64,000 nt of DNA from Sulfurospirillum sp. 1612 (GCF_036556685.1 NZ_CP140614.1:1860001-1924000); one strand, 5' to 3'. Counted from the stretch's first letter, positions 1-64,000 are shown. The notes: generated by a model not told the origin, from the letters alone. Numbers and translations are program-made.

Positions 1-71
1 TCATACTGAGAATCTGCAAAACTCGGCATAACAAACAGTAACAACATCATGAAGACAATATTTTTCATCAT
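1..71 (-). CDS. Exported protein, 5' end only (runs off window)
   Basis: The reading frame starts at an ATG-ATG pair at 69-71 and 66-68 on the minus strand and is open to the window edge. The 23 visible residues begin MMKN, continue with a hydrophobic core (IVFMMLLLFVM) and reach PSFA-DS, a standard signal peptide with an Ala-X-Ala-like cleavage site, so the product is exported. A strong purine-rich ribosome site (AAGGGGAGGG) lies just upstream. The mature protein is outside the window and its function cannot be told. Its promoter shares a direct-repeat layout with that of the broken lipoprotein gene at 290-772, so both are probably controlled by the neighbouring response regulator. Confidence 0.7.
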   Translation of the reverse strand, partial: MMKNIVFMMLLLFVMPSFADSQY

Positions 72-120
72 TTTCTTGCCCTCCCCTTTAATATTTTTAT
101 CCTTAATATTACTACGAAGG

Positions 121-138
121 CATTGCAAAAGCATTGCA
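121..138 (-). promoter_or_regulatory. Direct-repeat operator upstream of the edge gene
   Basis: CATTGCA occurs twice with an 11-bp period (121-127 and 132-138); on the transcribed strand this reads TGCAATG-N4-TGCAATG. Nine bases downstream on the minus strand is a plausible -10 (TAATAT). The same motif, period and 9-bp distance to a -10 recur at 814-831. Tandem half-sites one helical turn apart are typical of OmpR-family activators, and an OmpR-family regulator is encoded at 834-1505. Assignment to that regulator is inference. Confidence 0.6.
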
Positions 139-142
139 AAAT

Positions 143-178
143 GAACAAATTGTTAATAAATTGTTAATAAAATGTTAA
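143..178. repeat. Short AT-rich tandem repeat
   Basis: Three near copies of an 11-bp unit of the type aaattgttaat follow each other upstream of the regulated promoter. It could be an UP-element-like or AT-rich binding stretch; no function is shown. Confidence 0.4.
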
Positions 179-232
179 TCTGTGATTATGTGTGTCATTT
201 TAGAGAAAGTTTTAAAGAAGCGGTTATCATAC

Positions 233-269
233 AATCGGAAACAAAATCATATGTTTTTTGTTTCCGATT
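233..269 (-). terminator. Hairpin behind the broken lipoprotein gene
   Basis: A perfect 14-bp inverted repeat (AATCGGAAACAAAA at 233-246 and its complement at 256-269, 9-base loop) begins about 20 bases past the stop codon at 290. There is no long U-tract on the minus strand, so it may terminate weakly or stabilise the mRNA end. Confidence 0.5.
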
Positions 270-289
270 TTCAATTGATACACTAGAGG

Positions 290-772
290 TTATTGCCAGC
301 CAGGCAAGCTCTCACCCCACAGTATATCACCTGATAATCCAATCAGTTTATATTTACCTTTGATAGTTTCAAATAATAATCGTGTTGTCCCTGTTTGTCG
401 ATGCTCTTTCGTATTATTAATGATAGTGTAACGTTTATCCCATCTGACATAAAGATAACGCTTGGTACCATCACTGGTGATTTTATCGACCCAATACTGA
501 AACCCAAGAATATGATACGTATTAAAATCTTGTTCTATTGCTTCTTGAAAGGCCATATAATCTTGATGAAATCCACGCCGTGAGACAAAGGTAAAGAATT
601 TTTGTATATTTTGTGCTTGATACTGATTCATCAGTCGTTTAAATGTTTATTCGACTTTGACATAGCTGATGTCTTCTCCTGCAACGATGTTGTTATTTTG
701 TTGTGGTGTTTTCATGCAACCCCATGAAAAAAATAACAAAAACACAATCATCAATATTTTTTTTATCATCAT
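290..772 (-). pseudogene. Small lipoprotein gene interrupted by an in-frame TAA
   Basis: Translation from the ATG at 770-772, with the ribosome site AAGGAGA just upstream, gives a signal peptide (MMIKKILMIVFLLFF), a lipobox-like SWGC and a short linker, then meets TAA at 647-649 after 41 codons. The same frame continues open for another 118 codons to 290, with the next ATG only at 629-631. One C-to-T change (CAA to TAA) explains the break and would give ...VKVE-Q-TFKRLMNQY..., a smooth helix into a compact alpha/beta domain ending ILWGESLPGWQ. I do not recognise the domain; the length and layout resemble small NTF2-like lipoproteins. Alternatives are a sequencing error, stop readthrough, or two separate products. 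It lies downstream of the two-component genes and has its own regulated promoter. Confidence 0.65.
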
Positions 773-813
773 TTTATCTCCTTTTTATGAATCATTCCAT
801 CATACTCAATAGA

Positions 814-831
814 CATTGCAAATTCATTGCA
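814..831 (-). promoter_or_regulatory. Direct-repeat operator upstream of the lipoprotein gene
   Basis: CATTGCA occurs at 814-820 and 825-831, again with an 11-bp period. On the minus strand the motif is followed after exactly 9 bases by TATGAT, a good -10, about 20 bases before the ribosome site of the gene starting at 772. It lies immediately past the stop codon of the response regulator gene. Same arrangement as at 121-138. Confidence 0.6.
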
Positions 832-833
832 TT

Positions 834-1505
834 TTAATCCACAAGTACAATGCGGTAGCCAATCGCAGGCAAAGTTTCTATAAATTTGTATTTTAGTTTT
901 GCTCGCAACCTACTCACAAGTGCCCGAAGCGTATTGACATTATAATCTTTTTCTGGCCAAATATGATTTTCAATATCGTAAAGAGAGACCACCTGATTGG
1001 CCGATTCCATGAGCAATACCAACAGTTCGCTCTCTTTTTTTGTCAATTTTACAAATCCACCCCTATAATAGAGTTGATGCAATTTAGAATCAAAGCGAAA
1101 CTCGTGATCCAATCCAATATCACCTTTTTGTTCCTCTGTATGAGCATTCAAAAACGCGATTTCTATCGCTGCTTTTAGCGCACCAATATCAAAAGGCTTC
1201 ACCAAATAAGCAGATGGGTTTGTCATGATGGCTCTATTGATATCTTCCTCACTATTCAGTGCCGTAATATAAATAATCGGCACATCATGATGCGATTTTA
1301 TCTGTGTTGCCACAGAAATACCATCTTTGGAATCTTTGAGATAGATGTCCATCAATACCAAGTCCGGTTTTGTTTGCGCCTCCAAAGCAATCGCATCATC
1401 AAAATTTGACGCAATGCCAGCAACCGCATAACCTGATGATGTCAGTATCGCAGATAAATCCATCGCCACCAAACTTTCATCTTCCACAATCAAAATCTTT
1501 TTCAT
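834..1505 (-). CDS. OmpR-family response regulator
   Basis: A 223-aa DNA-binding response regulator. The receiver domain (1-120) has the acidic pocket E8/D9, phospho-acceptor D53 (LVLMD), T81 and K103 (YLVKP). The C-terminal half (about 135-222) is a winged-helix trans_reg_C domain with the FVKLTKKESELLVLL start and the LRALVSRLRAKL recognition region. The start is 11 bases after the stop of the histidine kinase gene, so the pair is one operon with the kinase first. Phosphorylation by that kinase is expected. Likely targets are the two direct-repeat promoters at 814-831 and 121-138. The stimulus is unknown. Confidence 0.92.
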   Translation of the reverse strand: MKKILIVEDESLVAMDLSAILTSSGYAVAGIASNFDDAIALEAQTKPDLVLMDIYLKDSKDGISVATQIKSHHDVPIIYITALNSEEDINRAIMTNPSAYLVKPFDIGALKAAIEIAFLNAHTEEQKGDIGLDHEFRFDSKLHQLYYRGGFVKLTKKESELLVLLMESANQVVSLYDIENHIWPEKDYNVNTLRALVSRLRAKLKYKFIETLPAIGYRIVLVD

Positions 1506-1516
1506 ATCTCAATGAC

Positions 1517-3346
1517 TCATCGAGGAAAACAGATGGTATAGTGGGTATGGTTTTGGCTCACGACATCAATCGTCCCATGAAGTTGGCGCACCACCAAAGA
1601 ATCAACCAATTTCAATCCCAATGTTTTGTCTTCTGTCATACTATTATCGAATCCTTTCCCATTATCAAAAATTTTCAACATATACTGATCTCCCTTTTCT
1701 TCTAAACTGATTTCTATCTCGCCTTTATTGTCATCAAAGGCATATTTCAGAGAATTTAGAACCAATTCGTTGATGACCAAACCAACATAAACAGCCTTAT
1801 TTATCGGTAATCTAGTATCAATATGATAGGAAATCTTGATACTTTGAGTCATAAAACTCTCTTTAATCTCTTCGCACAACTCCCTCATGTAAGAATTCAT
1901 ATCAATGTACTCCATCTCATCTGTTGAGCAGAGCATCTCATGACTTCTTGCAATCGAACTCACCCGTGCTTCCAATTTACAAAACTGCTCGATTGCCGGT
2001 TCGTCTTTAATATTATAACGCTGTAATCTTGTGATGGAGAGTATCAGTTGTAGATTATTTTTGACACGGTGATGTAACTCTTTTAACAGTATTGATTTAT
2101 CTTGAAGTGCTCCTTGGAGATCTTTTGTTTTTTGTTTCACTTCTTTTTTAATGAAACTATTCCTGTTTGACATCTCTTCAAAGAGTTTCTGATTTAATAC
2201 TTTTTTCTGCATACTTAAAATATGGATTTTATCGACAAAGGCCAGCAATAAAAAGAGCGCTTCAAAGACCGTCAGCCATAAAATAAGCTCCGGAAAATGA
2301 TGCATCAGTGAAAACAATCCGAGCGCATCAAAGATCATGACCAGATACCCAATAATCAAGAAAATCCAACCGATAATAAAAAATCTTGCCTGCTTGTTGC
2401 CGTGTCGATAGACATAAAACCCACAGAATGTATTGAAAATAACAAAGACAAACCCTGTCACGACAGAGACTTCGGGGACATAAAACCATGGGGTTCCAAA
2501 GAATGGCATCTGTATAATCAAAAATAAAATAATATAATTGTAGATTTTATGAATAATGGGAAATGCCTTGGTCTTGAGAAAATTCTTGGCAAACATCGCT
2601 GCAGCAATAATCATCAACGAGACTTTAGGCACCACGATGAGATTATCAATATACGTGAAGGATTCCGATGTATATAAAGGCAAAAATCCGATGAAAGTCA
2701 ACTGCTGAAAGAGTAAGAAAAACAGATACGTTGCATACAATAGATAACTGACATTTTTCGTATAAAAGAATAGCGTCAAAGAATACAAAAGAAACGCACC
2801 TAAAACACCACTGAGAAAAATGATAGAGACTTGCTCATTCCATTCTTGTTGTTCCACCGTTTTTCGGTCCATCATGTGGATACCAAATTGCAATGCTGTG
2901 GTTGTATTTTGAATCTTAATATAGATCTCTTTATGCTGCTTGGGGGCGAGATGGAAGTGATAATAGGGATAAATATATTTTTGTGATGGGGTAATATGTA
3001 GCATCCCTCGCTCATGAGGGCGATACCCATCACTTGAATCATAAAACACGACATGTTCTAAGAGGGGATTATTGATTTTGATGATGGGCTTGAGTGTTTT
3101 GGTTGTGGTATTGACACAGTATAACTTCACCCAAACGCGCTTTGTTTGGGTGAAGCCTAGATTAATATGCTCATCTTTAAAATCACGAAAATGTTGAGTT
3201 TTTCGTACGGCATTGAGATCAAGAGGTGCTGATGTGATAAAAATTTGTGACGTACATATAGGAGCGACGCGCGTTTTATCATGATTCACATTGGTAGCAA
3301 AACATGCTATTGTGAAGATGGCCCACAAAACTATTATTTTTTTCAA
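1517..3346 (-). CDS. 7TM-DISM sensor histidine kinase (HisKA_2 type)
   Basis: A 609-aa membrane kinase. Residues 1-17 are a signal peptide; 25-165 form a periplasmic 7TMR-DISMED2-like beta domain; 173-385 contain about seven hydrophobic helices; a coiled coil follows to about 420. The dimerisation/phospho-acceptor region carries ELHHRVKNNLQ with the phosphorylated His at 425 or 426, the HisKA_2 version. The ATPase domain has an N box (VINELVLNSLKYAF, about 524-537) and G boxes DNGKGF (561-566) and LGLKLV (576-581). Translation starts at a TTG (3344-3346) after an AGGTG ribosome site. DISM domains commonly sense extracellular ligands such as carbohydrates; the ligand here is unknown. The partner is the regulator just downstream. 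Confidence 0.9.
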   Translation of the reverse strand: MKKIIVLWAIFTIACFATNVNHDKTRVAPICTSQIFITSAPLDLNAVRKTQHFRDFKDEHINLGFTQTKRVWVKLYCVNTTTKTLKPIIKINNPLLEHVVFYDSSDGYRPHERGMLHITPSQKYIYPYYHFHLAPKQHKEIYIKIQNTTTALQFGIHMMDRKTVEQQEWNEQVSIIFLSGVLGAFLLYSLTLFFYTKNVSYLLYATYLFFLLFQQLTFIGFLPLYTSESFTYIDNLIVVPKVSLMIIAAAMFAKNFLKTKAFPIIHKIYNYIILFLIIQMPFFGTPWFYVPEVSVVTGFVFVIFNTFCGFYVYRHGNKQARFFIIGWIFLIIGYLVMIFDALGLFSLMHHFPELILWLTVFEALFLLLAFVDKIHILSMQKKVLNQKLFEEMSNRNSFIKKEVKQKTKDLQGALQDKSILLKELHHRVKNNLQLILSITRLQRYNIKDEPAIEQFCKLEARVSSIARSHEMLCSTDEMEYIDMNSYMRELCEEIKESFMTQSIKISYHIDTRLPINKAVYVGLVINELVLNSLKYAFDDNKGEIEISLEEKGDQYMLKIFDNGKGFDNSMTEDKTLGLKLVDSLVVRQLHGTIDVVSQNHTHYTICFPR

Positions 3347-3411
3347 TCAACACACCTAAGTAAGATATTGATCTATTTTACATAAATACTCCTTAAATCA
3401 TTTTACATTTC

Positions 3412-4797
3412 TTACTCTTTGGGTCCAATCATATCTTCAGGTTTGACGATAGTATCAAATTCCTCAGCACTCAATAAGCCAGATTCTAAGGCAGACTCTC
3501 GCAAACTGATGCCTTTTTTATGCGCATTTTTAGCGATTTTGGCCGCATTTTCATAGCCAATATGTGGATTTAAAGCTGTCACGAGCATCAGCGAATTGTG
3601 CAGATTAAAATCAATCTTCTCAGGAATCGGCTCCAACCCCACAGCACAATGATCATTGAAAGATCGCAATACATCACTCAAAAGACGTACCGATTGCAAA
3701 TAGGCATTGATTAAGACCGGTTTAAAGACATTGAGTTGAAAATTGCCTTGACTGGCCGCCATTGCAATGGTTGTGTCATTTCCAAAAACCTGACAGGTCA
3801 CCATCGTCACGGCTTCTGCTTGTGTGGGATTGACTTTGCCTGGCATAATCGAGCTTCCCGGTTCATTTTCAGGGATTTTATACTCTCCAATACCGCATCT
3901 TGGGCCCGAACTGAGCCATCTGACATCATTGGCGATTTTCATCATATCAGCCGCCAATGCTTTGAGCGCACCGTGAGAAAAAGCCAACCCATCATGACTG
4001 GTGAGGGCATGGAATTTATTTGGAGCGGTAATATACTCTTTTTGTGTAAAACTACTAATCTCCTCAGCAACCATTTCACCGAGTTTCGGATGCGCATTGA
4101 GCCCAGTTCCTACAGCCGTACCTCCAAGTGCCAATTCTCGAAGAGGTGGGAGGGAGACCATAATCATCTCTTGGGTTTTTTTGAGCATCTCTACCCATCC
4201 GCTCATCTCTTGTCCCACACTCAGCGGCGTGGCATCTTGCAAATGGGTTCTTCCTATCTTTACGAGAGATTGGTATTGTTCTGATTTTTGTGTTAATGTT
4301 GTCTTTAAAAGCTCAATACTAGGCAACAGTGCATCTTCTAATTCCATCACTGCGGCGATGTGCATGGCTGTGGGAAACGTGTCATTGGAGCTTTGAGATT
4401 TATTGACATCATCATTGGGATGGACCCGCTTCTCTTTTCTAAAATCACCTCCCATTTTATTGGTCGCAATATTGGCAATCACTTCGTTGACATTCATATT
4501 CGTCTGTGTACCGCTTCCGGTTTGCCAAATACTCAAAGGGAACTCTTTGTCATGTTCACCCTCTAAAATCTCATCACACGCCAATACAATCGCGCGAGTC
4601 TTCTTTTCATCAAGCTTTCCCAAACGATTATTAACAATAGCAACAGAGCGCTTCAAAATAGCAAAAGCATAAATAATACTTTTTGGCATCTTTTCCTCGC
4701 CGATTTTAAAGTTCATCAAACTTCGAGCACTTTGCGCACCCCATAAGGCATTTTCAGGGACTTCTATCTCTCCCATCGTATCTTTTTCTATTCTCAT
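3412..4797 (-). CDS. fumC: Class II fumarate hydratase
   Basis: A 461-aa soluble enzyme that interconverts fumarate and L-malate in the TCA cycle. It carries the fumarase/aspartase signature GSSIMPGKVNP at 314-324, the SQSSNDTFPTAMH region (133-145), GRTHLQDATP (182-191) and WQTGSGTQTNMN (91-102), at the normal length for the class. Aspartase is the closest alternative, but the TGSGTQTNMN stretch and the length fit fumarase. A good ribosome site (AAGGAGC) precedes the ATG. It is monocistronic, with an FNR-type palindrome 34 bases upstream. Many Campylobacterota use FumC in the oxidative or reductive TCA cycle. Confidence 0.95.
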   Translation of the reverse strand: MRIEKDTMGEIEVPENALWGAQSARSLMNFKIGEEKMPKSIIYAFAILKRSVAIVNNRLGKLDEKKTRAIVLACDEILEGEHDKEFPLSIWQTGSGTQTNMNVNEVIANIATNKMGGDFRKEKRVHPNDDVNKSQSSNDTFPTAMHIAAVMELEDALLPSIELLKTTLTQKSEQYQSLVKIGRTHLQDATPLSVGQEMSGWVEMLKKTQEMIMVSLPPLRELALGGTAVGTGLNAHPKLGEMVAEEISSFTQKEYITAPNKFHALTSHDGLAFSHGALKALAADMMKIANDVRWLSSGPRCGIGEYKIPENEPGSSIMPGKVNPTQAEAVTMVTCQVFGNDTTIAMAASQGNFQLNVFKPVLINAYLQSVRLLSDVLRSFNDHCAVGLEPIPEKIDFNLHNSLMLVTALNPHIGYENAAKIAKNAHKKGISLRESALESGLLSAEEFDTIVKPEDMIGPKE

Positions 4798-4830
4798 GAT
4801 AAAGCTCCTTATATCTATAAAATAATAGAT

Positions 4831-4844
4831 TTGATTATAATCAA
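4831..4844 (-). promoter_or_regulatory. FNR/CRP-type palindrome over the fumC promoter
   Basis: TTGATTATAATCAA is a perfect TTGAT-N4-ATCAA box. It contains TATAAT, which could itself be the fumC -10, giving a 5' UTR of about 30 bases. If so, a bound FNR-like protein would block transcription. Chance origin from an AT-rich -10 flanked by matching bases is possible. Confidence 0.5.
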
Positions 4845-4895
4845 AAAGAATAAACTTAAATTAAATGTAATGCTGTGTAAAAAGTGAGGAGGAGG

Positions 4896-4926
4896 TGTTA
4901 CGCCAAGTAAAAGACTTAGCGTAACA
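4896..4926 (-). terminator. Hairpin terminator behind the rhodanese gene
   Basis: Arms of 13 bp (TGTTACGC.AAGT at 4896-4908 and its near-complement at 4914-4926, one G-U wobble, 5-base loop) begin 8 bases past the stop of the rhodanese gene. A T-rich run follows only after about 12 bases. Confidence 0.6.
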
Positions 4927-4933
4927 TGTGTTT

Positions 4934-5830
4934 TTAATTTGCTACAGGGAGTGAAGTTCGAGAGTATTCATACATAGAACCGTCAAAATCACCAACATTT
5001 TTCACACCGGCTAAAAACTTAGCAGCAAACCACGTACCAGTTGCTAAGTGACCTGTGTTACAATAAGTAATGATAGGTTTGTTCAATGCAACGCCCGCTT
5101 TTTTGAAAATAGCTTTGGCTTCAGCAGGACTTACCATTTTAAAGAGTTTGCCATCTTTTTTTGTGAAATAGTAAGCAGAAACTTTTTTAGCACCTTCAAT
5201 ATGGCCATGTCGTACCAATCGTTTGTCGGTATCTTTGCCCACATAATGAGCTTCTTCTCTGGCATCAACCAATTGTGCATTTTTATTCACAAGCGCACTT
5301 TTGATATCGACCAAACTTTTAACATTTGAACTATAAAATTTCTTGACTTTAAAGTTACCTTTTTTAGCCATTGTTGGAGTTGTCGTCAACTTTTGACCAT
5401 GGGCAACCCATGCTTCGATACCACCATCTAAAATCGCAACTTTTCGCATACCATATACCCAAGCAGTCCAAAATCCTCGTGTCATATCTGAGTATTTTTT
5501 GCTAGCTTTGACATGTGATACAAAAACAACGGTACTGTTATTTGAAATACCCGCATTGCTAAAAAGTTGTGATACTTGTGTAGGAGTATCAAGAAGGGCT
5601 TTAATATTACCAGCACGTCCTAAGAAAAACTTCTCTTTTGGTATATTAACAGCACCAGGAATATGACCCATTTTATACTCTTTTGGGCTACTAACATCAA
5701 CAATCACGACATGCTTCGCATTTTTGCTCAACCATGCAGCTGATACGACATGATTTTTAGGAACACTGACGGCAAATGATGGAATCACCATCATAGCAAC
5801 TAATACTAAAACTGAAAAAAACTTTTTCAT
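4934..5830 (-). CDS. Exported two-domain rhodanese-type sulfurtransferase
   Basis: A 298-aa protein with an N-terminal signal peptide (residues 1-20, ending PSFAVS) and two tandem rhodanese domains (about 24-150 and 165-295). The C-terminal domain carries the catalytic Cys257 in TYCNTGHLATG, a thiosulfate/3-mercaptopyruvate sulfurtransferase-type loop; the N-terminal domain has no Cys at the matching place and is structural. It therefore probably moves sulfane sulfur to thiol acceptors in the periplasm. It lies downstream of two YeeE/YedE transporter genes and a small anchored protein on the same strand, behind a terminator-like hairpin at 5860-5905, so it may be expressed by partial readthrough or from a promoter within that hairpin region. 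Confidence 0.88.
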   Translation of the reverse strand: MKKFFSVLVLVAMMVIPSFAVSVPKNHVVSAAWLSKNAKHVVIVDVSSPKEYKMGHIPGAVNIPKEKFFLGRAGNIKALLDTPTQVSQLFSNAGISNNSTVVFVSHVKASKKYSDMTRGFWTAWVYGMRKVAILDGGIEAWVAHGQKLTTTPTMAKKGNFKVKKFYSSNVKSLVDIKSALVNKNAQLVDAREEAHYVGKDTDKRLVRHGHIEGAKKVSAYYFTKKDGKLFKMVSPAEAKAIFKKAGVALNKPIITYCNTGHLATGTWFAAKFLAGVKNVGDFDGSMYEYSRTSLPVAN

Positions 5831-5859
5831 ATTTACTCCTTGAATTTTACATTATCCAC

Positions 5860-5905
5860 AAAAAAAATCAGCCAATACTGACTTATCTTGTGGATAAAGT
5901 CTTGG
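5860..5905 (-). terminator. Intrinsic terminator between the small anchored protein gene and the rhodanese gene
   Basis: On the minus strand CCAAGACTTTATC, loop CACAA, then GATAAGTC...TTGG forms a stem with a small bulge, followed by CTGA and a run of eight T (5860-5867). This is the best intrinsic terminator in the region. It ends only about 30 bases before the rhodanese start codon. Two TTATCCACA sequences in inverted orientation (5852-5860 and 5889-5897) fall at its ends. Confidence 0.65.
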
Positions 5906-5960
5906 CAAAATTATAATCTTACAATAGAGATAAGCTATTAATATCCGCTAATCTCGACGC

Positions 5961-6302
5961 TTAACATCCCATATCGGCACTGTCATCTTCTGACATATCA
6001 GGTGCCGGTGCTACAGGTGCTGCTGTTTCTTGGGTAGCCGGTTTATATTTGGCTTCCATTACTTTGTTATAAGCATCAAATCCTGCTGTTCCTTTTGGAT
6101 TGGCGCTAATCGCCAATTTGGCATATTTTAAAGCACTACTAATATCACCGTTTTGAAGTGCTGTGTCTGATTTACTCACATATTCTGTCGTTAATTTTTT
6201 TTGATTGGCGATAATGGTTTCTCCATTACTCGACACTACAAAAGATAACACAATGGCGGCGACCAATAATCCGGCACCGACTATCATGGATAAAAATTTC
6301 AT
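5961..6302 (-). CDS. Small membrane-anchored protein ending in cysteine
   Basis: 113 aa from the chosen ATG at 6302, which has a GAGGGG ribosome site and lies 4 bases after the stop of the upstream gene; an ATG six codons earlier overlaps that gene and has no better site. Residues 4-24 are a single hydrophobic anchor with a short N-terminus; the rest is predicted outside the cytoplasm, with a helical TPR-like segment (SDTALQNGDISSALKYAKLAI), an Ala/Pro-rich linker and the tail DDSADMGC, so Cys is the last residue and the only Cys. I do not recognise the family. Its place between sulfur-transport YeeE genes and a rhodanese gene suggests a role in sulfur relay, which is inference. Confidence 0.75.
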   Translation of the reverse strand: MKFLSMIVGAGLLVAAIVLSFVVSSNGETIIANQKKLTTEYVSKSDTALQNGDISSALKYAKLAISANPKGTAGFDAYNKVMEAKYKPATQETAAPVAPAPDMSEDDSADMGC

Positions 6303-6306
6303 ACTA

Positions 6307-6930
6307 TTATTTCCCCTCATTCTTATTAATGGTTGATTTCATAACATTCATAAACACACCCAAACATATCGCCATGACAATGGTCACGAGATAAGAGGTC
6401 GTGTACATATTACCGCCTACTAATTTGTCAATCGTATAGCGTCCGATATATCCTGAATTGGCAAAATCTGCAATTTTATCATACTCAATAAAGTAAAAAT
6501 ACATACCGCTGAGCATACCGAGCATAAATACAGCCGCATCAATCTTGCCTGATGCAAACCCAACGACTGCAGTACCAGGACACCAGCCTGCCATCACCAT
6601 ACCAGCGCCAAATATCGCACCTCCGACTAAGTATGGCCAAACATACACCAACGGAATAAACATTTGATCATAATCAACCCAACCAAAATACGATGCAATC
6701 ACAATCCACGTGGCTGCTGTGACGATAGCGGAAATCATCGTCTGCGAAACCCTTAGATTTTTAAAGTGAAAGATTGCTGCTATAACTTTTGAATTTCCAA
6801 AGCCAACACGCTCAAGAATAAATCCAAAAAACATTCCAAGAATCAAACCATATAATAGATTCGTATTGCCATCAATAGAGCCAGTTGTAAACAAGGGATA
6901 CATCGGTGTTGCTTCTGCTATCATGACCAC
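6307..6930 (-). CDS. YeeE/YedE-family sulfur transporter subunit (second half)
   Basis: A 207-aa membrane protein of the YeeE/YedE (DUF395, sulf_transp) family, with about five or six hydrophobic helices. The family motif is GWCPGTAVVGFASGK with Cys117, matching the pore cysteines that pass thiosulfate or sulfide in characterised YeeE/TsuA. It overlaps the upstream half-transporter gene by 10 bases, so the two are translationally coupled and probably form one two-subunit carrier (PmpA/PmpB-like). It likely imports or exchanges a reduced sulfur compound across the inner membrane for the rhodanese. The substrate cannot be told from sequence. Confidence 0.85.
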   Translation of the reverse strand: MVMIAEATPMYPLFTTGSIDGNTNLLYGLILGMFFGFILERVGFGNSKVIAAIFHFKNLRVSQTMISAIVTAATWIVIASYFGWVDYDQMFIPLVYVWPYLVGGAIFGAGMVMAGWCPGTAVVGFASGKIDAAVFMLGMLSGMYFYFIEYDKIADFANSGYIGRYTIDKLVGGNMYTTSYLVTIVMAICLGVFMNVMKSTINKNEGK

Positions 6931-7430
6931 TGCTTTTTAAATAATGGCGCCAGTAAAAATCCCGCACCAAAGGCTGCTATCATGAAAATCCAAGCACCTA
7001 CTGAAAATGACGCAGCCCCATCTAAGGCTTGTCCACTGGTACATCCACGAGCTAAACGTGTCGCAGGTCCGATTAAAAATCCACCGAAAAACGCCCAAAA
7101 CAATCGCTTTGATGCAGAATAATTCTCACCGCGCTCAATGCTTTGTTTGATGCGTCCTGCCATCGCCGCACTAATAAAACCGCCTAAAAAGACACCCACC
7201 ACTTCGACAACTGTCCAGTTTGCCAAAGCATTGCCGTGTTTTAGGTAAGCTCCGGCATAACCATTTGCGGCAAAAGTGGCATCATACAAGTAAGCAAGTT
7301 GTGCACTCACTCGCGCAAAAGCACCACTCGCACCCAATCCCTGCCCCGCTACTATAAAGCTCACAAATAGCAAGGTGCCGAGAAAAAATCCTCCAACAAG
7401 AGGATGCCAATATCTCTGTTCTTTATTCAT
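6921..7430 (-). CDS. YeeE/YedE-family sulfur transporter subunit (first half)
   Basis: A 169-aa membrane protein with about four hydrophobic helices. The second conserved cysteine motif of the YeeE/YedE family is present as LARGCTSGQALDGAASFS (Cys130). Full-length YeeE has both halves in one chain; here they are separate genes overlapping by 10 bases (6921-6930). The start overlaps the stop of the MarR gene by 4 bases (ATGA), so marR, both halves and the small anchored protein form a tight operon. Confidence 0.85.
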   Translation of the reverse strand: MNKEQRYWHPLVGGFFLGTLLFVSFIVAGQGLGASGAFARVSAQLAYLYDATFAANGYAGAYLKHGNALANWTVVEVVGVFLGGFISAAMAGRIKQSIERGENYSASKRLFWAFFGGFLIGPATRLARGCTSGQALDGAASFSVGAWIFMIAAFGAGFLLAPLFKKQWS

Positions 7431-7903
7431 TTTAAGTTTTCCTTTTGATTTTCTAAAAATTCATCAAGTATCTGTTCAAACTTTTTCAAATTCGTAAACA
7501 AGCTTTTTATCTCCTCTTCATCTTTTAGCATTGAGAGTATCTCTTCATGATATTTTATATATTTCTCTCGTACTTCAGTCGCATATTCTCTACCTTTTTT
7601 TGTCAACGTGACTTTGATAATACGTCTGTCTTTATTGGAAATTTTTCGCTGAATGTAGCCTTTTGATTCCAGATTGTTTAACAAATTGGTAATGCGTGAG
7701 GGGGTGAGTTCCATATTGTCAGCTAACTCTTTGACTTGTAGGAATGTTGTTTTAAGCAGATATCTAAGACATCGAAATTGTATCGGGCTTAGATTAATCG
7801 TTGCACAAAATAATGCCTCCTTAGCGGTGCACATTTTTTGCATATTAAAAGTGAGTTTAGAAATCTCATCTGCGTATTGCTCAAGACTCTTATCTTCAAT
7901 CAT
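7427..7903 (-). CDS. MarR-family transcriptional regulator
   Basis: A 158-aa winged-helix regulator. The central region (about 45-115) has the MarR pattern: KELADNMELTPSRITNLLNNLESKGYIQRKISNKDRRIIKVTLTKKG in outline, with the D-x-R wing (NKDRRI). It is the first gene of the sulfur-transport operon. Cysteines occur early in the chain (MCTAKEALFCATI), which could allow redox or reactive-sulfur sensing, but that is inference. A palindrome at 7914-7934, between the -10 region and the start codon, is a likely autoregulatory operator. Confidence 0.88.
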   Translation of the reverse strand: MIEDKSLEQYADEISKLTFNMQKMCTAKEALFCATINLSPIQFRCLRYLLKTTFLQVKELADNMELTPSRITNLLNNLESKGYIQRKISNKDRRIIKVTLTKKGREYATEVREKYIKYHEEILSMLKDEEEIKSLFTNLKKFEQILDEFLENQKENLK

Positions 7904-7913
7904 TTACAACCTC

Positions 7914-7934
7914 AATAGTTTATACTGTAAACTA
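7914..7934 (-). promoter_or_regulatory. Palindromic operator of the MarR gene
   Basis: Perfect 8-bp arms ATAGTTTA and TAAACTAT are separated by 5 bp. The site ends 11 bases before the start codon at 7903 and sits just after a -10-like TATAGT on the minus strand, so a bound dimer would cover the start of transcription. Size and symmetry fit a MarR dimer site. Confidence 0.6.
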
Positions 7935-8035
7935 TCATACTATAATATATTTAAAATTTGCTTTAATATAGTGATAAAAATAAAACTTTTAAAGTTTCCG
8001 TTTATCCTTGTAACGTTTGAAGTAGGATTAATATC

Positions 8036-8947
8036 TTAGATAAAAGGGACGATAAGAAAAAGACTGGCCATACACACTAAAGTCTGAAATGTGATTATTG
8101 ACGCCATCAAGGTCACATCACCGCCAAGTTCTCGTGCTAGTATATAACCAGAAACGGCCGTTGGCATCGCACCAAAGATGATAGCAACACTCAAGGGAAT
8201 ACCCGATAAACCCAAAAGCGCCCCCATGGCATAAATGATACTAGGAAAATAAAATAGCTTGGCAATCGTCGCAACAACCAACTCTTTTTTAGCTTCATGT
8301 AAGTACTTTAATTCCAATCCAACGCCCACAGAAAGTAGCCCCATAGGAAGTGCCGCATGACTCAAGAGTCCAAAAGATTTGAAGATGACAGCAGGCAGCG
8401 GAATATTACTATAATTAATCAAACCACCAATAGCACAAGCACCTATTAGAGGATTTTTGATGATGGTCATCAAAAAAGCTTTTAGGGAAAAATCTTTGTG
8501 ACGCACATAGAGCGCAAATGTAGAGATACATAAAATATTGAGATAGGGAATCACAAAGGCCAACACAATCGCCGCTAGGACCAACCCTTTATCTCCATAT
8601 ACTGAAGCAACAAATGCCAAGAAAACATAAGAGTTAAAACGAATGCCTCCTTGCATGATAGAGGTGAAAGCGCGCTTTTCAAATTTGAAAAACACATTGA
8701 TAATAATAAGAGTGAGGAAAACAACTGTAATACTCAACAGTGTCGTACCCACGAGATTGATGGTGTGACTCAAATCGATTTTGGCGTTGGAGAGTTTATA
8801 AACAAGCAGTGCGGGCATCAGCACATAATAGGTCAATTTATCAGCCATCGGCCAAAAGTCGGTGGAAGGAAATTTGATGCGTTTTAAAAAATAGCCCGTG
8901 GCTATCAACATGAAAATCGGTATCAAAGTGTTGATAATATAGTCCAT
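8036..8947 (-). CDS. AEC-family permease
   Basis: A 303-aa membrane protein with about ten hydrophobic helices in two repeated halves, matching the auxin efflux carrier (AEC/Mem_trans) family. N-terminal FMLIATGYFLKRI and C-terminal FGAMPTAVSGYILARELGG are family-typical. Bacterial members transport malonate, malate or other organic acids; the substrate here is unknown. The gene is followed by the marR upstream region and preceded by the SUI1-like gene on the same strand. A second, distinct AEC permease lies at 45306-46205. Confidence 0.85.
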   Translation of the reverse strand: MDYIINTLIPIFMLIATGYFLKRIKFPSTDFWPMADKLTYYVLMPALLVYKLSNAKIDLSHTINLVGTTLLSITVVFLTLIIINVFFKFEKRAFTSIMQGGIRFNSYVFLAFVASVYGDKGLVLAAIVLAFVIPYLNILCISTFALYVRHKDFSLKAFLMTIIKNPLIGACAIGGLINYSNIPLPAVIFKSFGLLSHAALPMGLLSVGVGLELKYLHEAKKELVVATIAKLFYFPSIIYAMGALLGLSGIPLSVAIIFGAMPTAVSGYILARELGGDVTLMASIITFQTLVCMASLFLIVPFI

Positions 8948-8956
8948 AAATCCTTC

Positions 8957-9301
8957 TTATTTTTTTGTTCTAAAACCTTGTTGTTTGAGTAATTCTTTTA
9001 ATTTTACTTGGCACTCACCTTGGAATTCCATCCAACCCTCTTTTGACGTACCGCCGGTTCCGAGTTGTTTTTTGAGCGCTTTGCACAACGCTTTTATCTC
9101 CGTCTCTGGTAGAAAAAATTCTCCAACCAAACTGACGATTTTACCGCGTCTTTTCTCTTTTTTGAAAACCAAAGCGTGCTGATTTCGCGCTTTGGTCTCC
9201 TTGATTATTTTTTGAGATGGGGATTTTTCAACATTCCATGGCTTATCATGATCGAGCTTGGAGCCCATCTCGAAAAGATTCTTACGCACCAATATGCTCA
9301 T
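8957..9301 (-). CDS. SUI1/eIF1-like translation factor (YciH type)
   Basis: About 114 aa from the ATG at 9301; a GTG six codons earlier (9319) is an alternative. The C-terminal two thirds match the SUI1 fold: KIVSLVGEFFLPETEIKALCKALKKQL in outline, then LGTGGTSKEGW and a final VKLKELLKQQGF. Bacterial YciH proteins are linked to fidelity of translation initiation. The 5' end overlaps the end of the upstream ABC-F ATPase gene by about 20 bases, so the two ribosome-linked genes are coupled. Confidence 0.85.
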   Translation of the reverse strand: MSILVRKNLFEMGSKLDHDKPWNVEKSPSQKIIKETKARNQHALVFKKEKRRGKIVSLVGEFFLPETEIKALCKALKKQLGTGGTSKEGWMEFQGECQVKLKELLKQQGFRTKK

Positions 9302-10877
9302 TATACGTTTCGTAATCACCTTTAAAATCTATAAAAGTGCCATCAGGTTTTAATTCGATGATTCGATTTGCAAATGCGTCGATGAGTTCTCTATCGTGTG
9401 TCGCACAAATAACATTGCCGCCAAAATTATACAACCCCTCGCCTAATGCGATGATGGCTTCAAGATCAAGGTGATTGTCTGGCTCATCAAGAAGCAAAAA
9501 ATTACCCCGTTGCAACATCATTTTGGAGAGCATCATACGATGTTTTTCTCCCCCGCTGATACTTTTGATACTCTTTTTTTGTTCTTCTCCGGAAAAGAGC
9601 ATGCGACCTAAACATTTTCTGACCTCATCCAAATCTTTTTTCTCATCATACGTTTGAAGCCATTCATAGAGCAATTCATCCCCGTTGATGATATCTGTGG
9701 TATTTTGAGGAAAATAGCTCGGCTCAATCGTAGCGCCCCATTTAATCTCACCACTATCAGCGGACAAGGCATCTACGATGATACTCAACAGCGTCGTTTT
9801 TCCCACACCATTGGGACCAATCAATGCGATTTTATCGCCTTTTTCCACTTTAAAACCAATATCACGCAAAACAACATTGTCTCCATAAGCCTTGTTAATG
9901 CCTTCCACTTCTAAGACTTCATTGCCGATTTCGCGTTTTAATTTAAACACAATGCTCGGATCTCTGCGGGTTGATGTTTGGACATCTTCAATAACCAATT
10001 TTTCGAGTCTTTTTTGCCTACTTGTCGCTTGTTTCGCCTTGGAAGCATTCGCAGAAAAACGCCTAACAAACGCTTCTAATTCTTCTTTTTCTTTCTGTTT
10101 TTTGCCTTGTTCTAACTCTTGTTGTTTTAAAATCAGGTTAGAAGCGATGTACCAATCATCATAATTTCCACTAAATTCACGGATTTTTTTATAATCCACA
10201 TCCAAGATATTGGTACAAATTGAATTCAAAAAGTGTCTATCATGAGAGATGACAACCATCGTGCCTTCGTGTTTCTTGAGTTGGTCTTCCAACCATGAAA
10301 TCGCTGGCAAATCCAAGTTATTAGTCGGCTCATCCAAAAACAGTACATCAGGTCGTGGAAATAAAACTTGTGCGAGTAAGATTTTGAATTTGTCGCCACC
10401 GGTGAGTGAACTCATCAAATCATCGTGCATCTCAATAGGAAATCCCAGTGAGCTTAAAATCTTCTCAATATTGACATCAACCTCATAAGTCGGGTCTTCC
10501 TCCGCACAAATAATCTCTAATTCGGAGAGACGGTCGTTGACTTTCTCATCTTCAAAATCGCCATTGAGATAGAGCGCTTCCTTCTCCTTGATGGCATCAT
10601 AGAGTCTTTTATTGCCATACATCACGGCATCTTTTAGCGTGAAGTTCTCGTAGGCATATTGGTTTTGACTCAGCGTTCCCACACGGAGACCATTTTGCAC
10701 CGATATATTGCCACTTGTAGGAGGGATTTCGCCTGAGAGGATTTTCATAAAGGTACTTTTTCCCGCACCATTTGCGCCTATTAACCCGTATCTTTTGCCA
10801 ACGTCAAATTTTAGATTGATGTTTTCAAATAAAATACGCGAACCATATCTCATCGTTACACTATTGACTTCTACCAT
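9282..10877 (-). CDS. ybiT: ABC-F ATPase, YbiT-like
   Basis: A 531-aa soluble protein with two ABC ATPase domains and no membrane segment. Walker A motifs are GANGAGKST (about 34-42) and GPNGVGKTT; signature-Walker B regions are SLTGGDKF...DVLFLDEPTNNLD and SISGGEKHRM...LLLDEPDNHLD. The linker between domains has the SRFSANASKAKQATSR pattern typical of the ABC-F P-site tRNA-interaction motif. Length (531 against about 530) and sequence style match E. coli YbiT. ABC-F proteins act on the ribosome as translation factors. The second Walker B region has DNHLD instead of TNHLD, a small deviation. Confidence 0.9.
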   Translation of the reverse strand: MVEVNSVTMRYGSRILFENINLKFDVGKRYGLIGANGAGKSTFMKILSGEIPPTSGNISVQNGLRVGTLSQNQYAYENFTLKDAVMYGNKRLYDAIKEKEALYLNGDFEDEKVNDRLSELEIICAEEDPTYEVDVNIEKILSSLGFPIEMHDDLMSSLTGGDKFKILLAQVLFPRPDVLFLDEPTNNLDLPAISWLEDQLKKHEGTMVVISHDRHFLNSICTNILDVDYKKIREFSGNYDDWYIASNLILKQQELEQGKKQKEKEELEAFVRRFSANASKAKQATSRQKRLEKLVIEDVQTSTRRDPSIVFKLKREIGNEVLEVEGINKAYGDNVVLRDIGFKVEKGDKIALIGPNGVGKTTLLSIIVDALSADSGEIKWGATIEPSYFPQNTTDIINGDELLYEWLQTYDEKKDLDEVRKCLGRMLFSGEEQKKSIKSISGGEKHRMMLSKMMLQRGNFLLLDEPDNHLDLEAIIALGEGLYNFGGNVICATHDRELIDAFANRIIELKPDGTFIDFKGDYETYNEHIGA

Positions 10878-10940
10878 ATATTGTCTACTTTCAAAATTAT
10901 ATTATGTTGCGATTATAACATAATATTAGAGGGAGGAATT

Positions 10941-10971
10941 TGATTTTGGAGCGTAAAACGCTCCAAAATCA
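10941..10971 (-). terminator. Hairpin at the end of dapD
   Basis: Perfect 13-bp arms (TGATTTTGGAGCG at 10941-10953 and its complement at 10959-10971) with a 5-base loop. The stem starts with the dapD stop codon itself. No U-run follows, so termination strength is uncertain. Confidence 0.6.
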
Positions 10972-12174
10972 ATGTAGTTCGCTGTTTAAGACGATTTCTC
11001 TTTGGCTTCTTGAGGCCATAATCATACCGTTGGTACTATTTTGTCGAAAGTGCACGCCATGGAGTTCTGCCAAATCCAAACCTTTGAAAAATTGAATTTG
11101 ATCACTCTCTTTGGCCACAAAATCAGGATTGACGGCTTTGATTTTCGCCAATTGTTCTGGCATGATAGCAATCTTCGTACCCTCTAATATCGAAATACCC
11201 GCATCAACGATACAGCCATCTCCTAAAGGAATACCCGTCACAGAATTAGCCCCCAGTAGAGTATTTTCACCAATACTCACAGGGTTTCCATTGGTGCCAC
11301 TTAAAACACCTAAAATACTAGCTCCACCACCGACATCGCTACCTTTGCCAACGACAGCAGAAGAGCTAATACGTCCTTCAACCATCACAGCACCAAGACT
11401 GCCAGCATTAAAGTTAATATAACTCGCTCCTGGCATCACGGTCGTTCCTGCGGCTAGTTGTGCGCCCATTCTTACTTTGGAACTATCTAAAATTCGCGTA
11501 TTATCAGCCGGAATAACATGAGAGAGAAAACGTGGAAATTTATCCACAGAATCGATGGTCGGATAGCCACCCAACAATTTTAACTCAATCTCATTTTCTC
11601 GAAGCCATGCTAACTCTATCGCCTCACGTCCACTCCATGCGACATTAGGCAATACCCCAAAAGCGCCATTGAGATTCAGACTACGAAGCGCTGCTTTTCC
11701 GGTTGAGAGTGCATAAAGTTTCAAGTAGACACTCTCCACGCTTTGTGGTTTGTCATCTTCAAAAATCAATACGATTTTATAATCAGATAAATCGATATCT
11801 TTTCGCATCCATCGCAATACATTAATCACTTGGACATTTTTATGGGCATCTCCATTCGCTTCGTCTATAAATGGGTTAAACGCTTTGTAAGCAAATTTGA
11901 TAAATTTCTTATTGATATTAGCAACAAATTCACTGGCTTGAAAATCCACAGCAACATCGCTTTGATTGAGCGCTTCTATAAATATGGCTGCAGAGCCAAA
12001 GTTTTCATTCCAATTGACCACTGGAAAATTTGCTTGCAAAATAAGATCGGGATTGAGTTGACCCCGATCTACTTTTGCAATACCGAAGCCTAAAGGTCTT
12101 CGGTATCCCTCTTTGGCTTCAATTCTTGCTACTAACGCTTTGAATTCTTCCACGTTTTCTATAACTTTTGACAA
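10969..12174 (-). CDS. dapD: Tetrahydrodipicolinate N-succinyltransferase
   Basis: A 401-aa enzyme of lysine/diaminopimelate synthesis that succinylates tetrahydrodipicolinate. The C-terminal half shows the left-handed beta-helix hexapeptide pattern (VRMGAQLAAGTTVMPGASYINFNAG; GSDVGGGASILGVLSG). The long N-terminal part and the opening (GYRRPLGFGIAKVDRGQL) match the extended DapD type of Campylobacterota rather than the short E. coli type of about 274 aa. It is followed by a strong hairpin and lies directly downstream of mrp on the same strand, as in C. jejuni. Confidence 0.92.
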   Translation of the reverse strand: MSKVIENVEEFKALVARIEAKEGYRRPLGFGIAKVDRGQLNPDLILQANFPVVNWNENFGSAAIFIEALNQSDVAVDFQASEFVANINKKFIKFAYKAFNPFIDEANGDAHKNVQVINVLRWMRKDIDLSDYKIVLIFEDDKPQSVESVYLKLYALSTGKAALRSLNLNGAFGVLPNVAWSGREAIELAWLRENEIELKLLGGYPTIDSVDKFPRFLSHVIPADNTRILDSSKVRMGAQLAAGTTVMPGASYINFNAGSLGAVMVEGRISSSAVVGKGSDVGGGASILGVLSGTNGNPVSIGENTLLGANSVTGIPLGDGCIVDAGISILEGTKIAIMPEQLAKIKAVNPDFVAKESDQIQFFKGLDLAELHGVHFRQNSTNGMIMASRSQREIVLNSELH

Positions 12175-12201
12175 CGCTATTCCTTTGTATCTTCTTGATT
12201 T

Positions 12202-13386
12202 CTAGTGGCAACCACAACCTGAGCCGCAACTTCCGTCATCTTTTTTTGATTCAGGTGCCGCTGCTGCTGTTGAACATGCGCTTGGAGCGCCATTGATACC
12301 CATTGTTGGTTGGATGGACTCATTGCTGACGCCACCTTCATCGTTGATTTTTTCGATATCTTCCCACAATCTTGCTGCGGCTTGTTGGTATCGTTTGGCA
12401 CTTTGACTCTCAGGGTTGAAAAATACGACTGGTTTACCCGCATCGCCACCTTCTCGGATTGCTGGTTCTATTGGTATTTCTCCCAAGATGCTCGTATCAA
12501 ATTTCTCAGCTAATGGTTCGGTTGTTCCTTTGCCAAAGATATCATACTCTTTATTCGTTTCTGGGCAGATAAATCCACTCATGTTTTCCATAATACCGGC
12601 AATTGGAATATGAAGTTTTTTGAACATATCCAAACTTCGCTCCGTATCATCAAGGGCAACTTGTTGTGGCGTAGTCACACAAATTCCCGTAGTCACCGGT
12701 ACGCTTTGCGCCAAAGTAAGTTGTGCATCACCCGTTCCTGGAGGCATGTCGATAAATAATACATCCAGTTCACTCCAAAGGATATCACGAAGCAATTGCT
12801 CGATTGCCTTCATGATCATCGCCCCTCTCCAAATAAGAGATTGTCCCTCTTCCATCAAACTTCCCATACTCATCATCTCAACACCATGGGCTAAAATAGG
12901 TTTGACTTTATTGCCGACAACTTCTGGGTTTTTGCCCACAGTTCCCATCATACGAGGTACATTTGGACCATAAATATCCGCATCTAAAAGTCCTACTTTT
13001 TTACCTTGGCTAGCGAGTGCAATGGCAAGATTGACTGTCGTAGTTGTTTTACCAACGCCCCCTTTACCAGAGCTTACCATCACAAAGTTTTTGATATGTG
13101 GTGCAATATTTTTACCGCTTTGTGAGTTACTTTTTTCTGTTGGCGCTTTTGGCTGTTTGATGGCGACATCAACACGGGTTGCACCTATAGAAGACAGTTT
13201 TGCTTCGATATTTTTTTTGAGTTCTTTTGCGACATCTTGGCTCGAAGATACAATGTCTAATTCGACATAAACATTAGTATCTTTTACATCGATATCTTTA
13301 ACAAAACCAAATGCGACGATATCCTTCTCAAAACCTGGATAAATCACCTCTTTTAGTTTTTCATTTATACTGTTTTTATCTAGCAT
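12202..13386 (-). CDS. mrp: Mrp/ApbC iron-sulfur carrier ATPase with Cys-rich tail
   Basis: A 394-aa P-loop NTPase that loads Fe-S clusters onto target proteins. An N-terminal MIP18/DUF59 domain (about 5-75) precedes the Mrp domain with the deviant Walker A GKGGVGKTT (107-115), LLDADIYGPN and DMPPGTGDAQL. The usual CxxC cluster-binding site is reduced to one Cys (C274 in GFICPETNKEY). The C-terminus is extended by a low-complexity linker and a tail CGSGCGCH (387-394) with three Cys plus a terminal His. The tail may replace the missing cluster ligand; this is inference. Ribosome site AAAGGGAG fixes the start. Divergent from ispDF. Confidence 0.9.
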   Translation of the reverse strand: MLDKNSINEKLKEVIYPGFEKDIVAFGFVKDIDVKDTNVYVELDIVSSSQDVAKELKKNIEAKLSSIGATRVDVAIKQPKAPTEKSNSQSGKNIAPHIKNFVMVSSGKGGVGKTTTTVNLAIALASQGKKVGLLDADIYGPNVPRMMGTVGKNPEVVGNKVKPILAHGVEMMSMGSLMEEGQSLIWRGAMIMKAIEQLLRDILWSELDVLFIDMPPGTGDAQLTLAQSVPVTTGICVTTPQQVALDDTERSLDMFKKLHIPIAGIMENMSGFICPETNKEYDIFGKGTTEPLAEKFDTSILGEIPIEPAIREGGDAGKPVVFFNPESQSAKRYQQAAARLWEDIEKINDEGGVSNESIQPTMGINGAPSACSTAAAAPESKKDDGSCGSGCGCH

Positions 13387-13592
13387 AAAAATTCTCCCTT
13401 TGTTTTTTTACTATATTTATTAAAGCTTTAGCGAGTCTTGACTCAAGCGACTCATCTTTTTCTAGATTTTTTTGCTTTCGTCTTTCGTCAAGCGAGACTA
13501 CAATTCTAGTATCCGGAATTTATCACAAAAAAGATAAAAAAAAGCTTTTGTAGTGTATAATATTGTAACACTTTAAATAAAAAGGACAAAAA
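13387..13592. promoter_or_regulatory. Divergent mrp/ispDF promoter region
   Basis: A 206-base intergenic region. A good -10 TATAAT (13556-13561) points to ispDF, about 32 bases before its start. Toward mrp there is a small palindrome CTTGACTCAAG near 13427-13437 inside a larger set of GAGTC/GACTC repeats, which would lie in the mrp leader. No regulator can be named. Confidence 0.5.
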
Positions 13593-14717
13593 TTGCCCGA
13601 TTTGTCTCTTGTCATGTTAGGAGCTGGAAATTCGTCTCGTTTCGAACATACAGTTAAAAAGCAATGGCTTCGTTTTGATGATACTCCATTATGGCTTTAT
13701 GCCACGCATAATATCGCCCAAAAAGCACAATTTGCTAAAATCATCATCGTAGCCCATCATGATGAACTCGCATACATGAAGCGGTTTGAAGAAGAGTATC
13801 TCTATGTCGAGGGTGGAAATTCCAGGCAAGAATCCCTGAAAAATGCCTTGCAGCACGTCGATACACCCTTTGTACTCGTCAGTGATATTGCAAGAGTTTG
13901 TATCAGCGAGGGATTATTGCAAAGGATTTTAGCACAAAAAGATTTCAGCGATATCGTCGTGCCATTTCTGCACGTCAGTGATACGGTAGTCTATGATGAG
14001 ACCCCTATCGCTCGCGATAAGGTAAAACTCATACAAACACCGCAACTCTCACGCACCGATATACTCAAATCAGCCCTCAATACGGATATCACCTATACCG
14101 ATGACAGTAGTGCCATCAAAGCCATAGGCGGTAGCGTTTCGTTTGTGGAGGGAGAAAATCATGCGACAAAATTGACAAGAATCCGTGATTTAGCACAGAT
14201 TCCATGTAAGTATCCCCCTTCAAAAGATATATTTGTCGGCAATGGATTTGATGTCCATGAATTTGAAACAGCCAAACCGATGATGCTCGGTGGCGTGAAG
14301 ATTCGTGATGATTTTGGATTTAGGGCACACTCCGATGGAGATGTCGCGATTCATGCCTTGATTGACGCGCTTCTGGGTGCAATGGGAGCGGGAGATGTCG
14401 GTGAATTATTCCCAGATCATGATGATCGTTTCAAAAATATTGACTCCAAAACATTGCTCACACAAGTGGTGACATTCCTCACGCAAGTGGGATTTGAGAT
14501 TGTAAACTGTGATATCACTATCATCGCACAAACTCCGAAAATCGGCGATTTTAAACGTGAAATGGCACGCACTATAGCGGCCATCCTCAACATCAAGCCG
14601 ATTCACGTCAATATAAAAGCCACCACAACAGAGCACTTAGGCTTTATAGGTAGAAAAGAAGGTGTTGGCGTCAACGCCACTGCAACATTAAAATATATAG
14701 ATTGGACACACATATGA
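13593..14717 (+). CDS. ispDF: Bifunctional IspD-IspF isoprenoid enzyme
   Basis: A 374-aa fusion carrying two non-consecutive steps of the MEP pathway: IspD (MEP cytidylyltransferase, about 1-210, LVMLGAGNSSRF nucleotide loop) and IspF (MECDP synthase, about 213-374, metal ligands in GFDVHEF, D220 and H222, plus H254, and the DGDVAIHALIDALLGA motif). The fusion is typical of Campylobacterota and Alphaproteobacteria. Translation starts at TTG (13593), with AAAAAGGAC upstream; the first ATG lies inside the first beta strand and would delete part of the nucleotide fold. It overlaps the next gene by ATGA. Confidence 0.95.
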   Translation: MPDLSLVMLGAGNSSRFEHTVKKQWLRFDDTPLWLYATHNIAQKAQFAKIIIVAHHDELAYMKRFEEEYLYVEGGNSRQESLKNALQHVDTPFVLVSDIARVCISEGLLQRILAQKDFSDIVVPFLHVSDTVVYDETPIARDKVKLIQTPQLSRTDILKSALNTDITYTDDSSAIKAIGGSVSFVEGENHATKLTRIRDLAQIPCKYPPSKDIFVGNGFDVHEFETAKPMMLGGVKIRDDFGFRAHSDGDVAIHALIDALLGAMGAGDVGELFPDHDDRFKNIDSKTLLTQVVTFLTQVGFEIVNCDITIIAQTPKIGDFKREMARTIAAILNIKPIHVNIKATTTEHLGFIGRKEGVGVNATATLKYIDWTHI

Positions 14718-15601
14718 AAATTCTCATCGTTGAAAATGAAATATACCTCGCTCAGAGCATTGCCTCCAAGCTTACGACACTAGGATATCACTGTGATATT
14801 GCCACAACAATCAAGGATGCCTTGACAGACGAAAAATACGATTCTGTTTTGCTTTCTACTAATGTATCAGGACAGAACTTTTATCCGGTTATCAAAAAAC
14901 ATCAATCGAGTATCATTATTCTCATGATCTCTTATATTAGTAATGACACCGTTTCCAACCCAATCAAAGCTGGAGCGAATGATTACATTCAAAAGCCTTT
15001 CATGATAGAAGAATTGGTACGCAAACTCAAACATCTCAATGATTTTGATATGTTGGAAAAAGAGAACAATACCTACAAAGATTATCTCGCCCATACTTTT
15101 GAAAGCACCAATTTACCTAAGATAAATACAAAAGTTCATTTTCCTGCTATTATCAAGACCAATTCACAAAAGATGGCCGATGCCCTCGTCTTTGATTATT
15201 GTGCAAATATCGGTAAATCCTTCACCTTTATCTCGCTGACAAGTTCCAATGCCATCGAACAGATATTGAGAACCAAACAAAACGAAATCATCTATTTGGT
15301 TGATTTACAAAAACTCAAAAAAAGTGAAAAAACCAAAGTCTTTAATGCCATCGAAGATAAGAGGGTTTTCATATCAACAACCGATTCAACGGAAAATGCC
15401 CCTTATTTTTATATCGAAGTCAACAACAACAATAAAATACTCAATCAAGGCGAAATACTATCAATCGATGATTATGTGAAATATATCATCTTAAACTTTC
15501 AAAGCAAATTTCCCGATACTGAATTATCCAAAAAATTAGGAATCTCAAGAAAAAGCCTTTGGGAAAAAAGGAAAAAATATGGAATCAACAAAAAAGTATA
15601 G
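14714..15601 (+). CDS. HP1021/Cj1608-type atypical response regulator
   Basis: 295 aa from the ATG at 14714, which overlaps the ispDF stop as ATGA. The receiver-like domain (1-115) keeps K94 (YIQKP) but has E7-N8-E9 instead of a double-Asp pocket and Ser48 at the phospho-acceptor place (SVLLSTNV), so classical phosphorylation is not expected. The C-terminus (about 265-295) is a Fis-type helix-turn-helix: LSKKLGISRKSLWEKRKKYGI. H. pylori HP1021 has the same Ser substitution and acts as an orphan redox-linked regulator of transcription and replication initiation. Position between ispDF and the sulfurylase gene matches Cj1608, supporting orthology. Confidence 0.88.
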   Translation: MKILIVENEIYLAQSIASKLTTLGYHCDIATTIKDALTDEKYDSVLLSTNVSGQNFYPVIKKHQSSIIILMISYISNDTVSNPIKAGANDYIQKPFMIEELVRKLKHLNDFDMLEKENNTYKDYLAHTFESTNLPKINTKVHFPAIIKTNSQKMADALVFDYCANIGKSFTFISLTSSNAIEQILRTKQNEIIYLVDLQKLKKSEKTKVFNAIEDKRVFISTTDSTENAPYFYIEVNNNNKILNQGEILSIDDYVKYIILNFQSKFPDTELSKKLGISRKSLWEKRKKYGINKKV

Positions 15602-16769
15602 ACAAATAGAGCTTGACAGACAAGCATTAGCCACGCTTTCGTATGCCCAAGAGGGGATTTTTAAACCCGTCGATAGACTGATGAATCAAGAAGAAGCGAT
15701 TGATGTCGATAACACAGGATTTTATAAAGGAAGACCCTTTCCGTTTCCATTTATCCTAGCCCCTGCCGGAATTGAAAACGAGAAAGTCATCTCTTCTGTA
15801 AAACCTAACGAACGTATTGATATCGTCGTTGATGGTGAGATTCGAGGTTATATCATCGCACAAGGTTTTTTTGAAGTCGATCGCAAAAGAAGAATTGAAC
15901 AAATTTTTGGCAATTATGATATCAACAATGAAGCGACAATCGAATACCTTCAACGATTAGGTAAATACTCGATTTATGGAGATTATCAAGTCGATTTTGA
16001 TGATATTAAAGCCGTCAAAGAGTGCATCAAAACCAAAATCGCAGAAACTGGCGCCAAAAGTGTTGCGGCGATTATGGCCAAAGCCAATCCCTTTCATAGA
16101 GCGCATGAGCGATTATTTCGTATCACGCTTGAGCGTAGTGATTTGTTGGTAGTCTTTTTATCAAAACCTTCAGAAGATGGACTCTTATCTTATGATTTAC
16201 GCTATAGATCACTCAAATATTTCACAGACAATTATTTGCCTAAAAACAGAGTCCTGATTGTCCCTTTTGAGAGCACCTACCTCTTCGCGGGATTTAATGA
16301 TGCGATATTAGACTGTATTTGTGCCAATAATTTTGGGTGCAACAAATTCATAATCGGACAGCACCACACCGGGATTGGAATGTATTATGACAAAAATGAA
16401 ATCAAATCCATTTTGAGTAAATACGAATCGTTAGATATTGAAATCGAAGTTGTATCACGCTATGTTTATTGTCGTGAGTGTAAAACATTGGTCAATACCA
16501 ATACCTGCCCTCATGGGTCACACCAACATATCAAATACAATGCCAAAGCACTGTTGAAATTTTTCGAAACCGGATTATTGCCTCCTGCCATGCTGATGAG
16601 AACCAATCTCTCTTCGATGATTCTCAGTGAGATCATGCCCAACCGATTTGAGAACCTTAGCACTTTATATGATGATGTTTTTCCAAATGAAGGCTTGTTA
16701 GAAAACCATACAGAAGAAGAATTTTATCGCAATCTTCTCAAGCTTCACCAAACCACATCATTGACATAA
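15579..16769 (+). CDS. sat: ATP-sulfurylase-like protein (Cj1609 type)
   Basis: A 396-aa protein with a PUA-like N-terminal domain and an ATP-sulfurylase nucleotidyltransferase core. Visible motifs are NPFHRAHERL (170-179; the HxxH nucleotide-binding motif), GQHHTGIGMYY, and a zinc knuckle-like set C298-x2-C301-x8-C310-P-H312, as in dissimilatory Sat. True Sat usually reads NPxHxxH with a following QxRNPxH strand; the latter is not obvious, so activity on sulfate is likely but not certain. It would convert sulfate and ATP to APS or, in sulfur oxidisers, the reverse. The start has a ribosome site and overlaps the upstream regulator by 23 bases. Confidence 0.78.
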   Translation: MESTKKYRQIELDRQALATLSYAQEGIFKPVDRLMNQEEAIDVDNTGFYKGRPFPFPFILAPAGIENEKVISSVKPNERIDIVVDGEIRGYIIAQGFFEVDRKRRIEQIFGNYDINNEATIEYLQRLGKYSIYGDYQVDFDDIKAVKECIKTKIAETGAKSVAAIMAKANPFHRAHERLFRITLERSDLLVVFLSKPSEDGLLSYDLRYRSLKYFTDNYLPKNRVLIVPFESTYLFAGFNDAILDCICANNFGCNKFIIGQHHTGIGMYYDKNEIKSILSKYESLDIEIEVVSRYVYCRECKTLVNTNTCPHGSHQHIKYNAKALLKFFETGLLPPAMLMRTNLSSMILSEIMPNRFENLSTLYDDVFPNEGLLENHTEEEFYRNLLKLHQTTSLT

Positions 16770-16810
16770 GACGAGAGATTGCAACGTAAAATTTTAAGAG
16801 GAATATAACG

Positions 16811-17272
16811 ATGAGAAAACTTTTTTTGACATTTTTTTATAGTGGGCTTTCGCCATATGCACCCGGGACTGCGGGGAGTATTCTAGCCAGTATTGTTGGA
16901 TTTGGAATTTTGCATTATCTGCCACTAGAGACACTATTTTTGCTCACGATATTATTGACATTGGTGGCTATCAAAGAGATTAATATTTATAAAAAACTCA
17001 CCCAAACTCATGATGATAAAAGTATCGTCATTGATGAAGTGGTAGGCGTCTGGCTCGCTTTTGTTTTGAGTTCTGGTACCACCGCACAAATGGTGCTCAG
17101 TTTTATATATTTTAGAATTTTTGACATTTGGAAACCTTCTATTATCGGTAAAATCGATAAAAATGTCACAGGAGGCTGGGGTGTCATGGGCGATGATATT
17201 GTCGCAGGAATCGTCGCAGGAATTTGCAGTGCGGGAACATGGCAACTTTATATGTATCTTTTTAGTGCCTAA
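16811..17272 (+). CDS. pgpA: Phosphatidylglycerophosphatase A
   Basis: A 153-aa integral membrane phosphatase of phosphatidylglycerol synthesis. The N-terminus SGLSPYAPGTAGSI and the acidic motif VIDEVVGVWLA plus GVMGDDIVAG are the conserved PgpA signatures. About three or four membrane helices. Ribosome site AAGAGGAA. Last gene of the ispDF-regulator-sat-pgpA run, in the same order as C. jejuni Cj1607-Cj1610. Convergent with the yigZ-like gene, 5 bases apart. Confidence 0.92.
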   Translation: MRKLFLTFFYSGLSPYAPGTAGSILASIVGFGILHYLPLETLFLLTILLTLVAIKEINIYKKLTQTHDDKSIVIDEVVGVWLAFVLSSGTTAQMVLSFIYFRIFDIWKPSIIGKIDKNVTGGWGVMGDDIVAGIVAGICSAGTWQLYMYLFSA

Positions 17273-17277
17273 GTCCA

Positions 17278-17868
17278 TCACCCCATCAGATGAAAGCCAT
17301 CGCGTTCATATGATGAGGCAAATGCCAAAAAAGATGCGCTTTCACGTTCGCTAAGATTGAGCTCCCAAACAATTCCCTCTCCCTCATATTCACGCTTTGG
17401 GAAGGGAATTCCCTCATGTTTCAAAAAATGTTCAAATCGAGCCACTAACGTATAGCGCGTAAAAAATCTCACACTATGACGTGCTTCAAATAGTTGTAAA
17501 TCCGCCCTATCAATCACCGCTTTGGCACAACTACTATAAGCTCGCACCAAACCGCCAGTACCCAGTTTGATTCCACCAAAATAACGCACAATCAAAATCG
17601 CACACTCAATCAAATTACTGCCACGCATCACATTGAGTACCGGAGGTCCTGAAGTACCTTTGGGCTCGCCATCATCGCTACTATTCTCTACAATTTGCTG
17701 GTATTCATTCAAATAGCGCTTCGCCCAAACAATGTGTCTGGCTTTGGGGTGTTCTTCTTTTAAGCGTTCATAAAGAGTATCAATCTGCGATAGGGGCGTC
17801 AAGTATCCTATAAATGTCGATTTTTTGACTTCGATTTGTTCGTGAAACAGTTCTGTGACACTCTGCAC
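17278..17868 (-). CDS. YigZ/IMPACT-family protein
   Basis: A 196-aa protein of the UPF0029/IMPACT family. Motifs EVKKSTFIGYLTPL, DDGEPKGTSGPPVL and VRYFGGIKLGTGGLVRAYS are the family hallmarks. Family members are cytosolic; eukaryotic IMPACT modulates GCN2, but the bacterial role is unclear. Starts at GTG (17866-17868) with AAAAAAGGAA upstream. Confidence 0.9.
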   Translation of the reverse strand: MQSVTELFHEQIEVKKSTFIGYLTPLSQIDTLYERLKEEHPKARHIVWAKRYLNEYQQIVENSSDDGEPKGTSGPPVLNVMRGSNLIECAILIVRYFGGIKLGTGGLVRAYSSCAKAVIDRADLQLFEARHSVRFFTRYTLVARFEHFLKHEGIPFPKREYEGEGIVWELNLSERESASFLAFASSYERDGFHLMG

Positions 17869-17936
17869 TACCGATTCCTTTTTTATGAGTTATTATGTTA
17901 TTATAACATTAATAATCAATGAAAAAAGGGGAATGG

Positions 17937-18140
17937 ATGACAAAATTGGTGGATACGATACTGGACTTTGCTATTATTGTAGGCGTCAGCTTAATCCTAT
18001 TTTATGGGCTCACCTTTCTCGGTGCGCCATTGTGGCTCAGTTTGATTTGTGTCGCTATTTGGGGTGGATTTACCGGTTATAAACCTAAAATTGTCAGAAA
18101 ACCCTTTAAGTTTTTATACAAAGATGACCAAGAGAAATAA
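17937..18140 (+). CDS. Small two-helix membrane protein
   Basis: About 67 aa from the ATG at 17937, which has AAGGGG 6 bases upstream; an in-frame ATG 18 bases earlier lacks a site. Two hydrophobic segments (about 8-27 and 30-46) flank a short turn, followed by a basic tail KPKIVRKPFKFLYKDDQEK. No family recognised. Divergent from the yigZ-like gene, and ending at a bidirectional hairpin shared with modD. Confidence 0.65.
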   Translation: MTKLVDTILDFAIIVGVSLILFYGLTFLGAPLWLSLICVAIWGGFTGYKPKIVRKPFKFLYKDDQEK

Positions 18141-18163
18141 AGATTGCTCTCTTAGAGCAATCT
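18141..18163. terminator. Bidirectional hairpin between the small membrane protein and modD genes
   Basis: Perfect 10-bp arms AGATTGCTCT and AGAGCAATCT with a 3-base loop, flanked by AAATAA and TTATTT. It starts right after the plus-strand stop and overlaps the last codons of modD. Confidence 0.65.
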
Positions 18164-18997
18164 TATTTCTGCTTTGATGTCTGAGGGCTTGCCAAAATAA
18201 AGTGCAGATGTCACCAAAATATCAACACCTGATGCGGCTATTGCTTCAACATTCTGAAGATTGACACCCCCTGCGGCACTCACTTTACTTTGAGTCGATA
18301 TTTTTTTGATTTCACTGACGGTTTGGGTGAGCATTTCGGGACTAAATTTGTCCAATTGAATGATATCTATCTGAGCGCGGGCTAGTTTCAAAGCATCTTC
18401 AGGGTTGTGAGCTTCCACCGCAATCTTTTTCTCACACGATTGTTGTTTCAATTCATCTAATCGCTCCAAAAATCGGTCCAATCCACCGATAAATTCTAAA
18501 TGTTCTTGAAATACCAAGATACTCTCACTCAAACCCAAACGGTGCGGATATGCCCCACCTGAGAGAATCGCTTTCATCGCAAGTGCCTTGGTTCCAGGGA
18601 TATTTTTACGCGTTGTCACCACTTCTATTTTCGGATTGATTTTTTTGGCTAAATCAACAAATGTTTTCGTCCGTGTTGCAATTCCTGAGCCACTTTCTAA
18701 AATATTGACGCAAACTTTCCATACAATATGAATCGCATCGGCGCGACCGCGCCCCTCAATCAAAACGGCACCTTTTTTTACAAAGGTTCCTGATTTTTGA
18801 TAAGTGAGAAGTTCGATATCATATTTTTCAAATATTTTTTTTACTTCTTCGGTTCCGCATATGCACAAATCTTCTCTGGCAACATAACGCAAGCTTCCTT
18901 CTTGGGTTTCAATCCCTAAAAGATGACTGGTGAGATCCATATATGGAAGATCTTCTTCTACAAATTTTTCTAACATACTGTCTGATATATACATCAT
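18152..18997 (-). CDS. modD: ModD-type phosphoribosyltransferase-like protein
   Basis: A 281-aa protein of the quinolinate phosphoribosyltransferase (NadC) fold. The opening YISDSMLEKFVEEDLPYMDLTSHLLGI and ESGSGIATRTKTFVDLAKKI, TTRKNIPGTKALAMKAILSGGAYPHRLGLSES match ModD, a NadC paralogue found with molybdate-transport genes. NadC itself usually has a different N-terminus and the KTxPG motif rather than RKNIPG. Substrate unknown. No mod transporter genes are in the window, so it is an orphan here. Confidence 0.78.
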   Translation of the reverse strand: MMYISDSMLEKFVEEDLPYMDLTSHLLGIETQEGSLRYVAREDLCICGTEEVKKIFEKYDIELLTYQKSGTFVKKGAVLIEGRGRADAIHIVWKVCVNILESGSGIATRTKTFVDLAKKINPKIEVVTTRKNIPGTKALAMKAILSGGAYPHRLGLSESILVFQEHLEFIGGLDRFLERLDELKQQSCEKKIAVEAHNPEDALKLARAQIDIIQLDKFSPEMLTQTVSEIKKISTQSKVSAAGGVNLQNVEAIAASGVDILVTSALYFGKPSDIKAEIRLL

Positions 18998-19072
18998 GAT
19001 ACTTATCTATTTCCTATTTTTTAACACATTATAATACATTTTATAAAAAAGCTCCTTGACTCACGTCACTGC

Positions 19073-19819
19073 CTATTTTGATAGACTTTGAGCTTTTTCA
19101 TAAGCTGCGCGCATCGCTTTGATAAAACTATCGCGCACGCCTCCCTCTTCTAACGCAGCGATTCCTGCGATGGTCGTGCCATTGGGAGAGGTCACCTGGT
19201 CTTTTAAGATGGCTGGATGCGTCTGTTCAAGCACACTACCCACGCCTTCAAAAAGTGCGGAGATAAACTGATAACTCTCAGCACGTTTGAGCCCAAGATT
19301 GACCGCGCCATCGCTCAGTGACTCTGCCACTAATGCCAACCACGCCGGAGCCGATCCGGCAAGTGCTGAAGCGATATCGAGCGCATTTTCACTTTGTAAC
19401 CAAAAACATTTACCGATAGAATTCAAAATCTCAATGGCTTGATCTTTTAATGCCTCATCACCACACAGCGAGGTCGCTGATTTTTGTACAGAGGCAGCCA
19501 TATTTGGCATCGCACGCACATAATAAGTCGCATCAATTTTGCTTTTTAGTCTTTCTATGGGAGTTCCTGCCAATATAGAAATCAATCCTGCGGCATGACC
19601 TTTGATTTCTAAAGCATCTAAAGATTGTGGCTTGATAGCCAAAATCACGATAAAACCATCGATTGAATCCACGGCATTCACCACATTGATATCAGGGTAG
19701 CGCTCCTTCAACTTTGTGGCGCGTTCTGTTTTTCTTTCTATGACAGTAATATCGTATTGGCAGAGGCCTTTTAACATCGCTCCGCCCATATTCCCAGCTC
19801 CGATTAATAATAACTTCAC
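19073..19819 (-). CDS. proC: Pyrroline-5-carboxylate reductase
   Basis: A 248-aa NAD(P)H enzyme making L-proline from pyrroline-5-carboxylate. Rossmann start MKLLLIGAGNMGGAMLKGL, VRAMPNMAASV, GSAPAWLALVAESLSDGAV and the C-terminal VTSPNGTTIAGIAALEEGGVR are diagnostic. Slightly short (usual 260-275 aa). It is 12 bases downstream of the DUF4197 gene on the same strand. Confidence 0.93.
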   Translation of the reverse strand: MKLLLIGAGNMGGAMLKGLCQYDITVIERKTERATKLKERYPDINVVNAVDSIDGFIVILAIKPQSLDALEIKGHAAGLISILAGTPIERLKSKIDATYYVRAMPNMAASVQKSATSLCGDEALKDQAIEILNSIGKCFWLQSENALDIASALAGSAPAWLALVAESLSDGAVNLGLKRAESYQFISALFEGVGSVLEQTHPAILKDQVTSPNGTTIAGIAALEEGGVRDSFIKAMRAAYEKAQSLSK

Positions 19820-19831
19820 ACTACTTCCTTT

Positions 19832-20638
19832 CTATTTTCCAAATACTTTTTTCAAAAGTGACGTCGTTTGTTCTACGGGATTTTCTCTAATCTTCTTCTC
19901 TTGTTGTGCTATCATGACAAACAATCCGTCGATCGCTTTTTGGGTAACATAATCATTTAGATTTTCTTCACTCGCATCAGGCAAATACGCATCTGCCCCA
20001 AATTTTTTGGCAAACGAGCCAATCGTACTATTTTGAACATATTTTTTACCATATTGTTGATAATAATTATTAAAGGTATCGTAATATTTTGCGACATTAT
20101 TGTCATTCATACTGGTCTCAACAATTGGCGCAATGAGTGTTTTGAGTGACGCATCGGTATGTGATTTGAAATACTCCGTAGCCGCCTCATTGCCTCCATT
20201 TAAAATGGTTTTGGCATCCGCAAGACTCATCTTTTTGATAGCGTCAATAAAAATTTCAGCTGTTTTTGGAGCTGCTTTTGAGGCTGCAGTGTTCATGGAT
20301 TGAATCAAATCATCTGCAATTTTATCACCTCCGGCTTTGCGCACCAACGACTCAACCTTTTGTAGCGTCTCAGGCAATGGGATTTTCACTAAGTTATTAT
20401 TCAGATACCCATCTTTTTTACCTAAACTTGTTGTGGCATATTGAACACCTTTTTGCAAGGCTTCTTTTAGCGCGCTGGAGATGGTATCGTTGCTTAGAGC
20501 ACTCTTTGAACTCTCCGTATTGCTTGCTGTATCTGTTGTGGTACTTTTCACCACACTTTTGGCAAAATTTTCCAGATTAAAACCAAACAATATCGAAACG
20601 GAAACGAGTAATAAAATACATAATTTTTTCATCATCTT
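19832..20638 (-). CDS. DUF4197 exported protein
   Basis: About 268 aa with signal peptide MKKLCILLLVSVSILFGFNL from a start at 20638 or 20632; ATG 20647 is the longest option. The mature part shows the DUF4197 pattern: ALKEALQKGVQYATTSLGKKDGYLNNNLVKIPLPE in outline, RKAGGDKIADDL, then DAKTILNGGNEAATEYFKSHT. Function of the family is unknown. Probably periplasmic. Confidence 0.85.
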   Translation of the reverse strand, partial: KMMKKLCILLLVSVSILFGFNLENFAKSVVKSTTTDTASNTESSKSALSNDTISSALKEALQKGVQYATTSLGKKDGYLNNNLVKIPLPETLQKVESLVRKAGGDKIADDLIQSMNTAASKAAPKTAEIFIDAIKKMSLADAKTILNGGNEAATEYFKSHTDASLKTLIAPIVETSMNDNNVAKYYDTFNNYYQQYGKKYVQNSTIGSFAKKFGADAYLPDASEENLNDYVTQKAIDGLFVMIAQQEKKIRENPVEQTTSLLKKVFGK

Positions 20639-20842
20639 GATCCTCAAATTTTATTTAATTATACACTATTTTAGCTGTATTCATGTGATAATTCAATGCA
20701 ATATCATGAAAAATGACCCTGAATACAAAGGTGCCTTGATAAGCCAAACTTCTCATCTTCGATAAAAATATGATACAATTTTTACAAATCTCTTTTTCAA
20801 GATGATTTCAAAAACACGCAAACGCAATCTAGGAGGTAAGAG

Positions 20843-21580
20843 ATGCAATTAAAATTTTTGGGCACCGCAGATAGTGGTGGGATTCCTTCTCACAATTGTA
20901 TGTGTAGTATCTGTCAAGATTACCGAAAAAAAGGCGATGTCAACCTCGCTACTGCGGCGTATATTGAATGTGATAATGGAGAGATTATTTTGCTTGATGC
21001 AGGAGTGGAAAATATTGCTACGATTTTTGATGGACGCAACATCAAGGCAGTATTTTTGACACATTTTCACGCCGACCATGTTATGGGATTGTTACGACTT
21101 CGGTACAGCAGCCATCCAATCGATTGCTATCATCCTAAGGATAAACTAGGCTTTGCTGATATTTATAAAAATCATCGTGCCCTCAATTTTCAAGAGAACA
21201 CACCCTTTCAAGGCATCACACACAATGGCATCACATTTTTTCCTGTGCCCCTATTTCACTCCAAAAACACCACCGGATACATCATCCAATCCAACGATGA
21301 AACCATCGCCTATCTCACCGATTGTGCAGGTATGAGCGAGGAATCCTTGAATTTTATCAAAAGTTTTGATCTTGATACGTGCTATCTTGATGCTTGCTTG
21401 GCTCCGAATTTTGACAATGGCAACCATCTCAATTATGAGCAGGCCACCATATTGCTCGATGATATTGGGGCAAAAAATTCACATTTAATACACAGCAGTC
21501 ATTATACATTGGATTACATCAAAACCAATCATGTCACGCTGAAATATGACTACATCCTACCCCATCACCTCTCTTCTTAG
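20843..21580 (+). CDS. PhnP-like metallo-beta-lactamase-fold hydrolase
   Basis: A 245-aa metallo-hydrolase. The HxHxDH motif is THFHADHVMGLL (73-84), with further ligands in LTDCAGMS and the C-terminal SSHYTLDY. Near the N-terminus H17-N-C19-M-C21-x2-C24 resembles the structural zinc site of PhnP (cyclic ribose phosphodiesterase). No phn genes are nearby, so the substrate is open. Ribosome site GGAGG. The gene end overlaps the convergent DUF59 gene by 4 bases. Confidence 0.85.
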   Translation: MQLKFLGTADSGGIPSHNCMCSICQDYRKKGDVNLATAAYIECDNGEIILLDAGVENIATIFDGRNIKAVFLTHFHADHVMGLLRLRYSSHPIDCYHPKDKLGFADIYKNHRALNFQENTPFQGITHNGITFFPVPLFHSKNTTGYIIQSNDETIAYLTDCAGMSEESLNFIKSFDLDTCYLDACLAPNFDNGNHLNYEQATILLDDIGAKNSHLIHSSHYTLDYIKTNHVTLKYDYILPHHLSS

Positions 21581-21918
21581 ATAATCGTTCCATTAGCCGC
21601 TAGGATATCTTTACCCTCTTCGCTAATCTTATCAATATCCCAAGGGGGATCAAAAACAAGATTGACATAAGCCTCATCGATTTGATCCATCGATTTAACG
21701 ATAAATTTCACTTGGTCGACTAACATATCAGAGACCGAACATCCCGGAGCCGTCAACGTCATATCGATGAGACAGTAGGTATAATTGTTCTCTTCTTCAA
21801 ACTTTATGTCATAAATCAAACCCAAATCATAGAGATTTATCGGTATCTCAGGGTCATAAATCGTTTTGATATTCTCAATCACTGCCTCTTTTAATTTTTC
21901 TTCTACTTCTTTAGTCAT
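21577..21918 (-). CDS. DUF59/MIP18-family Fe-S maturation protein (SufT-like)
   Basis: 114 aa from the ATG at 21918, which overlaps the sufE stop; an upstream in-frame start would run deep into sufE. The MIP18 pattern is clear: IKTIYDPEIPINLYDLGLIYDI, MTLTAPGCSVSDMLVDQV, VNLVFDPPWDIDKIS. Such proteins help mature Fe-S proteins and are often found at the end of suf operons. Last gene of the suf operon here. Confidence 0.88.
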   Translation of the reverse strand: MTKEVEEKLKEAVIENIKTIYDPEIPINLYDLGLIYDIKFEEENNYTYCLIDMTLTAPGCSVSDMLVDQVKFIVKSMDQIDEAYVNLVFDPPWDIDKISEEGKDILAANGTII

Positions 21919-22333
21919 GATAAGCCTCTTGTGCATAAGTTTTGATTCTCTCAATCATACTTTTTAAACCATTTTGACGATTGGGTGTGATAATCTCTGA
22001 GAGTCCGAGAACTCCTAATCTATCGGTATCAAAATCAACAATTTCTTTCGGTGTCAGATCTGAAAATATCTTGATAATTAACGCCACTAAACCTTTGACG
22101 ATGACGGTATTACTATCGCCTCTAAAGATTAATTTCCCATCTGTATTTTCACAGATAAGCCACACTTGTGAGGTGCATCCTTGAATCAGATATTGTTCTT
22201 GTTTTTCATCCTCGCTCAAAGGAGAAAGCGCTTTACCTGTATCGACTAGATATTCATATTTTTCAAGTTCATCATCAAAAAATGACAACTCTTCTACAAT
22301 CTCTTCTATTCTGGTTTCTATCTCGCTACTCAT
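21911..22333 (-). CDS. sufE: Cysteine desulfuration protein SufE
   Basis: A 140-aa sulfur-accepting partner of SufS. The active Cys51 lies in LIQGCTSQVWL, with LSPLSEDEKQEQY upstream as in SufE. It takes the persulfide from SufS and passes it to SufBCD. It is 2 bases from sufS and overlaps the DUF59 gene. Confidence 0.93.
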   Translation of the reverse strand: MSSEIETRIEEIVEELSFFDDELEKYEYLVDTGKALSPLSEDEKQEQYLIQGCTSQVWLICENTDGKLIFRGDSNTVIVKGLVALIIKIFSDLTPKEIVDFDTDRLGVLGLSEIITPNRQNGLKSMIERIKTYAQEAYHD

Positions 22334-22335
22334 TA

Positions 22336-23523
22336 TTATCCTTTTAATATCTGCAAGGCTCTTTTGAGATTCTTGATGAGCATATCTATGTCATGCAAAT
22401 CATTATAAATTCCCAAACTCACTCTTGCAGTCCCCTGTAATCCTAACTTTTTCATAATCGGTTGCGCACAATGGTGTCCGTACCGGATACTCACATTCAT
22501 CTTATCGAGCAATACGCCTACATCATCTGCCATAGCTCCTTTGACATTGAAACTCAAACTTCCAATACAATTGATACTATCGGTGTAGAGTTGTATGTCT
22601 TCAATCTCGCTTAATTGTTCATACATATACTCATAGATTCCCGCTTCATAATCGATGATGCGATCATATTCTAGCATCTGTATAAATTTTAATGCTTGAG
22701 CGAATCCAATAACTCCGGCGATATTTTGTGTTCCTGCTTCAAATTTAAAAGGAGAATCTAACAAAATACTGCGGTCATAGCTCACATCACTAATCGTCGC
22801 ACCGCCGGTTTGATAGGCTTTGACATCTTTGAGATGTTCTTTTTTGATATACATCGCTCCAACACCGGTAGGACCATAACTCTTGTGTGAAGAGAGGGCA
22901 TAAAAATCGACATCCAAATCTTGAACATCCACATTAAAATGCACCAGACTCTGCGCACCGTCTATCATGACAGGCACCCCATATTTATGAGCAATATGGA
23001 TAATATTTTTAACCGGATTGATTCTTCCAAATGCATTGGACACATGCGTGATGCTCACAAAAGCATTGGGATTTTCTTGCAACAATTGTTCAAAGTGTTC
23101 CATATCAAAAGAGAGATTCTCATCACAATTTACCACTTCTAAGCCCTGATGCAAACTTCGGCCTTGCATATGCCATGGCACAATATTAGAGTGATGCTCA
23201 AGCGAGGAGATAATCACCGTGTCAAAACGATCTTTGACAAACGATGAGGCAATAAAATTCAAAGATTCAGTGACCCCTTTGGTAAAGATAATCTCCTCAT
23301 CATGAGCGGCATTGATAAATGATTTGAGCGTGCTTCTGGCATTTTCAAATTCCGTCGTTGCACGGTTGGCATTACCAAAATTACTTCGATGTGTATTGGC
23401 GCAGTATTTTGTATAATACTCCTGCACGGCCTCAAGCACGACTTTTGGTTTTTGAGTCGTGGAGGCACTATCTAAATAGATATTTTTATTATCATGAAAA
23501 TATTCAAAATATTTTTTGTACAC
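22336..23523 (-). CDS. sufS: SufS cysteine desulfurase
   Basis: A 395-aa PLP enzyme releasing sulfur from cysteine. N-terminal IYLDSASTTQKPKVVLEAV, PLP-lysine motif ALSSHKSYGPTGVGAMY and active-site Cys in RYGHHCAQPIMKKLG identify the group II (SufS/CsdA) class. Three bases downstream of sufD. Confidence 0.95.
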   Translation of the reverse strand: MYKKYFEYFHDNKNIYLDSASTTQKPKVVLEAVQEYYTKYCANTHRSNFGNANRATTEFENARSTLKSFINAAHDEEIIFTKGVTESLNFIASSFVKDRFDTVIISSLEHHSNIVPWHMQGRSLHQGLEVVNCDENLSFDMEHFEQLLQENPNAFVSITHVSNAFGRINPVKNIIHIAHKYGVPVMIDGAQSLVHFNVDVQDLDVDFYALSSHKSYGPTGVGAMYIKKEHLKDVKAYQTGGATISDVSYDRSILLDSPFKFEAGTQNIAGVIGFAQALKFIQMLEYDRIIDYEAGIYEYMYEQLSEIEDIQLYTDSINCIGSLSFNVKGAMADDVGVLLDKMNVSIRYGHHCAQPIMKKLGLQGTARVSLGIYNDLHDIDMLIKNLKRALQILKG

Positions 23524-23526
23524 GAG

Positions 23527-24696
23527 CTATTCCCCTATAAAACGAAGTGCGAGTTCTTTCATCGACTCGTTTTCAATTTTTTCGATTACTTGTAATTCTA
23601 TCGCATTGATGAGCATTTTCTCTGCATCTTGCAATTTTATACCGCGACTTTGCATATAGTAGAGTGCTTCTTCATCCAAAGAACCACTAGTCGCTCCATG
23701 TGCTGCTTCTAACTCATCAGTATGCAAGATCAATTTTGGATTGGCATTGATGCGTGCGCCATCTTTTAGTAAAATGGTTTGAGAGTTTTGAAATGTCTTG
23801 GAAAACCTAGCATCATGATTGACCGTAGATTTGACTTCAAACAGTGCTTGTGAGGCATCATCTAGGAGATGTTTGCTAGAGATATAACTCTCCGTATATT
23901 CTCCATCATGAACAATAGAGATGATATTCCCACTTCGGTTTCTACCGCTCAATTTCAAAATACTTTCAAATGAAAAAGTCGTATGGGCCTGTGCGAGTGT
24001 CGCGTTGATAATATTCAAAGCCGTATGCGAATCTAGCTCAAGTCCGACGATATGACAGCGTCCTGATTCATCCAGTATCGGCTCAATATTGGTAATCAAA
24101 GTATTCTCACCACGAGATCGCTCTAGCTTTGTATAATCGAGTGTCGCATCTGCTTTCACACTCAAACGCACATTGGCATTGACAAACGCTTGTCTCACAT
24201 CTTCTTCCACATGAACGGCTACTATCTGTGCGTGTACCTTTTCATTCACGACGATGTGAAGTGACGTCGGGATAAAAGCATCATGCCCACTATAAGCATT
24301 GACAATCATCAAAGGCTTATCCAAATTTGCATCAATAAAAAGCGTGGTCTCCTCTTCAAGATAGGATTCACTCAGATAAAACAAAGCATTCGGACTTTGA
24401 TGTGGTGTTTTTGTCCCTTGCGTACATCGTACCTCATTAGGCAAAATGGAGTGCGCCAAATCAGGAGTCCCATTGAGGATATATAATGTATAGAAATTGG
24501 CATCGCGTTTGGCATTTAATGCCTCAGAAAACGCTACTTTAGCCGTAGTCGTAGCAAAATCCTGATTCAAAACGGCATGAATAGGAAATTCTCGAAACTC
24601 TTCTGTCCGCTTGTGGGGCAATCCAATCTCTTGAAGTCGTTTGTAAGCGTCGCGATCTTTTATCGCAAGATCTGAGTTTAGATCATTTATTTTCAT
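23527..24696 (-). CDS. sufD: Fe-S assembly scaffold subunit SufD
   Basis: A 389-aa SufD with a divergent N-terminus and a beta-helix core. Recognisable C-terminal SufB/SufD features: NHDARFSKTFQNSQTILLKDGARINANPKLILHTDELEAAHGATSGSLDEEALYYMQSRGI in outline. Forms the SufBC2D scaffold. The start overlaps sufC by 14 bases. Confidence 0.93.
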   Translation of the reverse strand: MKINDLNSDLAIKDRDAYKRLQEIGLPHKRTEEFREFPIHAVLNQDFATTTAKVAFSEALNAKRDANFYTLYILNGTPDLAHSILPNEVRCTQGTKTPHQSPNALFYLSESYLEEETTLFIDANLDKPLMIVNAYSGHDAFIPTSLHIVVNEKVHAQIVAVHVEEDVRQAFVNANVRLSVKADATLDYTKLERSRGENTLITNIEPILDESGRCHIVGLELDSHTALNIINATLAQAHTTFSFESILKLSGRNRSGNIISIVHDGEYTESYISSKHLLDDASQALFEVKSTVNHDARFSKTFQNSQTILLKDGARINANPKLILHTDELEAAHGATSGSLDEEALYYMQSRGIKLQDAEKMLINAIELQVIEKIENESMKELALRFIGE

Positions 24697-25438
24697 GACC
24701 CGTTCCTATCCCCTCATATCCTTGTTCATCAATCTTTAATGCGAGCGTATAATCACCACTCTTGACGATTTTACCGCCGCTGAGTACATGCACAAAGTCG
24801 GGTTTAATCAGCTCCAATAGACGATCATAGTGTGTAATCATAAGCACAGAACGCTTGCCATCTAAAAGGGATTTGACGCCATTAGCAATCATCTTGATTG
24901 CATCTACATCCAGTCCTGAATCAATCTCATCTAACAAAATCAAATCCGGCTCCAAGGTCAGCATTTGCAAGAGTTCATTTTTCTTTTTTTCACCCCCGGA
25001 AAACCCTTCATTGACATCTCTTTTGAGCATTTTATCATCCAAACCAAAGGTTTTGACTGTGGATTTTATCTTTTTCAAAAATTGTGCGATATTAATCTCA
25101 TCTTCTTTATGATGCGCTCGTTTGGCGTTGAGCGCTGTTTTGAGAAAGTACATATTATTAACACCAGGGATTTCAGTCGGATTTTGGAAACTCATAAAAA
25201 TTCCCTCATTAGCCCGTTCATCCACACTCATATCCATGAGATTTTTCCCTTTGTATTGCATCTCTCCACCGGTTACTTCGCAATCAAAATGCGCACTGAG
25301 GGTCTTCACCAAGGTTGATTTTCCTGCGCCATTGGTCCCCATCAATGCATGTACTTCACCTGGATTAATCGTGAGGTTCAAGCCTTTTAAAATCTCTTTG
25401 TCTTTGATTGATACATTTAAATTTTTTATTTCTAACAT
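24683..25438 (-). CDS. sufC: Fe-S assembly ATPase SufC
   Basis: A 251-aa ABC-type ATPase of the SufBCD scaffold. Walker A GTNGAGKST, signature FSGGEKKKNELLQM and Walker B LILLDEIDSGLDVDAI match SufC, including the E-K-K-K run specific for the family. Eight bases after sufB. Confidence 0.95.
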   Translation of the reverse strand: MLEIKNLNVSIKDKEILKGLNLTINPGEVHALMGTNGAGKSTLVKTLSAHFDCEVTGGEMQYKGKNLMDMSVDERANEGIFMSFQNPTEIPGVNNMYFLKTALNAKRAHHKEDEINIAQFLKKIKSTVKTFGLDDKMLKRDVNEGFSGGEKKKNELLQMLTLEPDLILLDEIDSGLDVDAIKMIANGVKSLLDGKRSVLMITHYDRLLELIKPDFVHVLSGGKIVKSGDYTLALKIDEQGYEGIGTGHENK

Positions 25439-25446
25439 CAGTTTTC

Positions 25447-26880
25447 CTATCCTACGCTGCCTTCCAATGAGATGCTAAGAAGCGCTCGTGCTTCTACTGC
25501 AAATTCCATTGGTAATTCTTCTAAAATCTCTTTACAAAATCCATTGACTATGAGAGACACCGCATTTTCTTGTTCAATCCCGCGTTGGGTAATATAAAAA
25601 AGTTGCTCATCGCTGATCTTTGAAGTCGTCGCTTCGTGTTCAATCTTGGCACTTTTATTTCTCACATCTTGATATGGGAAGGTATTAGCTGAGCAATCAC
25701 CTCCGATTAAGAGTGAGTCACATTGTGAAAAATTTCTCGCATTTTCAGCATCTTTTCCAACTTTAACCAAACCACGATAAGCATTGACTCCTTTGAGGGC
25801 AGACACTCCTTTTGAGATGATAGTGGACTTGGTATTTTTGCCTAGATGAATCATCTTGGTTCCGGTATCGGCTTGTTGCGATAATGATGTCAGTGCAACC
25901 GAATAAAATTCTCCCACACTCTCATCTCCTTTTAACACACAACTTGGATATTTCCATGTCAAAGAGGAGCCAGTTTCTACTTGTGTCCATGAGATTTTCG
26001 AGCGATCGCCCTTGCACAAACCTCTTTTGGTTACAAAATTGTAAATTCCCCCTTTGCCATTTTCATCGCCGGGATACCAGTTTTGAATCGTCGAATATTT
26101 TATTTGTGCATCTTTGAGTGCTACCAATTCAACTACCGCAGCATGGAGCTGGTTTTCATCACGCATCGGAGCGGAACAGCCTTCATTATACGAGACATAG
26201 CTACCTTCATCTGCGATGATCAAAGTCCGCTCAAACTGTCCGGTATTGAGGGCATTGATTCTAAAGTAGGTCGAAAGCTCCATCGGACATTTTGTATTCT
26301 TTGGAATATACACAAACGAACCATCGGTAAAAACAGCACAATTAAGTGTCGCAAAATAATTATCATTATAAGGGACTACCGAAGCGAGATATTTTTTCAA
26401 AAGTTCCGGATGTTCACGCGCGGCTTCGCTGATAGAACAAAAGATAATCCCTTTTTCACTGAGTTCTTTTTGAAAGGTTGTCTTCACAGAAACCGAATCA
26501 AACACAGCATCCACAGCAATTCCTGCTAGTGCTTTTTGCTCTTCAAGAGGAATACCCAATTTATTGTAGGTATCCAAAATTTGAGGGTCTACTTCATCAA
26601 GCGAATCGGGCCCTTTTTTGGGAGCTGAATAGTAACTAATACTTTGATAATCAATCGGGTCATGCTCCAAATCCGCCCAATGAGGCTCTTCCATCGTCAA
26701 CCATTTTTTATACGCTTTGAGTCTAAAATCAAGCAGCCAATCGGGTTCTTCTTTTTTGGCAGAGATTGCCTTGATAACATCTTCATTCAAGCCGGGAGGA
26801 AAAGTATCGGATTGGACCATCGTCTCAAATCCCAAGGCATAATCATTCGAAATTATGTCTTTTACAATTTTGTTTTCCAT
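25447..26880 (-). CDS. sufB: Fe-S assembly scaffold subunit SufB
   Basis: About 477 aa from the ATG at 26880 with AGGAGAAC upstream; 20 more in-frame codons exist upstream but include the operator-like palindrome, so they are not translated. Core SufB motifs are present: the conserved [41 protein letters not shown] and [20 protein letters not shown], with cluster-ligand cysteines. First gene of sufBCDSE-DUF59, divergent from thiE. Confidence 0.95.
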
Positions 26881-26899
26881 TTTTTGTTCTCCTAGTCTT

Positions 26900-26922
26900 A
26901 ATAGGATACTTTTTATCCTATT
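26900..26922 (-). promoter_or_regulatory. Perfect palindrome in the sufB leader
   Basis: Arms AATAGGATA and TATCCTATT separated by 5 bases. On the minus strand a -10-like TATACT sits at about 26931-26936, upstream of the palindrome, so the palindrome would start at or just after the transcription start, a classic repressor position for an Rrf2/IscR- or Fur-like protein. No regulator gene is in the window. Confidence 0.6.
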
Positions 26923-27033
26923 TAAATTTGAGTATACCACAAAATTATTAAAAAAACATTAGTTTTATTATATATTTTATTTTATACAAATATGGGTAAA
27001 ATATCAATATATTTTTATCAAAAAGGAAGTATC

Positions 27034-27660
27034 GTGCCCAAACGATTAAAAGGCTTGTATGCCATCACAGATGAGCGATTGACACCAGAGAATACGATTA
27101 TAGACCAATGTCATGAGGCCTTAGATTGTGGCATCAAAATCTTGCAATATCGGGATAAGACACACAAGGATGAGGAGATTGAACAAACTTGCGCTACCTT
27201 GCAAGCGTTATGTCAACGGTATGAGGCAGCCTTCATCATCAACGACCGTCCCTATCTTGCACAAAAAATCAATGCCGATGGTCTGCATGTAGGAAAAGAT
27301 GACATGAGCCTAAGCAAAACACGTCAAATATTTACAGATGGGATGATTGGAGTCTCTTGTTATGGTAGTCTTGAAATGGCACAAGAGGCACAAAAGATGG
27401 GAGCGACTTATGTCGCATTTGGTGCTTTTTTCCCGACACCAACAAAACCCGATGCAGGCGTCTTTCCGATGGAAGTTCTCTCACAAGCCAAAGCACACCT
27501 CTCACTGCCTGTGTGTGCTATCGGCGGTATCAATATCCAAACGATTCAATCCATCAATCATCACCAACCCGATATGCTTTGCTGTGTGAGTGCTATATTT
27601 GCCGGCAATATTAAAGATAATATTCAGCAACTTAATCAAAAGATACAAAGAGGATTTTAG
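27034..27660 (+). CDS. thiE: Thiamine-phosphate synthase
   Basis: About 208 aa from the GTG at 27034 (AAGGAAG upstream); the longer frame from 26992 adds 14 residues outside the family start. Joins HMP-PP and thiazole phosphate to TMP. Motifs: LYAITDERLTP, ILQYRDK, FIINDRPYLAQKINADGLHVGKDDM, GVSCYGS, YVAFGAFFPTPTKP, CAIGGI. No TPP riboswitch is seen before this gene. Confidence 0.93.
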   Translation: MPKRLKGLYAITDERLTPENTIIDQCHEALDCGIKILQYRDKTHKDEEIEQTCATLQALCQRYEAAFIINDRPYLAQKINADGLHVGKDDMSLSKTRQIFTDGMIGVSCYGSLEMAQEAQKMGATYVAFGAFFPTPTKPDAGVFPMEVLSQAKAHLSLPVCAIGGINIQTIQSINHHQPDMLCCVSAIFAGNIKDNIQQLNQKIQRGF

Positions 27661-27680
27661 GATGAGGCGCTCTCATCCTA
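27658..27680. terminator. Hairpin between thiE and the aminotransferase gene
   Basis: Arms TAGGATGAG and CTCATCCTA with 5-base loop, starting in the thiE stop codon. Only a weak T-rich run follows (AAGTTGGTTT). It probably ends both convergent genes. Confidence 0.55.
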
Positions 27681-27688
27681 AAGTTGGT

Positions 27689-28543
27689 TTAGCTATTGGC
27701 TTCTTCCAAAGCGGCTTGGACGTATAATTCACGTAGTTTTGTTGCCATAGGACCGGGTTTTCCATCGCCGATTTTTTGACCGTCAATCTCGATAATTGGC
27801 AATACAAATACCGTAGCACTTGACATAAAGGCCTCATCGGCATCAAGCGCTTCTTCTAAAGTAAAGAGTCGCTCTTCTACTTTGATATCATGATCTTTTG
27901 TCAAAGACATCAAAATCTTGCGGCGAATTCCCGGAAGGATGAGATTGGAAAGTGGGCGCGTGATAATCACGCCATCTTTAACGATATAGGCCGATGAAGA
28001 GGTTCCCTCTGTGACAAAACCATCTTCAATCATCCAACCTTCAAAAGCACCTTTTTGATGAACTTCTTCTTTGGCAAGAACTTGTCCTAGAAGTGAGATG
28101 GATTTGATATCCCGTCGTTTCCATCTAATATCGGTGACACTTGAGACTTTCACACCGCTTTTTGCTAAAGGCGTATGGATAATCTCTTTTTTGAAAATAA
28201 AAGCCATAAAAGTGCTCGGAGTATCACTCGGAAAGAAAAATTCTCGCGGTGCAACCCCTCGAGTCACTTGCATATAAATGCCCCCTTCTACTAAATTGTT
28301 TTTTTCAATCAAGGTATTCAAGATTTCCATAACCTCTTCGCGATTATAAGGAGATTGCAACTCTATTTTGCTCAAACTTCCTTCAAATCGCTCAAAAAAC
28401 GGTGCTTTATCCACAACTTTTGAATTAATAACAGGAACCACTTCATAAATCCCATCACCAAAAAGAAATCCTCTATCAAAGATTGATACTTTTGCATCTT
28501 CTTTTTCTAGATAATCACCATTTAAAAACACTATATTACTCAT
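27689..28543 (-). CDS. dat: D-amino-acid transaminase-like class IV aminotransferase
   Basis: A 284-aa PLP enzyme. Start NIVFLNGDYLEKEDAKVSIFDRGFLFGDGIYEV, VTRGVAPREFFFP, PLP lysine in RRDIKSISLLGQVLAKEE and EGTSSSAYIVKDG fit D-alanine transaminase (Dat), which makes D-glutamate or D-alanine for peptidoglycan. Branched-chain aminotransferase and ADC lyase share the fold, so Dat is the best but not only choice. Confidence 0.85.
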   Translation of the reverse strand: MSNIVFLNGDYLEKEDAKVSIFDRGFLFGDGIYEVVPVINSKVVDKAPFFERFEGSLSKIELQSPYNREEVMEILNTLIEKNNLVEGGIYMQVTRGVAPREFFFPSDTPSTFMAFIFKKEIIHTPLAKSGVKVSSVTDIRWKRRDIKSISLLGQVLAKEEVHQKGAFEGWMIEDGFVTEGTSSSAYIVKDGVIITRPLSNLILPGIRRKILMSLTKDHDIKVEERLFTLEEALDADEAFMSSATVFVLPIIEIDGQKIGDGKPGPMATKLRELYVQAALEEANS

Positions 28544-28586
28544 CGTTATACTCCATTTTTATATTAGATTACGCAAAGATTGTCGT

Positions 28587-29540
28587 TTAGTTTGTCACTT
28601 TCAAATCAACATGATCTAATAAGAATTTTTTATTTCTACTATTATTTATAATATCCATAGCACTAATACCTGTGGCATTTTTACTACGTACAATCATCGT
28701 GATGCGACGCTTGTTGTCTTTCAAAACATTTTCCACAGTATTTAAAAGATCAAGAGCCAAAGGATCGCTGAGGGTTGCCTTCTTTTTTTGAATATTCATC
28801 AATATTCTTGTCACAAATTTATGCCATTGATTTTCAATCATAGCATCTGTGAGTTTTGGATTTGAAGAAAGAATCTTGTAAATTTTGGCAAACGTCTCTT
28901 TCTTGTGTTGTAAATCCATACCGAATTGAATCTTCGTAAAGGAGACATTTCTAGGGTCTTGTTTTGCTCCAAGTTTGTCTGAACCACTCACGATTAAATC
29001 AAAAGGAAAAAGATTGTTGTCATAGACAAAACCAAAATCATCAAATCGATGTAATTTTTTATTTTCAAACTCCAAATGTCCCTTGATGAACATATCACCT
29101 TGGACTAAGAGTCTGGCAATTTTTTCGATATGCATCGCATCGGTTTGAGAGAGATGTTTCCCGGTCATCATAGTGAAAAGCATCATTTTGTTTTGGAAAT
29201 TCGTCGTATCTGAATCGATTCCCTTCAGCTCAATATTGAGATTAATACTCGCAGATTTTTCTTCTGCTACTGTAGCAAATTGTTCAAAATTTTTGAAGAT
29301 AATTTGTTCAATTTTAGTACCATCACCCAACGATACGTGATTCACATGACAGGTCATCGAGAGGATTCCTCGACAATTAATATCATGATATTGAATCTGT
29401 CCTTTTTGAAGTGCGTGGGTCAATCCCGCAACTGCCTTTTGTTGCGCTTGTTCCATAAAATAATAACCTGCTCCTGCGAGTATCACCACCGTTGCGATTA
29501 TTGTGATAAACACTTTAGAACTTTTTTTCCCTATGGGCAT
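28587..29540 (-). CDS. Membrane-anchored protein of unknown function
   Basis: About 317 aa from the ATG at 29540, which has AAAAGGAG upstream; the in-frame extension to 29648 is not supported. A single anchor helix (about 8-26, VFITIIATVVILAGAGYYF) is followed by a long extracytoplasmic region with an early Cys pair (NCRGILSMTCHVNHV). The repeated beta-strand character and the DUF945/AsmA-like style suggest an envelope protein, but I do not recognise the family. Confidence 0.7.
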   Translation of the reverse strand: MPIGKKSSKVFITIIATVVILAGAGYYFMEQAQQKAVAGLTHALQKGQIQYHDINCRGILSMTCHVNHVSLGDGTKIEQIIFKNFEQFATVAEEKSASINLNIELKGIDSDTTNFQNKMMLFTMMTGKHLSQTDAMHIEKIARLLVQGDMFIKGHLEFENKKLHRFDDFGFVYDNNLFPFDLIVSGSDKLGAKQDPRNVSFTKIQFGMDLQHKKETFAKIYKILSSNPKLTDAMIENQWHKFVTRILMNIQKKKATLSDPLALDLLNTVENVLKDNKRRITMIVRSKNATGISAMDIINNSRNKKFLLDHVDLKVTN

Positions 29541-29666
29541 CGTTTCTCCTTTTAATTTTGACATTATGCCATATTTTCTAAAGTTTTTAAGAACACTTTT
29601 TGTATAAATTTGCCTAAAATTTAGTATAAAAACGCTAAAATAGCTCATTAGAAAATAAGGATATCT

Positions 29667-29885
29667 ATGGGAAATATCACCAACAACAGTGTAAAGATGG
29701 AAAACGGCTATAAATTAGCAGCATTATACAACCAACAAAAAAAATCATTCATCGCCTCACAAAAACAAAAAGAACGAGAACCCGGAGCCATCAACTCCAA
29801 TACCGCAAAAGTCAGTGACGCAAAAAAAGCCAAAGCCAAAGCGAAGGCAAAAAAGGCAAAAAAAGACCGTAGAAGGAATCAATAA
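29667..29885 (+). CDS. Small basic protein with Ala/Lys tail
   Basis: 72 aa with an AAGGAT ribosome site. The first 50 residues are polar (MGNITNNSVKMENGYKLAALYNQ); the last 25 are nearly all Lys, Ala and Arg (KAKAKAKKAKKDRRR), like histone-H1-style tails that bind nucleic acid. Stop overlaps the start region of the LysE gene. No family recognised. Confidence 0.6.
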   Translation: MGNITNNSVKMENGYKLAALYNQQKKSFIASQKQKEREPGAINSNTAKVSDAKKAKAKAKAKKAKKDRRRNQ

Positions 29886-30511
29886 TGCCCCTCTCTCTTT
29901 GGACGTTTTTAATTGCCATTACTATCTTGACGATGACACCGGGCGTCGATACGATGATGATCTTCCGCAACACCTTAAGAGGTGGCGCTAAAGATGGGCT
30001 TGCTTCAAGTCTGGGCATCTGCTTGGGATTGTTTGTTCATGCGTTTTTATCTGCAGTGGGTATTTCTGCTATTTTACTCTACTCGCTCACCGCTTTTACC
30101 ATCCTCAAAACCATCGGGGCGCTTTATCTGATATGGTTAGGATTTCACAGTCTCAAAGCCTTTTGGAATTTTAAAAAACAAAAAGACATCCAAACCGTCA
30201 AACGCGAGTTTTATTTTTGGCGCTCGTTGCGAGAGGGATTTTTATCCAACGTTCTCAATCCTAAGACTATCGTGTTTTATATGGCGTTTTTACCCCAATT
30301 TATAGCGCCCCATCACTCAGCACTCGCACAATCGATGTTTTTGGCATCTTTGCATTTTATCATCGCAACCCTCTGGCAAGGATTGTTGGTCTATACCTTG
30401 CATTCTGCCAATGGATTTATCCTCAAACCTATCGTGCGACGCAGTTTGGATTTTATCTCAGGTTCGGTCATGATTGCCTTGGGAATCAAACTCTTTTTAG
30501 CCAAAAAATAA
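29885..30511 (+). CDS. LysE/RhtB-family exporter
   Basis: A 208-aa membrane protein with about six helices. TPGVDTMMIFRNTLRGGAKDGLASSLGICLGLFVH and LNPKTIVFYMAFLPQF are LysE-family signatures. Exports amino acids or related metabolites; substrate unknown. The start overlaps the stop of the small basic protein gene. Confidence 0.9.
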   Translation: MPLSLWTFLIAITILTMTPGVDTMMIFRNTLRGGAKDGLASSLGICLGLFVHAFLSAVGISAILLYSLTAFTILKTIGALYLIWLGFHSLKAFWNFKKQKDIQTVKREFYFWRSLREGFLSNVLNPKTIVFYMAFLPQFIAPHHSALAQSMFLASLHFIIATLWQGLLVYTLHSANGFILKPIVRRSLDFISGSVMIALGIKLFLAKK

Positions 30512-30600
30512 AAACCTGCTTTCAACGCTTAGAGTATTCGCATCACAGCACTCTTTCTCTATGATAGTGCGTTTGTCCCTTATCGTATAGGAAGACGCGC

Positions 30601-31821
30601 TTATGGAACTCTTGGATCAAGTTGTGAAAGTTCAGCCCCTGAGGTCACTGGCATCGAGACAAAGACACTCATATCATCATCAGCCACTCGTTTTTTAGAG
30701 AGTGCGTAAAAAGTCAGAAAGATTCCCAAAAGAGAGAAAATCACGAAAATAGCCCCATGAAAATATTCCATCAAAAAGCCCATAAATGCCGGAGCCATAA
30801 ACGAGCCTACACCATAAACAAATAACAGCGCACGACTGATTTCGACAATATTTTTGTTTTCGTCCACCACGTCATTGGCTCGTGCAACACCAAGAGGATA
30901 GATTGAAAACATAGCAAATCCAAATAAAAATCCCAAAATATAAATCACGAGAATATGATGCGTGGCAAATAAAAACAGTATCGAAATAATCGCAGTAAAA
31001 AATCCACATCCTGCGATTAATTTCCGTCTTCCAAATTTATCCGATAGCATACCAATGGGCCATTGCGAGAGCAAGCCTCCGAACAATGTCATGATCATAA
31101 AATATGACACCACCTCAACAGAGTGAAACAGCGTCAAAATATAAACCGGCACCATCGTAAACAATCCGCCCACAAAAATACCAGCCAAAAAACAAGCACT
31201 CAAAGCCAAAGGGACGATGGAGTAGATTTTGGGAAAACTATAATGAACAAGAGGCTCTAGTACCGGTTCTTTGATTTTCGTCAGCGCAATGGCTACCACA
31301 GAGAAGAGCACTAAAACGGACCCTGCGATAAAAACAGTCTCACTCAAGGTAATATCAAAAGATAAGAAAAATTGCCCAATGGCGGTAAATAGATAAAACA
31401 CGACCGTATAAGTAGCCAAAACCATCCCTCTATCATCGGAGGTACTTTTTTCATTGAGCCAACTCTCGATGATAATCAACAATCCATAATATGCAAATCC
31501 GGCGAAAAATCGCAACACGCCCCACAATATTTCATTGGAGAAAAGCGTTTGCAATAAAAAAGTCACCACCATCACAGAAGCAAAAGCGGAGAAACTGCGA
31601 ATATGTCCCACTTGTGAGATGATTTTCTGGCTAAAGATAGAAGAAGCAATCGAGCCCATAAAAAACGCTGCATTAATCATCCCAATCACAGCATTGCTGA
31701 TATGTTCTCCTTTGAGATAGATACCAATATAGGTAAAAATCATACCATAGCCAAGAGCCAAGAACCCAATCGCGACAAAAAGTGAGGAAATTTGAAGCAC
31801 GGAGCGCGTATTTTTTGTCAT
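30601..31821 (-). CDS. MFS transporter
   Basis: A 406-aa membrane protein with 12 helices and the MFS loop motif GMLSDKFGRRKLI between helices 8 and 9, which is the second-half copy of motif A. The family resembles YcaD-type/UMF-like transporters of the DHA group. Substrate unknown. Confidence 0.88.
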   Translation of the reverse strand: MTKNTRSVLQISSLFVAIGFLALGYGMIFTYIGIYLKGEHISNAVIGMINAAFFMGSIASSIFSQKIISQVGHIRSFSAFASVMVVTFLLQTLFSNEILWGVLRFFAGFAYYGLLIIIESWLNEKSTSDDRGMVLATYTVVFYLFTAIGQFFLSFDITLSETVFIAGSVLVLFSVVAIALTKIKEPVLEPLVHYSFPKIYSIVPLALSACFLAGIFVGGLFTMVPVYILTLFHSVEVVSYFMIMTLFGGLLSQWPIGMLSDKFGRRKLIAGCGFFTAIISILFLFATHHILVIYILGFLFGFAMFSIYPLGVARANDVVDENKNIVEISRALLFVYGVGSFMAPAFMGFLMEYFHGAIFVIFSLLGIFLTFYALSKKRVADDDMSVFVSMPVTSGAELSQLDPRVP

Positions 31822-31891
31822 CTTTTATACTGCCTTTTTAGACTCAAAAATTTTACAGTATTGTAGCAAACTTATTGACTTTTTTATGTCA

Positions 31892-33262
31892 TTATTTGTA
31901 CTTTCTATTGAAAAAATGTCCCCGTACCAATGTGCCGTAAAAATATTCAAAACCAATAGAAAGTATGATAAATACAAAAAACACGACAATCGCTTTGGGG
32001 TCTTTGGTATAGGTATGCCCTAAGAGTGTCAACAAGGACAACACGCTCACAATAGAAGAGATCATGATGAGGATTTTATTGCCATTGATATGGCGGTAGA
32101 GTTTGTACGCACTGATATTGACCAGTGAGAAAATCAATAAAAATCCAGCACTTCCGATAATCGCAATCTCTTTGAGGTCAATGGTATTGGCAATAAAAAG
32201 ACTAATCAGTGTGGTCATGATGACGCCCATCATCGGGATATCACGCTTTTGTTCATCTAATACTTGTGGTAACTCTCCTTCTTTTGCGATAATATAACCC
32301 AATCTTGCATTGCCATAAATGGTCGCATTAATCGCCGAAAACGTCGCCAACAAAGCCGCAATGGAAACCGCCACAAAACCAACATGACCCAAAGAGGGTT
32401 TCGCCGCAATAGCCAGCGCATAATCTTTGGCCGCCATCAATTCACTCTGCGAAACTGACCCCACCGTAATCACGGCAATCAAAAGGTAGAGCAAAATCAC
32501 AAAAATGACTGACCCATAAAAAGCTCGGGGGAGATTGATTGTGGGATTTTTGATCTCTTCTGCGGTATTGGCTATCAACTCAAATCCCTCATAAGCCACG
32601 AAGATAATCATCCCTGCGGCAATGATAGAAAGGGGAGATTCCCAATGGCTCACAGAGAGGCGGTTCATATCCACATGAGAGGCGCCAAAAAATATAATAA
32701 TCACCAATAATATAATCTTAATCGCCACGATGATTGATTCGGATTTGCTGACAAAAGTCGCATTGAGCAGATTAATCCCCGCTGGCAATAAAATCGCCAA
32801 ACTGATGAACACATGGCGCAACCACGTCATACTCTCACCATCATGAACAAAAGTCAGACCATAAGAAGCAAAGGCACTCGCATAGAGTGAAATCGTCACA
32901 AGATAGCTTAGCCATAGAAACAGATTGATGCCACCTGAGAGCAGGTTGTGTTTAAAAGCATTGTCGATAAATACCACCGTACCGCCTCGATTTTGATAAG
33001 CAACGGAGAGTTTGGCATACGAATAGGAACTCAACAACGCGACCAATCCTGCAACCAAAAAAGCGACTGCAGTAGCGCCGCTAGCTAAGGAGACCGCTTC
33101 CCCTAAGACCGCAAAGATACCGCCGCCAACCATGCCACCCACACCAATAGCTATCGCACCTAATAATCCTACACTACTGTTTTTTGTACTGTTTTTTGTA
33201 CTGTTTTTTGTACTGTTATTGTCTGCTTTCATAACATCCCGTTGTATCGATTTATCGCACAT
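31892..33262 (-). CDS. APC-family amino-acid permease
   Basis: A 456-aa permease with 12 predicted helices. GVGGMVGGGIFAVLGEA at the start of helix 1 and FVAYEGFELIANTAEEIKNP in helix 6 are APC signatures. Two starts are possible: ATG 33262 with an AAAGGCG site or ATG 33232 with GGGAT. The cytoplasmic N-tail has an in-frame repeat encoding Asn-Ser-Thr-Lys, three full copies. Substrate unknown; preceded by an FAD-dependent reductase gene on the same strand. Confidence 0.88.
   Translation of the reverse strand: MCDKSIQRDVMKADNNSTKNSTKNSTKNSSVGLLGAIAIGVGGMVGGGIFAVLGEAVSLASGATAVAFLVAGLVALLSSYSYAKLSVAYQNRGGTVVFIDNAFKHNLLSGGINLFLWLSYLVTISLYASAFASYGLTFVHDGESMTWLRHVFISLAILLPAGINLLNATFVSKSESIIVAIKIILLVIIIFFGASHVDMNRLSVSHWESPLSIIAAGMIIFVAYEGFELIANTAEEIKNPTINLPRAFYGSVIFVILLYLLIAVITVGSVSQSELMAAKDYALAIAAKPSLGHVGFVAVSIAALLATFSAINATIYGNARLGYIIAKEGELPQVLDEQKRDIPMMGVIMTTLISLFIANTIDLKEIAIIGSAGFLLIFSLVNISAYKLYRHINGNKILIMISSIVSVLSLLTLLGHTYTKDPKAIVVFFVFIILSIGFEYFYGTLVRGHFFNRKYK
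33176..33217. repeat. 12-bp tandem repeat in the APC permease gene
   Basis: Unit ACTGTTTTTTGT occurs three times perfectly (33176-33187, 33188-33199, 33200-33211) plus half a copy. The unit is a multiple of three, so copy-number change alters only the Asn-Ser-Thr-Lys count in the tail and cannot switch the frame. Confidence 0.85.
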
Positions 33263-33294
33263 TATAGCGCCTTTTCCTAAATAAAAATTCTACT

Positions 33295-34389
33295 TTAATC
33301 TCTCAATAGCAGTCGTTTTAACACACGAATAAAAAAGCCAAAATCAAGAGTCACATCACGCTTTCCTCTCCACAATTCAACCATCTGTTTTTGGATGTAA
33401 CGGTGCTTGAAGAGTCTCATCATGATAGCAATCATAAAATCATTATATAAGAAGATTTTTTGTAAGCGTCGCAACGTCATAAATACTTTGGCATAGTGTT
33501 CATTCCAGCGCTTTTCGTATTCTTTGGGTGCTTGGTCTTCACTCACGACATCGGCTAAAATCTTCGCCGAAGCCATCGCATAATAAATCCCTTCAAAGGT
33601 AAAAGGTAGCACTTGAGACGCACTATCTCCCACAAAAAAAACACGATTTTTATAAAAAAGATTATTTTCAAATTCAGGAATCGCATAGCCACGATTTTTT
33701 GTGGGAGTATCGATATGCAATTGCGCTTTTAGTTGTGTGAGTGTGGTCTCACAACCAACAACCGTGCCGATATTGGCTCCTTGCGCATGAGGAAAGGCCC
33801 AAGCATAATACTGACCTGCAACTTTGGAGCCAAAATGAAAAGCGCAGGTATCATAGCTTTGGGAGTGAATATCAGCATAACATGTGAGTAATGAGGGAAC
33901 GTGGTCTTTGTTGATGCGTTGGCGAATTTTTGAATTAACCCCATCGGCGGCGATGAGATAACGTGAGCGCACGAAAACATAGCGGTCTGCTTGTTTGATT
34001 TTGGAGACGATATGCGTATCAAAAATTTCACAATCAATCCAGCGTGCTTCGTATAACTGTGCCCCTGCTTGTACTGCTTTTTCTCGCAATGCAGTATCAA
34101 ATGCTACACGATCTACAATCGCTAAGGGGGCGTGGGAAATATCTACGAGGACTCTTTTATCTTTGTAAACTAATGTTATGGTATTGACACGTTTTTGAAT
34201 GAGATCATGATCTAATTCAAAGGTTTCAAACGCATCCATACGAAGACCACCGCCACAGGGCTTTTTAAACGCTAAATGACGCTGAATCAAAATGGTATCT
34301 TTACCACCCTTCGCTAAATATCGTGCGGCTGATGCTCCTGCTGGGCCACCTCCGACTACGAGTATTTCTGTCTCAATCATCTTTTCCAT
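33295..34389 (-). CDS. Geranylgeranyl-reductase-family FAD oxidoreductase
   Basis: A 364-aa flavoprotein. FAD-binding VVGGGPAGASAARYLAKGG at the N-terminus, PCGGGLR (the family PxxCGGG loop), GVNSKIRQRI, and VFFVGDSASQVLPFTFEGIYYAMASA (second FAD motif) match the geranylgeranyl reductase/digeranylglycerophospholipid reductase group. In bacteria such enzymes saturate isoprenoid chains (e.g. menaquinone side chains). Substrate unknown. Confidence 0.85.
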   Translation of the reverse strand: MEKMIETEILVVGGGPAGASAARYLAKGGKDTILIQRHLAFKKPCGGGLRMDAFETFELDHDLIQKRVNTITLVYKDKRVLVDISHAPLAIVDRVAFDTALREKAVQAGAQLYEARWIDCEIFDTHIVSKIKQADRYVFVRSRYLIAADGVNSKIRQRINKDHVPSLLTCYADIHSQSYDTCAFHFGSKVAGQYYAWAFPHAQGANIGTVVGCETTLTQLKAQLHIDTPTKNRGYAIPEFENNLFYKNRVFFVGDSASQVLPFTFEGIYYAMASAKILADVVSEDQAPKEYEKRWNEHYAKVFMTLRRLQKIFLYNDFMIAIMMRLFKHRYIQKQMVELWRGKRDVTLDFGFFIRVLKRLLLRD

Positions 34390-34594
34390 ACAAACTCACA
34401 ATCCTTTGATGTTATAGATTTTCTCAAAATTTATTGGAGATATTTTATCTAACTCTCACAAAAAAATCATAGATACGGCTAAAAAATCGATAAAATATAC
34501 AGGCTGTCTCTTTGATAATTCTCACTATTTGTATATAATAACAAAAAATCAACAAACAACATAATTTTCGACAAAAGTAGGATTAAGGCTTCCC

Positions 34595-36313
34595 ATGACA
34601 AACAGTGCGCTCTTGACTTCAACATTATACTTATTTGCAGTCGCTACCTTGCTCGTGGCCTTCTCAAAAAGATTAGGTCTTGGCAGTATTTTAGGATTGT
34701 TATTAGTGGGAGTCATCGTGGGGCCCTATTCTCCTGGTCCCATTTTAACCAAAGAGGTCGATACCGTACGGCATATCACAGAATTTGGTGTCGTACTCTT
34801 ACTCTTTGTAATCGGCTTAGAGATGCAACCTAAAAAACTGTGGCGTATGCGAAAAGAGGTCTTTGGGCTAGGAAGCGGGCAGATTTTGCTCTCAGGTTCA
34901 CTGATTTATCTTTACAGTCTTTTTTATGCCTCTTCATGGCAGGCTGCTCTCATCATCGGATTGACTTTTGCCCTCTCATCGACTGCTTTTGTGATGCAAA
35001 TCCTCCAAGACAAAGGAATCTTTTATTCAGATGTCGGTAAAAGTGGATTTGCGATTTTATTGATGCAAGATTTGGCCGTCGTACCGCTTTTAGCCTTGGT
35101 ACCTATCTTGGCCGACAAAGGGGAACTCTCCACAGGTCATCCTCTAGGGTATCAAATCTTTATCACCATCGGATCGATTGGTATTTTGATTGGTTTGGGC
35201 AAATACATTATCCCGCGACTCTTAGATTATTTGGTCAAATACAAAAATCGTGATGCTTTCTTTTTTACCGTGATGCTCTCTGTCATCTTTGCCGCATGGG
35301 CGATGGAACATGCCGGACTCTCTATGGCGTTGGGTGCGTTTATTATGGGTATGATGCTCTCAAGTTCCAAGTACCATTATCAAATTCAAGCCAGTGTTGA
35401 GCCTTATAAAGGGCTTCTGATGACACTGTTTTTTATTGCGGTGGGGATGTCTGTGGATCTGCCCTCCATCATGAATCATCCGGTGATTTTGCTGCAACAT
35501 TTAGTGGCCATTATGGGCATTAAAATCGCAACGCTGTTTCTCTTGATGCTCTATCTTGGATACCAACGCTCTACGGCGATTTCTGTCTCATTTTTATTGG
35601 CACAAAGTGGAGAATTTGGTTTTGTATTATTTGGCTCAGCCAAGGCATTGGGCGTCATTGATGATACGATGTTTGTCGTAGCTATCACTATCATATCCTT
35701 TAGTATGCTTTTGACACCACTCATCGTCAATCTCGGAGAAAAATTGGCCATCAAATTCAACGATACTCCACCCAAAATCCAATCAGCCTATGTTCCTGAT
35801 GGATTTTACAAAGGCGTGGTCATCGCAGGATACGGACGAGTGGGACGATTGATTGCAACCATGCTACAACACGCCAATGTCCCTTATATCGCATTTGATA
35901 TTGATCCAAAACGCGTCGCTTTAGGACAAGAAGAGGACCGTTATGTTTATTATGGGGAGTTGAGCGATTATAATTTTATCTCTCATATTAATTTAGAGCG
36001 TGCGCAAGCGGTCATCGTGACAGTGGATAATCACAACAATTCATCCAAAATCATTTCACATATAAGAAGCCTCTACCCCACACTGCGCATTCTCTCACGA
36101 ACGCGCAACATGCAAACACGCGATATTTTAATCGATTATGGTGCCACATGGGCGATGCCTGAATCAGTGGAGGGGAGTTTACGTCTTGGTGCTGAGACCT
36201 TGCTAGGACTCGGACACTCTTCCGAAGAGGTTGATAATCTACTCAACTTTTTTAGAAAAGAGGATTATGAGACCATCCGTATGTTACATAAAAAAGAGAC
36301 CGATTCTGTTTAA
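34595..36313 (+). CDS. CPA2 cation:proton antiporter with TrkA-N domain (Kef-like)
   Basis: A 572-aa transporter. Residues 1-390 form about 12 membrane helices with CPA2 features (FVIGLEMQPKKLW, LSSTAFVMQILQD, LMQDLAVVPLLAL, SGEFGFVLFGSA). Residues about 400-515 are a TrkA-N/RCK domain (VVIAGYGRVGRLIATML) that binds nucleotide and gates transport. Likely K+/H+ or Na+/H+ exchange. Its last bases overlap the convergent 87-aa gene by 4. Confidence 0.9.
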   Translation: MTNSALLTSTLYLFAVATLLVAFSKRLGLGSILGLLLVGVIVGPYSPGPILTKEVDTVRHITEFGVVLLLFVIGLEMQPKKLWRMRKEVFGLGSGQILLSGSLIYLYSLFYASSWQAALIIGLTFALSSTAFVMQILQDKGIFYSDVGKSGFAILLMQDLAVVPLLALVPILADKGELSTGHPLGYQIFITIGSIGILIGLGKYIIPRLLDYLVKYKNRDAFFFTVMLSVIFAAWAMEHAGLSMALGAFIMGMMLSSSKYHYQIQASVEPYKGLLMTLFFIAVGMSVDLPSIMNHPVILLQHLVAIMGIKIATLFLLMLYLGYQRSTAISVSFLLAQSGEFGFVLFGSAKALGVIDDTMFVVAITIISFSMLLTPLIVNLGEKLAIKFNDTPPKIQSAYVPDGFYKGVVIAGYGRVGRLIATMLQHANVPYIAFDIDPKRVALGQEEDRYVYYGELSDYNFISHINLERAQAVIVTVDNHNNSSKIISHIRSLYPTLRILSRTRNMQTRDILIDYGATWAMPESVEGSLRLGAETLLGLGHSSEEVDNLLNFFRKEDYETIRMLHKKETDSV

Positions 36314-36573
36314 GAGATTGTCGTATTTTCATCCCACAAAATATACGCTCGTGTTCCGTTTGATTTCATGACGCCACCCATGGCTTTGCCTTGTTTGGTC
36401 AGAGTAAAATTTTTGCCTTTTTTCTCCAAATACCCCATCGCTACAAATATTTTATTGAGTTCATTTGTTTTGAGACCTAATGTTACGGCCAATTTTGAAG
36501 TGGTGAGTTTGGTAGATTCACGAATTTGCTTGGCTGTTTTCGCACGAGTTGTCTCGCTGTTTTTTGTATCCAT
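36310..36573 (-). CDS. Small winged-helix-like protein sharing a domain with the PLD protein
   Basis: An 87-aa protein. Residues about 21-85 align without gaps to the C-terminal 65 residues of the PLD-family protein at 55254-55925: 32 of 65 positions identical by eye, with blocks KLTTSKLA, KTxELN, GYLE, FxLT, GKxxGG and YILW. The helix-turn-helix-like KLTTSKLAVTLGLKTNELNKIFVAMGYLEKKG pattern followed by beta strands suggests a winged-helix domain. No named family recognised. It lies divergent from nnrS. Confidence 0.75.
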   Translation of the reverse strand: MDTKNSETTRAKTAKQIRESTKLTTSKLAVTLGLKTNELNKIFVAMGYLEKKGKNFTLTKQGKAMGGVMKSNGTRAYILWDENTTIS

Positions 36574-36643
36574 TGGATTCCTCTTTATTTTTTGTGTATT
36601 GTATCTAAGTTCGTAGAGCTTTTAGAAAAATGAGCCATTAATC

Positions 36644-36685
36644 TTGATGAATATCAAACTGCATCATCAATATTTAGAGTATACT
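36644..36685 (+). promoter_or_regulatory. FNR-type box and -10 of nnrS
   Basis: TTGAT-GAAT-ATCAA (36644-36657) is a perfect FNR/CRP-family half-site pair. A -10 TATACT lies at 36680-36685. With a start about 7 bases past the -10 (36692), the box centre is at -41.5, the class II activator position. Gene start is 36728 with an AGGAG site. Confidence 0.65.
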
Positions 36686-36727
36686 TTCTTGTTACAACAT
36701 AAGTAAAACTAATTTACAGGAGTATCA

Positions 36728-37927
36728 ATGTTCATACCAGCACAGAAAAAACAAAACTATTTTTTATCCCAACCGCATCAGCCTTTTTTCGTCCTTGGCG
36801 TCATCAATGCGATTATCATGATGCTTCTTTTTGCTCTCAATTACAAAGGGGTCTTAGCCCTTCAAATATCAAATTTGCTTTTTCATACCTATTCTTTGAT
36901 TTTTTTGGTCTTTTTGAATGTTTTCATCGGCTTTTTGTTGACAACTTTTCCCAAGTTCAATCACACTCACGTTGTCAAAAAATCTTTTTATCTCACGATT
37001 TTTTATGCCAATGTCTTAGGATCAATTCTTTTTTTATTAGGCGCTCTTCTTTTTAAAAGTGGTGTTATCCTTGCGATTGTTCTGCTCATGATATCTCAAA
37101 TATTTATAGTGTTAAAACTTCAAAACATCTATGAAATCAGTCAAGCCACCAATAAATCAGACTCATTTTGGATTTTAGTGAGTTCTTATCTTGGAATTTT
37201 AGGCAACCTTTTATTTGGTGTGAGTTTGGTGATTCCTGTATTACAAAAGAGTGCCATTACCATCTCTTTTTATCTTTTTGTTATCTTTTTGACTTTTAGT
37301 GTCGCCCAACGCATGGTTCCGGCCTTTTCACAATCAACTGCCGCCAAAAACAAAAACTTTGTCGCCATCACGTTTCTTTTGTTTATCATGATGAGTATTT
37401 TTCGGATATTTGAGTTTACAATAGCAGAAATTTTTGTCGATTTTGCACTTTTTGTTTATCTGCTTCGCGAATTTTTACGCTGGAGGCTGCATCCCCTTAG
37501 GTCTCCTGCTATCTTGTGGATTTTACATCTTGCTCTCTTTTGGTTTCCTTTTTCTTTTTTATTCTCAGCCCTTAGTTTCTCTGCTGAGTTACTTTGGCAG
37601 CGATCATTTTATTTTTTAGGGGTACACCTATTGGCACTTGGATTTCTCACTACGATTTTAATCGGATTTGGGACGCGCGTCATCTATGGACACTCCGGGC
37701 AAGTCATTCATGCTGATAAAATGGCTATTTTTCTCTTTTATTTTACACAATTTCTCGTACTTGCAAGAGCACTCTATAGCGTCAATATCGCCTTTGGATG
37801 GGACATGAATTTTTTGTTTGACATCTCTTTTAGTGCGTGGCTTGTTTTATTTATCTTTTGGGGTGGCAGATATGGGCGTATCTTACTCTTTGGGAGCAAA
37901 ACCAAACATATCGTCAAATGGTCTTAA
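36728..37927 (+). CDS. nnrS: NnrS-family membrane protein
   Basis: A 399-aa protein with about 12 hydrophobic helices. [50 protein letters not shown] are NnrS signatures. NnrS is a haem- and copper-linked membrane protein that protects against nitric oxide or nitrosative stress and is often under FNR/NnrR control. The upstream FNR-type box fits. Ends 14 bases inside the convergent VF530 gene. Confidence 0.9.
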
Positions 37928-38126
37928 GGTAGAGTTTTTCTACTTTTTCTCTCGCCCAAGGCGTTCTTCTTAAAAATTTTAAGCTCGATTTGACCGATGG
38001 GTCGATATTAAAACATTTGATATTGATGCGTCGGCCGAGTTCTTCCCAGCCATAATATTCATATAAATATGTCACAATATGTTCGAGTGTGATGTTATGC
38101 ATTGGGTTATTGGGTTGTTTATTCAT
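37914..38126 (-). CDS. VF530/DUF2132 DNA-binding protein
   Basis: A 70-aa protein with the DUF2132 pattern: [60 protein letters not shown] in outline. VF530-type proteins have a double-stranded DNA-binding fold. Its start is just upstream of the Nramp gene on the same strand; ends overlap nnrS convergently. Confidence 0.88.
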
Positions 38127-38171
38127 GCCCGTATTATAGCTGATTTTGATTGATAAGGATATGCTCAGTGT

Positions 38172-39431
38172 TTAAAAAAAACTGATAAACAATAAAATAT
38201 TGAGAATGGTTAAAATCACACCAATGCTGACCAATAAAAATTGCATTAATTTTGAATTTTTATACACACCCATCACTTTTTGTGATGATGTCAAATAAAT
38301 TTGTAAAAAAACAGTAATCGGTAATTGAATACTGAGTATCATCTGGGAATAAATCAATCCTTTAAAGGGATTTGAAATCAAAAATATGATTAATGTCGCA
38401 AAAATCAACACCCCAGCAACGCCCACTTTAGTATGAATATCTCGAATATTATAAGGCTCTCTAAAAGCACCCGCATAGACCGTCCCTCCTGCGATTCCTG
38501 CGGTAATTGTTGATGCAATCCCCGCCAATAACAACGCCACAGCAAAAACAAGTGCGGCTTGGGAGCCTAGCATCGGACTCAATAAGTGTTGGGCTTGTTC
38601 TAATTCATTGACGACAATCTTCTTATCAAAAAAAGCAGCAGCAGCGAGAATAATCATCGCACTATTGATGGCCCAGCCGATGAGCATGGAGACAAAGGTA
38701 TCGGTAAATTCATATTTTAATTGCTTTTTCATAATCGTCGCATCTTCTTTGTTCCATTGTCTGCTTTGAATCACCTCAGAATGCAAAAAAAGATTATGCG
38801 GCATCACCACAGCACCCAGTACGGCCATGACGATAATCATCGAGCCATCGGGAATGCTAATACTCACCCAACTTTTGAGCGCTTCGGGCCAATCAATCGT
38901 GACGATACTCATCTCATATAAAAAAGAAAACCCAATAATTGAGACAAATCCGATAATCAATTTTTCTAACCTATTGTAAGTATTGGTAAATAATAATACC
39001 AGCACTACGGCCAAAATCATCACCGCACCGATGACAATGGGAATATTAAAAAGCATCTGTAATGCAATCGCACCACCGAGTATTTCAGCCAATCCGGTCG
39101 AGATAATCGCTAGCAATGCACTTAAGAGAATCAACCTCGCAACATGAATATTGAGATGTTTCATCGCAGATTCTGCCAAGCAATCTCCGGTGACAATACC
39201 AAGCTGAGCCACATTATGCTGTAACAAAATCAACATCACCGTAGAGAGCGTCACCATCCACAATAGTGTGTATCCAAACATCGAACCCGCTGCTATATTT
39301 GAAGCCCAATTTCCTGGGTCAATAAAGCCAACAGTCACCAGCAAACCGGGACCTAGGTATTGAAAGATTTCACTCAAGCCATATTTCTTTTTATGCTCAG
39401 GATTGGGTGTAAAAAATGATTTAATCCTCAT
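38172..39431 (-). CDS. Nramp-family divalent metal transporter
   Basis: A 419-aa permease with about 11 helices. The metal-binding DPGN motif is in GFIDPGNWASNIAAG and the helix 6 motif is VVMPHNLFLHSEVIQSR; both are diagnostic for Nramp (Mn2+/Fe2+ with H+). 17 bases after tex. Start has GGAGG upstream. Confidence 0.92.
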   Translation of the reverse strand: MRIKSFFTPNPEHKKKYGLSEIFQYLGPGLLVTVGFIDPGNWASNIAAGSMFGYTLLWMVTLSTVMLILLQHNVAQLGIVTGDCLAESAMKHLNIHVARLILLSALLAIISTGLAEILGGAIALQMLFNIPIVIGAVMILAVVLVLLFTNTYNRLEKLIIGFVSIIGFSFLYEMSIVTIDWPEALKSWVSISIPDGSMIIVMAVLGAVVMPHNLFLHSEVIQSRQWNKEDATIMKKQLKYEFTDTFVSMLIGWAINSAMIILAAAAFFDKKIVVNELEQAQHLLSPMLGSQAALVFAVALLLAGIASTITAGIAGGTVYAGAFREPYNIRDIHTKVGVAGVLIFATLIIFLISNPFKGLIYSQMILSIQLPITVFLQIYLTSSQKVMGVYKNSKLMQFLLVSIGVILTILNILLFISFF

Positions 39432-39448
39432 GATACCTCCAATGATTA

Positions 39449-41548
39449 TTACGATTCAATAAGACTCAAACCTACTTTTCCCGTCTCATAATCAACCGAT
39501 ACGACTGTGATTTGTGGCAAATATTGGTTGAGGGCTAAGACTTCCAGAGGATGGGATATTCTTTTTTCACGCATCTTTGAGATGTGAATCATCCCATCAT
39601 GTTTTAATCCAATATCTACAAAAGCACCAAAATCAGTGATATTGCGCACGATTCCTGAGACCACACTGCCCTCTTTTATCATGGTGATGTCAGTAACATC
39701 ATTTTTAAAAGGGATAGCCGGTAATGTACTTCGTGGATCAAAACCCGGTTTTTTCAGTTCAAAAATAATATCTTTGAGTGTCAACACGCCAACACCCAAC
39801 GTGGATGCACACGCATTGAGATTGATAGAGTCCAAATCCATCGGTTCAAGTTTTTGGGCAATAGTATAACTCTCAGGATGAATGCCACTATTGTCAAATG
39901 GATTCTCACCCTCTTTGATGCGGATAAATCCGGCCGCTTGTTCGTAGGCCTTTTGCCCCAAGCCTTTGACTTTAAGTAAATCTGATTTGGTACGAAAATT
40001 ACCATTTTCATTGCGATATTTTATGATATTTGCCGCAATACTCGGCCCAATACCTGCGACATAAGAGAGCAAAGAGAGGGATGCTGAGTTGATATCCACC
40101 CCTACGCGATTGACAAGATCGGTAGTGATATCACGAAGTTTTTTTTCTAATAATTTTTGATTGACATCATGTTGATATTGTCCAATTCCCAATGATTTGG
40201 GATCAATTTTCACAAAAGTAGCCATCGGGTCTCGCAACCGTTGGGCGATGGAGATGGCGCCTCGTATCGTCACATCTAGCATAGGATATTCATCTTGTGC
40301 CAATTTTGAAGCAGAATAGATTGACGCTCCCGCTTCTGAGACAACCGTATAGTCGAGTTTGATACCATCACGATTGAGCTTGGCAAAGAACTCTTGCGTT
40401 TCTCTTGAGGCCGTTCCATTTCCAATGGCCACCGCCCTAATATGATATTTTTCTGTGAGTTTTGCTACGGTTTTTTTAGAGTTTTCATAATCATTTTTGG
40501 GTGCGGTTGGATAAATCACCACATGTTCTAAATAATTACCGTTTTCATCGATAACAGCCAGTTTACAGCCACTCACAAAGGCAGGATCCACCCCTAATAT
40601 CACACGCTTTGTCACCGGTGGCGTGAGCAGAAGCTGTGCTAAATTTTTACCAAAAACCGTGACAGCCGCTTCATCGGCTCGCTCTTTTAAAATCGCATGA
40701 ACTTCACGCTCAATAGAAGGAAAAAGCAATCGTTTAAAACCATCTAAATACGCGTCAAAAAGAAGCGCCTTGGAATCTGCCGCATTGTGGGGGATGGTGT
40801 GTCTTTTGATGTCTGCTTCTACCCGCTCTAGGGCAATGGATATTTTAACACTCAACTCTTTTTCATGAACTCCTCTCATGATAGCCAAATAACGATGCGA
40901 TGGTATGTAGGATATCTTTTCTTTTTTATCTATAAAGTTTTTAAAGAGACCCTTTTCTTGAAAGTTTTTTGTTTTTTTAATCTCCATAATCCCAGAGCGA
41001 AGCATACTCGCTCGAAGCGCCTCTCGGTTGTTAGAATCTTCTGCATAGCGTTGGGCTAAAATATCTTGGGCTCCTTTGATAGCGGCATCAATCGAGGTAA
41101 TGGTCTCATTTAAAAAATTCTGAGCCAGCTGACGAAGTGCTGCAATACTATGCCTTCCGCTTTGGAGTTGCTGCGCCAATGGCTCTAAACCACTAGCAAT
41201 CGCCATACCCCCACGTGATGTTTTGTTCTCTTTAAAGGGGCGATAAATATCCTCTAAGACTCTCAGATTATCCGCCGCTTCAATGCGTTTTCGTATCGCA
41301 TCACTCAAAGTGGCGCGCTCTTGAATCAGTCGGGTGATTTCTTCTTTTTTTTCTAATAATCTTTTGCTGCTAAGATACAACGTCTCAAACTCACGCAACA
41401 CTTCATCACTCGCCCCACCACTCATCTCTTTTCGGTAGCGTGCGATAAAGGGAATCGTAGCCCCATCTTGTAATAATTTCAAAATATTTTCTATTTGCTG
41501 TTTTGATAGCGTTGTCTTTTGCACCAGATGTGCGATTAATCTGCTCAT
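39449..41548 (-). CDS. tex: Tex-family RNA-binding transcription accessory protein
   Basis: A 699-aa cytosolic protein in Tex order: Tex_N helical region (FIARYRKEMSGG, LEDIYRPFKENKTSRG), YqgF/RNase H-like domain (ILGVDPAFVSGCKLAVID), helix-hairpin-helix (LLSYVAGIGPSIAANIIKYR) and C-terminal S1 RNA-binding domain (GSVVSGIVRNITDFGAFVDIGLKHDGMIHISKM in outline). Length is slightly short of the usual 720-780 aa. Confidence 0.95.
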   Translation of the reverse strand: MSRLIAHLVQKTTLSKQQIENILKLLQDGATIPFIARYRKEMSGGASDEVLREFETLYLSSKRLLEKKEEITRLIQERATLSDAIRKRIEAADNLRVLEDIYRPFKENKTSRGGMAIASGLEPLAQQLQSGRHSIAALRQLAQNFLNETITSIDAAIKGAQDILAQRYAEDSNNREALRASMLRSGIMEIKKTKNFQEKGLFKNFIDKKEKISYIPSHRYLAIMRGVHEKELSVKISIALERVEADIKRHTIPHNAADSKALLFDAYLDGFKRLLFPSIEREVHAILKERADEAAVTVFGKNLAQLLLTPPVTKRVILGVDPAFVSGCKLAVIDENGNYLEHVVIYPTAPKNDYENSKKTVAKLTEKYHIRAVAIGNGTASRETQEFFAKLNRDGIKLDYTVVSEAGASIYSASKLAQDEYPMLDVTIRGAISIAQRLRDPMATFVKIDPKSLGIGQYQHDVNQKLLEKKLRDITTDLVNRVGVDINSASLSLLSYVAGIGPSIAANIIKYRNENGNFRTKSDLLKVKGLGQKAYEQAAGFIRIKEGENPFDNSGIHPESYTIAQKLEPMDLDSINLNACASTLGVGVLTLKDIIFELKKPGFDPRSTLPAIPFKNDVTDITMIKEGSVVSGIVRNITDFGAFVDIGLKHDGMIHISKMREKRISHPLEVLALNQYLPQITVVSVDYETGKVGLSLIES

Positions 41549-41635
41549 TCATGATCTCTTTATTGGAATATTTTTCATGTTCTAATCATATCATTTCAAC
41601 CATAAAAATCATATCATGATAGAGAGAAAATTAAG

Positions 41636-41662
41636 TTGCAATTTAATCTAAGTTTGTATAAT
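41636..41662 (+). promoter_or_regulatory. Promoter of the thiamine transport operon
   Basis: TTGCAA (41636-41641) and TATAAT (41657-41662) with a 15-bp spacer lie just before the TPP riboswitch. Confidence 0.5.
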
Positions 41663-41683
41663 TCAAGTCATTAGTATTGTTTA

Positions 41684-41780
41684 TGGGGTGCCCACAATAA
41701 TGGCTGAGATAAAACCCAACACATTCTATTTTAGAATCGAATGAACCTGATCCCGATAATGCGGGCGTAGGAAAAAGGTA
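41684..41780 (+). ncRNA. TPP riboswitch (THI element)
   Basis: The conserved THI elements appear in order: GGGGTGC (from 41685), GGCTGAGAT (41702-41710), ACCC, then GAACCTGATC (from 41743) and a variant of the GCGTAGGGAA box, here GCGTAGGAAAAAGG (from 41765). The final purine stretch also provides the thiB ribosome site, so control is probably by blocking translation. Controls thiBPQ. Confidence 0.93.
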
Positions 41781-41788
41781 AAATAATT

Positions 41789-42796
41789 ATGAAAAACAAA
41801 TCCACATCATGGCGATACATCTTTTGCATCCTCTTGCTCACCACTTTGCTTCAAGCACAAAGCGAAAAACCCACTTTGGTAGTATATGCTTATGCTTCCT
41901 TTGCTGCTTCTTGGGGGCCTGGGCCTAAAATCAAAGCGGCTTTTGAGAAAAAGTATCATTGTAATTTAAAGTTTGTCACCACATCCAGTGCGATTAGTGC
42001 CTTGCGCAAAATCCAACTTGAGGGCAAAAATACCAAAGCCGATATCTTGATGGGATTGGACAAAAGTTCTGCCAATATCGCTAGAAAAACGCATCTCTTT
42101 ATGGAACATGGTATCGATACTTCCGCACTCTCTCTTCCGATTGCATGGCATGATACCATCTTTTTGCCCTTTGATTATAGCTATTTTTCTTTTGTCTATG
42201 ATGCCCATAAAACCCACAAGGTCCCGCACTCTTTTGATGCCCTCTTAAAAATGCCAAAAGATTTTAAAATCATCATCGAAGACCCAAGATCATCCACGCC
42301 AGGCTTGGGACTTTTGCTCTGGATTAAGGCGGTCTATGGTGATAAAGCGGGTGATTATTGGAGGCAATTATCACCACACATTCTCACCATCACCAAAAGT
42401 TGGTCTGAGGCTTATGGCCTCTTTTTAAAAGGCGAAGCGGCGATGGTATTGTCCTACACGACCTCTCCGGCTTATCACATCATCGAAGAGCACAAATCAA
42501 ACTATAAAGCCGCCCCTTTTAAAAACGGGCATTATGCGCAAATCGAAGTCTCTGCCTTACTAAAATCATCGCCGCATAAAGCGTTGGCAAAAAAGTTTTT
42601 GGCGTTTACCCTCAGTGAGACTTTTGCCAATATTATCCCCACAACCAACTGGGCCTATCCCGTCATCAAAACCAAACAAGGCTTGCCTAAAGGATTTGAA
42701 TCTTTGTACATACCCACGCACATGCTCCTACTCGATGACAAAGAGATAGAGACCAATAAAAAACACTATCTTGATGAATGGCTCAATGCCTTATAA
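41789..42796 (+). CDS. thiB: Thiamine ABC transporter substrate-binding protein
   Basis: A 335-aa periplasmic protein with signal peptide (residues 1-24, ending LLQAQS). TLVVYAYASFAASWGPGPKIKAAFEKKYHC and the ADILMGLDKSS, IEDPRSSTPGLGLLLW motifs match ThiB/TbpA. Preceded by a TPP riboswitch. Binds thiamine, TMP or TPP for import. Confidence 0.92.
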   Translation: MKNKSTSWRYIFCILLLTTLLQAQSEKPTLVVYAYASFAASWGPGPKIKAAFEKKYHCNLKFVTTSSAISALRKIQLEGKNTKADILMGLDKSSANIARKTHLFMEHGIDTSALSLPIAWHDTIFLPFDYSYFSFVYDAHKTHKVPHSFDALLKMPKDFKIIIEDPRSSTPGLGLLLWIKAVYGDKAGDYWRQLSPHILTITKSWSEAYGLFLKGEAAMVLSYTTSPAYHIIEEHKSNYKAAPFKNGHYAQIEVSALLKSSPHKALAKKFLAFTLSETFANIIPTTNWAYPVIKTKQGLPKGFESLYIPTHMLLLDDKEIETNKKHYLDEWLNAL

Positions 42797-44448
42797 AGAT
42801 CTGTTTTGTGATTAAAAATATCTGGAGATTTCGCGCCGCTATTCTTCCTGGTAGCATCATAGCTTTGAGTTTTTTATTGTTGGCATTGAGTATCTTTTAT
42901 ATCCTTTTTTTGCACACCAATCAGATAGAATTTTCCTTTAATTTTCTCAATCACCGCATCATCCATCTTATCGAATTTACGATTTTTCAAGCCTTTTTAT
43001 CCACACTTTTATCGCTTATAATCGGCACCTTGTTAGCCTGGTCATTAGCCCATCAAAATGCATTTTTTGGCAGAAATCTTCTGATTGCACTCCTCTCTTC
43101 TTCTTTGGTCTTACCCACGCTCATCGTTGTATTTGGCATCATTTCAATTCTGGGCAATAATGGCTGGGTCAATAGAGCACTCTTGTCCCTTTTTGATACT
43201 TCCTTGGGTAATTTTGTTTATGGGCTCAGTGGTATTTTAGTCGCTCACGTTTATCTCAATGCTTCCTTTGCCGCAAGGAGCATCTTGCATGTGTTTGAAT
43301 CCATTCCAAAAGAGCGGTACAAACTATCCAAAAGTCTTGGTTTTTCTGTTTTGACACGATTTGTACTCATAGAATTTCCTGCGATAAAAAATTCACTCAA
43401 GAGTATCGCCTCAACCATATTTCTACTCTGTTTTACCTCATTTGCTATCGTTTTAGTATTGGGTGGGTCTCCTGCATATAACACGCTTGAAGTCTCTATC
43501 TATGAAGCCATACGAATCGATTTTGATATACCGATGGCCTTGAAATTAGCACTCATTCAGCTTAGTATCACGTTTTTTTTGGTCATTTTATCGTCCAATT
43601 TTCATACAGGATTATCCAATATCAAAACCGCCAGCACCCCCGTGCCCTGGCGTGAACCCATAGCAACACATCGCGTGCAAATTTTGATAATTTTGCTCTG
43701 TTCCTTTTTGTTTATCCTGCCACTTATCTCGATTGTAGTGGATGGTTTGGGAGCCAATTTTGGGAGGATATTTCACGATGCTCTCTTTTTAAAGTCACTC
43801 TTTACTAGTATCTTGATAGCCTCTTGTTCTAGTATCATGACAGTTATCTGTGCCCTGTTGATGAGTGATGCACGGAGGAATTTTAACATCAACCACCGCA
43901 TCAAAAAATCAAAAGCACGCACGCTGATTGATTTACTCATCGCCTTTAGTGGCAATATTTACTTAGCCATCCCGTCGCTAATTTTAGGATTGGGATTTTT
44001 TATGTTTTCACAAACATTTCAAGGCCCTCAGGTACTTTGGGCTCTTTTGGCTCTTTTATCTGCCAATATATTAATGTCGCTACCCTTTGCCCTCTCCATT
44101 CTCTATCCCTCCATGCAAAAAATTGCACAACGCTATGATAAATTGGCTTTTTCTTTGAATTTAGAGGGAAAATCCCGCTGGTTTTATTGCGAATGGCCCT
44201 ACCTCAAAACCTCTGTGGCGTATGTAGCCGCACTCTCTTTTTGTCTCTCTCTTGGAGATTTAGGCGTCATTGCGCTGTTTGGCAGTGATGAGATTACGAC
44301 GCTACCTTGGTATCTTTATGGATTAATGGGCTCTTATAATACCAAAGATGGCGCCGGTGTCGCATTGATGCTGTTGGTGTTGACCCTGAGTATTTTCATC
44401 TTGCTACCCAAAGTTTTTACAAGGAATTTTCGTGCTACAAATCAATAA
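42778..44448 (+). CDS. thiP: Thiamine ABC transporter permease
   Basis: A 556-aa permease with two homologous halves of about six helices, as in ThiP and the FbpB type. EAA loops: RYKLSKSLGFSVLTRFVLIEFPAI and AQRYDKLAFSLNLEGKSRWFYCEWP. The start is uncertain: ATG 42778 overlaps thiB by 19 bases; a GTG at about 42808 (VIKNIWRF) is possible. Confidence 0.9.
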   Translation: MAQCLIKICFVIKNIWRFRAAILPGSIIALSFLLLALSIFYILFLHTNQIEFSFNFLNHRIIHLIEFTIFQAFLSTLLSLIIGTLLAWSLAHQNAFFGRNLLIALLSSSLVLPTLIVVFGIISILGNNGWVNRALLSLFDTSLGNFVYGLSGILVAHVYLNASFAARSILHVFESIPKERYKLSKSLGFSVLTRFVLIEFPAIKNSLKSIASTIFLLCFTSFAIVLVLGGSPAYNTLEVSIYEAIRIDFDIPMALKLALIQLSITFFLVILSSNFHTGLSNIKTASTPVPWREPIATHRVQILIILLCSFLFILPLISIVVDGLGANFGRIFHDALFLKSLFTSILIASCSSIMTVICALLMSDARRNFNINHRIKKSKARTLIDLLIAFSGNIYLAIPSLILGLGFFMFSQTFQGPQVLWALLALLSANILMSLPFALSILYPSMQKIAQRYDKLAFSLNLEGKSRWFYCEWPYLKTSVAYVAALSFCLSLGDLGVIALFGSDEITTLPWYLYGLMGSYNTKDGAGVALMLLVLTLSIFILLPKVFTRNFRATNQ

Positions 44449-45094
44449 TATTACCTATACTTACGAACAAAACGATATCCATACGCGCTACGACTTTACC
44501 GGCAGTGTGGCACAAAATGAGATTGTCGGAGTCATTGGGCACAGTGGCAGTGGCAAATCAACCTTTTTGGATTTGATTGCTGGATTTTTGGAGCCTCAAA
44601 GCGGTACGATTCTTTTTGAGGGCCAAGATATCAGCAGGCAAGAGCCTCAAAAACGCCCGCTGACGATACTGTTTCAAAAATACAATACGTTTGAGCATTT
44701 GAGCGTCATCAAAAATGTACTTTTAGGCATCACCTCATCGCTAAAACCCAAAAGTGAAGACATTCATGAGGCCAAAACGATTTTAAAAGAGGTCAAATTA
44801 GAAGGATTTGAGGACAAAATCACCGCATCGCTCTCCGGTGGGCAGAGTCAAAGAGTCGCACTCGCACGATCACTCATCCGACGAAAACCTATCTTGCTCT
44901 TGGATGAGCCTTTTAGTGGTTTGGATTTGGAAACACGCATCAAAATGCTGGATTTAGTCAAAAATATTTCCCAAAAAAGACAATTACACACTATCATGAT
45001 AACTCATGATTTACAAGATTGTAAACGTATCGCCGATCGCGTCTATAAAGTCGAAAAAGGCCAACTAAAACCTTTTGATTATGAGCAAAATTAA
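44432..45094 (+). CDS. thiQ: Thiamine ABC transporter ATPase
   Basis: A 220-aa ABC ATPase energising thiBPQ. Walker A GHSGSGKST, signature LSGGQSQRVALARSL, Walker B ILLLDEPFSGLD. Starts at GTG 44432 with AAGGA upstream, overlapping thiP by 17 bases. Confidence 0.92.
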   Translation: MLQINNITYTYEQNDIHTRYDFTGSVAQNEIVGVIGHSGSGKSTFLDLIAGFLEPQSGTILFEGQDISRQEPQKRPLTILFQKYNTFEHLSVIKNVLLGITSSLKPKSEDIHEAKTILKEVKLEGFEDKITASLSGGQSQRVALARSLIRRKPILLLDEPFSGLDLETRIKMLDLVKNISQKRQLHTIMITHDLQDCKRIADRVYKVEKGQLKPFDYEQN

Positions 45095-45161
45095 AGGCAT
45101 ACTCTGCATTTTGTTGCGATAAAAAAGATGGGATTTTAACCTATGTCTTATCTATTTTTGA

Positions 45162-45167
45162 TATAAT
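45162..45167 (+). promoter_or_regulatory. -10 box upstream of the second AEC permease
   Basis: TTTTTGATATAATTTCGC contains an extended TATAAT typical of Campylobacterota sigma-70 promoters, about 135 bases before the start codon. The leader between has no recognised element. Confidence 0.5.
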
Positions 45168-45305
45168 TTCGCTCTAAAAGTTGGGCACGCTTTTTCTTTT
45201 CATCCAAACTTTACTGATGTGATTTCATTTTCATCAATCACTTCAAACTCTTTTCATGAAATCAAGCCATCTGTCTACTATTTTATTTGTCAAGAAGTTA
45301 CTGTA

Positions 45306-46205
45306 ATGGAAAATTTTGCACTTATCATCGTGTGTGTTAGTATCGGATATCTCTTTCAAAAGCTTCGGGTCTTTCCAAGACGCGCTCCTGCTATATTGAA
45401 TCAATTTGTACTTTATATTTCAATGCCGGCCATAATTCTGCTCGAAATCCCTACGATGACCTTATCTCTTCATATGTTGATTCCTATCGTCATTGCATGG
45501 AGTGTTATGAGCATCACGGCGGTGATTACTTTTTTTGTATCGCGGTGGATGGCTTTTTCCAAAGAAGTAACGGGCGCACTCTTATTGGTGACCGTCCTGG
45601 GGAACACATCATTTGTGGGTATTCCATTTTTAAATGCCTATTACGGTCAAGAATCGATGGCTTATTTGTTGGTGTATGATCAATTGGGAACCTTTATCTT
45701 TCTCGTGAGTTATGCGACGTTTGTCCTCTCTTATTATTCTGGTGGTAGCAAAACTAGCTTTAAAATCATCACGATGAAAGTCCTCACTTTCCCTCCTTTT
45801 CTCTCGTTAATCGTCGCACTCTGTTTCCTCAACACAACATTTCCACCGATGATGACGCATATCTTGAAAAGTCTCTCCGCAACCATTGTACCGCTGGTCT
45901 TGATTGCTGTTGGTTTGCAGTTGAAATTTAAAATTCCAGCAGCAGATATGAAACCCTTTGTCTTCTCATCGATTATCAAACTAATCATCTCTCCTCTTTT
46001 GGCTTTTCTTATCTGTTTCACCTTTGGTTGGGATACTTTGGCGGCAAAAGTTTCTATCATGGAAGCGGCCATGCCCGCAATGATTACAGCCGGTGCGATG
46101 GCCTCGATGGCAGGACTCGCACCAAGACTGAGCTCCGCTATCGTAGGCTATGGTATCCTCTTTTCTTTTGGAACGACGAGTGTGATTTACTATCTACTTG
46201 GCTAA
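45306..46205 (+). CDS. AEC-family permease (second copy)
   Basis: About 299 aa from the ATG at 45306; the upstream in-frame ATG (45219) adds 29 non-hydrophobic residues without a ribosome site. About ten helices; IIVCVSIGYLFQKLRVFPR and TAGAMASMAGLAPRLSSAIVGYGIL are AEC-like. It is clearly a different paralogue from the one at 8036. Substrate unknown. Confidence 0.85.
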   Translation: MENFALIIVCVSIGYLFQKLRVFPRRAPAILNQFVLYISMPAIILLEIPTMTLSLHMLIPIVIAWSVMSITAVITFFVSRWMAFSKEVTGALLLVTVLGNTSFVGIPFLNAYYGQESMAYLLVYDQLGTFIFLVSYATFVLSYYSGGSKTSFKIITMKVLTFPPFLSLIVALCFLNTTFPPMMTHILKSLSATIVPLVLIAVGLQLKFKIPAADMKPFVFSSIIKLIISPLLAFLICFTFGWDTLAAKVSIMEAAMPAMITAGAMASMAGLAPRLSSAIVGYGILFSFGTTSVIYYLLG

Positions 46206-46288
46206 AGATTATTTTTTATTATCTCATGGCTATACTTTTTCTCTCCTTTTGGCTATACTAACACAATAATCTTCCAAAAGAGAGATGT

Positions 46289-48364
46289 ATGATTATCCTA
46301 AAAAGCAGACTCATTAACATTATCTTATTTGTAGTCCTTTTGATTGGTACCCTTTTGTGGATTGATGCATACAAAGATAAAAAAATCTATGAAACCTATC
46401 ATGATGTGATCACAAAACACACCCTTCTCCTGCAAAAAAATCACTCTAGAGAGATTATTAATACGGTCTATTATGCTGCGCTCAATACACTGAGCAATAC
46501 TTATGTAAATTTTCGCTCAAATCTCAATCAACAAATGAACCAACTCGATACGATCCCTCCAAAAACATCGTATCAAAAAACTTGTGATAGCGTTCAAAAA
46601 ATATTTTCAAATACGCCCCATATCAAATACTTACTCTATCATGATAAAAATAATATTGTGTGTGGAGACCCCACACTGCTAGAGAAAACACCTGAAAATC
46701 AGGATAATGATAATGTCGATTTGAATGCTGGTATTATTAGCGTCAAATCTATCAAAAATAATCTCATATTAAAAGCAGAAATTGACAAAAAAACCATTCA
46801 TGATGTTACAAAAAACCTCTTGTACCATTATATTCATACGCTAAAATTTACCAATCCAGATACCTATGTGTGGGTCAATGAAATCAAAAACTATCAAGGT
46901 GGAGAAAACTATGCTATTCGGCGTATTCATCCCAACTTGAAAGCAACAGAAGGCATGCACTTATCCACATCGATGCAAGATATAAAAGGGGGATTCCCTT
47001 ATAAAACAGAATTAGAAGGAATCAGAAAAAATGGCGAGGTGTTTCTAGAATATTATTTCAAGAAAAAAACGTCAAATGCCATCCGACATAAACTCTCTCA
47101 CGGAAAACTCTTTGAACCTTTTGATTGGATTATCGCAACGGGTGTCTATATTGATGGCTTGAATACATCAATCAATACAGCCGAGAGAGAACTCCGCAAA
47201 GAATTACTTCTATCCAATATATCTTTTTATTTTATAGCCGCACTTCTCACACTCATCGCTATTTTGACTTTATATAAAAAAGAGCGTCATGAGATAGAAG
47301 CCAAAGAAAATGAGCTCAAATGTATCCACCAACAAAAAGCAGTCAAAAACTATCAGCAAGTTTTATACTCAATGCTGGATTTGATTGAAAAGCGTGATAC
47401 CTACACAGCAGGTCATACAAGACGCGTCGCTGAATATGCGCTCTTACTAGCACAGGAATTGAAAGTCCCACAGCACGATATCGACATCCTGCATGAAGCA
47501 GCGATGATGCATGATATCGGCAAGGTGGCCACTCCAGATTCCATACTTCTAAAGCCTGGAAAACTAACAGCTAGTGAGTATAAAATCATTCAAGACCACG
47601 TCGTATGTAGCTTTGAAATACTCGATTCTATCGAAGCATTTAAGCCACATGCGGCTATTGTCATCAATCATCATGAGCGTTTTGATGGCAAAGGCTATCC
47701 AAAAGGGCTTCTTGGTCATGAGATGAATCTATTATCGCATATATTGATTTTATGTGATGCCTTTGATGCGATGACAAGCAATAGAATCTATAAGGCCAAA
47801 AAAGACCTCCCCGCTGCACTCGATGAGATTCGTACCTTGAGTGGCAAACAATTTGCACCTGAAGTCGTCAAAGCAGCCCTGCCCTTATTTGAAAAGTGTG
47901 GGATATTGCCGATTGAGCAAAACTACTTAAGCAACCAACTAGAAGAAGCACGCGTGGTATTTTATTACCGAGATTCTTTAACAAATCTTTACAATTATCG
48001 TTATTTTAATCATGTTTTAGAAGCAATCAAAAAAACGGGTAATGAGACATTTTATTGCTCATATTTTGTCACCTTAAAACATTTTAGTCAATATAACCAA
48101 ACCTATGGCTGGCTAGAAGGAGATAATAAACTCTGTTTTATTGCGGATAAATTAACACAATTTTACCCAAAAGCTATTATTTTTAGAATGTTTGGAGATG
48201 ATTTTCTCATCCTAAATCCGCACCATACTACTATCACAAAGAGTGATTTGATGGAACAACTTGAACTCAAAGAGACAATTTTGGACCTTGAAATCATACA
48301 CACGGATCTGACAAAAAATCATATTCATAATTTTGATGAATTTTCGAAAATAATACAGATGTAA
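46289..48364 (+). CDS. Cache sensor with HD-GYP domain and degenerate GGDEF tail
   Basis: A 691-aa membrane signalling protein. Helix 1 (about 7-25) and helix 2 (about 308-330) enclose a periplasmic Cache-like sensor (motifs EGMHLSTSMQDIKGGFPYKTELEG, FDWIIATGVYIDG). A coiled linker leads to an HD-GYP phosphodiesterase domain (about 360-550) with MHDIGK, NHHERFDGKGYP and LCDAFDAMTSNR, the c-di-GMP-hydrolysing set. The C-terminus (about 555-691) resembles a GGDEF domain (RDSLTNLYNYRYFN) but has FGDDF in place of GGDEF and is probably inactive in synthesis. GGDEF after HD-GYP is an uncommon order. Confidence 0.88.
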   Translation: MIILKSRLINIILFVVLLIGTLLWIDAYKDKKIYETYHDVITKHTLLLQKNHSREIINTVYYAALNTLSNTYVNFRSNLNQQMNQLDTIPPKTSYQKTCDSVQKIFSNTPHIKYLLYHDKNNIVCGDPTLLEKTPENQDNDNVDLNAGIISVKSIKNNLILKAEIDKKTIHDVTKNLLYHYIHTLKFTNPDTYVWVNEIKNYQGGENYAIRRIHPNLKATEGMHLSTSMQDIKGGFPYKTELEGIRKNGEVFLEYYFKKKTSNAIRHKLSHGKLFEPFDWIIATGVYIDGLNTSINTAERELRKELLLSNISFYFIAALLTLIAILTLYKKERHEIEAKENELKCIHQQKAVKNYQQVLYSMLDLIEKRDTYTAGHTRRVAEYALLLAQELKVPQHDIDILHEAAMMHDIGKVATPDSILLKPGKLTASEYKIIQDHVVCSFEILDSIEAFKPHAAIVINHHERFDGKGYPKGLLGHEMNLLSHILILCDAFDAMTSNRIYKAKKDLPAALDEIRTLSGKQFAPEVVKAALPLFEKCGILPIEQNYLSNQLEEARVVFYYRDSLTNLYNYRYFNHVLEAIKKTGNETFYCSYFVTLKHFSQYNQTYGWLEGDNKLCFIADKLTQFYPKAIIFRMFGDDFLILNPHHTTITKSDLMEQLELKETILDLEIIHTDLTKNHIHNFDEFSKIIQM

Positions 48365-48374
48365 TGGTAGTATC

Positions 48375-48803
48375 TTGAACAATACAAGCCATGTCATCAG
48401 CCTTATCGCCAAGATAAAACATAAAGCCAATCAGATTATTTTACAAGAATTGAACAAAAATGGTATCCACGGCTTGGTAGCCAGTCATGGTGATATTTTG
48501 ATAGAGCTTTTAAATGCAGATACTCCCCTGACCATGCACAAGCTCGCCCGTGGTATTCAAAAAGACACATCTAACATCACCGCACTGGTTAATAAACTCT
48601 ATCAGCAAGGCTTTGTTACCAAAGAGTGTTCGCTGAAGGATAAGCGTGTGATTTATATCTCACTCACTCATAAAGGGTATGCCCTACAGCCTACATTTGA
48701 GAAAATTTCAGCAGAATTACTCAAAAAAGTCTATAAAAATTTCAGCGAAGAAGAAAAAAAGACACTGATTGCCCTATTGGAAAAAATGGCAAAACATTTT
48801 TAA
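48375..48803 (+). CDS. MarR-family regulator of the export operon
   Basis: A 142-aa winged-helix regulator (LTMHKLARGIQKDTSNITALVNKLYQQGFVTKECSLKDKRVIYISLTHKGY in outline, with DKR wing). Starts at TTG 48375; no in-frame ATG fits. First gene before tolC-hlyD-ABC genes, so it likely controls them. A small palindrome TTAGT-G-ACTAA at 48817-48827 lies between it and the tolC-like gene. Confidence 0.85.
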   Translation: MNNTSHVISLIAKIKHKANQIILQELNKNGIHGLVASHGDILIELLNADTPLTMHKLARGIQKDTSNITALVNKLYQQGFVTKECSLKDKRVIYISLTHKGYALQPTFEKISAELLKKVYKNFSEEEKKTLIALLEKMAKHF

Positions 48804-48906
48804 TACTACAAAAAGATTAGTGACTAAAATGACATTTATAATAATTTATTAATGTCTAAGCAAATTCGTTCTAGAATGACCCAAGATAGTTATGTAAAGG
48901 AACTAC

Positions 48907-50211
48907 GTGAAAAAATTATTATTTATTCTTTTAATACTGAGTACCTATGCCTTAGCAGCAACACTTCCGCAGATTATCGCCTCAAGCGAAACCAATCCAT
49001 CTATCCAAGCGGCACAGCAACAAGCCAAAGCTTATGAGCATTTGCTTGATGTTGCAAAGTCTTCAAATTATCCCTCTTTAGACCTCTCTTATGGTGGCAC
49101 ATATCTCGATGAAAAACCCGTCGTCTATCTACCTGCTAGTTTAGGCGGGGGAACATGGCAGATGCAATCTCAAAATATATATACCGGTGCGGTGAGTCTC
49201 TCTTATCCACTTTTTAGTGGTTTTGCGATTAGTGCTCGTATTGATGAGGCGCAACTCAAAAAACAGCGAGCCACTTTGAAAGTCAAAGATAGTAAGAGAA
49301 CCCTGTATCTCAATATCGTGCATCTTTATACTCAAGCTCTTGCCATGAAGCACATCATAGTATCACAAAAAGAGGCCTTAGCCGCAACGCAAGAGAGTTA
49401 CAAAAAAGTACAAGGTTTTTTTGAGGAGGGGATGTGTTCTTCATCAGAACTGTATCGCATGGAAGCAGCCTTGCACCAAATCCAATCAGAACTTGTCAAT
49501 ACGAAAAATCAATACAAAATCCTTTTGCGACAACTCTCATTTCTCGCCAATACCACCATTGATACAGTAGCATCACTACCCAAAATCGGTACCATCGCTT
49601 ATACTAAGCTCAAAAGCGAAGCACTACAAAAAAGACCTGATATCCAAGCGATGAAACTGCTCGTCAAAGAGACGCAAGCGAACATTCGATTGGCAAAAAG
49701 TGGGTATTATCCTCATGTGGCTCTTTTTGCGCAAGTGGCATATGGGGGAGACACTCCCGCGTTAAATGGTGATGGATACACAAATAAAAACAAGAGTGCG
49801 GCGGGTTTTAAAATCAACTACAATCTCTTTTCTGGATTTAAAGACGACCATCAAATCGAAGCGGCCAGAAAGAGCAAGCTAGCCAATGCGCTGATGCTCC
49901 AATCTTATACCGATCGCGTCAAAACAGAACTCTATAGTACGTATTTGACCTACCAATCATTACGCAGCCAAAAAAGCTCTGCACAAGCGCGACTAAAGGC
50001 ACAAGAAACCTATGAAAAACTCATAAAAGAAAAATTTGAAAATCAATTGAGTGATGCTGATGTCCTCAGTCGCGCCATCTCATCTTCTGCGATGGCACGA
50101 GCTTTTTTGATTCAAATCGAAGCTAAACTTTATAATGCGTATGCAAAATTGTTGCTAGAAGTTAATAATGACACCTTTCTCGCATCATTAAATAATCAAA
50201 AGGATCAATAG
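48907..50211 (+). CDS. TolC-family outer membrane efflux protein
   Basis: A 434-aa protein with signal peptide (first about 18 residues, ending ALAA). Two repeated helical hairpin units (YSGFAISARIDEAQLKKQRATL pattern) and IRLAKSGYYPHVALFAQVAYGG match the OEP fold. Forms the outer-membrane channel for the ABC exporter. Starts at GTG 48907 after AAAGGAA. Confidence 0.9.
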   Translation: MKKLLFILLILSTYALAATLPQIIASSETNPSIQAAQQQAKAYEHLLDVAKSSNYPSLDLSYGGTYLDEKPVVYLPASLGGGTWQMQSQNIYTGAVSLSYPLFSGFAISARIDEAQLKKQRATLKVKDSKRTLYLNIVHLYTQALAMKHIIVSQKEALAATQESYKKVQGFFEEGMCSSSELYRMEAALHQIQSELVNTKNQYKILLRQLSFLANTTIDTVASLPKIGTIAYTKLKSEALQKRPDIQAMKLLVKETQANIRLAKSGYYPHVALFAQVAYGGDTPALNGDGYTNKNKSAAGFKINYNLFSGFKDDHQIEAARKSKLANALMLQSYTDRVKTELYSTYLTYQSLRSQKSSAQARLKAQETYEKLIKEKFENQLSDADVLSRAISSSAMARAFLIQIEAKLYNAYAKLLLEVNNDTFLASLNNQKDQ

Positions 50212-51362
50212 TGTTAAAAAAATATGGAATGTACCTCGTCGTTGCTGTTCTTTTTATCATCGCTTTGGGATTGATTTATTATAAACTCAACCCTGAAACA
50301 TTAGCCAAGAATCTCATCGCAGGAACGGGCAAGATGGATGGAGACCTTATTGCACTGAACACAAAATACCCTGGACGTCTTGACAGCGTCACGGTTCATG
50401 AGGGACAACAGATCAAAAAAGGCGACATCATCGCCACATTAAAAAGTGATGAATATCTCGCTAAAAAAGAGGCATTAACTCAAAATATACAAGCAGCTAA
50501 AAAGGCATTAGATGCAACAAGACAAGAGTATCTCATCGCTAAAGATAGTCTTCCATTGAATGTCAAAAATGCGTTCGATGCCCTCAAGATAGCACAATCA
50601 CGCCAAAAATCCCTGCATGATTCAATCAATACCACCAAAGCCGTCGTAGCGCAAAATAAACGTGATTTACAAAGAGTGACGACGCTTTATAACAAAAAAT
50701 TGATTGGCAAACAAAAATATGAATTAACCAAACTCGAATTGACGCATAATCACAATAAACTGCTAAGCCTTGAGCAAACACTAATACAAACACAAAAAAA
50801 TATTTCTATCGCTAAAAATACACTCCAACAAGCGAAGTATCAAATGAAAAAAATCACGGCGCTCCAAGCGACGCTCGAAGCAGCCCAAAAGAAAATCGAT
50901 GCCCTTCAAGCCAATAAAAAAGAGCTCCAAATCATCATCGATGAACTTACGATTCGATCTCCGATAAATGGTGTCGTCATTGAAAAAATAGCCCATCCAG
51001 GAGAAGTTCTCAGTTCGGGAATGATTGTGGCAACCTTACTTGACCCTAGCACATTGTACTTGAAACTTTTTATCGATACCATGGAAAATGGGAAAATCAA
51101 AGTGGGCGATAAAGCCGTCATTTTCTTAGATTCAAATCCAGATAAACCCATGAAAGCTACAGTGATACGTATCGCTGATAAGGCAGAATTTACACCAAAA
51201 GATGTCAGCGTCAGAAGTGATCGTATTCAAAGAGTCTATGCGGTTCATCTCAAACCATTGAAAGAAAACACTTTGCTAAAAATCGGTATCCCCGCCATCG
51301 GTATCATCTCAACTGATGGCAAGGGACTGCCAAATTCACTCAGTGAGATACCGGAAATATAA
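50211..51362 (+). CDS. HlyD/YbhG-family membrane fusion protein
   Basis: A 383-aa adaptor with N-terminal anchor (about 6-24), a biotinyl-lipoyl-like half (GRLDSVTVHEGQQIKKGDIIATL), a long coiled coil (about 95-240) and the second lipoyl half (IRSPINGVVIEKIAHPGEVLSSG). Bridges the ABC permeases and the TolC protein. Starts at GTG, overlapping the tolC-like stop by one base. Confidence 0.9.
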   Translation: MLKKYGMYLVVAVLFIIALGLIYYKLNPETLAKNLIAGTGKMDGDLIALNTKYPGRLDSVTVHEGQQIKKGDIIATLKSDEYLAKKEALTQNIQAAKKALDATRQEYLIAKDSLPLNVKNAFDALKIAQSRQKSLHDSINTTKAVVAQNKRDLQRVTTLYNKKLIGKQKYELTKLELTHNHNKLLSLEQTLIQTQKNISIAKNTLQQAKYQMKKITALQATLEAAQKKIDALQANKKELQIIIDELTIRSPINGVVIEKIAHPGEVLSSGMIVATLLDPSTLYLKLFIDTMENGKIKVGDKAVIFLDSNPDKPMKATVIRIADKAEFTPKDVSVRSDRIQRVYAVHLKPLKENTLLKIGIPAIGIISTDGKGLPNSLSEIPEI

Positions 51363-51364
51363 CG

Positions 51365-52993
51365 ATGTCTGACTTAGTGGTGCGCGATGTCAGCGTCAAT
51401 TACAATAAAGTCAAAGCCATTTCAAAAGTCTCATTTGAAGCCAATCACGGTGAGATTATTGGTCTCATCGGAGCCGATGGTGCGGGGAAAAGTTCGCTCA
51501 TGCTCTCTATCGCCGGAGTCATCAAATTTCAAGGAAGTGTGAGTTTCCAAGGGGCCGTTTATCACAATCCAAAAGAAGCGGATAAAATCAAATCCAACTT
51601 TGGACTCATGCCACAGGGAATCGGTCTGGTGTTGTATGACACCTTAAGCGTCGGGGAACATCTGGAGTTTTTTGCAAATATCCGTAATATCAAACAAGAC
51701 CAAAAATTTCTTGAGTACAAAAAACGTCTCTTGCACATGTCGGGTTTGACCGATTTTGTTAATCGTGAGGCTGGCAAACTGAGTGGCGGGATGATGCAAA
51801 AGCTCTCCCTCATCTGCACCCTCTTACATCGTCCGAAACTTTTGATTTTAGATGAACCGACAACCGGAGTCGATCCTTTGAGTCGATTGGAGCTTTGGGA
51901 TATTTTAGATAACATACGAACAGAAGAAGGCTCTATTATTCTTGTCAGTACCGCTTATATGCAAGAAGCCAGTCGTATGGATCGTGTCATGCTCTTTGAT
52001 GCCGGTGAAATCATCGCCAATGGGACGGCCAAAGCACTATTGGCTTCGATTGAAAAAAATACTTACGAAATCACAGAGGGTGAAAATCCAGAGCAATGTA
52101 TTCGCTTTGACAAAAGAAGCTATTCATTAAATCCACTACCGGCCAAACATGCACAGCCGACACTCGAGGGACTCTTTTTTATCAATGCACTCAAACAAAA
52201 CAAAACACTCCCTGAGATTAAAATGCAAAAAAGAGAGAAAAAACAAGAGATACCTCAAATTGTCATGAAGGCTGATAAAATCACAAAAAAATTCGGCACC
52301 TTTATCGCTAATGATTCGGTCGATATCGAACTCAAACGCGGTGAAATCCTCGGACTCTTAGGGGCTAATGGTGCGGGGAAAACGACCTTTATCAAAATGC
52401 TCTTAGGACTTTATCGTATCGATGGAGGTGCGCTTTGGTTATTGGGGAAGGCGATTAAAACACAAGATGATAGAAGAGAATTAAAATCAAAAATTGGGTA
52501 CGTATCACAACATTTTGCACTCTACAATGATATGACCGTCAAAGAAAACCTCATCTACTTTGCCAATATGCATAAAATCCCCTTCAAAGAGGCACTTGCA
52601 CGTATCAAGAAGTATGCTTTTGAGTTAGGATTCGAGCCCTATATGGACAAGTTTCCCCCAGAACTTCCACTGGGTGTCAATCAAAGATTTTCCATCGCAA
52701 CCGCTCTGTTGCATGAGCCTGTCGTCTTATTTTTGGATGAACCCACAAGTGGGGTGGATACGATAGCAAGAGCACAATTTTGGAAAATTTTGCACCGACT
52801 CAAAGAGCTTTGGGGCATCTCCATCCTCATTACGACGCATTATATGAGTGAGGCTGAATATTGTGATCGGATTGTCCTTCTTAAAAGTGGCAAGAAAATT
52901 GCAGATGATACCGTCAAGAATCTCTATCAAACGCATCCTGAGGCGCAAACTTTTGAAGATATCTTTTTAACCTACTTTAAGGCCAAAGCATGA
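51365..52993 (+). CDS. Tandem ABC exporter ATPase (YbhF-like)
   Basis: A 542-aa protein with two ABC ATPase domains: Walker A GADGAGKSS and GANGAGKTT; signatures LSGGMMQKLSL and a weaker LPLGVNQRFSI; Walker B LLILDEPTTGVD and VLFLDEPTSGVD. The same tandem layout and the degenerate second signature are seen in E. coli YbhF. Partners are the two downstream permeases. Confidence 0.9.
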   Translation: MSDLVVRDVSVNYNKVKAISKVSFEANHGEIIGLIGADGAGKSSLMLSIAGVIKFQGSVSFQGAVYHNPKEADKIKSNFGLMPQGIGLVLYDTLSVGEHLEFFANIRNIKQDQKFLEYKKRLLHMSGLTDFVNREAGKLSGGMMQKLSLICTLLHRPKLLILDEPTTGVDPLSRLELWDILDNIRTEEGSIILVSTAYMQEASRMDRVMLFDAGEIIANGTAKALLASIEKNTYEITEGENPEQCIRFDKRSYSLNPLPAKHAQPTLEGLFFINALKQNKTLPEIKMQKREKKQEIPQIVMKADKITKKFGTFIANDSVDIELKRGEILGLLGANGAGKTTFIKMLLGLYRIDGGALWLLGKAIKTQDDRRELKSKIGYVSQHFALYNDMTVKENLIYFANMHKIPFKEALARIKKYAFELGFEPYMDKFPPELPLGVNQRFSIATALLHEPVVLFLDEPTSGVDTIARAQFWKILHRLKELWGISILITTHYMSEAEYCDRIVLLKSGKKIADDTVKNLYQTHPEAQTFEDIFLTYFKAKA

Positions 52994-54111
52994 AACTCCG
53001 AACCGTGCAAGCTTACATGCTCAAAGAGTTTATGGAACTGTATCGCACTAAATTAATCGTGATGGTTTACTTGTTGCCTTTGATGATTGTCATACTTTTT
53101 GGTTATGGTATCCGTATGGAGGTCACCCAAGCGAGAATCCTCATCATCGACAATGATCAAAGCCAACTCTCGCGCAAGCTTACAACCGCCTTTGAACATA
53201 CAAAATATTTCAACGCGCAGACAACATTCATGAGTGAAAATGATGCCCTAAAGCGCATCAAACAAGCCAAAACAGATGTCATATTAATCATCCCGAGTTC
53301 TTTTGAAAAAAACCTCTACAAAGGGCTTAAAAGTGAGCTGGGCGTCTTTATCGATGCGGCCTTTCCGACACGTGCTAGTACACTAGAATCCTACGTACAA
53401 GGTGAGATTTTAAGTGTTGCTGCGAGTGTCACAAAAAATTTGCCCCATCAGACAAAAGGCTCAATCTCCTTAAATGCCCGAAGTCTCTTTAATCAAGCCA
53501 TGCGCGATGAAGATGCCATCGTCCCGGGACTCATCGGTCTGGTACTTCTTGTGGCACCGGCTATTTTGGCCGCTCTTTTGATTGTAAAAGAAAAAGAAAA
53601 AGGTACTATTTTTAATTTTTATGCCTCACCATTGAGTAAGGGTGAATTTTTGCTTGCGAAGATATTGCCGGTTTTTTTATTGCACTCTTTTAATATTTTT
53701 ATCCTTTTTTTAGTGGCGGTGTATCTTTTTGATGTACCCTTCAGGGGCAATTTCTTTCTCTATTGGTTTGCGAGCGAATTGTATATCATGATCAGTTTAT
53801 CCATCGGCATGCTCATCTCTGTCATCACCAAAAGACAGATTGTCGCTGTCGTTTTGACTATTATTGTGACCATATTGCCGGGTTTTTTATATTCAGGCAT
53901 TTTGATGCCAATTTCTTCAATGAGTGGAGAATCCTACTTTGAAGCACACATCTTTCCGGTGATGTATTACAATCATATTCTCTATGATGCTTTTTTGATT
54001 GGACAAGGATTGGCTTCGGATAAAATATTATCTTATCTTTTCATTTTACTGGGATTTTTGCTTTTCTTCTTTACCAGTGGTGTCATGCTTCTCAAAAAGG
54101 AGCTCAAATAA
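52990..54111 (+). CDS. ABC-2 permease (YbhS/YbhR type), first
   Basis: A 373-aa ABC-2 permease. One N-terminal helix, a large extracytoplasmic loop (about 40-180), then five or six helices (GLIGLVLLVAPAILAALLIVKEKEKGTIFNFYASPLSKGEFLLAKILPV). Overlaps the ATPase gene by ATGA. Pairs with the following permease. Confidence 0.9.
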   Translation: MKLRTVQAYMLKEFMELYRTKLIVMVYLLPLMIVILFGYGIRMEVTQARILIIDNDQSQLSRKLTTAFEHTKYFNAQTTFMSENDALKRIKQAKTDVILIIPSSFEKNLYKGLKSELGVFIDAAFPTRASTLESYVQGEILSVAASVTKNLPHQTKGSISLNARSLFNQAMRDEDAIVPGLIGLVLLVAPAILAALLIVKEKEKGTIFNFYASPLSKGEFLLAKILPVFLLHSFNIFILFLVAVYLFDVPFRGNFFLYWFASELYIMISLSIGMLISVITKRQIVAVVLTIIVTILPGFLYSGILMPISSMSGESYFEAHIFPVMYYNHILYDAFLIGQGLASDKILSYLFILLGFLLFFFTSGVMLLKKELK

Positions 54112-55190
54112 TGAAGATATTTTTTATAATTTTGGCCAAAGAACTCATCAGCTTTATGCGCGCGATTATGCTGGTTGCGGTTGTGGTATATGCCTTTACG
54201 GTTGATATTTATATTGCAGGTAGTGGCATACAAATAAAACCCAAAAATGTCGCCGTTGGTTATGTTGATGCTACCGGTGGAGGAATCAGCCAAAAAATTC
54301 TCTCAAGACTTCACCAACCTGAATTTGTAACGCCTAAACTTTTTCTCTCCCAACACGCACTCTCAAACGCGATTTTTAATAAAAAAATACTAGTCGGCAT
54401 CGTTTTTGATGCTGATTTTGAAAAAAACTATCGTGAAGGCAAGGTAGCAAAACTCAATATTTTATTGGATGCGACGGCCGCATCACAAGGTTTGACAACG
54501 CTGTCTTATTTACAAAACATCGTCATGGATTTTGAGAAATTAAATATCCCCATCGCAATCAAATCTCATAAATTATTTAACCAAAATGCCGATAACCACC
54601 AGTTTATGGCACTCACCGAAATGCTCTCTATCATCACGCTGCTCATCGTAATCTTAACCGCGATTGCCTTTGTCAAAGAGAAAGAAGATGGCACTTGGGA
54701 TATCATGCTCTTGATGCCTGTCAATCCGAAAATCATCATATTAGCCAAGAGTATCTCACAAGTCATCGTCGTCATGGTGGGAGTAACGCTCTCTCTCGGA
54801 TTTGTTGTTTTTGGGACTTTTGATACCCCGATGAACGGCTCTTTTTGGATTTTTATGCTCTTTACTTTTGCCTATGCATTTTCAAGTGCGGGATTGGGTC
54901 TATTTGTCGCGGCTGTGAGTAAAAATGTCATGCAAGTCGCCCAACTCTCCATCGTCATCATGATGCCACTTATTTTTTTAAGCGGCGCATGGACACCGGT
55001 GTATGCCATGCATCCTGTATTTCAAAAACTCTCTATCATCTCTCCACTTCGCTACTATATTGAAGGAAGCGAAAGTTTGTTTTATCGGGGGACTTCATTC
55101 ATCGATATGATGCCTTATTTTGGCGGTGTCCTTATACTAGGAACGCTTTTGTATTGGTATGGATTCCAAAAAATCGGCAAATTGTTTTAG
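54111..55190 (+). CDS. ABC-2 permease (YbhS/YbhR type), second
   Basis: A 359-aa paralogue with the same layout (LTAIAFVKEKEDGTWDIMLLMPVNPKIIILAKSISQ; SGAWTPVYAMHPVFQKLSIISPLRYYIEG). Together with the ATPase, HlyD and TolC proteins it makes a tripartite exporter, possibly for drugs or cell-envelope lipids. Last gene of the operon, ended by the hairpin at 55221-55255. Confidence 0.9.
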   Translation: MKIFFIILAKELISFMRAIMLVAVVVYAFTVDIYIAGSGIQIKPKNVAVGYVDATGGGISQKILSRLHQPEFVTPKLFLSQHALSNAIFNKKILVGIVFDADFEKNYREGKVAKLNILLDATAASQGLTTLSYLQNIVMDFEKLNIPIAIKSHKLFNQNADNHQFMALTEMLSIITLLIVILTAIAFVKEKEDGTWDIMLLMPVNPKIIILAKSISQVIVVMVGVTLSLGFVVFGTFDTPMNGSFWIFMLFTFAYAFSSAGLGLFVAAVSKNVMQVAQLSIVIMMPLIFLSGAWTPVYAMHPVFQKLSIISPLRYYIEGSESLFYRGTSFIDMMPYFGGVLILGTLLYWYGFQKIGKLF

Positions 55191-55220
55191 AATAGTCTCT
55201 CCTACAATTTAACTATTATT

Positions 55221-55255
55221 AAAAGGAGAAATAAATCGTATTTATTTTTCCTTTT
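55221..55255. terminator. Bidirectional hairpin between the exporter operon and the PLD gene
   Basis: Arms of 16 bp (AAAAGGAGAAATAAAT and near-complement, one mismatch) with a 3-base loop; T-rich on both sides. The right arm overlaps the stop of the PLD-family gene. Confidence 0.7.
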
Positions 55256-55925
55256 ATATTGCCATATCTTCATTCCACAAGATATATCCACCAAATTTAC
55301 CAGGTCGCCATATACCGCCAACCCCTTTTCCTTTTTCTGTCAAATAGAATTTATCAGATTTAAGTTCCAGATATCCCAACTCAACCAATTTATGATTTAA
55401 CTCATCTGTTTTCATTTTATGTTTCGTTGCTAATTTTGATGTTGTTAATTTTTGGTACGTTGTTTCCTCTTCTTTTTTTACTTTTTCTATTGACATCCTC
55501 ACTTCATCGCTGATTCTGATGATCCTATTTACTTCTTCTTTTGTCGCCTTATAGAGGTCCGGGTCTTCATCACGTTTTATTAAGATACCCATTTCGTTGT
55601 TGTTTACTTGACTAAAATCATATAAGTTCATACTCGTGACAATACACATCTTTTCATTCATATAACATTTTGCATGTAAATTTTCACAAAAACTTGTGCG
55701 TATATAGGTAATTTCTTTGAGCCAACTAATCTCTTCATTTTTTAATTCTACTTTTCCATAAACAATCCTCATGTCAATTTTTAGCCTATTTTTATCTTCT
55801 AATAGTTCTTTTATTCTATTATTTAATTTCAAGAAGGGACTAATTAAAATCAATTTGTCATTGGTTGATTTGATTAATTCTTCTAAAAAATAGTTGGTTG
55901 CGCTTGTATTGAGAAATTGTGCCAC
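55254..55925 (-). CDS. PLD-family protein with C-terminal winged-helix-like domain
   Basis: A 223-aa protein. The first about 135 residues are a phospholipase D-like domain with a single HKD-type motif (NLHAKCYMNEKMCIVTSMNL; His-x-Lys then Asn) and FLKLNNRIKELL. One motif per chain suggests a dimer, as in Nuc/BfiI-type nucleases. Residues about 158-223 are the domain shared with the 87-aa protein at 36310-36573. Starts at GTG 55925 with AAAGGAA upstream. Likely DNA-related; the role is unknown. Confidence 0.82.
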   Translation of the reverse strand: MAQFLNTSATNYFLEELIKSTNDKLILISPFLKLNNRIKELLEDKNRLKIDMRIVYGKVELKNEEISWLKEITYIRTSFCENLHAKCYMNEKMCIVTSMNLYDFSQVNNNEMGILIKRDEDPDLYKATKEEVNRIIRISDEVRMSIEKVKKEEETTYQKLTTSKLATKHKMKTDELNHKLVELGYLELKSDKFYLTEKGKGVGGIWRPGKFGGYILWNEDMAI

Positions 55926-56116
55926 TTTAAATTCCTTTTTCTATTGAGATGTTTATATCATTAATTATATCGCATATCATGACAAATTTAAAATGCAACA
56001 GTAAAATTGTACAAAAAAGTTTAATAAAGCGATCATACTCCCTCAAGCAATACTAGCTTTACAGATATCAAATTGACAAGCTGCTTTAGAAGGATCAATA
56101 GTCTAAACCGTGTCGA

Positions 56117-57043
56117 TTAGACTTTTCTGACATATCTTCTATCATAGCCTGATGAGGTGTGACTTTGCGTGTGGGGCTCTTGATACGTTTCTTTGATGTC
56201 AAACTCTTTTTTTAATGTCTCTAATCTCGCCACTCTATCAGCAGTACTAGGATGCGTACGAAACAAATCACTCATAGCAAAATTTGATTTGCTAAAGGGA
56301 TTGATAATCATCATGTGTGCTGTTGTCGGTGTCGCTTCTCTTAGGGGTATTTGCTTGGCATAAGATTCAAGTTTCAAAAGAGCACTTTGAAGCCATTGCG
56401 GGTTTTGTGTGAGTCTTGCCGCGCCCTCATCGGCCATGTATTCTCTGCTGCGACTGACACTCATCTGGATTACCATCGCCGCAATGGGCAAAACAATCGC
56501 CATAATAATCATCATGATAGGATTACCATTTCGCTCACGATCTCCAAAAATCGCGCCAAATTGTAGCATATTGGCGATAAAGGATATAGCCCCTGCAAAT
56601 GTCGCTGCGATGGTTCCTATGAGGATATCATGATGCTTGACGTGAGAGAGTTCATGGGCTAAAACACCCTCAATCTCCCGCTCATCTAAGAGATTCAACA
56701 AACCCTCAGTAACGGCTATTGCAGCATGCTCAGGATTGCGACCGGTAGCAAAGGCGTTGGGTGCGGATTCTGGGATAATGTAGATTTTTGGCATCGGAAG
56801 ATTGGCTTTTTGTGATAATCTCTGGACGATTTTATAGAGTCCAGGTGCACTGCGCGCATCAACCTCTTTTCCTTTATAATGTGCCAAAACCATTTTATCT
56901 GAGAAATAATAAGCATAAAAATTCATCGCTCCAGCTAGTGCTAAAGCGATCAGCATCCCACTTTGTCCACCAACATAGTTACCAACAAAAACAAAAATAA
57001 CTGTCAAAAAGGTCAAAAGACCGATTGTTTTTATCTGTTCCAT
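56117..57043 (-). CDS. htpX: HtpX-type membrane metalloprotease
   Basis: About 308 aa from the ATG at 57043 (AGGAG upstream). M48 zinc protease with HELSH in [17 protein letters not shown], further ligand E in [16 protein letters not shown]-terminal two helices (about 10-30, 32-50) and two more near 155 and 185. Degrades misfolded membrane proteins. Monocistronic. Confidence 0.93.
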
Positions 57044-57256
57044 TGTCAACTCCTAAAATTTTTTGAAATTATACTAGCAAAATATTAACAATTTTTTATG
57101 CAACCTGAGTGCCAGCGCATATCATTGCAATTTAAATGAAAGATACTGTTAAGACACCATTTGAGAGATTATTTGAATGTGAGAAATTTAGCGATTTAGA
57201 CGTGCATAAAATGATCTCAACTAAAGACCATTTTATGCATGGTATCTAAAAGTATT

Positions 57257-58276
57257 TTACTCTTTTGTTTTTAACTCTTTGAGTATTCTTTTTAAGGCAA
57301 ATACAAAACTCTCAGGGCTATCTTCTTGGCTGAAATGATTGGCATCTGCGATTAATTGCAAATTTCCATTGGGATAAAAAGAGCGCCATTTTGCGATGTT
57401 TTTGGCAGTTCCAAACCAAGGATCTTTAGCTCCGAATATAAACTCCACAGGTTTATGAGCCAGTGTAGGTAATTTTGCTTCTAATTGCTCCAACCAAGGT
57501 GCTGCATCAGTGATGGCTTGAGGAAATACTAATGTACCTTTTCGTGATTTTGGTGTGGGAAATGGCATCTTATAAGCATCTAAAATGGCTTTGTTGTTTT
57601 TTGTTGTTTCATTTAAAACACTCGGCAAAATTGTAGTCGCAAAGTAGTTGTTTTCAATCATTAATTTTTCCATTTTGGGTGTTTTCATCATTTCTGAAAA
57701 TTCTTTTAGTTTGCCTTTTGCTGGCCATGCCCAGGTATTGGAGATAACGAGACCCAAAATTTTATCGGGATTATCAGTAGCAACACTTAAGCCTATTGGC
57801 CCACCCCAATCTTGAACAACAAGGATAAATTTATCTAGTTTTAAATGTTCATGAAGTAATGCCTTGACCCATTTGACATGTTCTTGTGGCGTAAAACTGT
57901 AGTTTTTAGGAGTATCTGAAAAACCAAATCCCGGTAAATCAAAAGCAATCACCCTTGCATATTTTGACATTCCTTTAATAATTTTTCTATTTAAAAATGA
58001 CCAATCCGGATTTCCATGTGTCAAAACGATAGGAATGCCCGCTCCCTCATCAATATAGTGCATCGATACGCCATCTTTTTTAAACCAATTACTTTTAAAA
58101 GGATACTCTTTTTTATCTACGATAAAAGGTCTTTGTTTCATATTTGTTATATCTTTGTTAAAGACAACTGGATCTGCTTGTTGATTATAAATAATCGCTT
58201 CGGCCATCATATTGGTTATACCTACCGATAATAAGATACCAACGATAACTAAGCCCTTAAAATTCCTTTGTATCAT
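57257..58276 (-). CDS. Exported haloalkane-dehalogenase-like alpha/beta hydrolase
   Basis: A 339-aa protein with an N-terminal signal or anchor (about 8-25). The core has HGNPDW (oxyanion hole and halide-binding Asn/Trp pattern), nucleophile Asp in VVQDWGGPIGL, an acid in FGAKDPWFG and the catalytic His in ANHFSQED. Nucleophile Asp with the adjacent Trp points to haloalkane dehalogenase or fluoroacetate dehalogenase relatives rather than serine esterases. A periplasmic location would be unusual for that group. Downstream of a TetR gene with shared operators. Confidence 0.8.
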   Translation of the reverse strand: MIQRNFKGLVIVGILLSVGITNMMAEAIIYNQQADPVVFNKDITNMKQRPFIVDKKEYPFKSNWFKKDGVSMHYIDEGAGIPIVLTHGNPDWSFLNRKIIKGMSKYARVIAFDLPGFGFSDTPKNYSFTPQEHVKWVKALLHEHLKLDKFILVVQDWGGPIGLSVATDNPDKILGLVISNTWAWPAKGKLKEFSEMMKTPKMEKLMIENNYFATTILPSVLNETTKNNKAILDAYKMPFPTPKSRKGTLVFPQAITDAAPWLEQLEAKLPTLAHKPVEFIFGAKDPWFGTAKNIAKWRSFYPNGNLQLIADANHFSQEDSPESFVFALKRILKELKTKE

Positions 58277-58308
58277 GATGCATTCCTTGAGTTAAATTTA
58301 CAAAATGA

Positions 58309-58320
58309 TACCAAGTGGTA
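58309..58320. promoter_or_regulatory. TetR operator 1 (before the hydrolase gene)
   Basis: TACCA-AG-TGGTA, perfect 5-bp arms with a 2-bp centre, 33 bases before the hydrolase start codon at 58276. Same arms as at 58995-59006. Confidence 0.65.
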
Positions 58321-58343
58321 CGTTAATAGATGCTTAAATTTTA

Positions 58344-58355
58344 TACCACATAGTA
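58344..58355. promoter_or_regulatory. TetR operator 2 (imperfect)
   Basis: TACCA-CA-TAGTA, one mismatch from the TACCA-N2-TGGTA pattern, between the TetR stop and operator 1. Confidence 0.45.
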
Positions 58356-58361
58356 TTTTAA

Positions 58362-58961
58362 TTATTTAAAAACAGAAAATGCAAGTAGAAGTATCTCTTT
58401 GAGCTTCGATGTACTAAAGCCATTAAAGATTTTTGTCATGGCCATGCTCACTTGTGCATCGATGTAATTGACAGCAAGTTGTGTTGAGATATCTTTGGGA
58501 AATTCATTGTTGTTTTTTGCTCGCTCAATCCATCTGGTAAATGAACGTAAAAATTCTTCTTGGATTCTTTCAATCTGTGCTTGACTCTGGGCTCCTAATG
58601 GATATTTTAAATCGCGCGTTCTGATAAATAAACAACCGTATTGATTGGGACTGTTTGTTGTTAAAATATCGATGTATTCATTGAGTGTCTCGTCAAAAGA
58701 TTTATTTTGCAAAAATATTTTGTGAATAGGCTTCAAGACTTCTTGTTGATAGTGTTCTAAAACCGCCTTTATAAGTCCATCATCATTGCCAAATTCACGA
58801 TAAATCCCGGGTTTTGATACATTGGTACGTTTGCAGATTTTATTCAAAGAGATGGCCTCAATGCCCTCTTTCCAATATGCTTGCATACTGACATCTAACA
58901 CCTGCTTTCGATCTAGCGTTTTTGGTCTTCCTCTGGAGCGTTTTTTCTCTTCTGCTATCAT
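58362..58961 (-). CDS. TetR-family regulator of the hydrolase
   Basis: A 199-aa regulator. N-terminal helix-turn-helix EAISLNKICKRTNVSKPGIYREFGNDDGLIKAVLEHY is the TetR pattern; the rest is a helical ligand domain. It precedes the hydrolase gene on the same strand, 85 bases apart, with operators in front of both genes. Ligand unknown, possibly an organohalide or related electrophile. Confidence 0.88.
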   Translation of the reverse strand: MIAEEKKRSRGRPKTLDRKQVLDVSMQAYWKEGIEAISLNKICKRTNVSKPGIYREFGNDDGLIKAVLEHYQQEVLKPIHKIFLQNKSFDETLNEYIDILTTNSPNQYGCLFIRTRDLKYPLGAQSQAQIERIQEEFLRSFTRWIERAKNNNEFPKDISTQLAVNYIDAQVSMAMTKIFNGFSTSKLKEILLLAFSVFK

Positions 58962-58994
58962 GATCTAACCTTTTTAATTCAATAACATTTATAT

Positions 58995-59006
58995 TACCAC
59001 ATGGTA
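58995..59006. promoter_or_regulatory. TetR operator 3 (before the TetR gene)
   Basis: TACCA-CA-TGGTA, perfect arms, 34 bases before the TetR start at 58961, suggesting autoregulation. Confidence 0.65.
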
Positions 59007-59369
59007 CTTTAATTTGTATTAAATTATTATATCTTGCATTTTCTTTGAGTACTTCACATCATTTTATAAAATTCATACATAAGTTTTGGTTTAGAACTGT
59101 ATCCGTGAGACTAAAATAATAACAGGGATTAAAAATGAAGTGGCGGACAGAGAGGAATTCAAAAAAATCGTATGGTTTTATTACTAGAAATCATCAAAAT
59201 CGCGTGTTGCAAATCCATTAAACAGAAAAACTGTTCTAATTTTTAAGTCCTCTATTATCCTGAATATCTAAGACTTAATGCGAAATCATAGAATTACTTC
59301 ATCGCTTTATCATATAATTGCAACATAAGTATGGCTGTAGTAAAATGATAAATGACTTAAAATATAAAA
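59007..59369. other. Gene-free stretch: left end of the tRNA-Ser element
   Basis: No supported gene. It holds the left copy of the att repeat (59124-59160), a short AACAG/CTGTT hairpin near 59220 followed by a T-rich run, and a promoter-like TATAAT at 59313-59318 that points into the unknown gene at 59394. Confidence 0.6.
59124..59160. repeat. Left attachment-site repeat of the tRNA-Ser element
   Basis: 37-bp direct repeat of 61384-61420 with one mismatch (36/37; the first 32 bp are identical). The last 20 bases copy the 3' end of tRNA-Ser (CCA, discriminator, acceptor strand), so this is the displaced att copy of an integration event. The distance between copies is 2,260 bp. Confidence 0.85.
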
Positions 59370-59393
59370 ATGAGTTTGATAGGACGGTTGCAA

Positions 59394-60500
59394 ATGAAAG
59401 AATTGTTTAGAGCAAATCTATATCTAGCTGATAGTGATAGCGTAATTTCTCAAAATAGTAATGAAAATTATATTGTAAAATTTAAATCTAGTTTATTATT
59501 AGCGAAATCAATCGGAATGAATCCAAATATGATAATAGATAGTCTTGGTTTTGAAAAAGTTTGTCAAGATGATAATATAAAAAAATTTCTTATTAGAAGA
59601 ATCAATCAGTCAAAAGAAGAAGAAGGCCCTAAATATTCTATTAAGGTGCATATATTTAATAACTTTATTGAAAAAAACTATTTTGACTGTAATAAAACTG
59701 ATAATCCATTTCAAAGATATTATGAAAAAATGATAGAAGACCCTTATCATTTTAGTTCATATGGACTCAAAAAAAATGAATTGGAAAAGAATTCTGAGCA
59801 TAAAAAACGAAAAAATGAAAGATTAGAGGTATTATACAAGTTTGGGCATGAAATTTACCACAAGACTGGTTCCAACATATTTGAAATACACAATCATGAT
59901 TCCAATAAATTAAGAGACTTAATCATTGATAGGATAAACTTCACCCAAAAAGAAATCAAAAAAGATGAATACCTTTCTTCAGAAAACAGCACAAAGGAAT
60001 ACTTGAATCTATTAAAAGAATTTATTGATATGATAAAATATAATCAGAATATATTAAATCGTTCACATTTTTATGACCTATTAAAAGAAGACAATATTAA
60101 GAAGGGTTTTAGCGAAAATATAATTAACAAAGTAAAAAAAGATATTATTGATATATCATACAGCAGCTCATTTATTAAAGAAGGAGAGATATACAGATAT
60201 AAGAGCATTCCAAAATTGGACACTTTTCTTGCGAGAATTTTTAATATGTATACAGAAAAAGAATTTGTATTTCAACTTGAAAATTTATATAAAGAATTTA
60301 AAAATCTAAAATCTAAAATTGAAATCATAGATTTGATGGTACATCCAACAAAAATGTGTAATTATCTTCTCAATGAATTAATGAATACCACCCAAGATAA
60401 AGGAATCAATATATTACATACTTACGCTTCTAGAATCATTAGTAGGACTAAGGTGATGGGAATTGCTGATTCAGAGAACTTAGTAATAGGGATGAAATAA
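59394..60500 (+). CDS. Unrecognised cargo protein of the tRNA-Ser element
   Basis: About 368 aa from the ATG at 59394, which has AGGACGG upstream; an in-frame ATG at 59370 lacks a ribosome site. Soluble, with no signal or membrane segment, rich in Lys, Asn, Ile and Glu. Many predicted helices (LKEFIDMIKYNQNILN; FQLENLYKEFKNLKSKIEIIDLMVHP). FGHEIYHKTG and EIHNHDSNK are His-containing patches, but no catalytic motif is certain. The stop overlaps the NUDIX start (TAATG), so the two proteins are made together and likely act together. I could not assign a family. Confidence 0.8.
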   Translation: MKELFRANLYLADSDSVISQNSNENYIVKFKSSLLLAKSIGMNPNMIIDSLGFEKVCQDDNIKKFLIRRINQSKEEEGPKYSIKVHIFNNFIEKNYFDCNKTDNPFQRYYEKMIEDPYHFSSYGLKKNELEKNSEHKKRKNERLEVLYKFGHEIYHKTGSNIFEIHNHDSNKLRDLIIDRINFTQKEIKKDEYLSSENSTKEYLNLLKEFIDMIKYNQNILNRSHFYDLLKEDNIKKGFSENIINKVKKDIIDISYSSSFIKEGEIYRYKSIPKLDTFLARIFNMYTEKEFVFQLENLYKEFKNLKSKIEIIDLMVHPTKMCNYLLNELMNTTQDKGINILHTYASRIISRTKVMGIADSENLVIGMK

Positions 60501-61054
60501 TGTTGTACACTCAACAAACAAATTCTATCTTCAAAAATAATTATATTGAGCTACAAAATAATTTAGTAAAAAATGAACAGACGAACCAAGTATTCAAACA
60601 TATTAAAATAATTGAAAAGAATACAATAAAACCAGGGAGTGTAATTTTGTGTGAATATAAGAAAAAAATTATGCTACTTGAATTATATAGATATGGAATA
60701 AATGCCATATCTTGGGAATTTCCCAGAGGATATATAGAGGATAACGAATCATTGAGTGAATGTGCAATTAGAGAACTTTATGAAGAAGCTAATATTATTT
60801 TCAATAAAGAAACTGATCAAATAATTCAACTAGGCGAAACTGCAGTAAACTCTTCTATTATGGCTTCTAAAGTTTCATTATTTTTGGTTAAGATTAATCA
60901 TACTATTGATATAAAACTTCAAAACAATGAAAATATTAAATCAATAAGTTGGATTACCCAAAAGGAAATACAAGATTATATTAAAAATGGAATAATTATT
61001 GACAGCTTTACAATTAACACTTTAATGTTTTATAATCTAACATATAACTACTAA
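60500..61054 (+). CDS. NUDIX hydrolase cargo protein
   Basis: A 184-aa protein with a complete NUDIX box: GYIEDNESLSECAIRELYEEA (G-x5-E-x7-R-E-x2-E-E pattern). The flanking VILCEYKKKIMLLELYRYGINAISWEFPRG resembles ADP-ribose pyrophosphatase-type NUDIX enzymes (WEFPrG). It probably hydrolyses an ADP-ribose- or nucleotide-type diphosphate. Coupled by overlapping TAATG to the upstream unknown gene. The stop lies where the integrase remnant begins. Confidence 0.88.
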   Translation: MLYTQQTNSIFKNNYIELQNNLVKNEQTNQVFKHIKIIEKNTIKPGSVILCEYKKKIMLLELYRYGINAISWEFPRGYIEDNESLSECAIRELYEEANIIFNKETDQIIQLGETAVNSSIMASKVSLFLVKINHTIDIKLQNNENIKSISWITQKEIQDYIKNGIIIDSFTINTLMFYNLTYNY

Positions 61055-61325
61055 AGTCTATAGATTAGGAGAGCCTTTTAATACTTGTGACAAAATCAGT
61101 TCTCATTATTGGAAACCTACATTAAAAAAGTTAGGCGTTACCTATCGTAACCTATATCAAATGAGACACACTTTTGCGTCCCTTATGATATCAAATGGGG
61201 AAGATATTTTGTGGGTTTCTAATATGTTAGGTCACAAACACAGCTCAATGACTCTTGATATGTATGCTCGATATGTCAGGCAAAAAAGTAGGAAAAGAGC
61301 TACCTTTTTACAAGATGCTTCCTGA
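61053..61325 (+). pseudogene. C-terminal remnant of a tyrosine recombinase
   Basis: Frame open from 61041 to the TGA at 61323-61325 with no start codon or ribosome site. It reads KVYRLGEPFNTCDKIS..., then LYQMRHTFASLMISNGEDILWVSNMLGHKHSSMT and MYARYVR, i.e. the R-H-x-x-[ST] box, the LGHxxxxMT box and the catalytic Tyr of phage-type integrases. All of the N-terminal and most of the central part, including the first catalytic Arg, is missing. The remnant points at tRNA-Ser, the normal position for an integrase beside its att site. Confidence 0.88.
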
Positions 61326-61383
61326 TGTTTTGGGCACAATTTGGGCACAGTAGATTTTTTCTCTTAACAAAGTACCGTAAAAT

Positions 61384-61420
61384 AGGGATTAAAAATGAAG
61401 TGGCGGACAGAGAGGGATTC
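61384..61420. repeat. Right attachment-site repeat (within tRNA-Ser)
   Basis: Second copy of the 37-bp repeat; 20 of its bases are the 3' end of the intact tRNA-Ser gene. Confidence 0.85.
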
Positions 61421-61491
61421 GAACCCTCGGTACCCTTACGAGTACGCATCCTTAGCAGGGATGTGGTTTCAGCCAACTCACCCATCTGTCC
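61401..61491 (-). tRNA. tRNA-Ser (GCU)
   Basis: 91 nt including encoded CCA. Acceptor stem GGACAGA/TCTGTCC, anticodon stem CATCC/GGATG around loop CTGCTAA (anticodon GCU, reads AGC/AGU), long variable arm typical of serine tRNA, T arm GAGGG-TTCGAAT-CCCTC. Serves as integration site for the element to its left. Confidence 0.96.
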
Positions 61492-61549
61492 ATCTTAAAA
61501 AGTAGAACGAAATTATATCATTTATAGATAATTTCAGGCTTAAATTTTG

Positions 61550-62926
61550 CTATTCTAAGATCCAAACTGAGAAATTTTTGCCTTTTATCTTGCCTTCTTT
61601 GAGTTGAGAGAAAGCTTTCTTGATGTATGGCTTCTCAATTGCCACATAACTTTGTTTCTCAAAGATGTCAATCTTACCGATTGAACTCCCGGGAAGTCGT
61701 GCATCTTTGGTCAAGGCTCCGAGGATATCTCCTGCTCGCATTTTACTTTTTTTGCCCCCTTCGATGACGAGTGTCATATATGCTGGTTGCATCGCAAAAT
61801 TTTTATCATACTTCAATGCATCTGTATCCAAAAAGCTACGTGTCTCATCTCGATACGGTTCTACTTTTTCAGTTTCATACTCATCAAACAGTGTCACAGC
61901 AATCCCTTCCCTGCCCGCTCTTGCTGTTCTGCCGATACGATGGGTGTAGGTCTCCTGGGAGTGTGGCACATCATAATTGATCACCATGGAAAGCTCTTTA
62001 ATATCAAGTCCGCGTGCTGCGACATCGGTAGCCACGAGGATGGGGCAACTATGGTTAGCAAATTGCACCAGTACATCGACACGCTCATACTGTTCTAAAT
62101 CACCATGTAATGCGAGGGCATCAATATTTTTGCTACGAAGCGCTTTTGCAATCTCATCGGTTTCAATCTTCGTATTACAAAAGATAATCACGTTCTTAGG
62201 TTGATACTCATAGAGAATCTTCATCAAATTTGCCAACTTGCTTCGTGATGGCATGTGATAGAAATACTGCTTGACGTTATTAGCCACCTCTTCACTTGCC
62301 GCTTTAACCATTTCTGGATTGTTTTGTATGGTGCTTGCAAATCCTACTATTTCATCTGGAAATGTTGCGGAAAACAACAAAGTTTGTCTCTGCTTTGGAA
62401 CGTGGGAGATGACTTTTTCAATCTCTTCAATAAATCCCATATCGAGCATGCGATCGGCTTCATCGAGTACCAGAGTTTTGACATGGTTGAGATTCAAAGA
62501 TTCCTTTTTGAGATGTTGCAAAATACGCCCCGGTGTCCCAACGACGATATGAGCACCATGTCGCAAGGAACCCAGTTGCGGACCAAATGCCACACCACCG
62601 CATAGAGTGAGAATCTTGATGTTGTGTTTAAATTTGGCAATATTTCGCAACTCATGCGCCACTTGTTCGGCTAATTCACGTGTCGGACACAAGATGAGAG
62701 ATTGGATTTTGAAGTTTTTGACATCGAGTTTTGAGAGTAGCCCGATACCAAAGGCAGCGGTTTTACCACTGCCCGTTTTTGCCTCAGCGATGACATCTTT
62801 GCCTGAGAGAATATGTGGCAAACTCAAAGCTTGTACCGGAGTCATCTGCTCATATCCCAATGCCGCAAGATTGTCCCGCATTGAAGGGGAGAGTCCTAAC
62901 GTTGCAAAATCGTGTGAATCAGACAT
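61550..62926 (-). CDS. dbpA: DbpA-like DEAD-box RNA helicase
   Basis: About 458 aa from the ATG at 62926; 19 more upstream codons would run inside ywbE. Motifs: Q motif MTPVQALSLP, AEAKTGSGKTAAF, PTRELAEQ, VLDEADRMLD, LFSATFPDE, HRIGRTARAG. The C-terminal about 75 residues (KSKMRAGDILGALTKDARLPGSSIGKIDIFEKQSYVAI) match the DbpA RNA-binding domain that targets 23S rRNA helix 92. Role in large-subunit assembly. Overlaps ywbE. Confidence 0.9.
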   Translation of the reverse strand: MSDSHDFATLGLSPSMRDNLAALGYEQMTPVQALSLPHILSGKDVIAEAKTGSGKTAAFGIGLLSKLDVKNFKIQSLILCPTRELAEQVAHELRNIAKFKHNIKILTLCGGVAFGPQLGSLRHGAHIVVGTPGRILQHLKKESLNLNHVKTLVLDEADRMLDMGFIEEIEKVISHVPKQRQTLLFSATFPDEIVGFASTIQNNPEMVKAASEEVANNVKQYFYHMPSRSKLANLMKILYEYQPKNVIIFCNTKIETDEIAKALRSKNIDALALHGDLEQYERVDVLVQFANHSCPILVATDVAARGLDIKELSMVINYDVPHSQETYTHRIGRTARAGREGIAVTLFDEYETEKVEPYRDETRSFLDTDALKYDKNFAMQPAYMTLVIEGGKKSKMRAGDILGALTKDARLPGSSIGKIDIFEKQSYVAIEKPYIKKAFSQLKEGKIKGKNFSVWILE

Positions 62927-63116
62927 CCATAATCTTTTGTACGCGTCCGACTTGACCCTCTTCAAGTCGAACCTTGATTCCATGTGGATGGGTAGGAGAG
63001 TTTGTCAAAATATCTTTGACAATACCCTCGGTGAGTTTACCACTGCGTTGGTCTTGTTTTAAAACAATAGCGACTTTTAGGCCACTTCTTATATCTTTTC
63101 TATTTTTTCCATTCAA
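62919..63116 (-). CDS. ywbE: YwbE-family protein
   Basis: A 65-aa protein of the DUF2196 family: RSGLKVAIVLKQDQRSGKLTEGIVKDILTNSPTHPHGIKVRLEEGQVGRVQ in outline, an SH3-like small fold. Starts at TTG (63114-63116) with AAAGGAA upstream. Function unknown; overlaps the DbpA-like helicase gene. Confidence 0.88.
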   Translation of the reverse strand: MNGKNRKDIRSGLKVAIVLKQDQRSGKLTEGIVKDILTNSPTHPHGIKVRLEEGQVGRVQKIMDV

Positions 63117-63126
63117 TGGGATTCCT

Positions 63127-64000
63127 TTAGGGTTGTTTCACCACGCCGTTATAAAATACGCTGCATTTTTTATTCTCTTTTTTCGCCGGTGCTACGACTC
63201 CTGAAATCTTTCCAAAGAGTGAGGTAGCCATATTGGTGACGGTGCTGATCATAGATTCATCTACTTTAACACTCGGTTTGCTAAAAGTGCCTTCTATGGT
63301 TTGTGAAAATTTTGCGCAATTATTTGCTTCTAATACACCCAGTTGCACATTTAAAAATCGCTCATTTATCAAATTTAACTGACCTTTAATCGCGACTCTA
63401 TTTTTACCTGTTGCCATAGCAACATCACTCAAATCGGCGATGCCTTTGGCGATTTTCGTCTCGATGTGCAAGTGCTTCAAGAGTGTCGTCCCACTATTTG
63501 CACCACCATAAATCCCTGACATGTCACTCGATTTTGAGAGCAAGAAGCCAAGAGGTCCCGCTACTAAAGAAGCGCCCACATCTGTCAAGTCAACATTTTT
63601 AGCTTTATCATACCCGCTCAAGATTTTATCCAGATCAAATCCTTTGATTCCGACATCTTTACCATCGATAATCGCTACGCCATTAAGAGTACGCTTGATG
63701 GTATTCATGTCACCCAAACTGAGAGTAAATTTCTTATGTACGCTAACTGATCCACTTAAAATATCTTTTTTGATATATTCTTTTGAGAAATTGGCTAATT
63801 TAAAATCAGGCACATCGGCTTCAATTTCTAAATATGGTACTTTTTTATTGAGATCTAGCTTCCCTTTTGCCGTTGCGAGAGAGTCATACATCGTAAGTTT
63901 GAGATTTTTCAAGTTTGCAATCGCATCTTTTAAATCCAAATCCACCGATATATCTTTGATTTTATATTGATTAAAAATCACCGCTTTAATCTGAGTGTTC
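63127..64000 (-). CDS. AsmA-like envelope protein, C-terminal part (runs off window)
   Basis: At least 290 residues, open to the window edge with no start. Repetitive beta-strand pattern (ISVDLDLKDAIANLKNLKLTMYDSLATAKGKLDLN; VDLTDVGASLVAGPLGFLLSKSS; GTFSKPSVKVDESMI) is typical of the C-terminal region of AsmA-family proteins, which are anchored in the inner membrane and linked to lipid transport to the outer membrane. Ten bases from ywbE on the same strand. Confidence 0.75.
   Translation of the reverse strand, partial: NTQIKAVIFNQYKIKDISVDLDLKDAIANLKNLKLTMYDSLATAKGKLDLNKKVPYLEIEADVPDFKLANFSKEYIKKDILSGSVSVHKKFTLSLGDMNTIKRTLNGVAIIDGKDVGIKGFDLDKILSGYDKAKNVDLTDVGASLVAGPLGFLLSKSSDMSGIYGGANSGTTLLKHLHIETKIAKGIADLSDVAMATGKNRVAIKGQLNLINERFLNVQLGVLEANNCAKFSQTIEGTFSKPSVKVDESMISTVTNMATSLFGKISGVVAPAKKENKKCSVFYNGVVKQP

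What the first reader, a model, noticed from the sequence alone, without database searches (positions are those of the whole stretch)
59124..61420. 2.26-kb decayed element in tRNA-Ser(GCU) with paired att repeats
A 37-bp direct repeat (36/37) that includes the last 20 bases of tRNA-Ser brackets A/T-rich DNA with two cargo genes and an integrase stub. The sequence shows a tRNA-targeted integration event shrunk to its cargo, a site where such bacteria may swap small defence or stress modules. Nothing in the rest of the window shares this pattern.
Basis: partly seen in the sequence, partly recalled or inferred. Interest (0 to 1): 0.75.

Follow-up and report, generated by a model that had tools for sequence, protein, structure and literature searches.

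The report
Gutted defence-type island in tRNA-Ser
A 2.3-kb scar in a serine tRNA gene is what is left of a small mobile DNA element: it lost the genes it needs to move but kept both end sites and two passenger genes, and its intact relatives in related bacteria carry a different passenger, often an anti-virus defence system, in the same slot.

Summary
A 43-bp repeat (40/43; 36/37 in its centre) brackets a 27% G+C insert beside an intact tRNA-Ser(GCU). The insert holds ORF1 (368 aa, no detected homologue), an overlapping NUDIX gene, and the last ~85 residues of a tyrosine integrase. None of 100 sampled relatives carries ORF1.

The key evidence is a contig in another genus of the same family. 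It encodes an intact integrase (83% identical to the stub) with the same att sequence and matching element ends on both sides of it. That integrase belongs to a family of elements with one layout: att – variable cargo – ~340-aa gene – 85-aa gene – Rep – HTH – Int – att, mostly at tRNA 3' ends. Rep occurs in 42 of 399 genomes of the order. I delimited 27 elements of 4.3–9.8 kb. No virion genes were found. Most identifiable cargo is defence-like: retron-type RT, Thoeris-like TIR, GmrSD-like, Mrr, HaeII R-M, Schlafen, OLD-like. Near-identical backbones carry different cargo.

The window locus is therefore an internally deleted, CIME-like member of this family. "Decayed tRNA element" is strongly supported and "defence swap site" is well supported for the family. 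What ORF1–NUDIX does is inferred, not shown.

The parts
59121..59163 (.). left attachment site: displaced tRNA-Ser 3' end plus 20 bp outside the tRNA, slightly decayed (GAATTCAAA versus GGATTCGAA)
   Evidence: 40/43 identical to 61381-61423; aligns with the single att of L094 together with the adjoining inner end
59164..59393 (.). left terminus of the element (P' arm) and leader of ORF1
   Evidence: homology to L094 runs on from the att into about the first 40 bp; intact pairs share a ~140-bp left terminus before the cargo slot
59394..60500 (+). ORF1, cargo, 368 aa (376 aa from 59370); no detected homologue
   Evidence: open frame; no convincing match in Pfam, NCBIfam, PADLOC, PHROGs, PDB, plasmids, phages, or about 500 relative genomes
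60500..61054 (+). NUDIX hydrolase, cargo, 184 aa, start overlaps the ORF1 stop; Nudix box GYIEDNESLSECAIRELYEEANI retains the REXXEE residues
   Evidence: Pfam NUDIX E 3.7e-10; PADLOC PDC-S07 E 8.7e-10; NCBIfam NudE-like E 2.5e-8, far below cut-off
61055..61066 (.). approximate internal deletion junction: integrase homology to L094 starts at about 61061, directly after the NUDIX stop
   Evidence: alignment
61061..61325 (+). C-terminal remnant of a tyrosine integrase (keeps the RHTF, LGHKH and catalytic Tyr region; lacks the N-terminal and arm-binding domains)
61329..61348 (+). paired repeats TTTGGGCAC (61329, 61340), 11 bp apart, probable integrase arm-type sites
   Evidence: same motif and spacing at the end of intact integrase genes in L094, L152, L157, L179, L180, L185
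61375..61387 (+). short inverted repeat CCGTAAAATAGGG between arm sites and tRNA, recurrent in the family
61381..61423 (.). right attachment site, including the 3' end of tRNA-Ser
61401..61491 (-). tRNA-Ser(GCU), intact, integration target

Best explanation
This is an internally deleted member of a family of small tRNA-targeting integrative elements. An element with the layout att - cargo - ~340-aa gene - 85-aa gene - Rep - HTH/Xis - Int - att integrated by tyrosine recombination into the 3' end of tRNA-Ser(GCU). It regenerated the tRNA on the integrase side and displaced the old 3' end to 59121-59163. One later deletion, from just after the NUDIX stop into the integrase gene, removed the ~340-aa gene, the 85-aa gene, Rep, Xis and most of Int. 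Left behind are both att sites, the integrase-side arm, the integrase C-terminus and the two-gene cargo. In structure this is what is called a cis-mobilizable element (CIME): it cannot move itself but could in principle be excised or captured by a compatible integrase in trans. The cargo is most likely a two-gene conflict module (anti-phage or toxin-antitoxin-like) in which the NUDIX enzyme hydrolyses a nucleotide derivative and ORF1 is its partner (about 0.55 for this part alone). Shown: the repeat, the anatomy, the related intact elements, and the cargo slot and its variety. Inferred: the single deletion, mobilizability in trans, and the cargo's function.
For: Repeat, tRNA and composition. 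Stub 83% identical to an intact 370-aa integrase in L094, whose flanking att and inner ends match both window ends. The paired 11-bp-spaced TTTGGGCAC arm sites are shared with intact elements. The 85-aa gene-Rep-HTH-Int module recurs in 44 loci, with Int ending at a tRNA 3' end in about 30. 27 elements are bounded by 16-74-bp repeats, sizes 4.3-9.8 kb. The same backbone carries different cargo: L162 versus L163 share a 139-bp left end (93.5%) and a 4.0-kb backbone (90.8%) but differ by 4.4 kb of cargo; L167 versus L168 are similar. Cargo is mostly defence-like. ORF1 and NUDIX occupy the cargo slot, and ORF1 is not the ~340-aa backbone gene. ORF1 is absent from sampled relatives.
Against: No empty site with the same left flank was found, because the TetR/hydrolase side is itself not found in relatives. 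No other copy of ORF1-NUDIX was found, so neither its movement nor selection on it can be measured. The 20 bp of identity outside the tRNA are more than a minimal core needs; an earlier occupant of the site could explain this but was not shown here. Some family members carry cargo that does not look like defence (AraC regulator L168, GGDEF protein L176).
Confidence: 0.86

Rival explanations
1. Remnant of an ordinary temperate prophage (tailed or filamentous) that integrated in tRNA-Ser and decayed to two morons.
For: Tyrosine integrase at a tRNA; PHROGs integrase families match the stub. Distant relatives of the Rep (20-31% identity) occur in IMG/VR contigs, so the family may share ancestry with small phages.
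Against: The closest integrase and att belong to elements without recognised virion genes. Zot matches in 5 of 25 host genomes all lie outside the elements; Rep has no match among 50,697 phage records; the backbone genes scanned show no structural-protein hit of note.
Confidence: 0.08
2. A functional minimal cassette: the 2.26-kb unit is still mobile, excised and re-integrated in trans by integrases of resident full elements.
For: Both att sites, the arm-type repeats and part of the P' end are retained; cargo reading frames are intact. Accretion and mobilisation of CIMEs is published for ICE/IME systems (PMC5704250).
Against: The own genome holds no Rep of the family and only distant integrases (best other match E 1.1e-5). 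The left att has decayed in the tRNA part (21/23). No second copy of the cassette exists in the sampled genomes.
Confidence: 0.2
3. The two genes are metabolic or stress cargo (nucleotide housekeeping), not defence.
For: NUDIX enzymes are often house-cleaning; the nearest family models are NudE, RNA pyrophosphohydrolase and decapping-like enzymes. Some family elements carry regulators instead of defence genes.
Against: Most identifiable cargo in the family is defence-like; NUDIX domains recur in NAD+/ADP-ribose conflict systems (PMC9503650); a PADLOC candidate-defence NUDIX model matches at E 8.7e-10; ORF1 is an orphan, as conflict genes often are.
Confidence: 0.35
4. Chance repeat next to a tRNA, with native genes.
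For: A/T-rich genomes produce many short repeats.
Against: 40/43 versus a best background of 26/43; homology to L094 on both ends and in the integrase.
Confidence: 0.01

Closest known systems
[quoted passage not shown]
   Same: Both att sites kept, integrase reduced to a stub, backbone gone, cargo kept, at a tRNA 3' end.
   Different: CIMEs are described as derived from ICEs or IMEs. This one derives from a Rep-bearing element for which no conjugation or mobilisation function was shown. Mobilisation in trans was not tested.
IMEs with a Rep_trans replication initiator (streptococcal IMEs, PMC5704250)
   Same: Small, tyrosine integrase, integration at the 3' end of a gene, Rep_trans-like initiator, sometimes R-M or TA cargo.
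   Different: The Rep here matches Rep_trans only weakly (3 of 31 members at E <= 0.01); no coupling protein or canonical relaxase was seen; hosts are unrelated to streptococci.
P4-like satellites and P2-like phages with defence hotspots (Rousset et al. 2022, PMC9122126)
   Same: Small integrated element with one variable slot filled by diverse anti-phage systems.
   Different: No capsid-size or helper-hijack genes were recognised; the backbone is a Rep plus an 85-aa gene, not a P4 or PICI module; no helper identified.
Inovirus (filamentous) prophages
   Same: Size range 4-10 kb, Rep_trans-like initiator, a short gene in the ssDNA-binding-protein position, distant Rep relatives in IMG/VR contigs of 5-21 kb.
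   Different: No Zot or coat genes in the delimited elements.
NUDIX hydrolase superfamily (NudE/ADP-ribose-type, Dcp2-like)
   Same: Pfam NUDIX domain and catalytic box.
   Different: Below every curated NCBIfam cut-off; EEXGU glycine replaced (EEANI); paired with an orphan partner gene.

Membership tests
Rep-Int tRNA element family described here | Integrase of the same clade at a tRNA 3' end | tested here: met
   stub 83% identical to L094 Int, 53-66% to several others; arm-type repeats shared
Rep-Int tRNA element family described here | att sites and terminal sequences | tested here: met
   both window ends align with the L094 att and its two inner arms
Rep-Int tRNA element family described here | 85-aa gene - Rep - HTH backbone | tested here: not met
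   absent between the att sites, and Rep absent from the whole genome: deleted. So it is a derivative, not a complete member
CIME | attL and attR retained | tested here: met
CIME | loss of own integration and transfer genes | tested here: met
   integrase truncated to its C-terminus, no other mobility gene
CIME | derived from an ICE or IME (conjugation-related) | tested here: inconclusive
   parent family has a Rep_trans-like initiator but no demonstrated relaxase or coupling function
CIME | mobilisation in trans | not testable with these tools
   needs an excision assay
Inovirus prophage | Zot (pI) morphogenesis gene in the element | tested here: not met
   5 of 25 genomes have Zot-model matches, all outside the elements
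Inovirus prophage | Rep_trans/pII-type initiator | tested here: inconclusive
   Rep_trans best E 1.1e-4, 3 of 31 members; 20-31% identity to IMG/VR contigs
P4-like satellite / PICI | helper-dependent packaging genes or sites | not tested
   none of the core genes scanned matched such families clearly; no dedicated search made
Tailed prophage remnant | structural, terminase or replication phage genes in the element | tested here: not met
   none between the att sites
NUDIX hydrolase | Nudix box with catalytic Arg/Glu residues | tested here: met
   Pfam PF00293 E 3.7e-10 above gathering score; REXXEE present in the translation
Known anti-phage defence system | match of both genes to a described system | tested here: not met
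   PADLOC: only the NUDIX matches PDC-S07 (a candidate), ORF1 none

The most novel reading that the evidence does not exclude
ORF1-NUDIX is an undescribed two-gene anti-phage (or toxin-antitoxin) system, and the 2.26-kb unit is a minimal cassette that related elements can pick up and move in trans. The parent family would then be an unrecognised, order-wide set of Rep-bearing tRNA elements dedicated to shuttling defence systems.
Probability: 0.25. Interest if true: 0.75.

Novelty: new variant of a known kind. Interest (0 to 1): 0.55.

Why it matters
The locus points to a family of small mobile elements that carry one variable, mostly defence-type cargo slot between a ~140-bp left end and a fixed Rep–Int backbone. 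No paper describing this family turned up in seven full-text searches of an open-access library; that does not prove it is unpublished. The family gives a rule for finding new anti-phage systems in these bacteria: read the slot next to the left att at integrase-bearing tRNA genes. It nominates ORF1–NUDIX and several other unassigned cargo genes (L155, L159, L174) for testing. The window locus also shows how such islands end: the backbone is lost and the cargo and att sites stay in the tRNA hotspot.

Tried and rejected
Homologues of ORF1: none in Pfam, NCBIfam, PADLOC, PHROGs, PDB, plasmids, phages, IMG/VR (pattern scan), GTDB contigs (pattern scan), 100 relatives or 397 phylum genomes. Three weak partial hits at E 3e-4 to 6e-3 cover 83-100 residues at 28-31% identity, two of them in frames with stop codons, and were not accepted. 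The fold of ORF1 without an alignment was too poor to use (mean pLDDT 38, pTM 0.24), so no fold search was made. NUDIX neighbours in two plasmid hits (Streptomyces, Pseudomonas) show no ORF1-like partner by position or annotated product. ORF1 as the conserved ~340-aa backbone gene: rejected by profile comparison (hhalign probability 0.1%), though that gene is very divergent. An older integrase remnant to the left of the left att in the window: not found; such a remnant is present in L180. Empty-site comparison on the left flank: not possible, because the TetR/hydrolase genes have no counterpart in relatives.

Full report
1. OBSERVATION. The two copies 59121-59163 and 61381-61423 match in 40 of 43 positions, the central 37 bp in 36. 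The best other match to this 43-mer in the window is 26/43, so the repeat is not chance. The right copy overlaps the last 23 bases of an intact tRNA-Ser(GCU) on the minus strand, 61401-61491. Between the copies lie ORF1 (59394-60500), a NUDIX gene (60500-61054, TAATG overlap with ORF1) and the end of an integrase gene (homology from about 61061, stop at 61323-61325). The insert is 27% G+C. The two cargo genes have 25% G+C and 20-22% GC3, flanking genes 35-43%, and no other stretch of that length in the window is so low.

2. THE INTACT RELATIVE. The stub's best match in 100 relatives is an intact 370-aa integrase in G037, a genome of the same family but another genus (L094, 83% identity over 78 aa). 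The stub–L094 comparison gives pN 0.12 against pS 0.61 (dN/dS about 0.1), so the pair has mostly evolved under constraint. That contig carries the same 43-bp att (39/43), but no tRNA was found on it. The att there is joined on one side to the integrase end, like the right end of the window insert, and on the other to a sequence that matches the left end of the window insert. This is what an attP, or a junction between two tandem copies, looks like. Direct repeats TTTGGGCAC 11 bp apart lie between the integrase stop and the att in the window, and the GGGCAC core of that repeat has the same spacing in L094 and in intact elements L152, L157, L179, L180 and L185. These are probably arm-type integrase sites (inference).

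3. THE FAMILY. Next to the L094 integrase lie an HTH/excisionase-like gene, a 453-aa Rep and an 85-aa gene in the position where small ssDNA phages carry their ssDNA-binding protein (the SSB label is inference, no family matched). A Rep profile found homologues in 42 of 399 genomes of the order. In 44 loci examined the order 85-aa gene – Rep – HTH – Int recurs, with parts missing in some, and in about 30 the integrase ends at a tRNA 3' end: Asn, Met, Leu, Arg, Ala, and Ser with anticodons GGA, TGA and GCU. 27 elements could be delimited by direct repeats of 16-74 bp, with sizes of 4.3-9.8 kb. Rep is weakly Rep_trans-like (3 of 31 members, best E 1.1e-4) and has distant relatives (20-31%) in IMG/VR contigs, but none in plasmid or phage records. 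No virion gene was found: Zot matches in host genomes all lie outside the elements. How these elements travel is unknown.

4. THE CARGO SLOT. Between the left att and the ~340-aa backbone gene lies a variable segment, and two elements have no called gene there (L150, L162). L162 and L163 share a 139-bp left end (93.5%) and a 4.0-kb backbone (90.8%) and differ by a 4.4-kb cargo with a Schlafen-type helicase. L167 and L168 show the same pattern. Identified cargo: GmrSD_N (L096, L149, L173), reverse transcriptases (L151, L161; an RT protein with a TIR-like end in L097, which has a related integrase but another Rep), AAA_21/OLD-like ATPases (L156, L157, L172), NB-ARC/TPR (L158), Schlafen helicase (L163), KAP NTPase (L164), HaeII restriction enzyme (L165), TIR (L180), Mrr (L094), HD-CE/HATPase (L148). 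Elsewhere in the set are Thoeris ThsA/ThsB, Vsr, a C5 methylase, HEPN and TA proteins. Not defence by name: pentapeptide membrane protein (L095), AraC regulator (L168), GGDEF protein (L176). No family found: L155, L159, L166, L174 (one protein scanned each). Gene calls here were mechanical (longest non-overlapping frames), so minor cargo genes may be missed or wrong.

5. THE WINDOW ELEMENT. Its order is att – left terminus – ORF1 – NUDIX – integrase C-terminus – arm sites – att. Relative to the family, the backbone from the ~340-aa gene to the middle of the integrase is missing, and the integrase homology begins about 6 bp after the NUDIX stop. The simplest account is one internal deletion (inference). 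ORF1 is not the ~340-aa gene by profile comparison. The own genome holds no Rep of the family and only distant integrases, so the unit cannot move by its own or closely related resident machinery. The structure fits the published definition of a CIME (PMC5704250), except that the parent is not shown to be conjugative or mobilizable.

6. THE SITE IN RELATIVES. The tRNA-Ser(GCU)–helicase neighbourhood is conserved in several congeners. None of them shows the repeat or the cargo next to the tRNA, and none of 100 relatives has ORF1. The TetR/hydrolase side has no counterpart there, so a strict empty site is missing. tRNA-Ser(GCU) is a hotspot elsewhere in the order: full elements with this integrase/Rep type in L101, L172 and L179; another integrase remnant in L098 (G047); and elements with other integrases and 20-bp repeats 12-14 kb apart in L108, L109 and L111. 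In L180 the tail of an older integrase lies just outside the left att, which is direct evidence of serial integration at one tRNA. In the window the 20 bp of repeat outside the tRNA may have the same origin, but no further remnant was detected.

7. CARGO FUNCTION. The NUDIX protein keeps the catalytic residues. The nearest models are NudE (E 2.5e-8, below cut-off), the PADLOC candidate PDC-S07 (E 8.7e-10) and solved mRNA-decapping enzymes (E about 1e-6). NUDIX enzymes cleave NDP-X compounds and recur in NAD+/ADP-ribose conflicts between phages and bacteria (PMC9503650). ORF1 is an orphan and its fold could not be predicted reliably. By association with the family's cargo I give about 0.55 that the pair is a defence or toxin-antitoxin module, with the NUDIX as nucleotide-degrading component and ORF1 as partner. 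Which of the two would be harmful or sensing is not decided.

8. VERDICT. The locus itself is a fossil of a known kind (CIME-like). Its parent family, with a defined slot for defence genes, is the more interesting result. Seven paper searches found no description of it, which does not prove it is unpublished.

Noticed in passing
window 57257-58961: The alpha/beta hydrolase and TetR genes left of the element have no counterpart near tRNA-Ser in congeners, and the hydrolase has none in 43 relatives at E <= 1e-30; this flank may itself be acquired.
   Followed up: partly
L180, just left of the left att (oriented position about 2247): C-terminal integrase remnant (57% over 40 aa) directly outside the left att of a full element: serial integration at the same tRNA.
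   Followed up: partly
L098 6381-6599 (G047): A second integrase remnant, with a stop codon, ending at tRNA-Ser(GCU); no left att found.
   Followed up: partly
L108, L109, L111: Other integrases (about 293 aa) at tRNA-Ser(GCU) with 20-bp repeats 12-14 kb apart: unrelated islands using the same tRNA.
   Followed up: no
L097 1-6181 (G041): tRNA-Asn element with a related integrase but another Rep; cargo an RT-TIR-like retron-type protein and a Gp49/HigB-like TA pair.
   Followed up: partly
L150 and L182 (G003, G006, same genus as the window): Related elements at tRNA-Ser(UGA); L150 has almost no cargo and may show the minimal backbone (5.2 kb).
   Followed up: partly
L163 and L162: Near-identical backbones with and without a 4.4-kb Schlafen-helicase cargo; a natural with/without pair.
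   Followed up: yes
window 41674-41790: TPP riboswitch (Rfam RF00059, 54.5 bits, just over the gathering score) upstream of the gene at 41789.
   Followed up: no
window 33175-33217: Perfect 12-bp tandem repeat TACTGTTTTTTG, 3.6 copies, around the end of the 31892-33262 ORF (its 5' part, minus strand).
   Followed up: no
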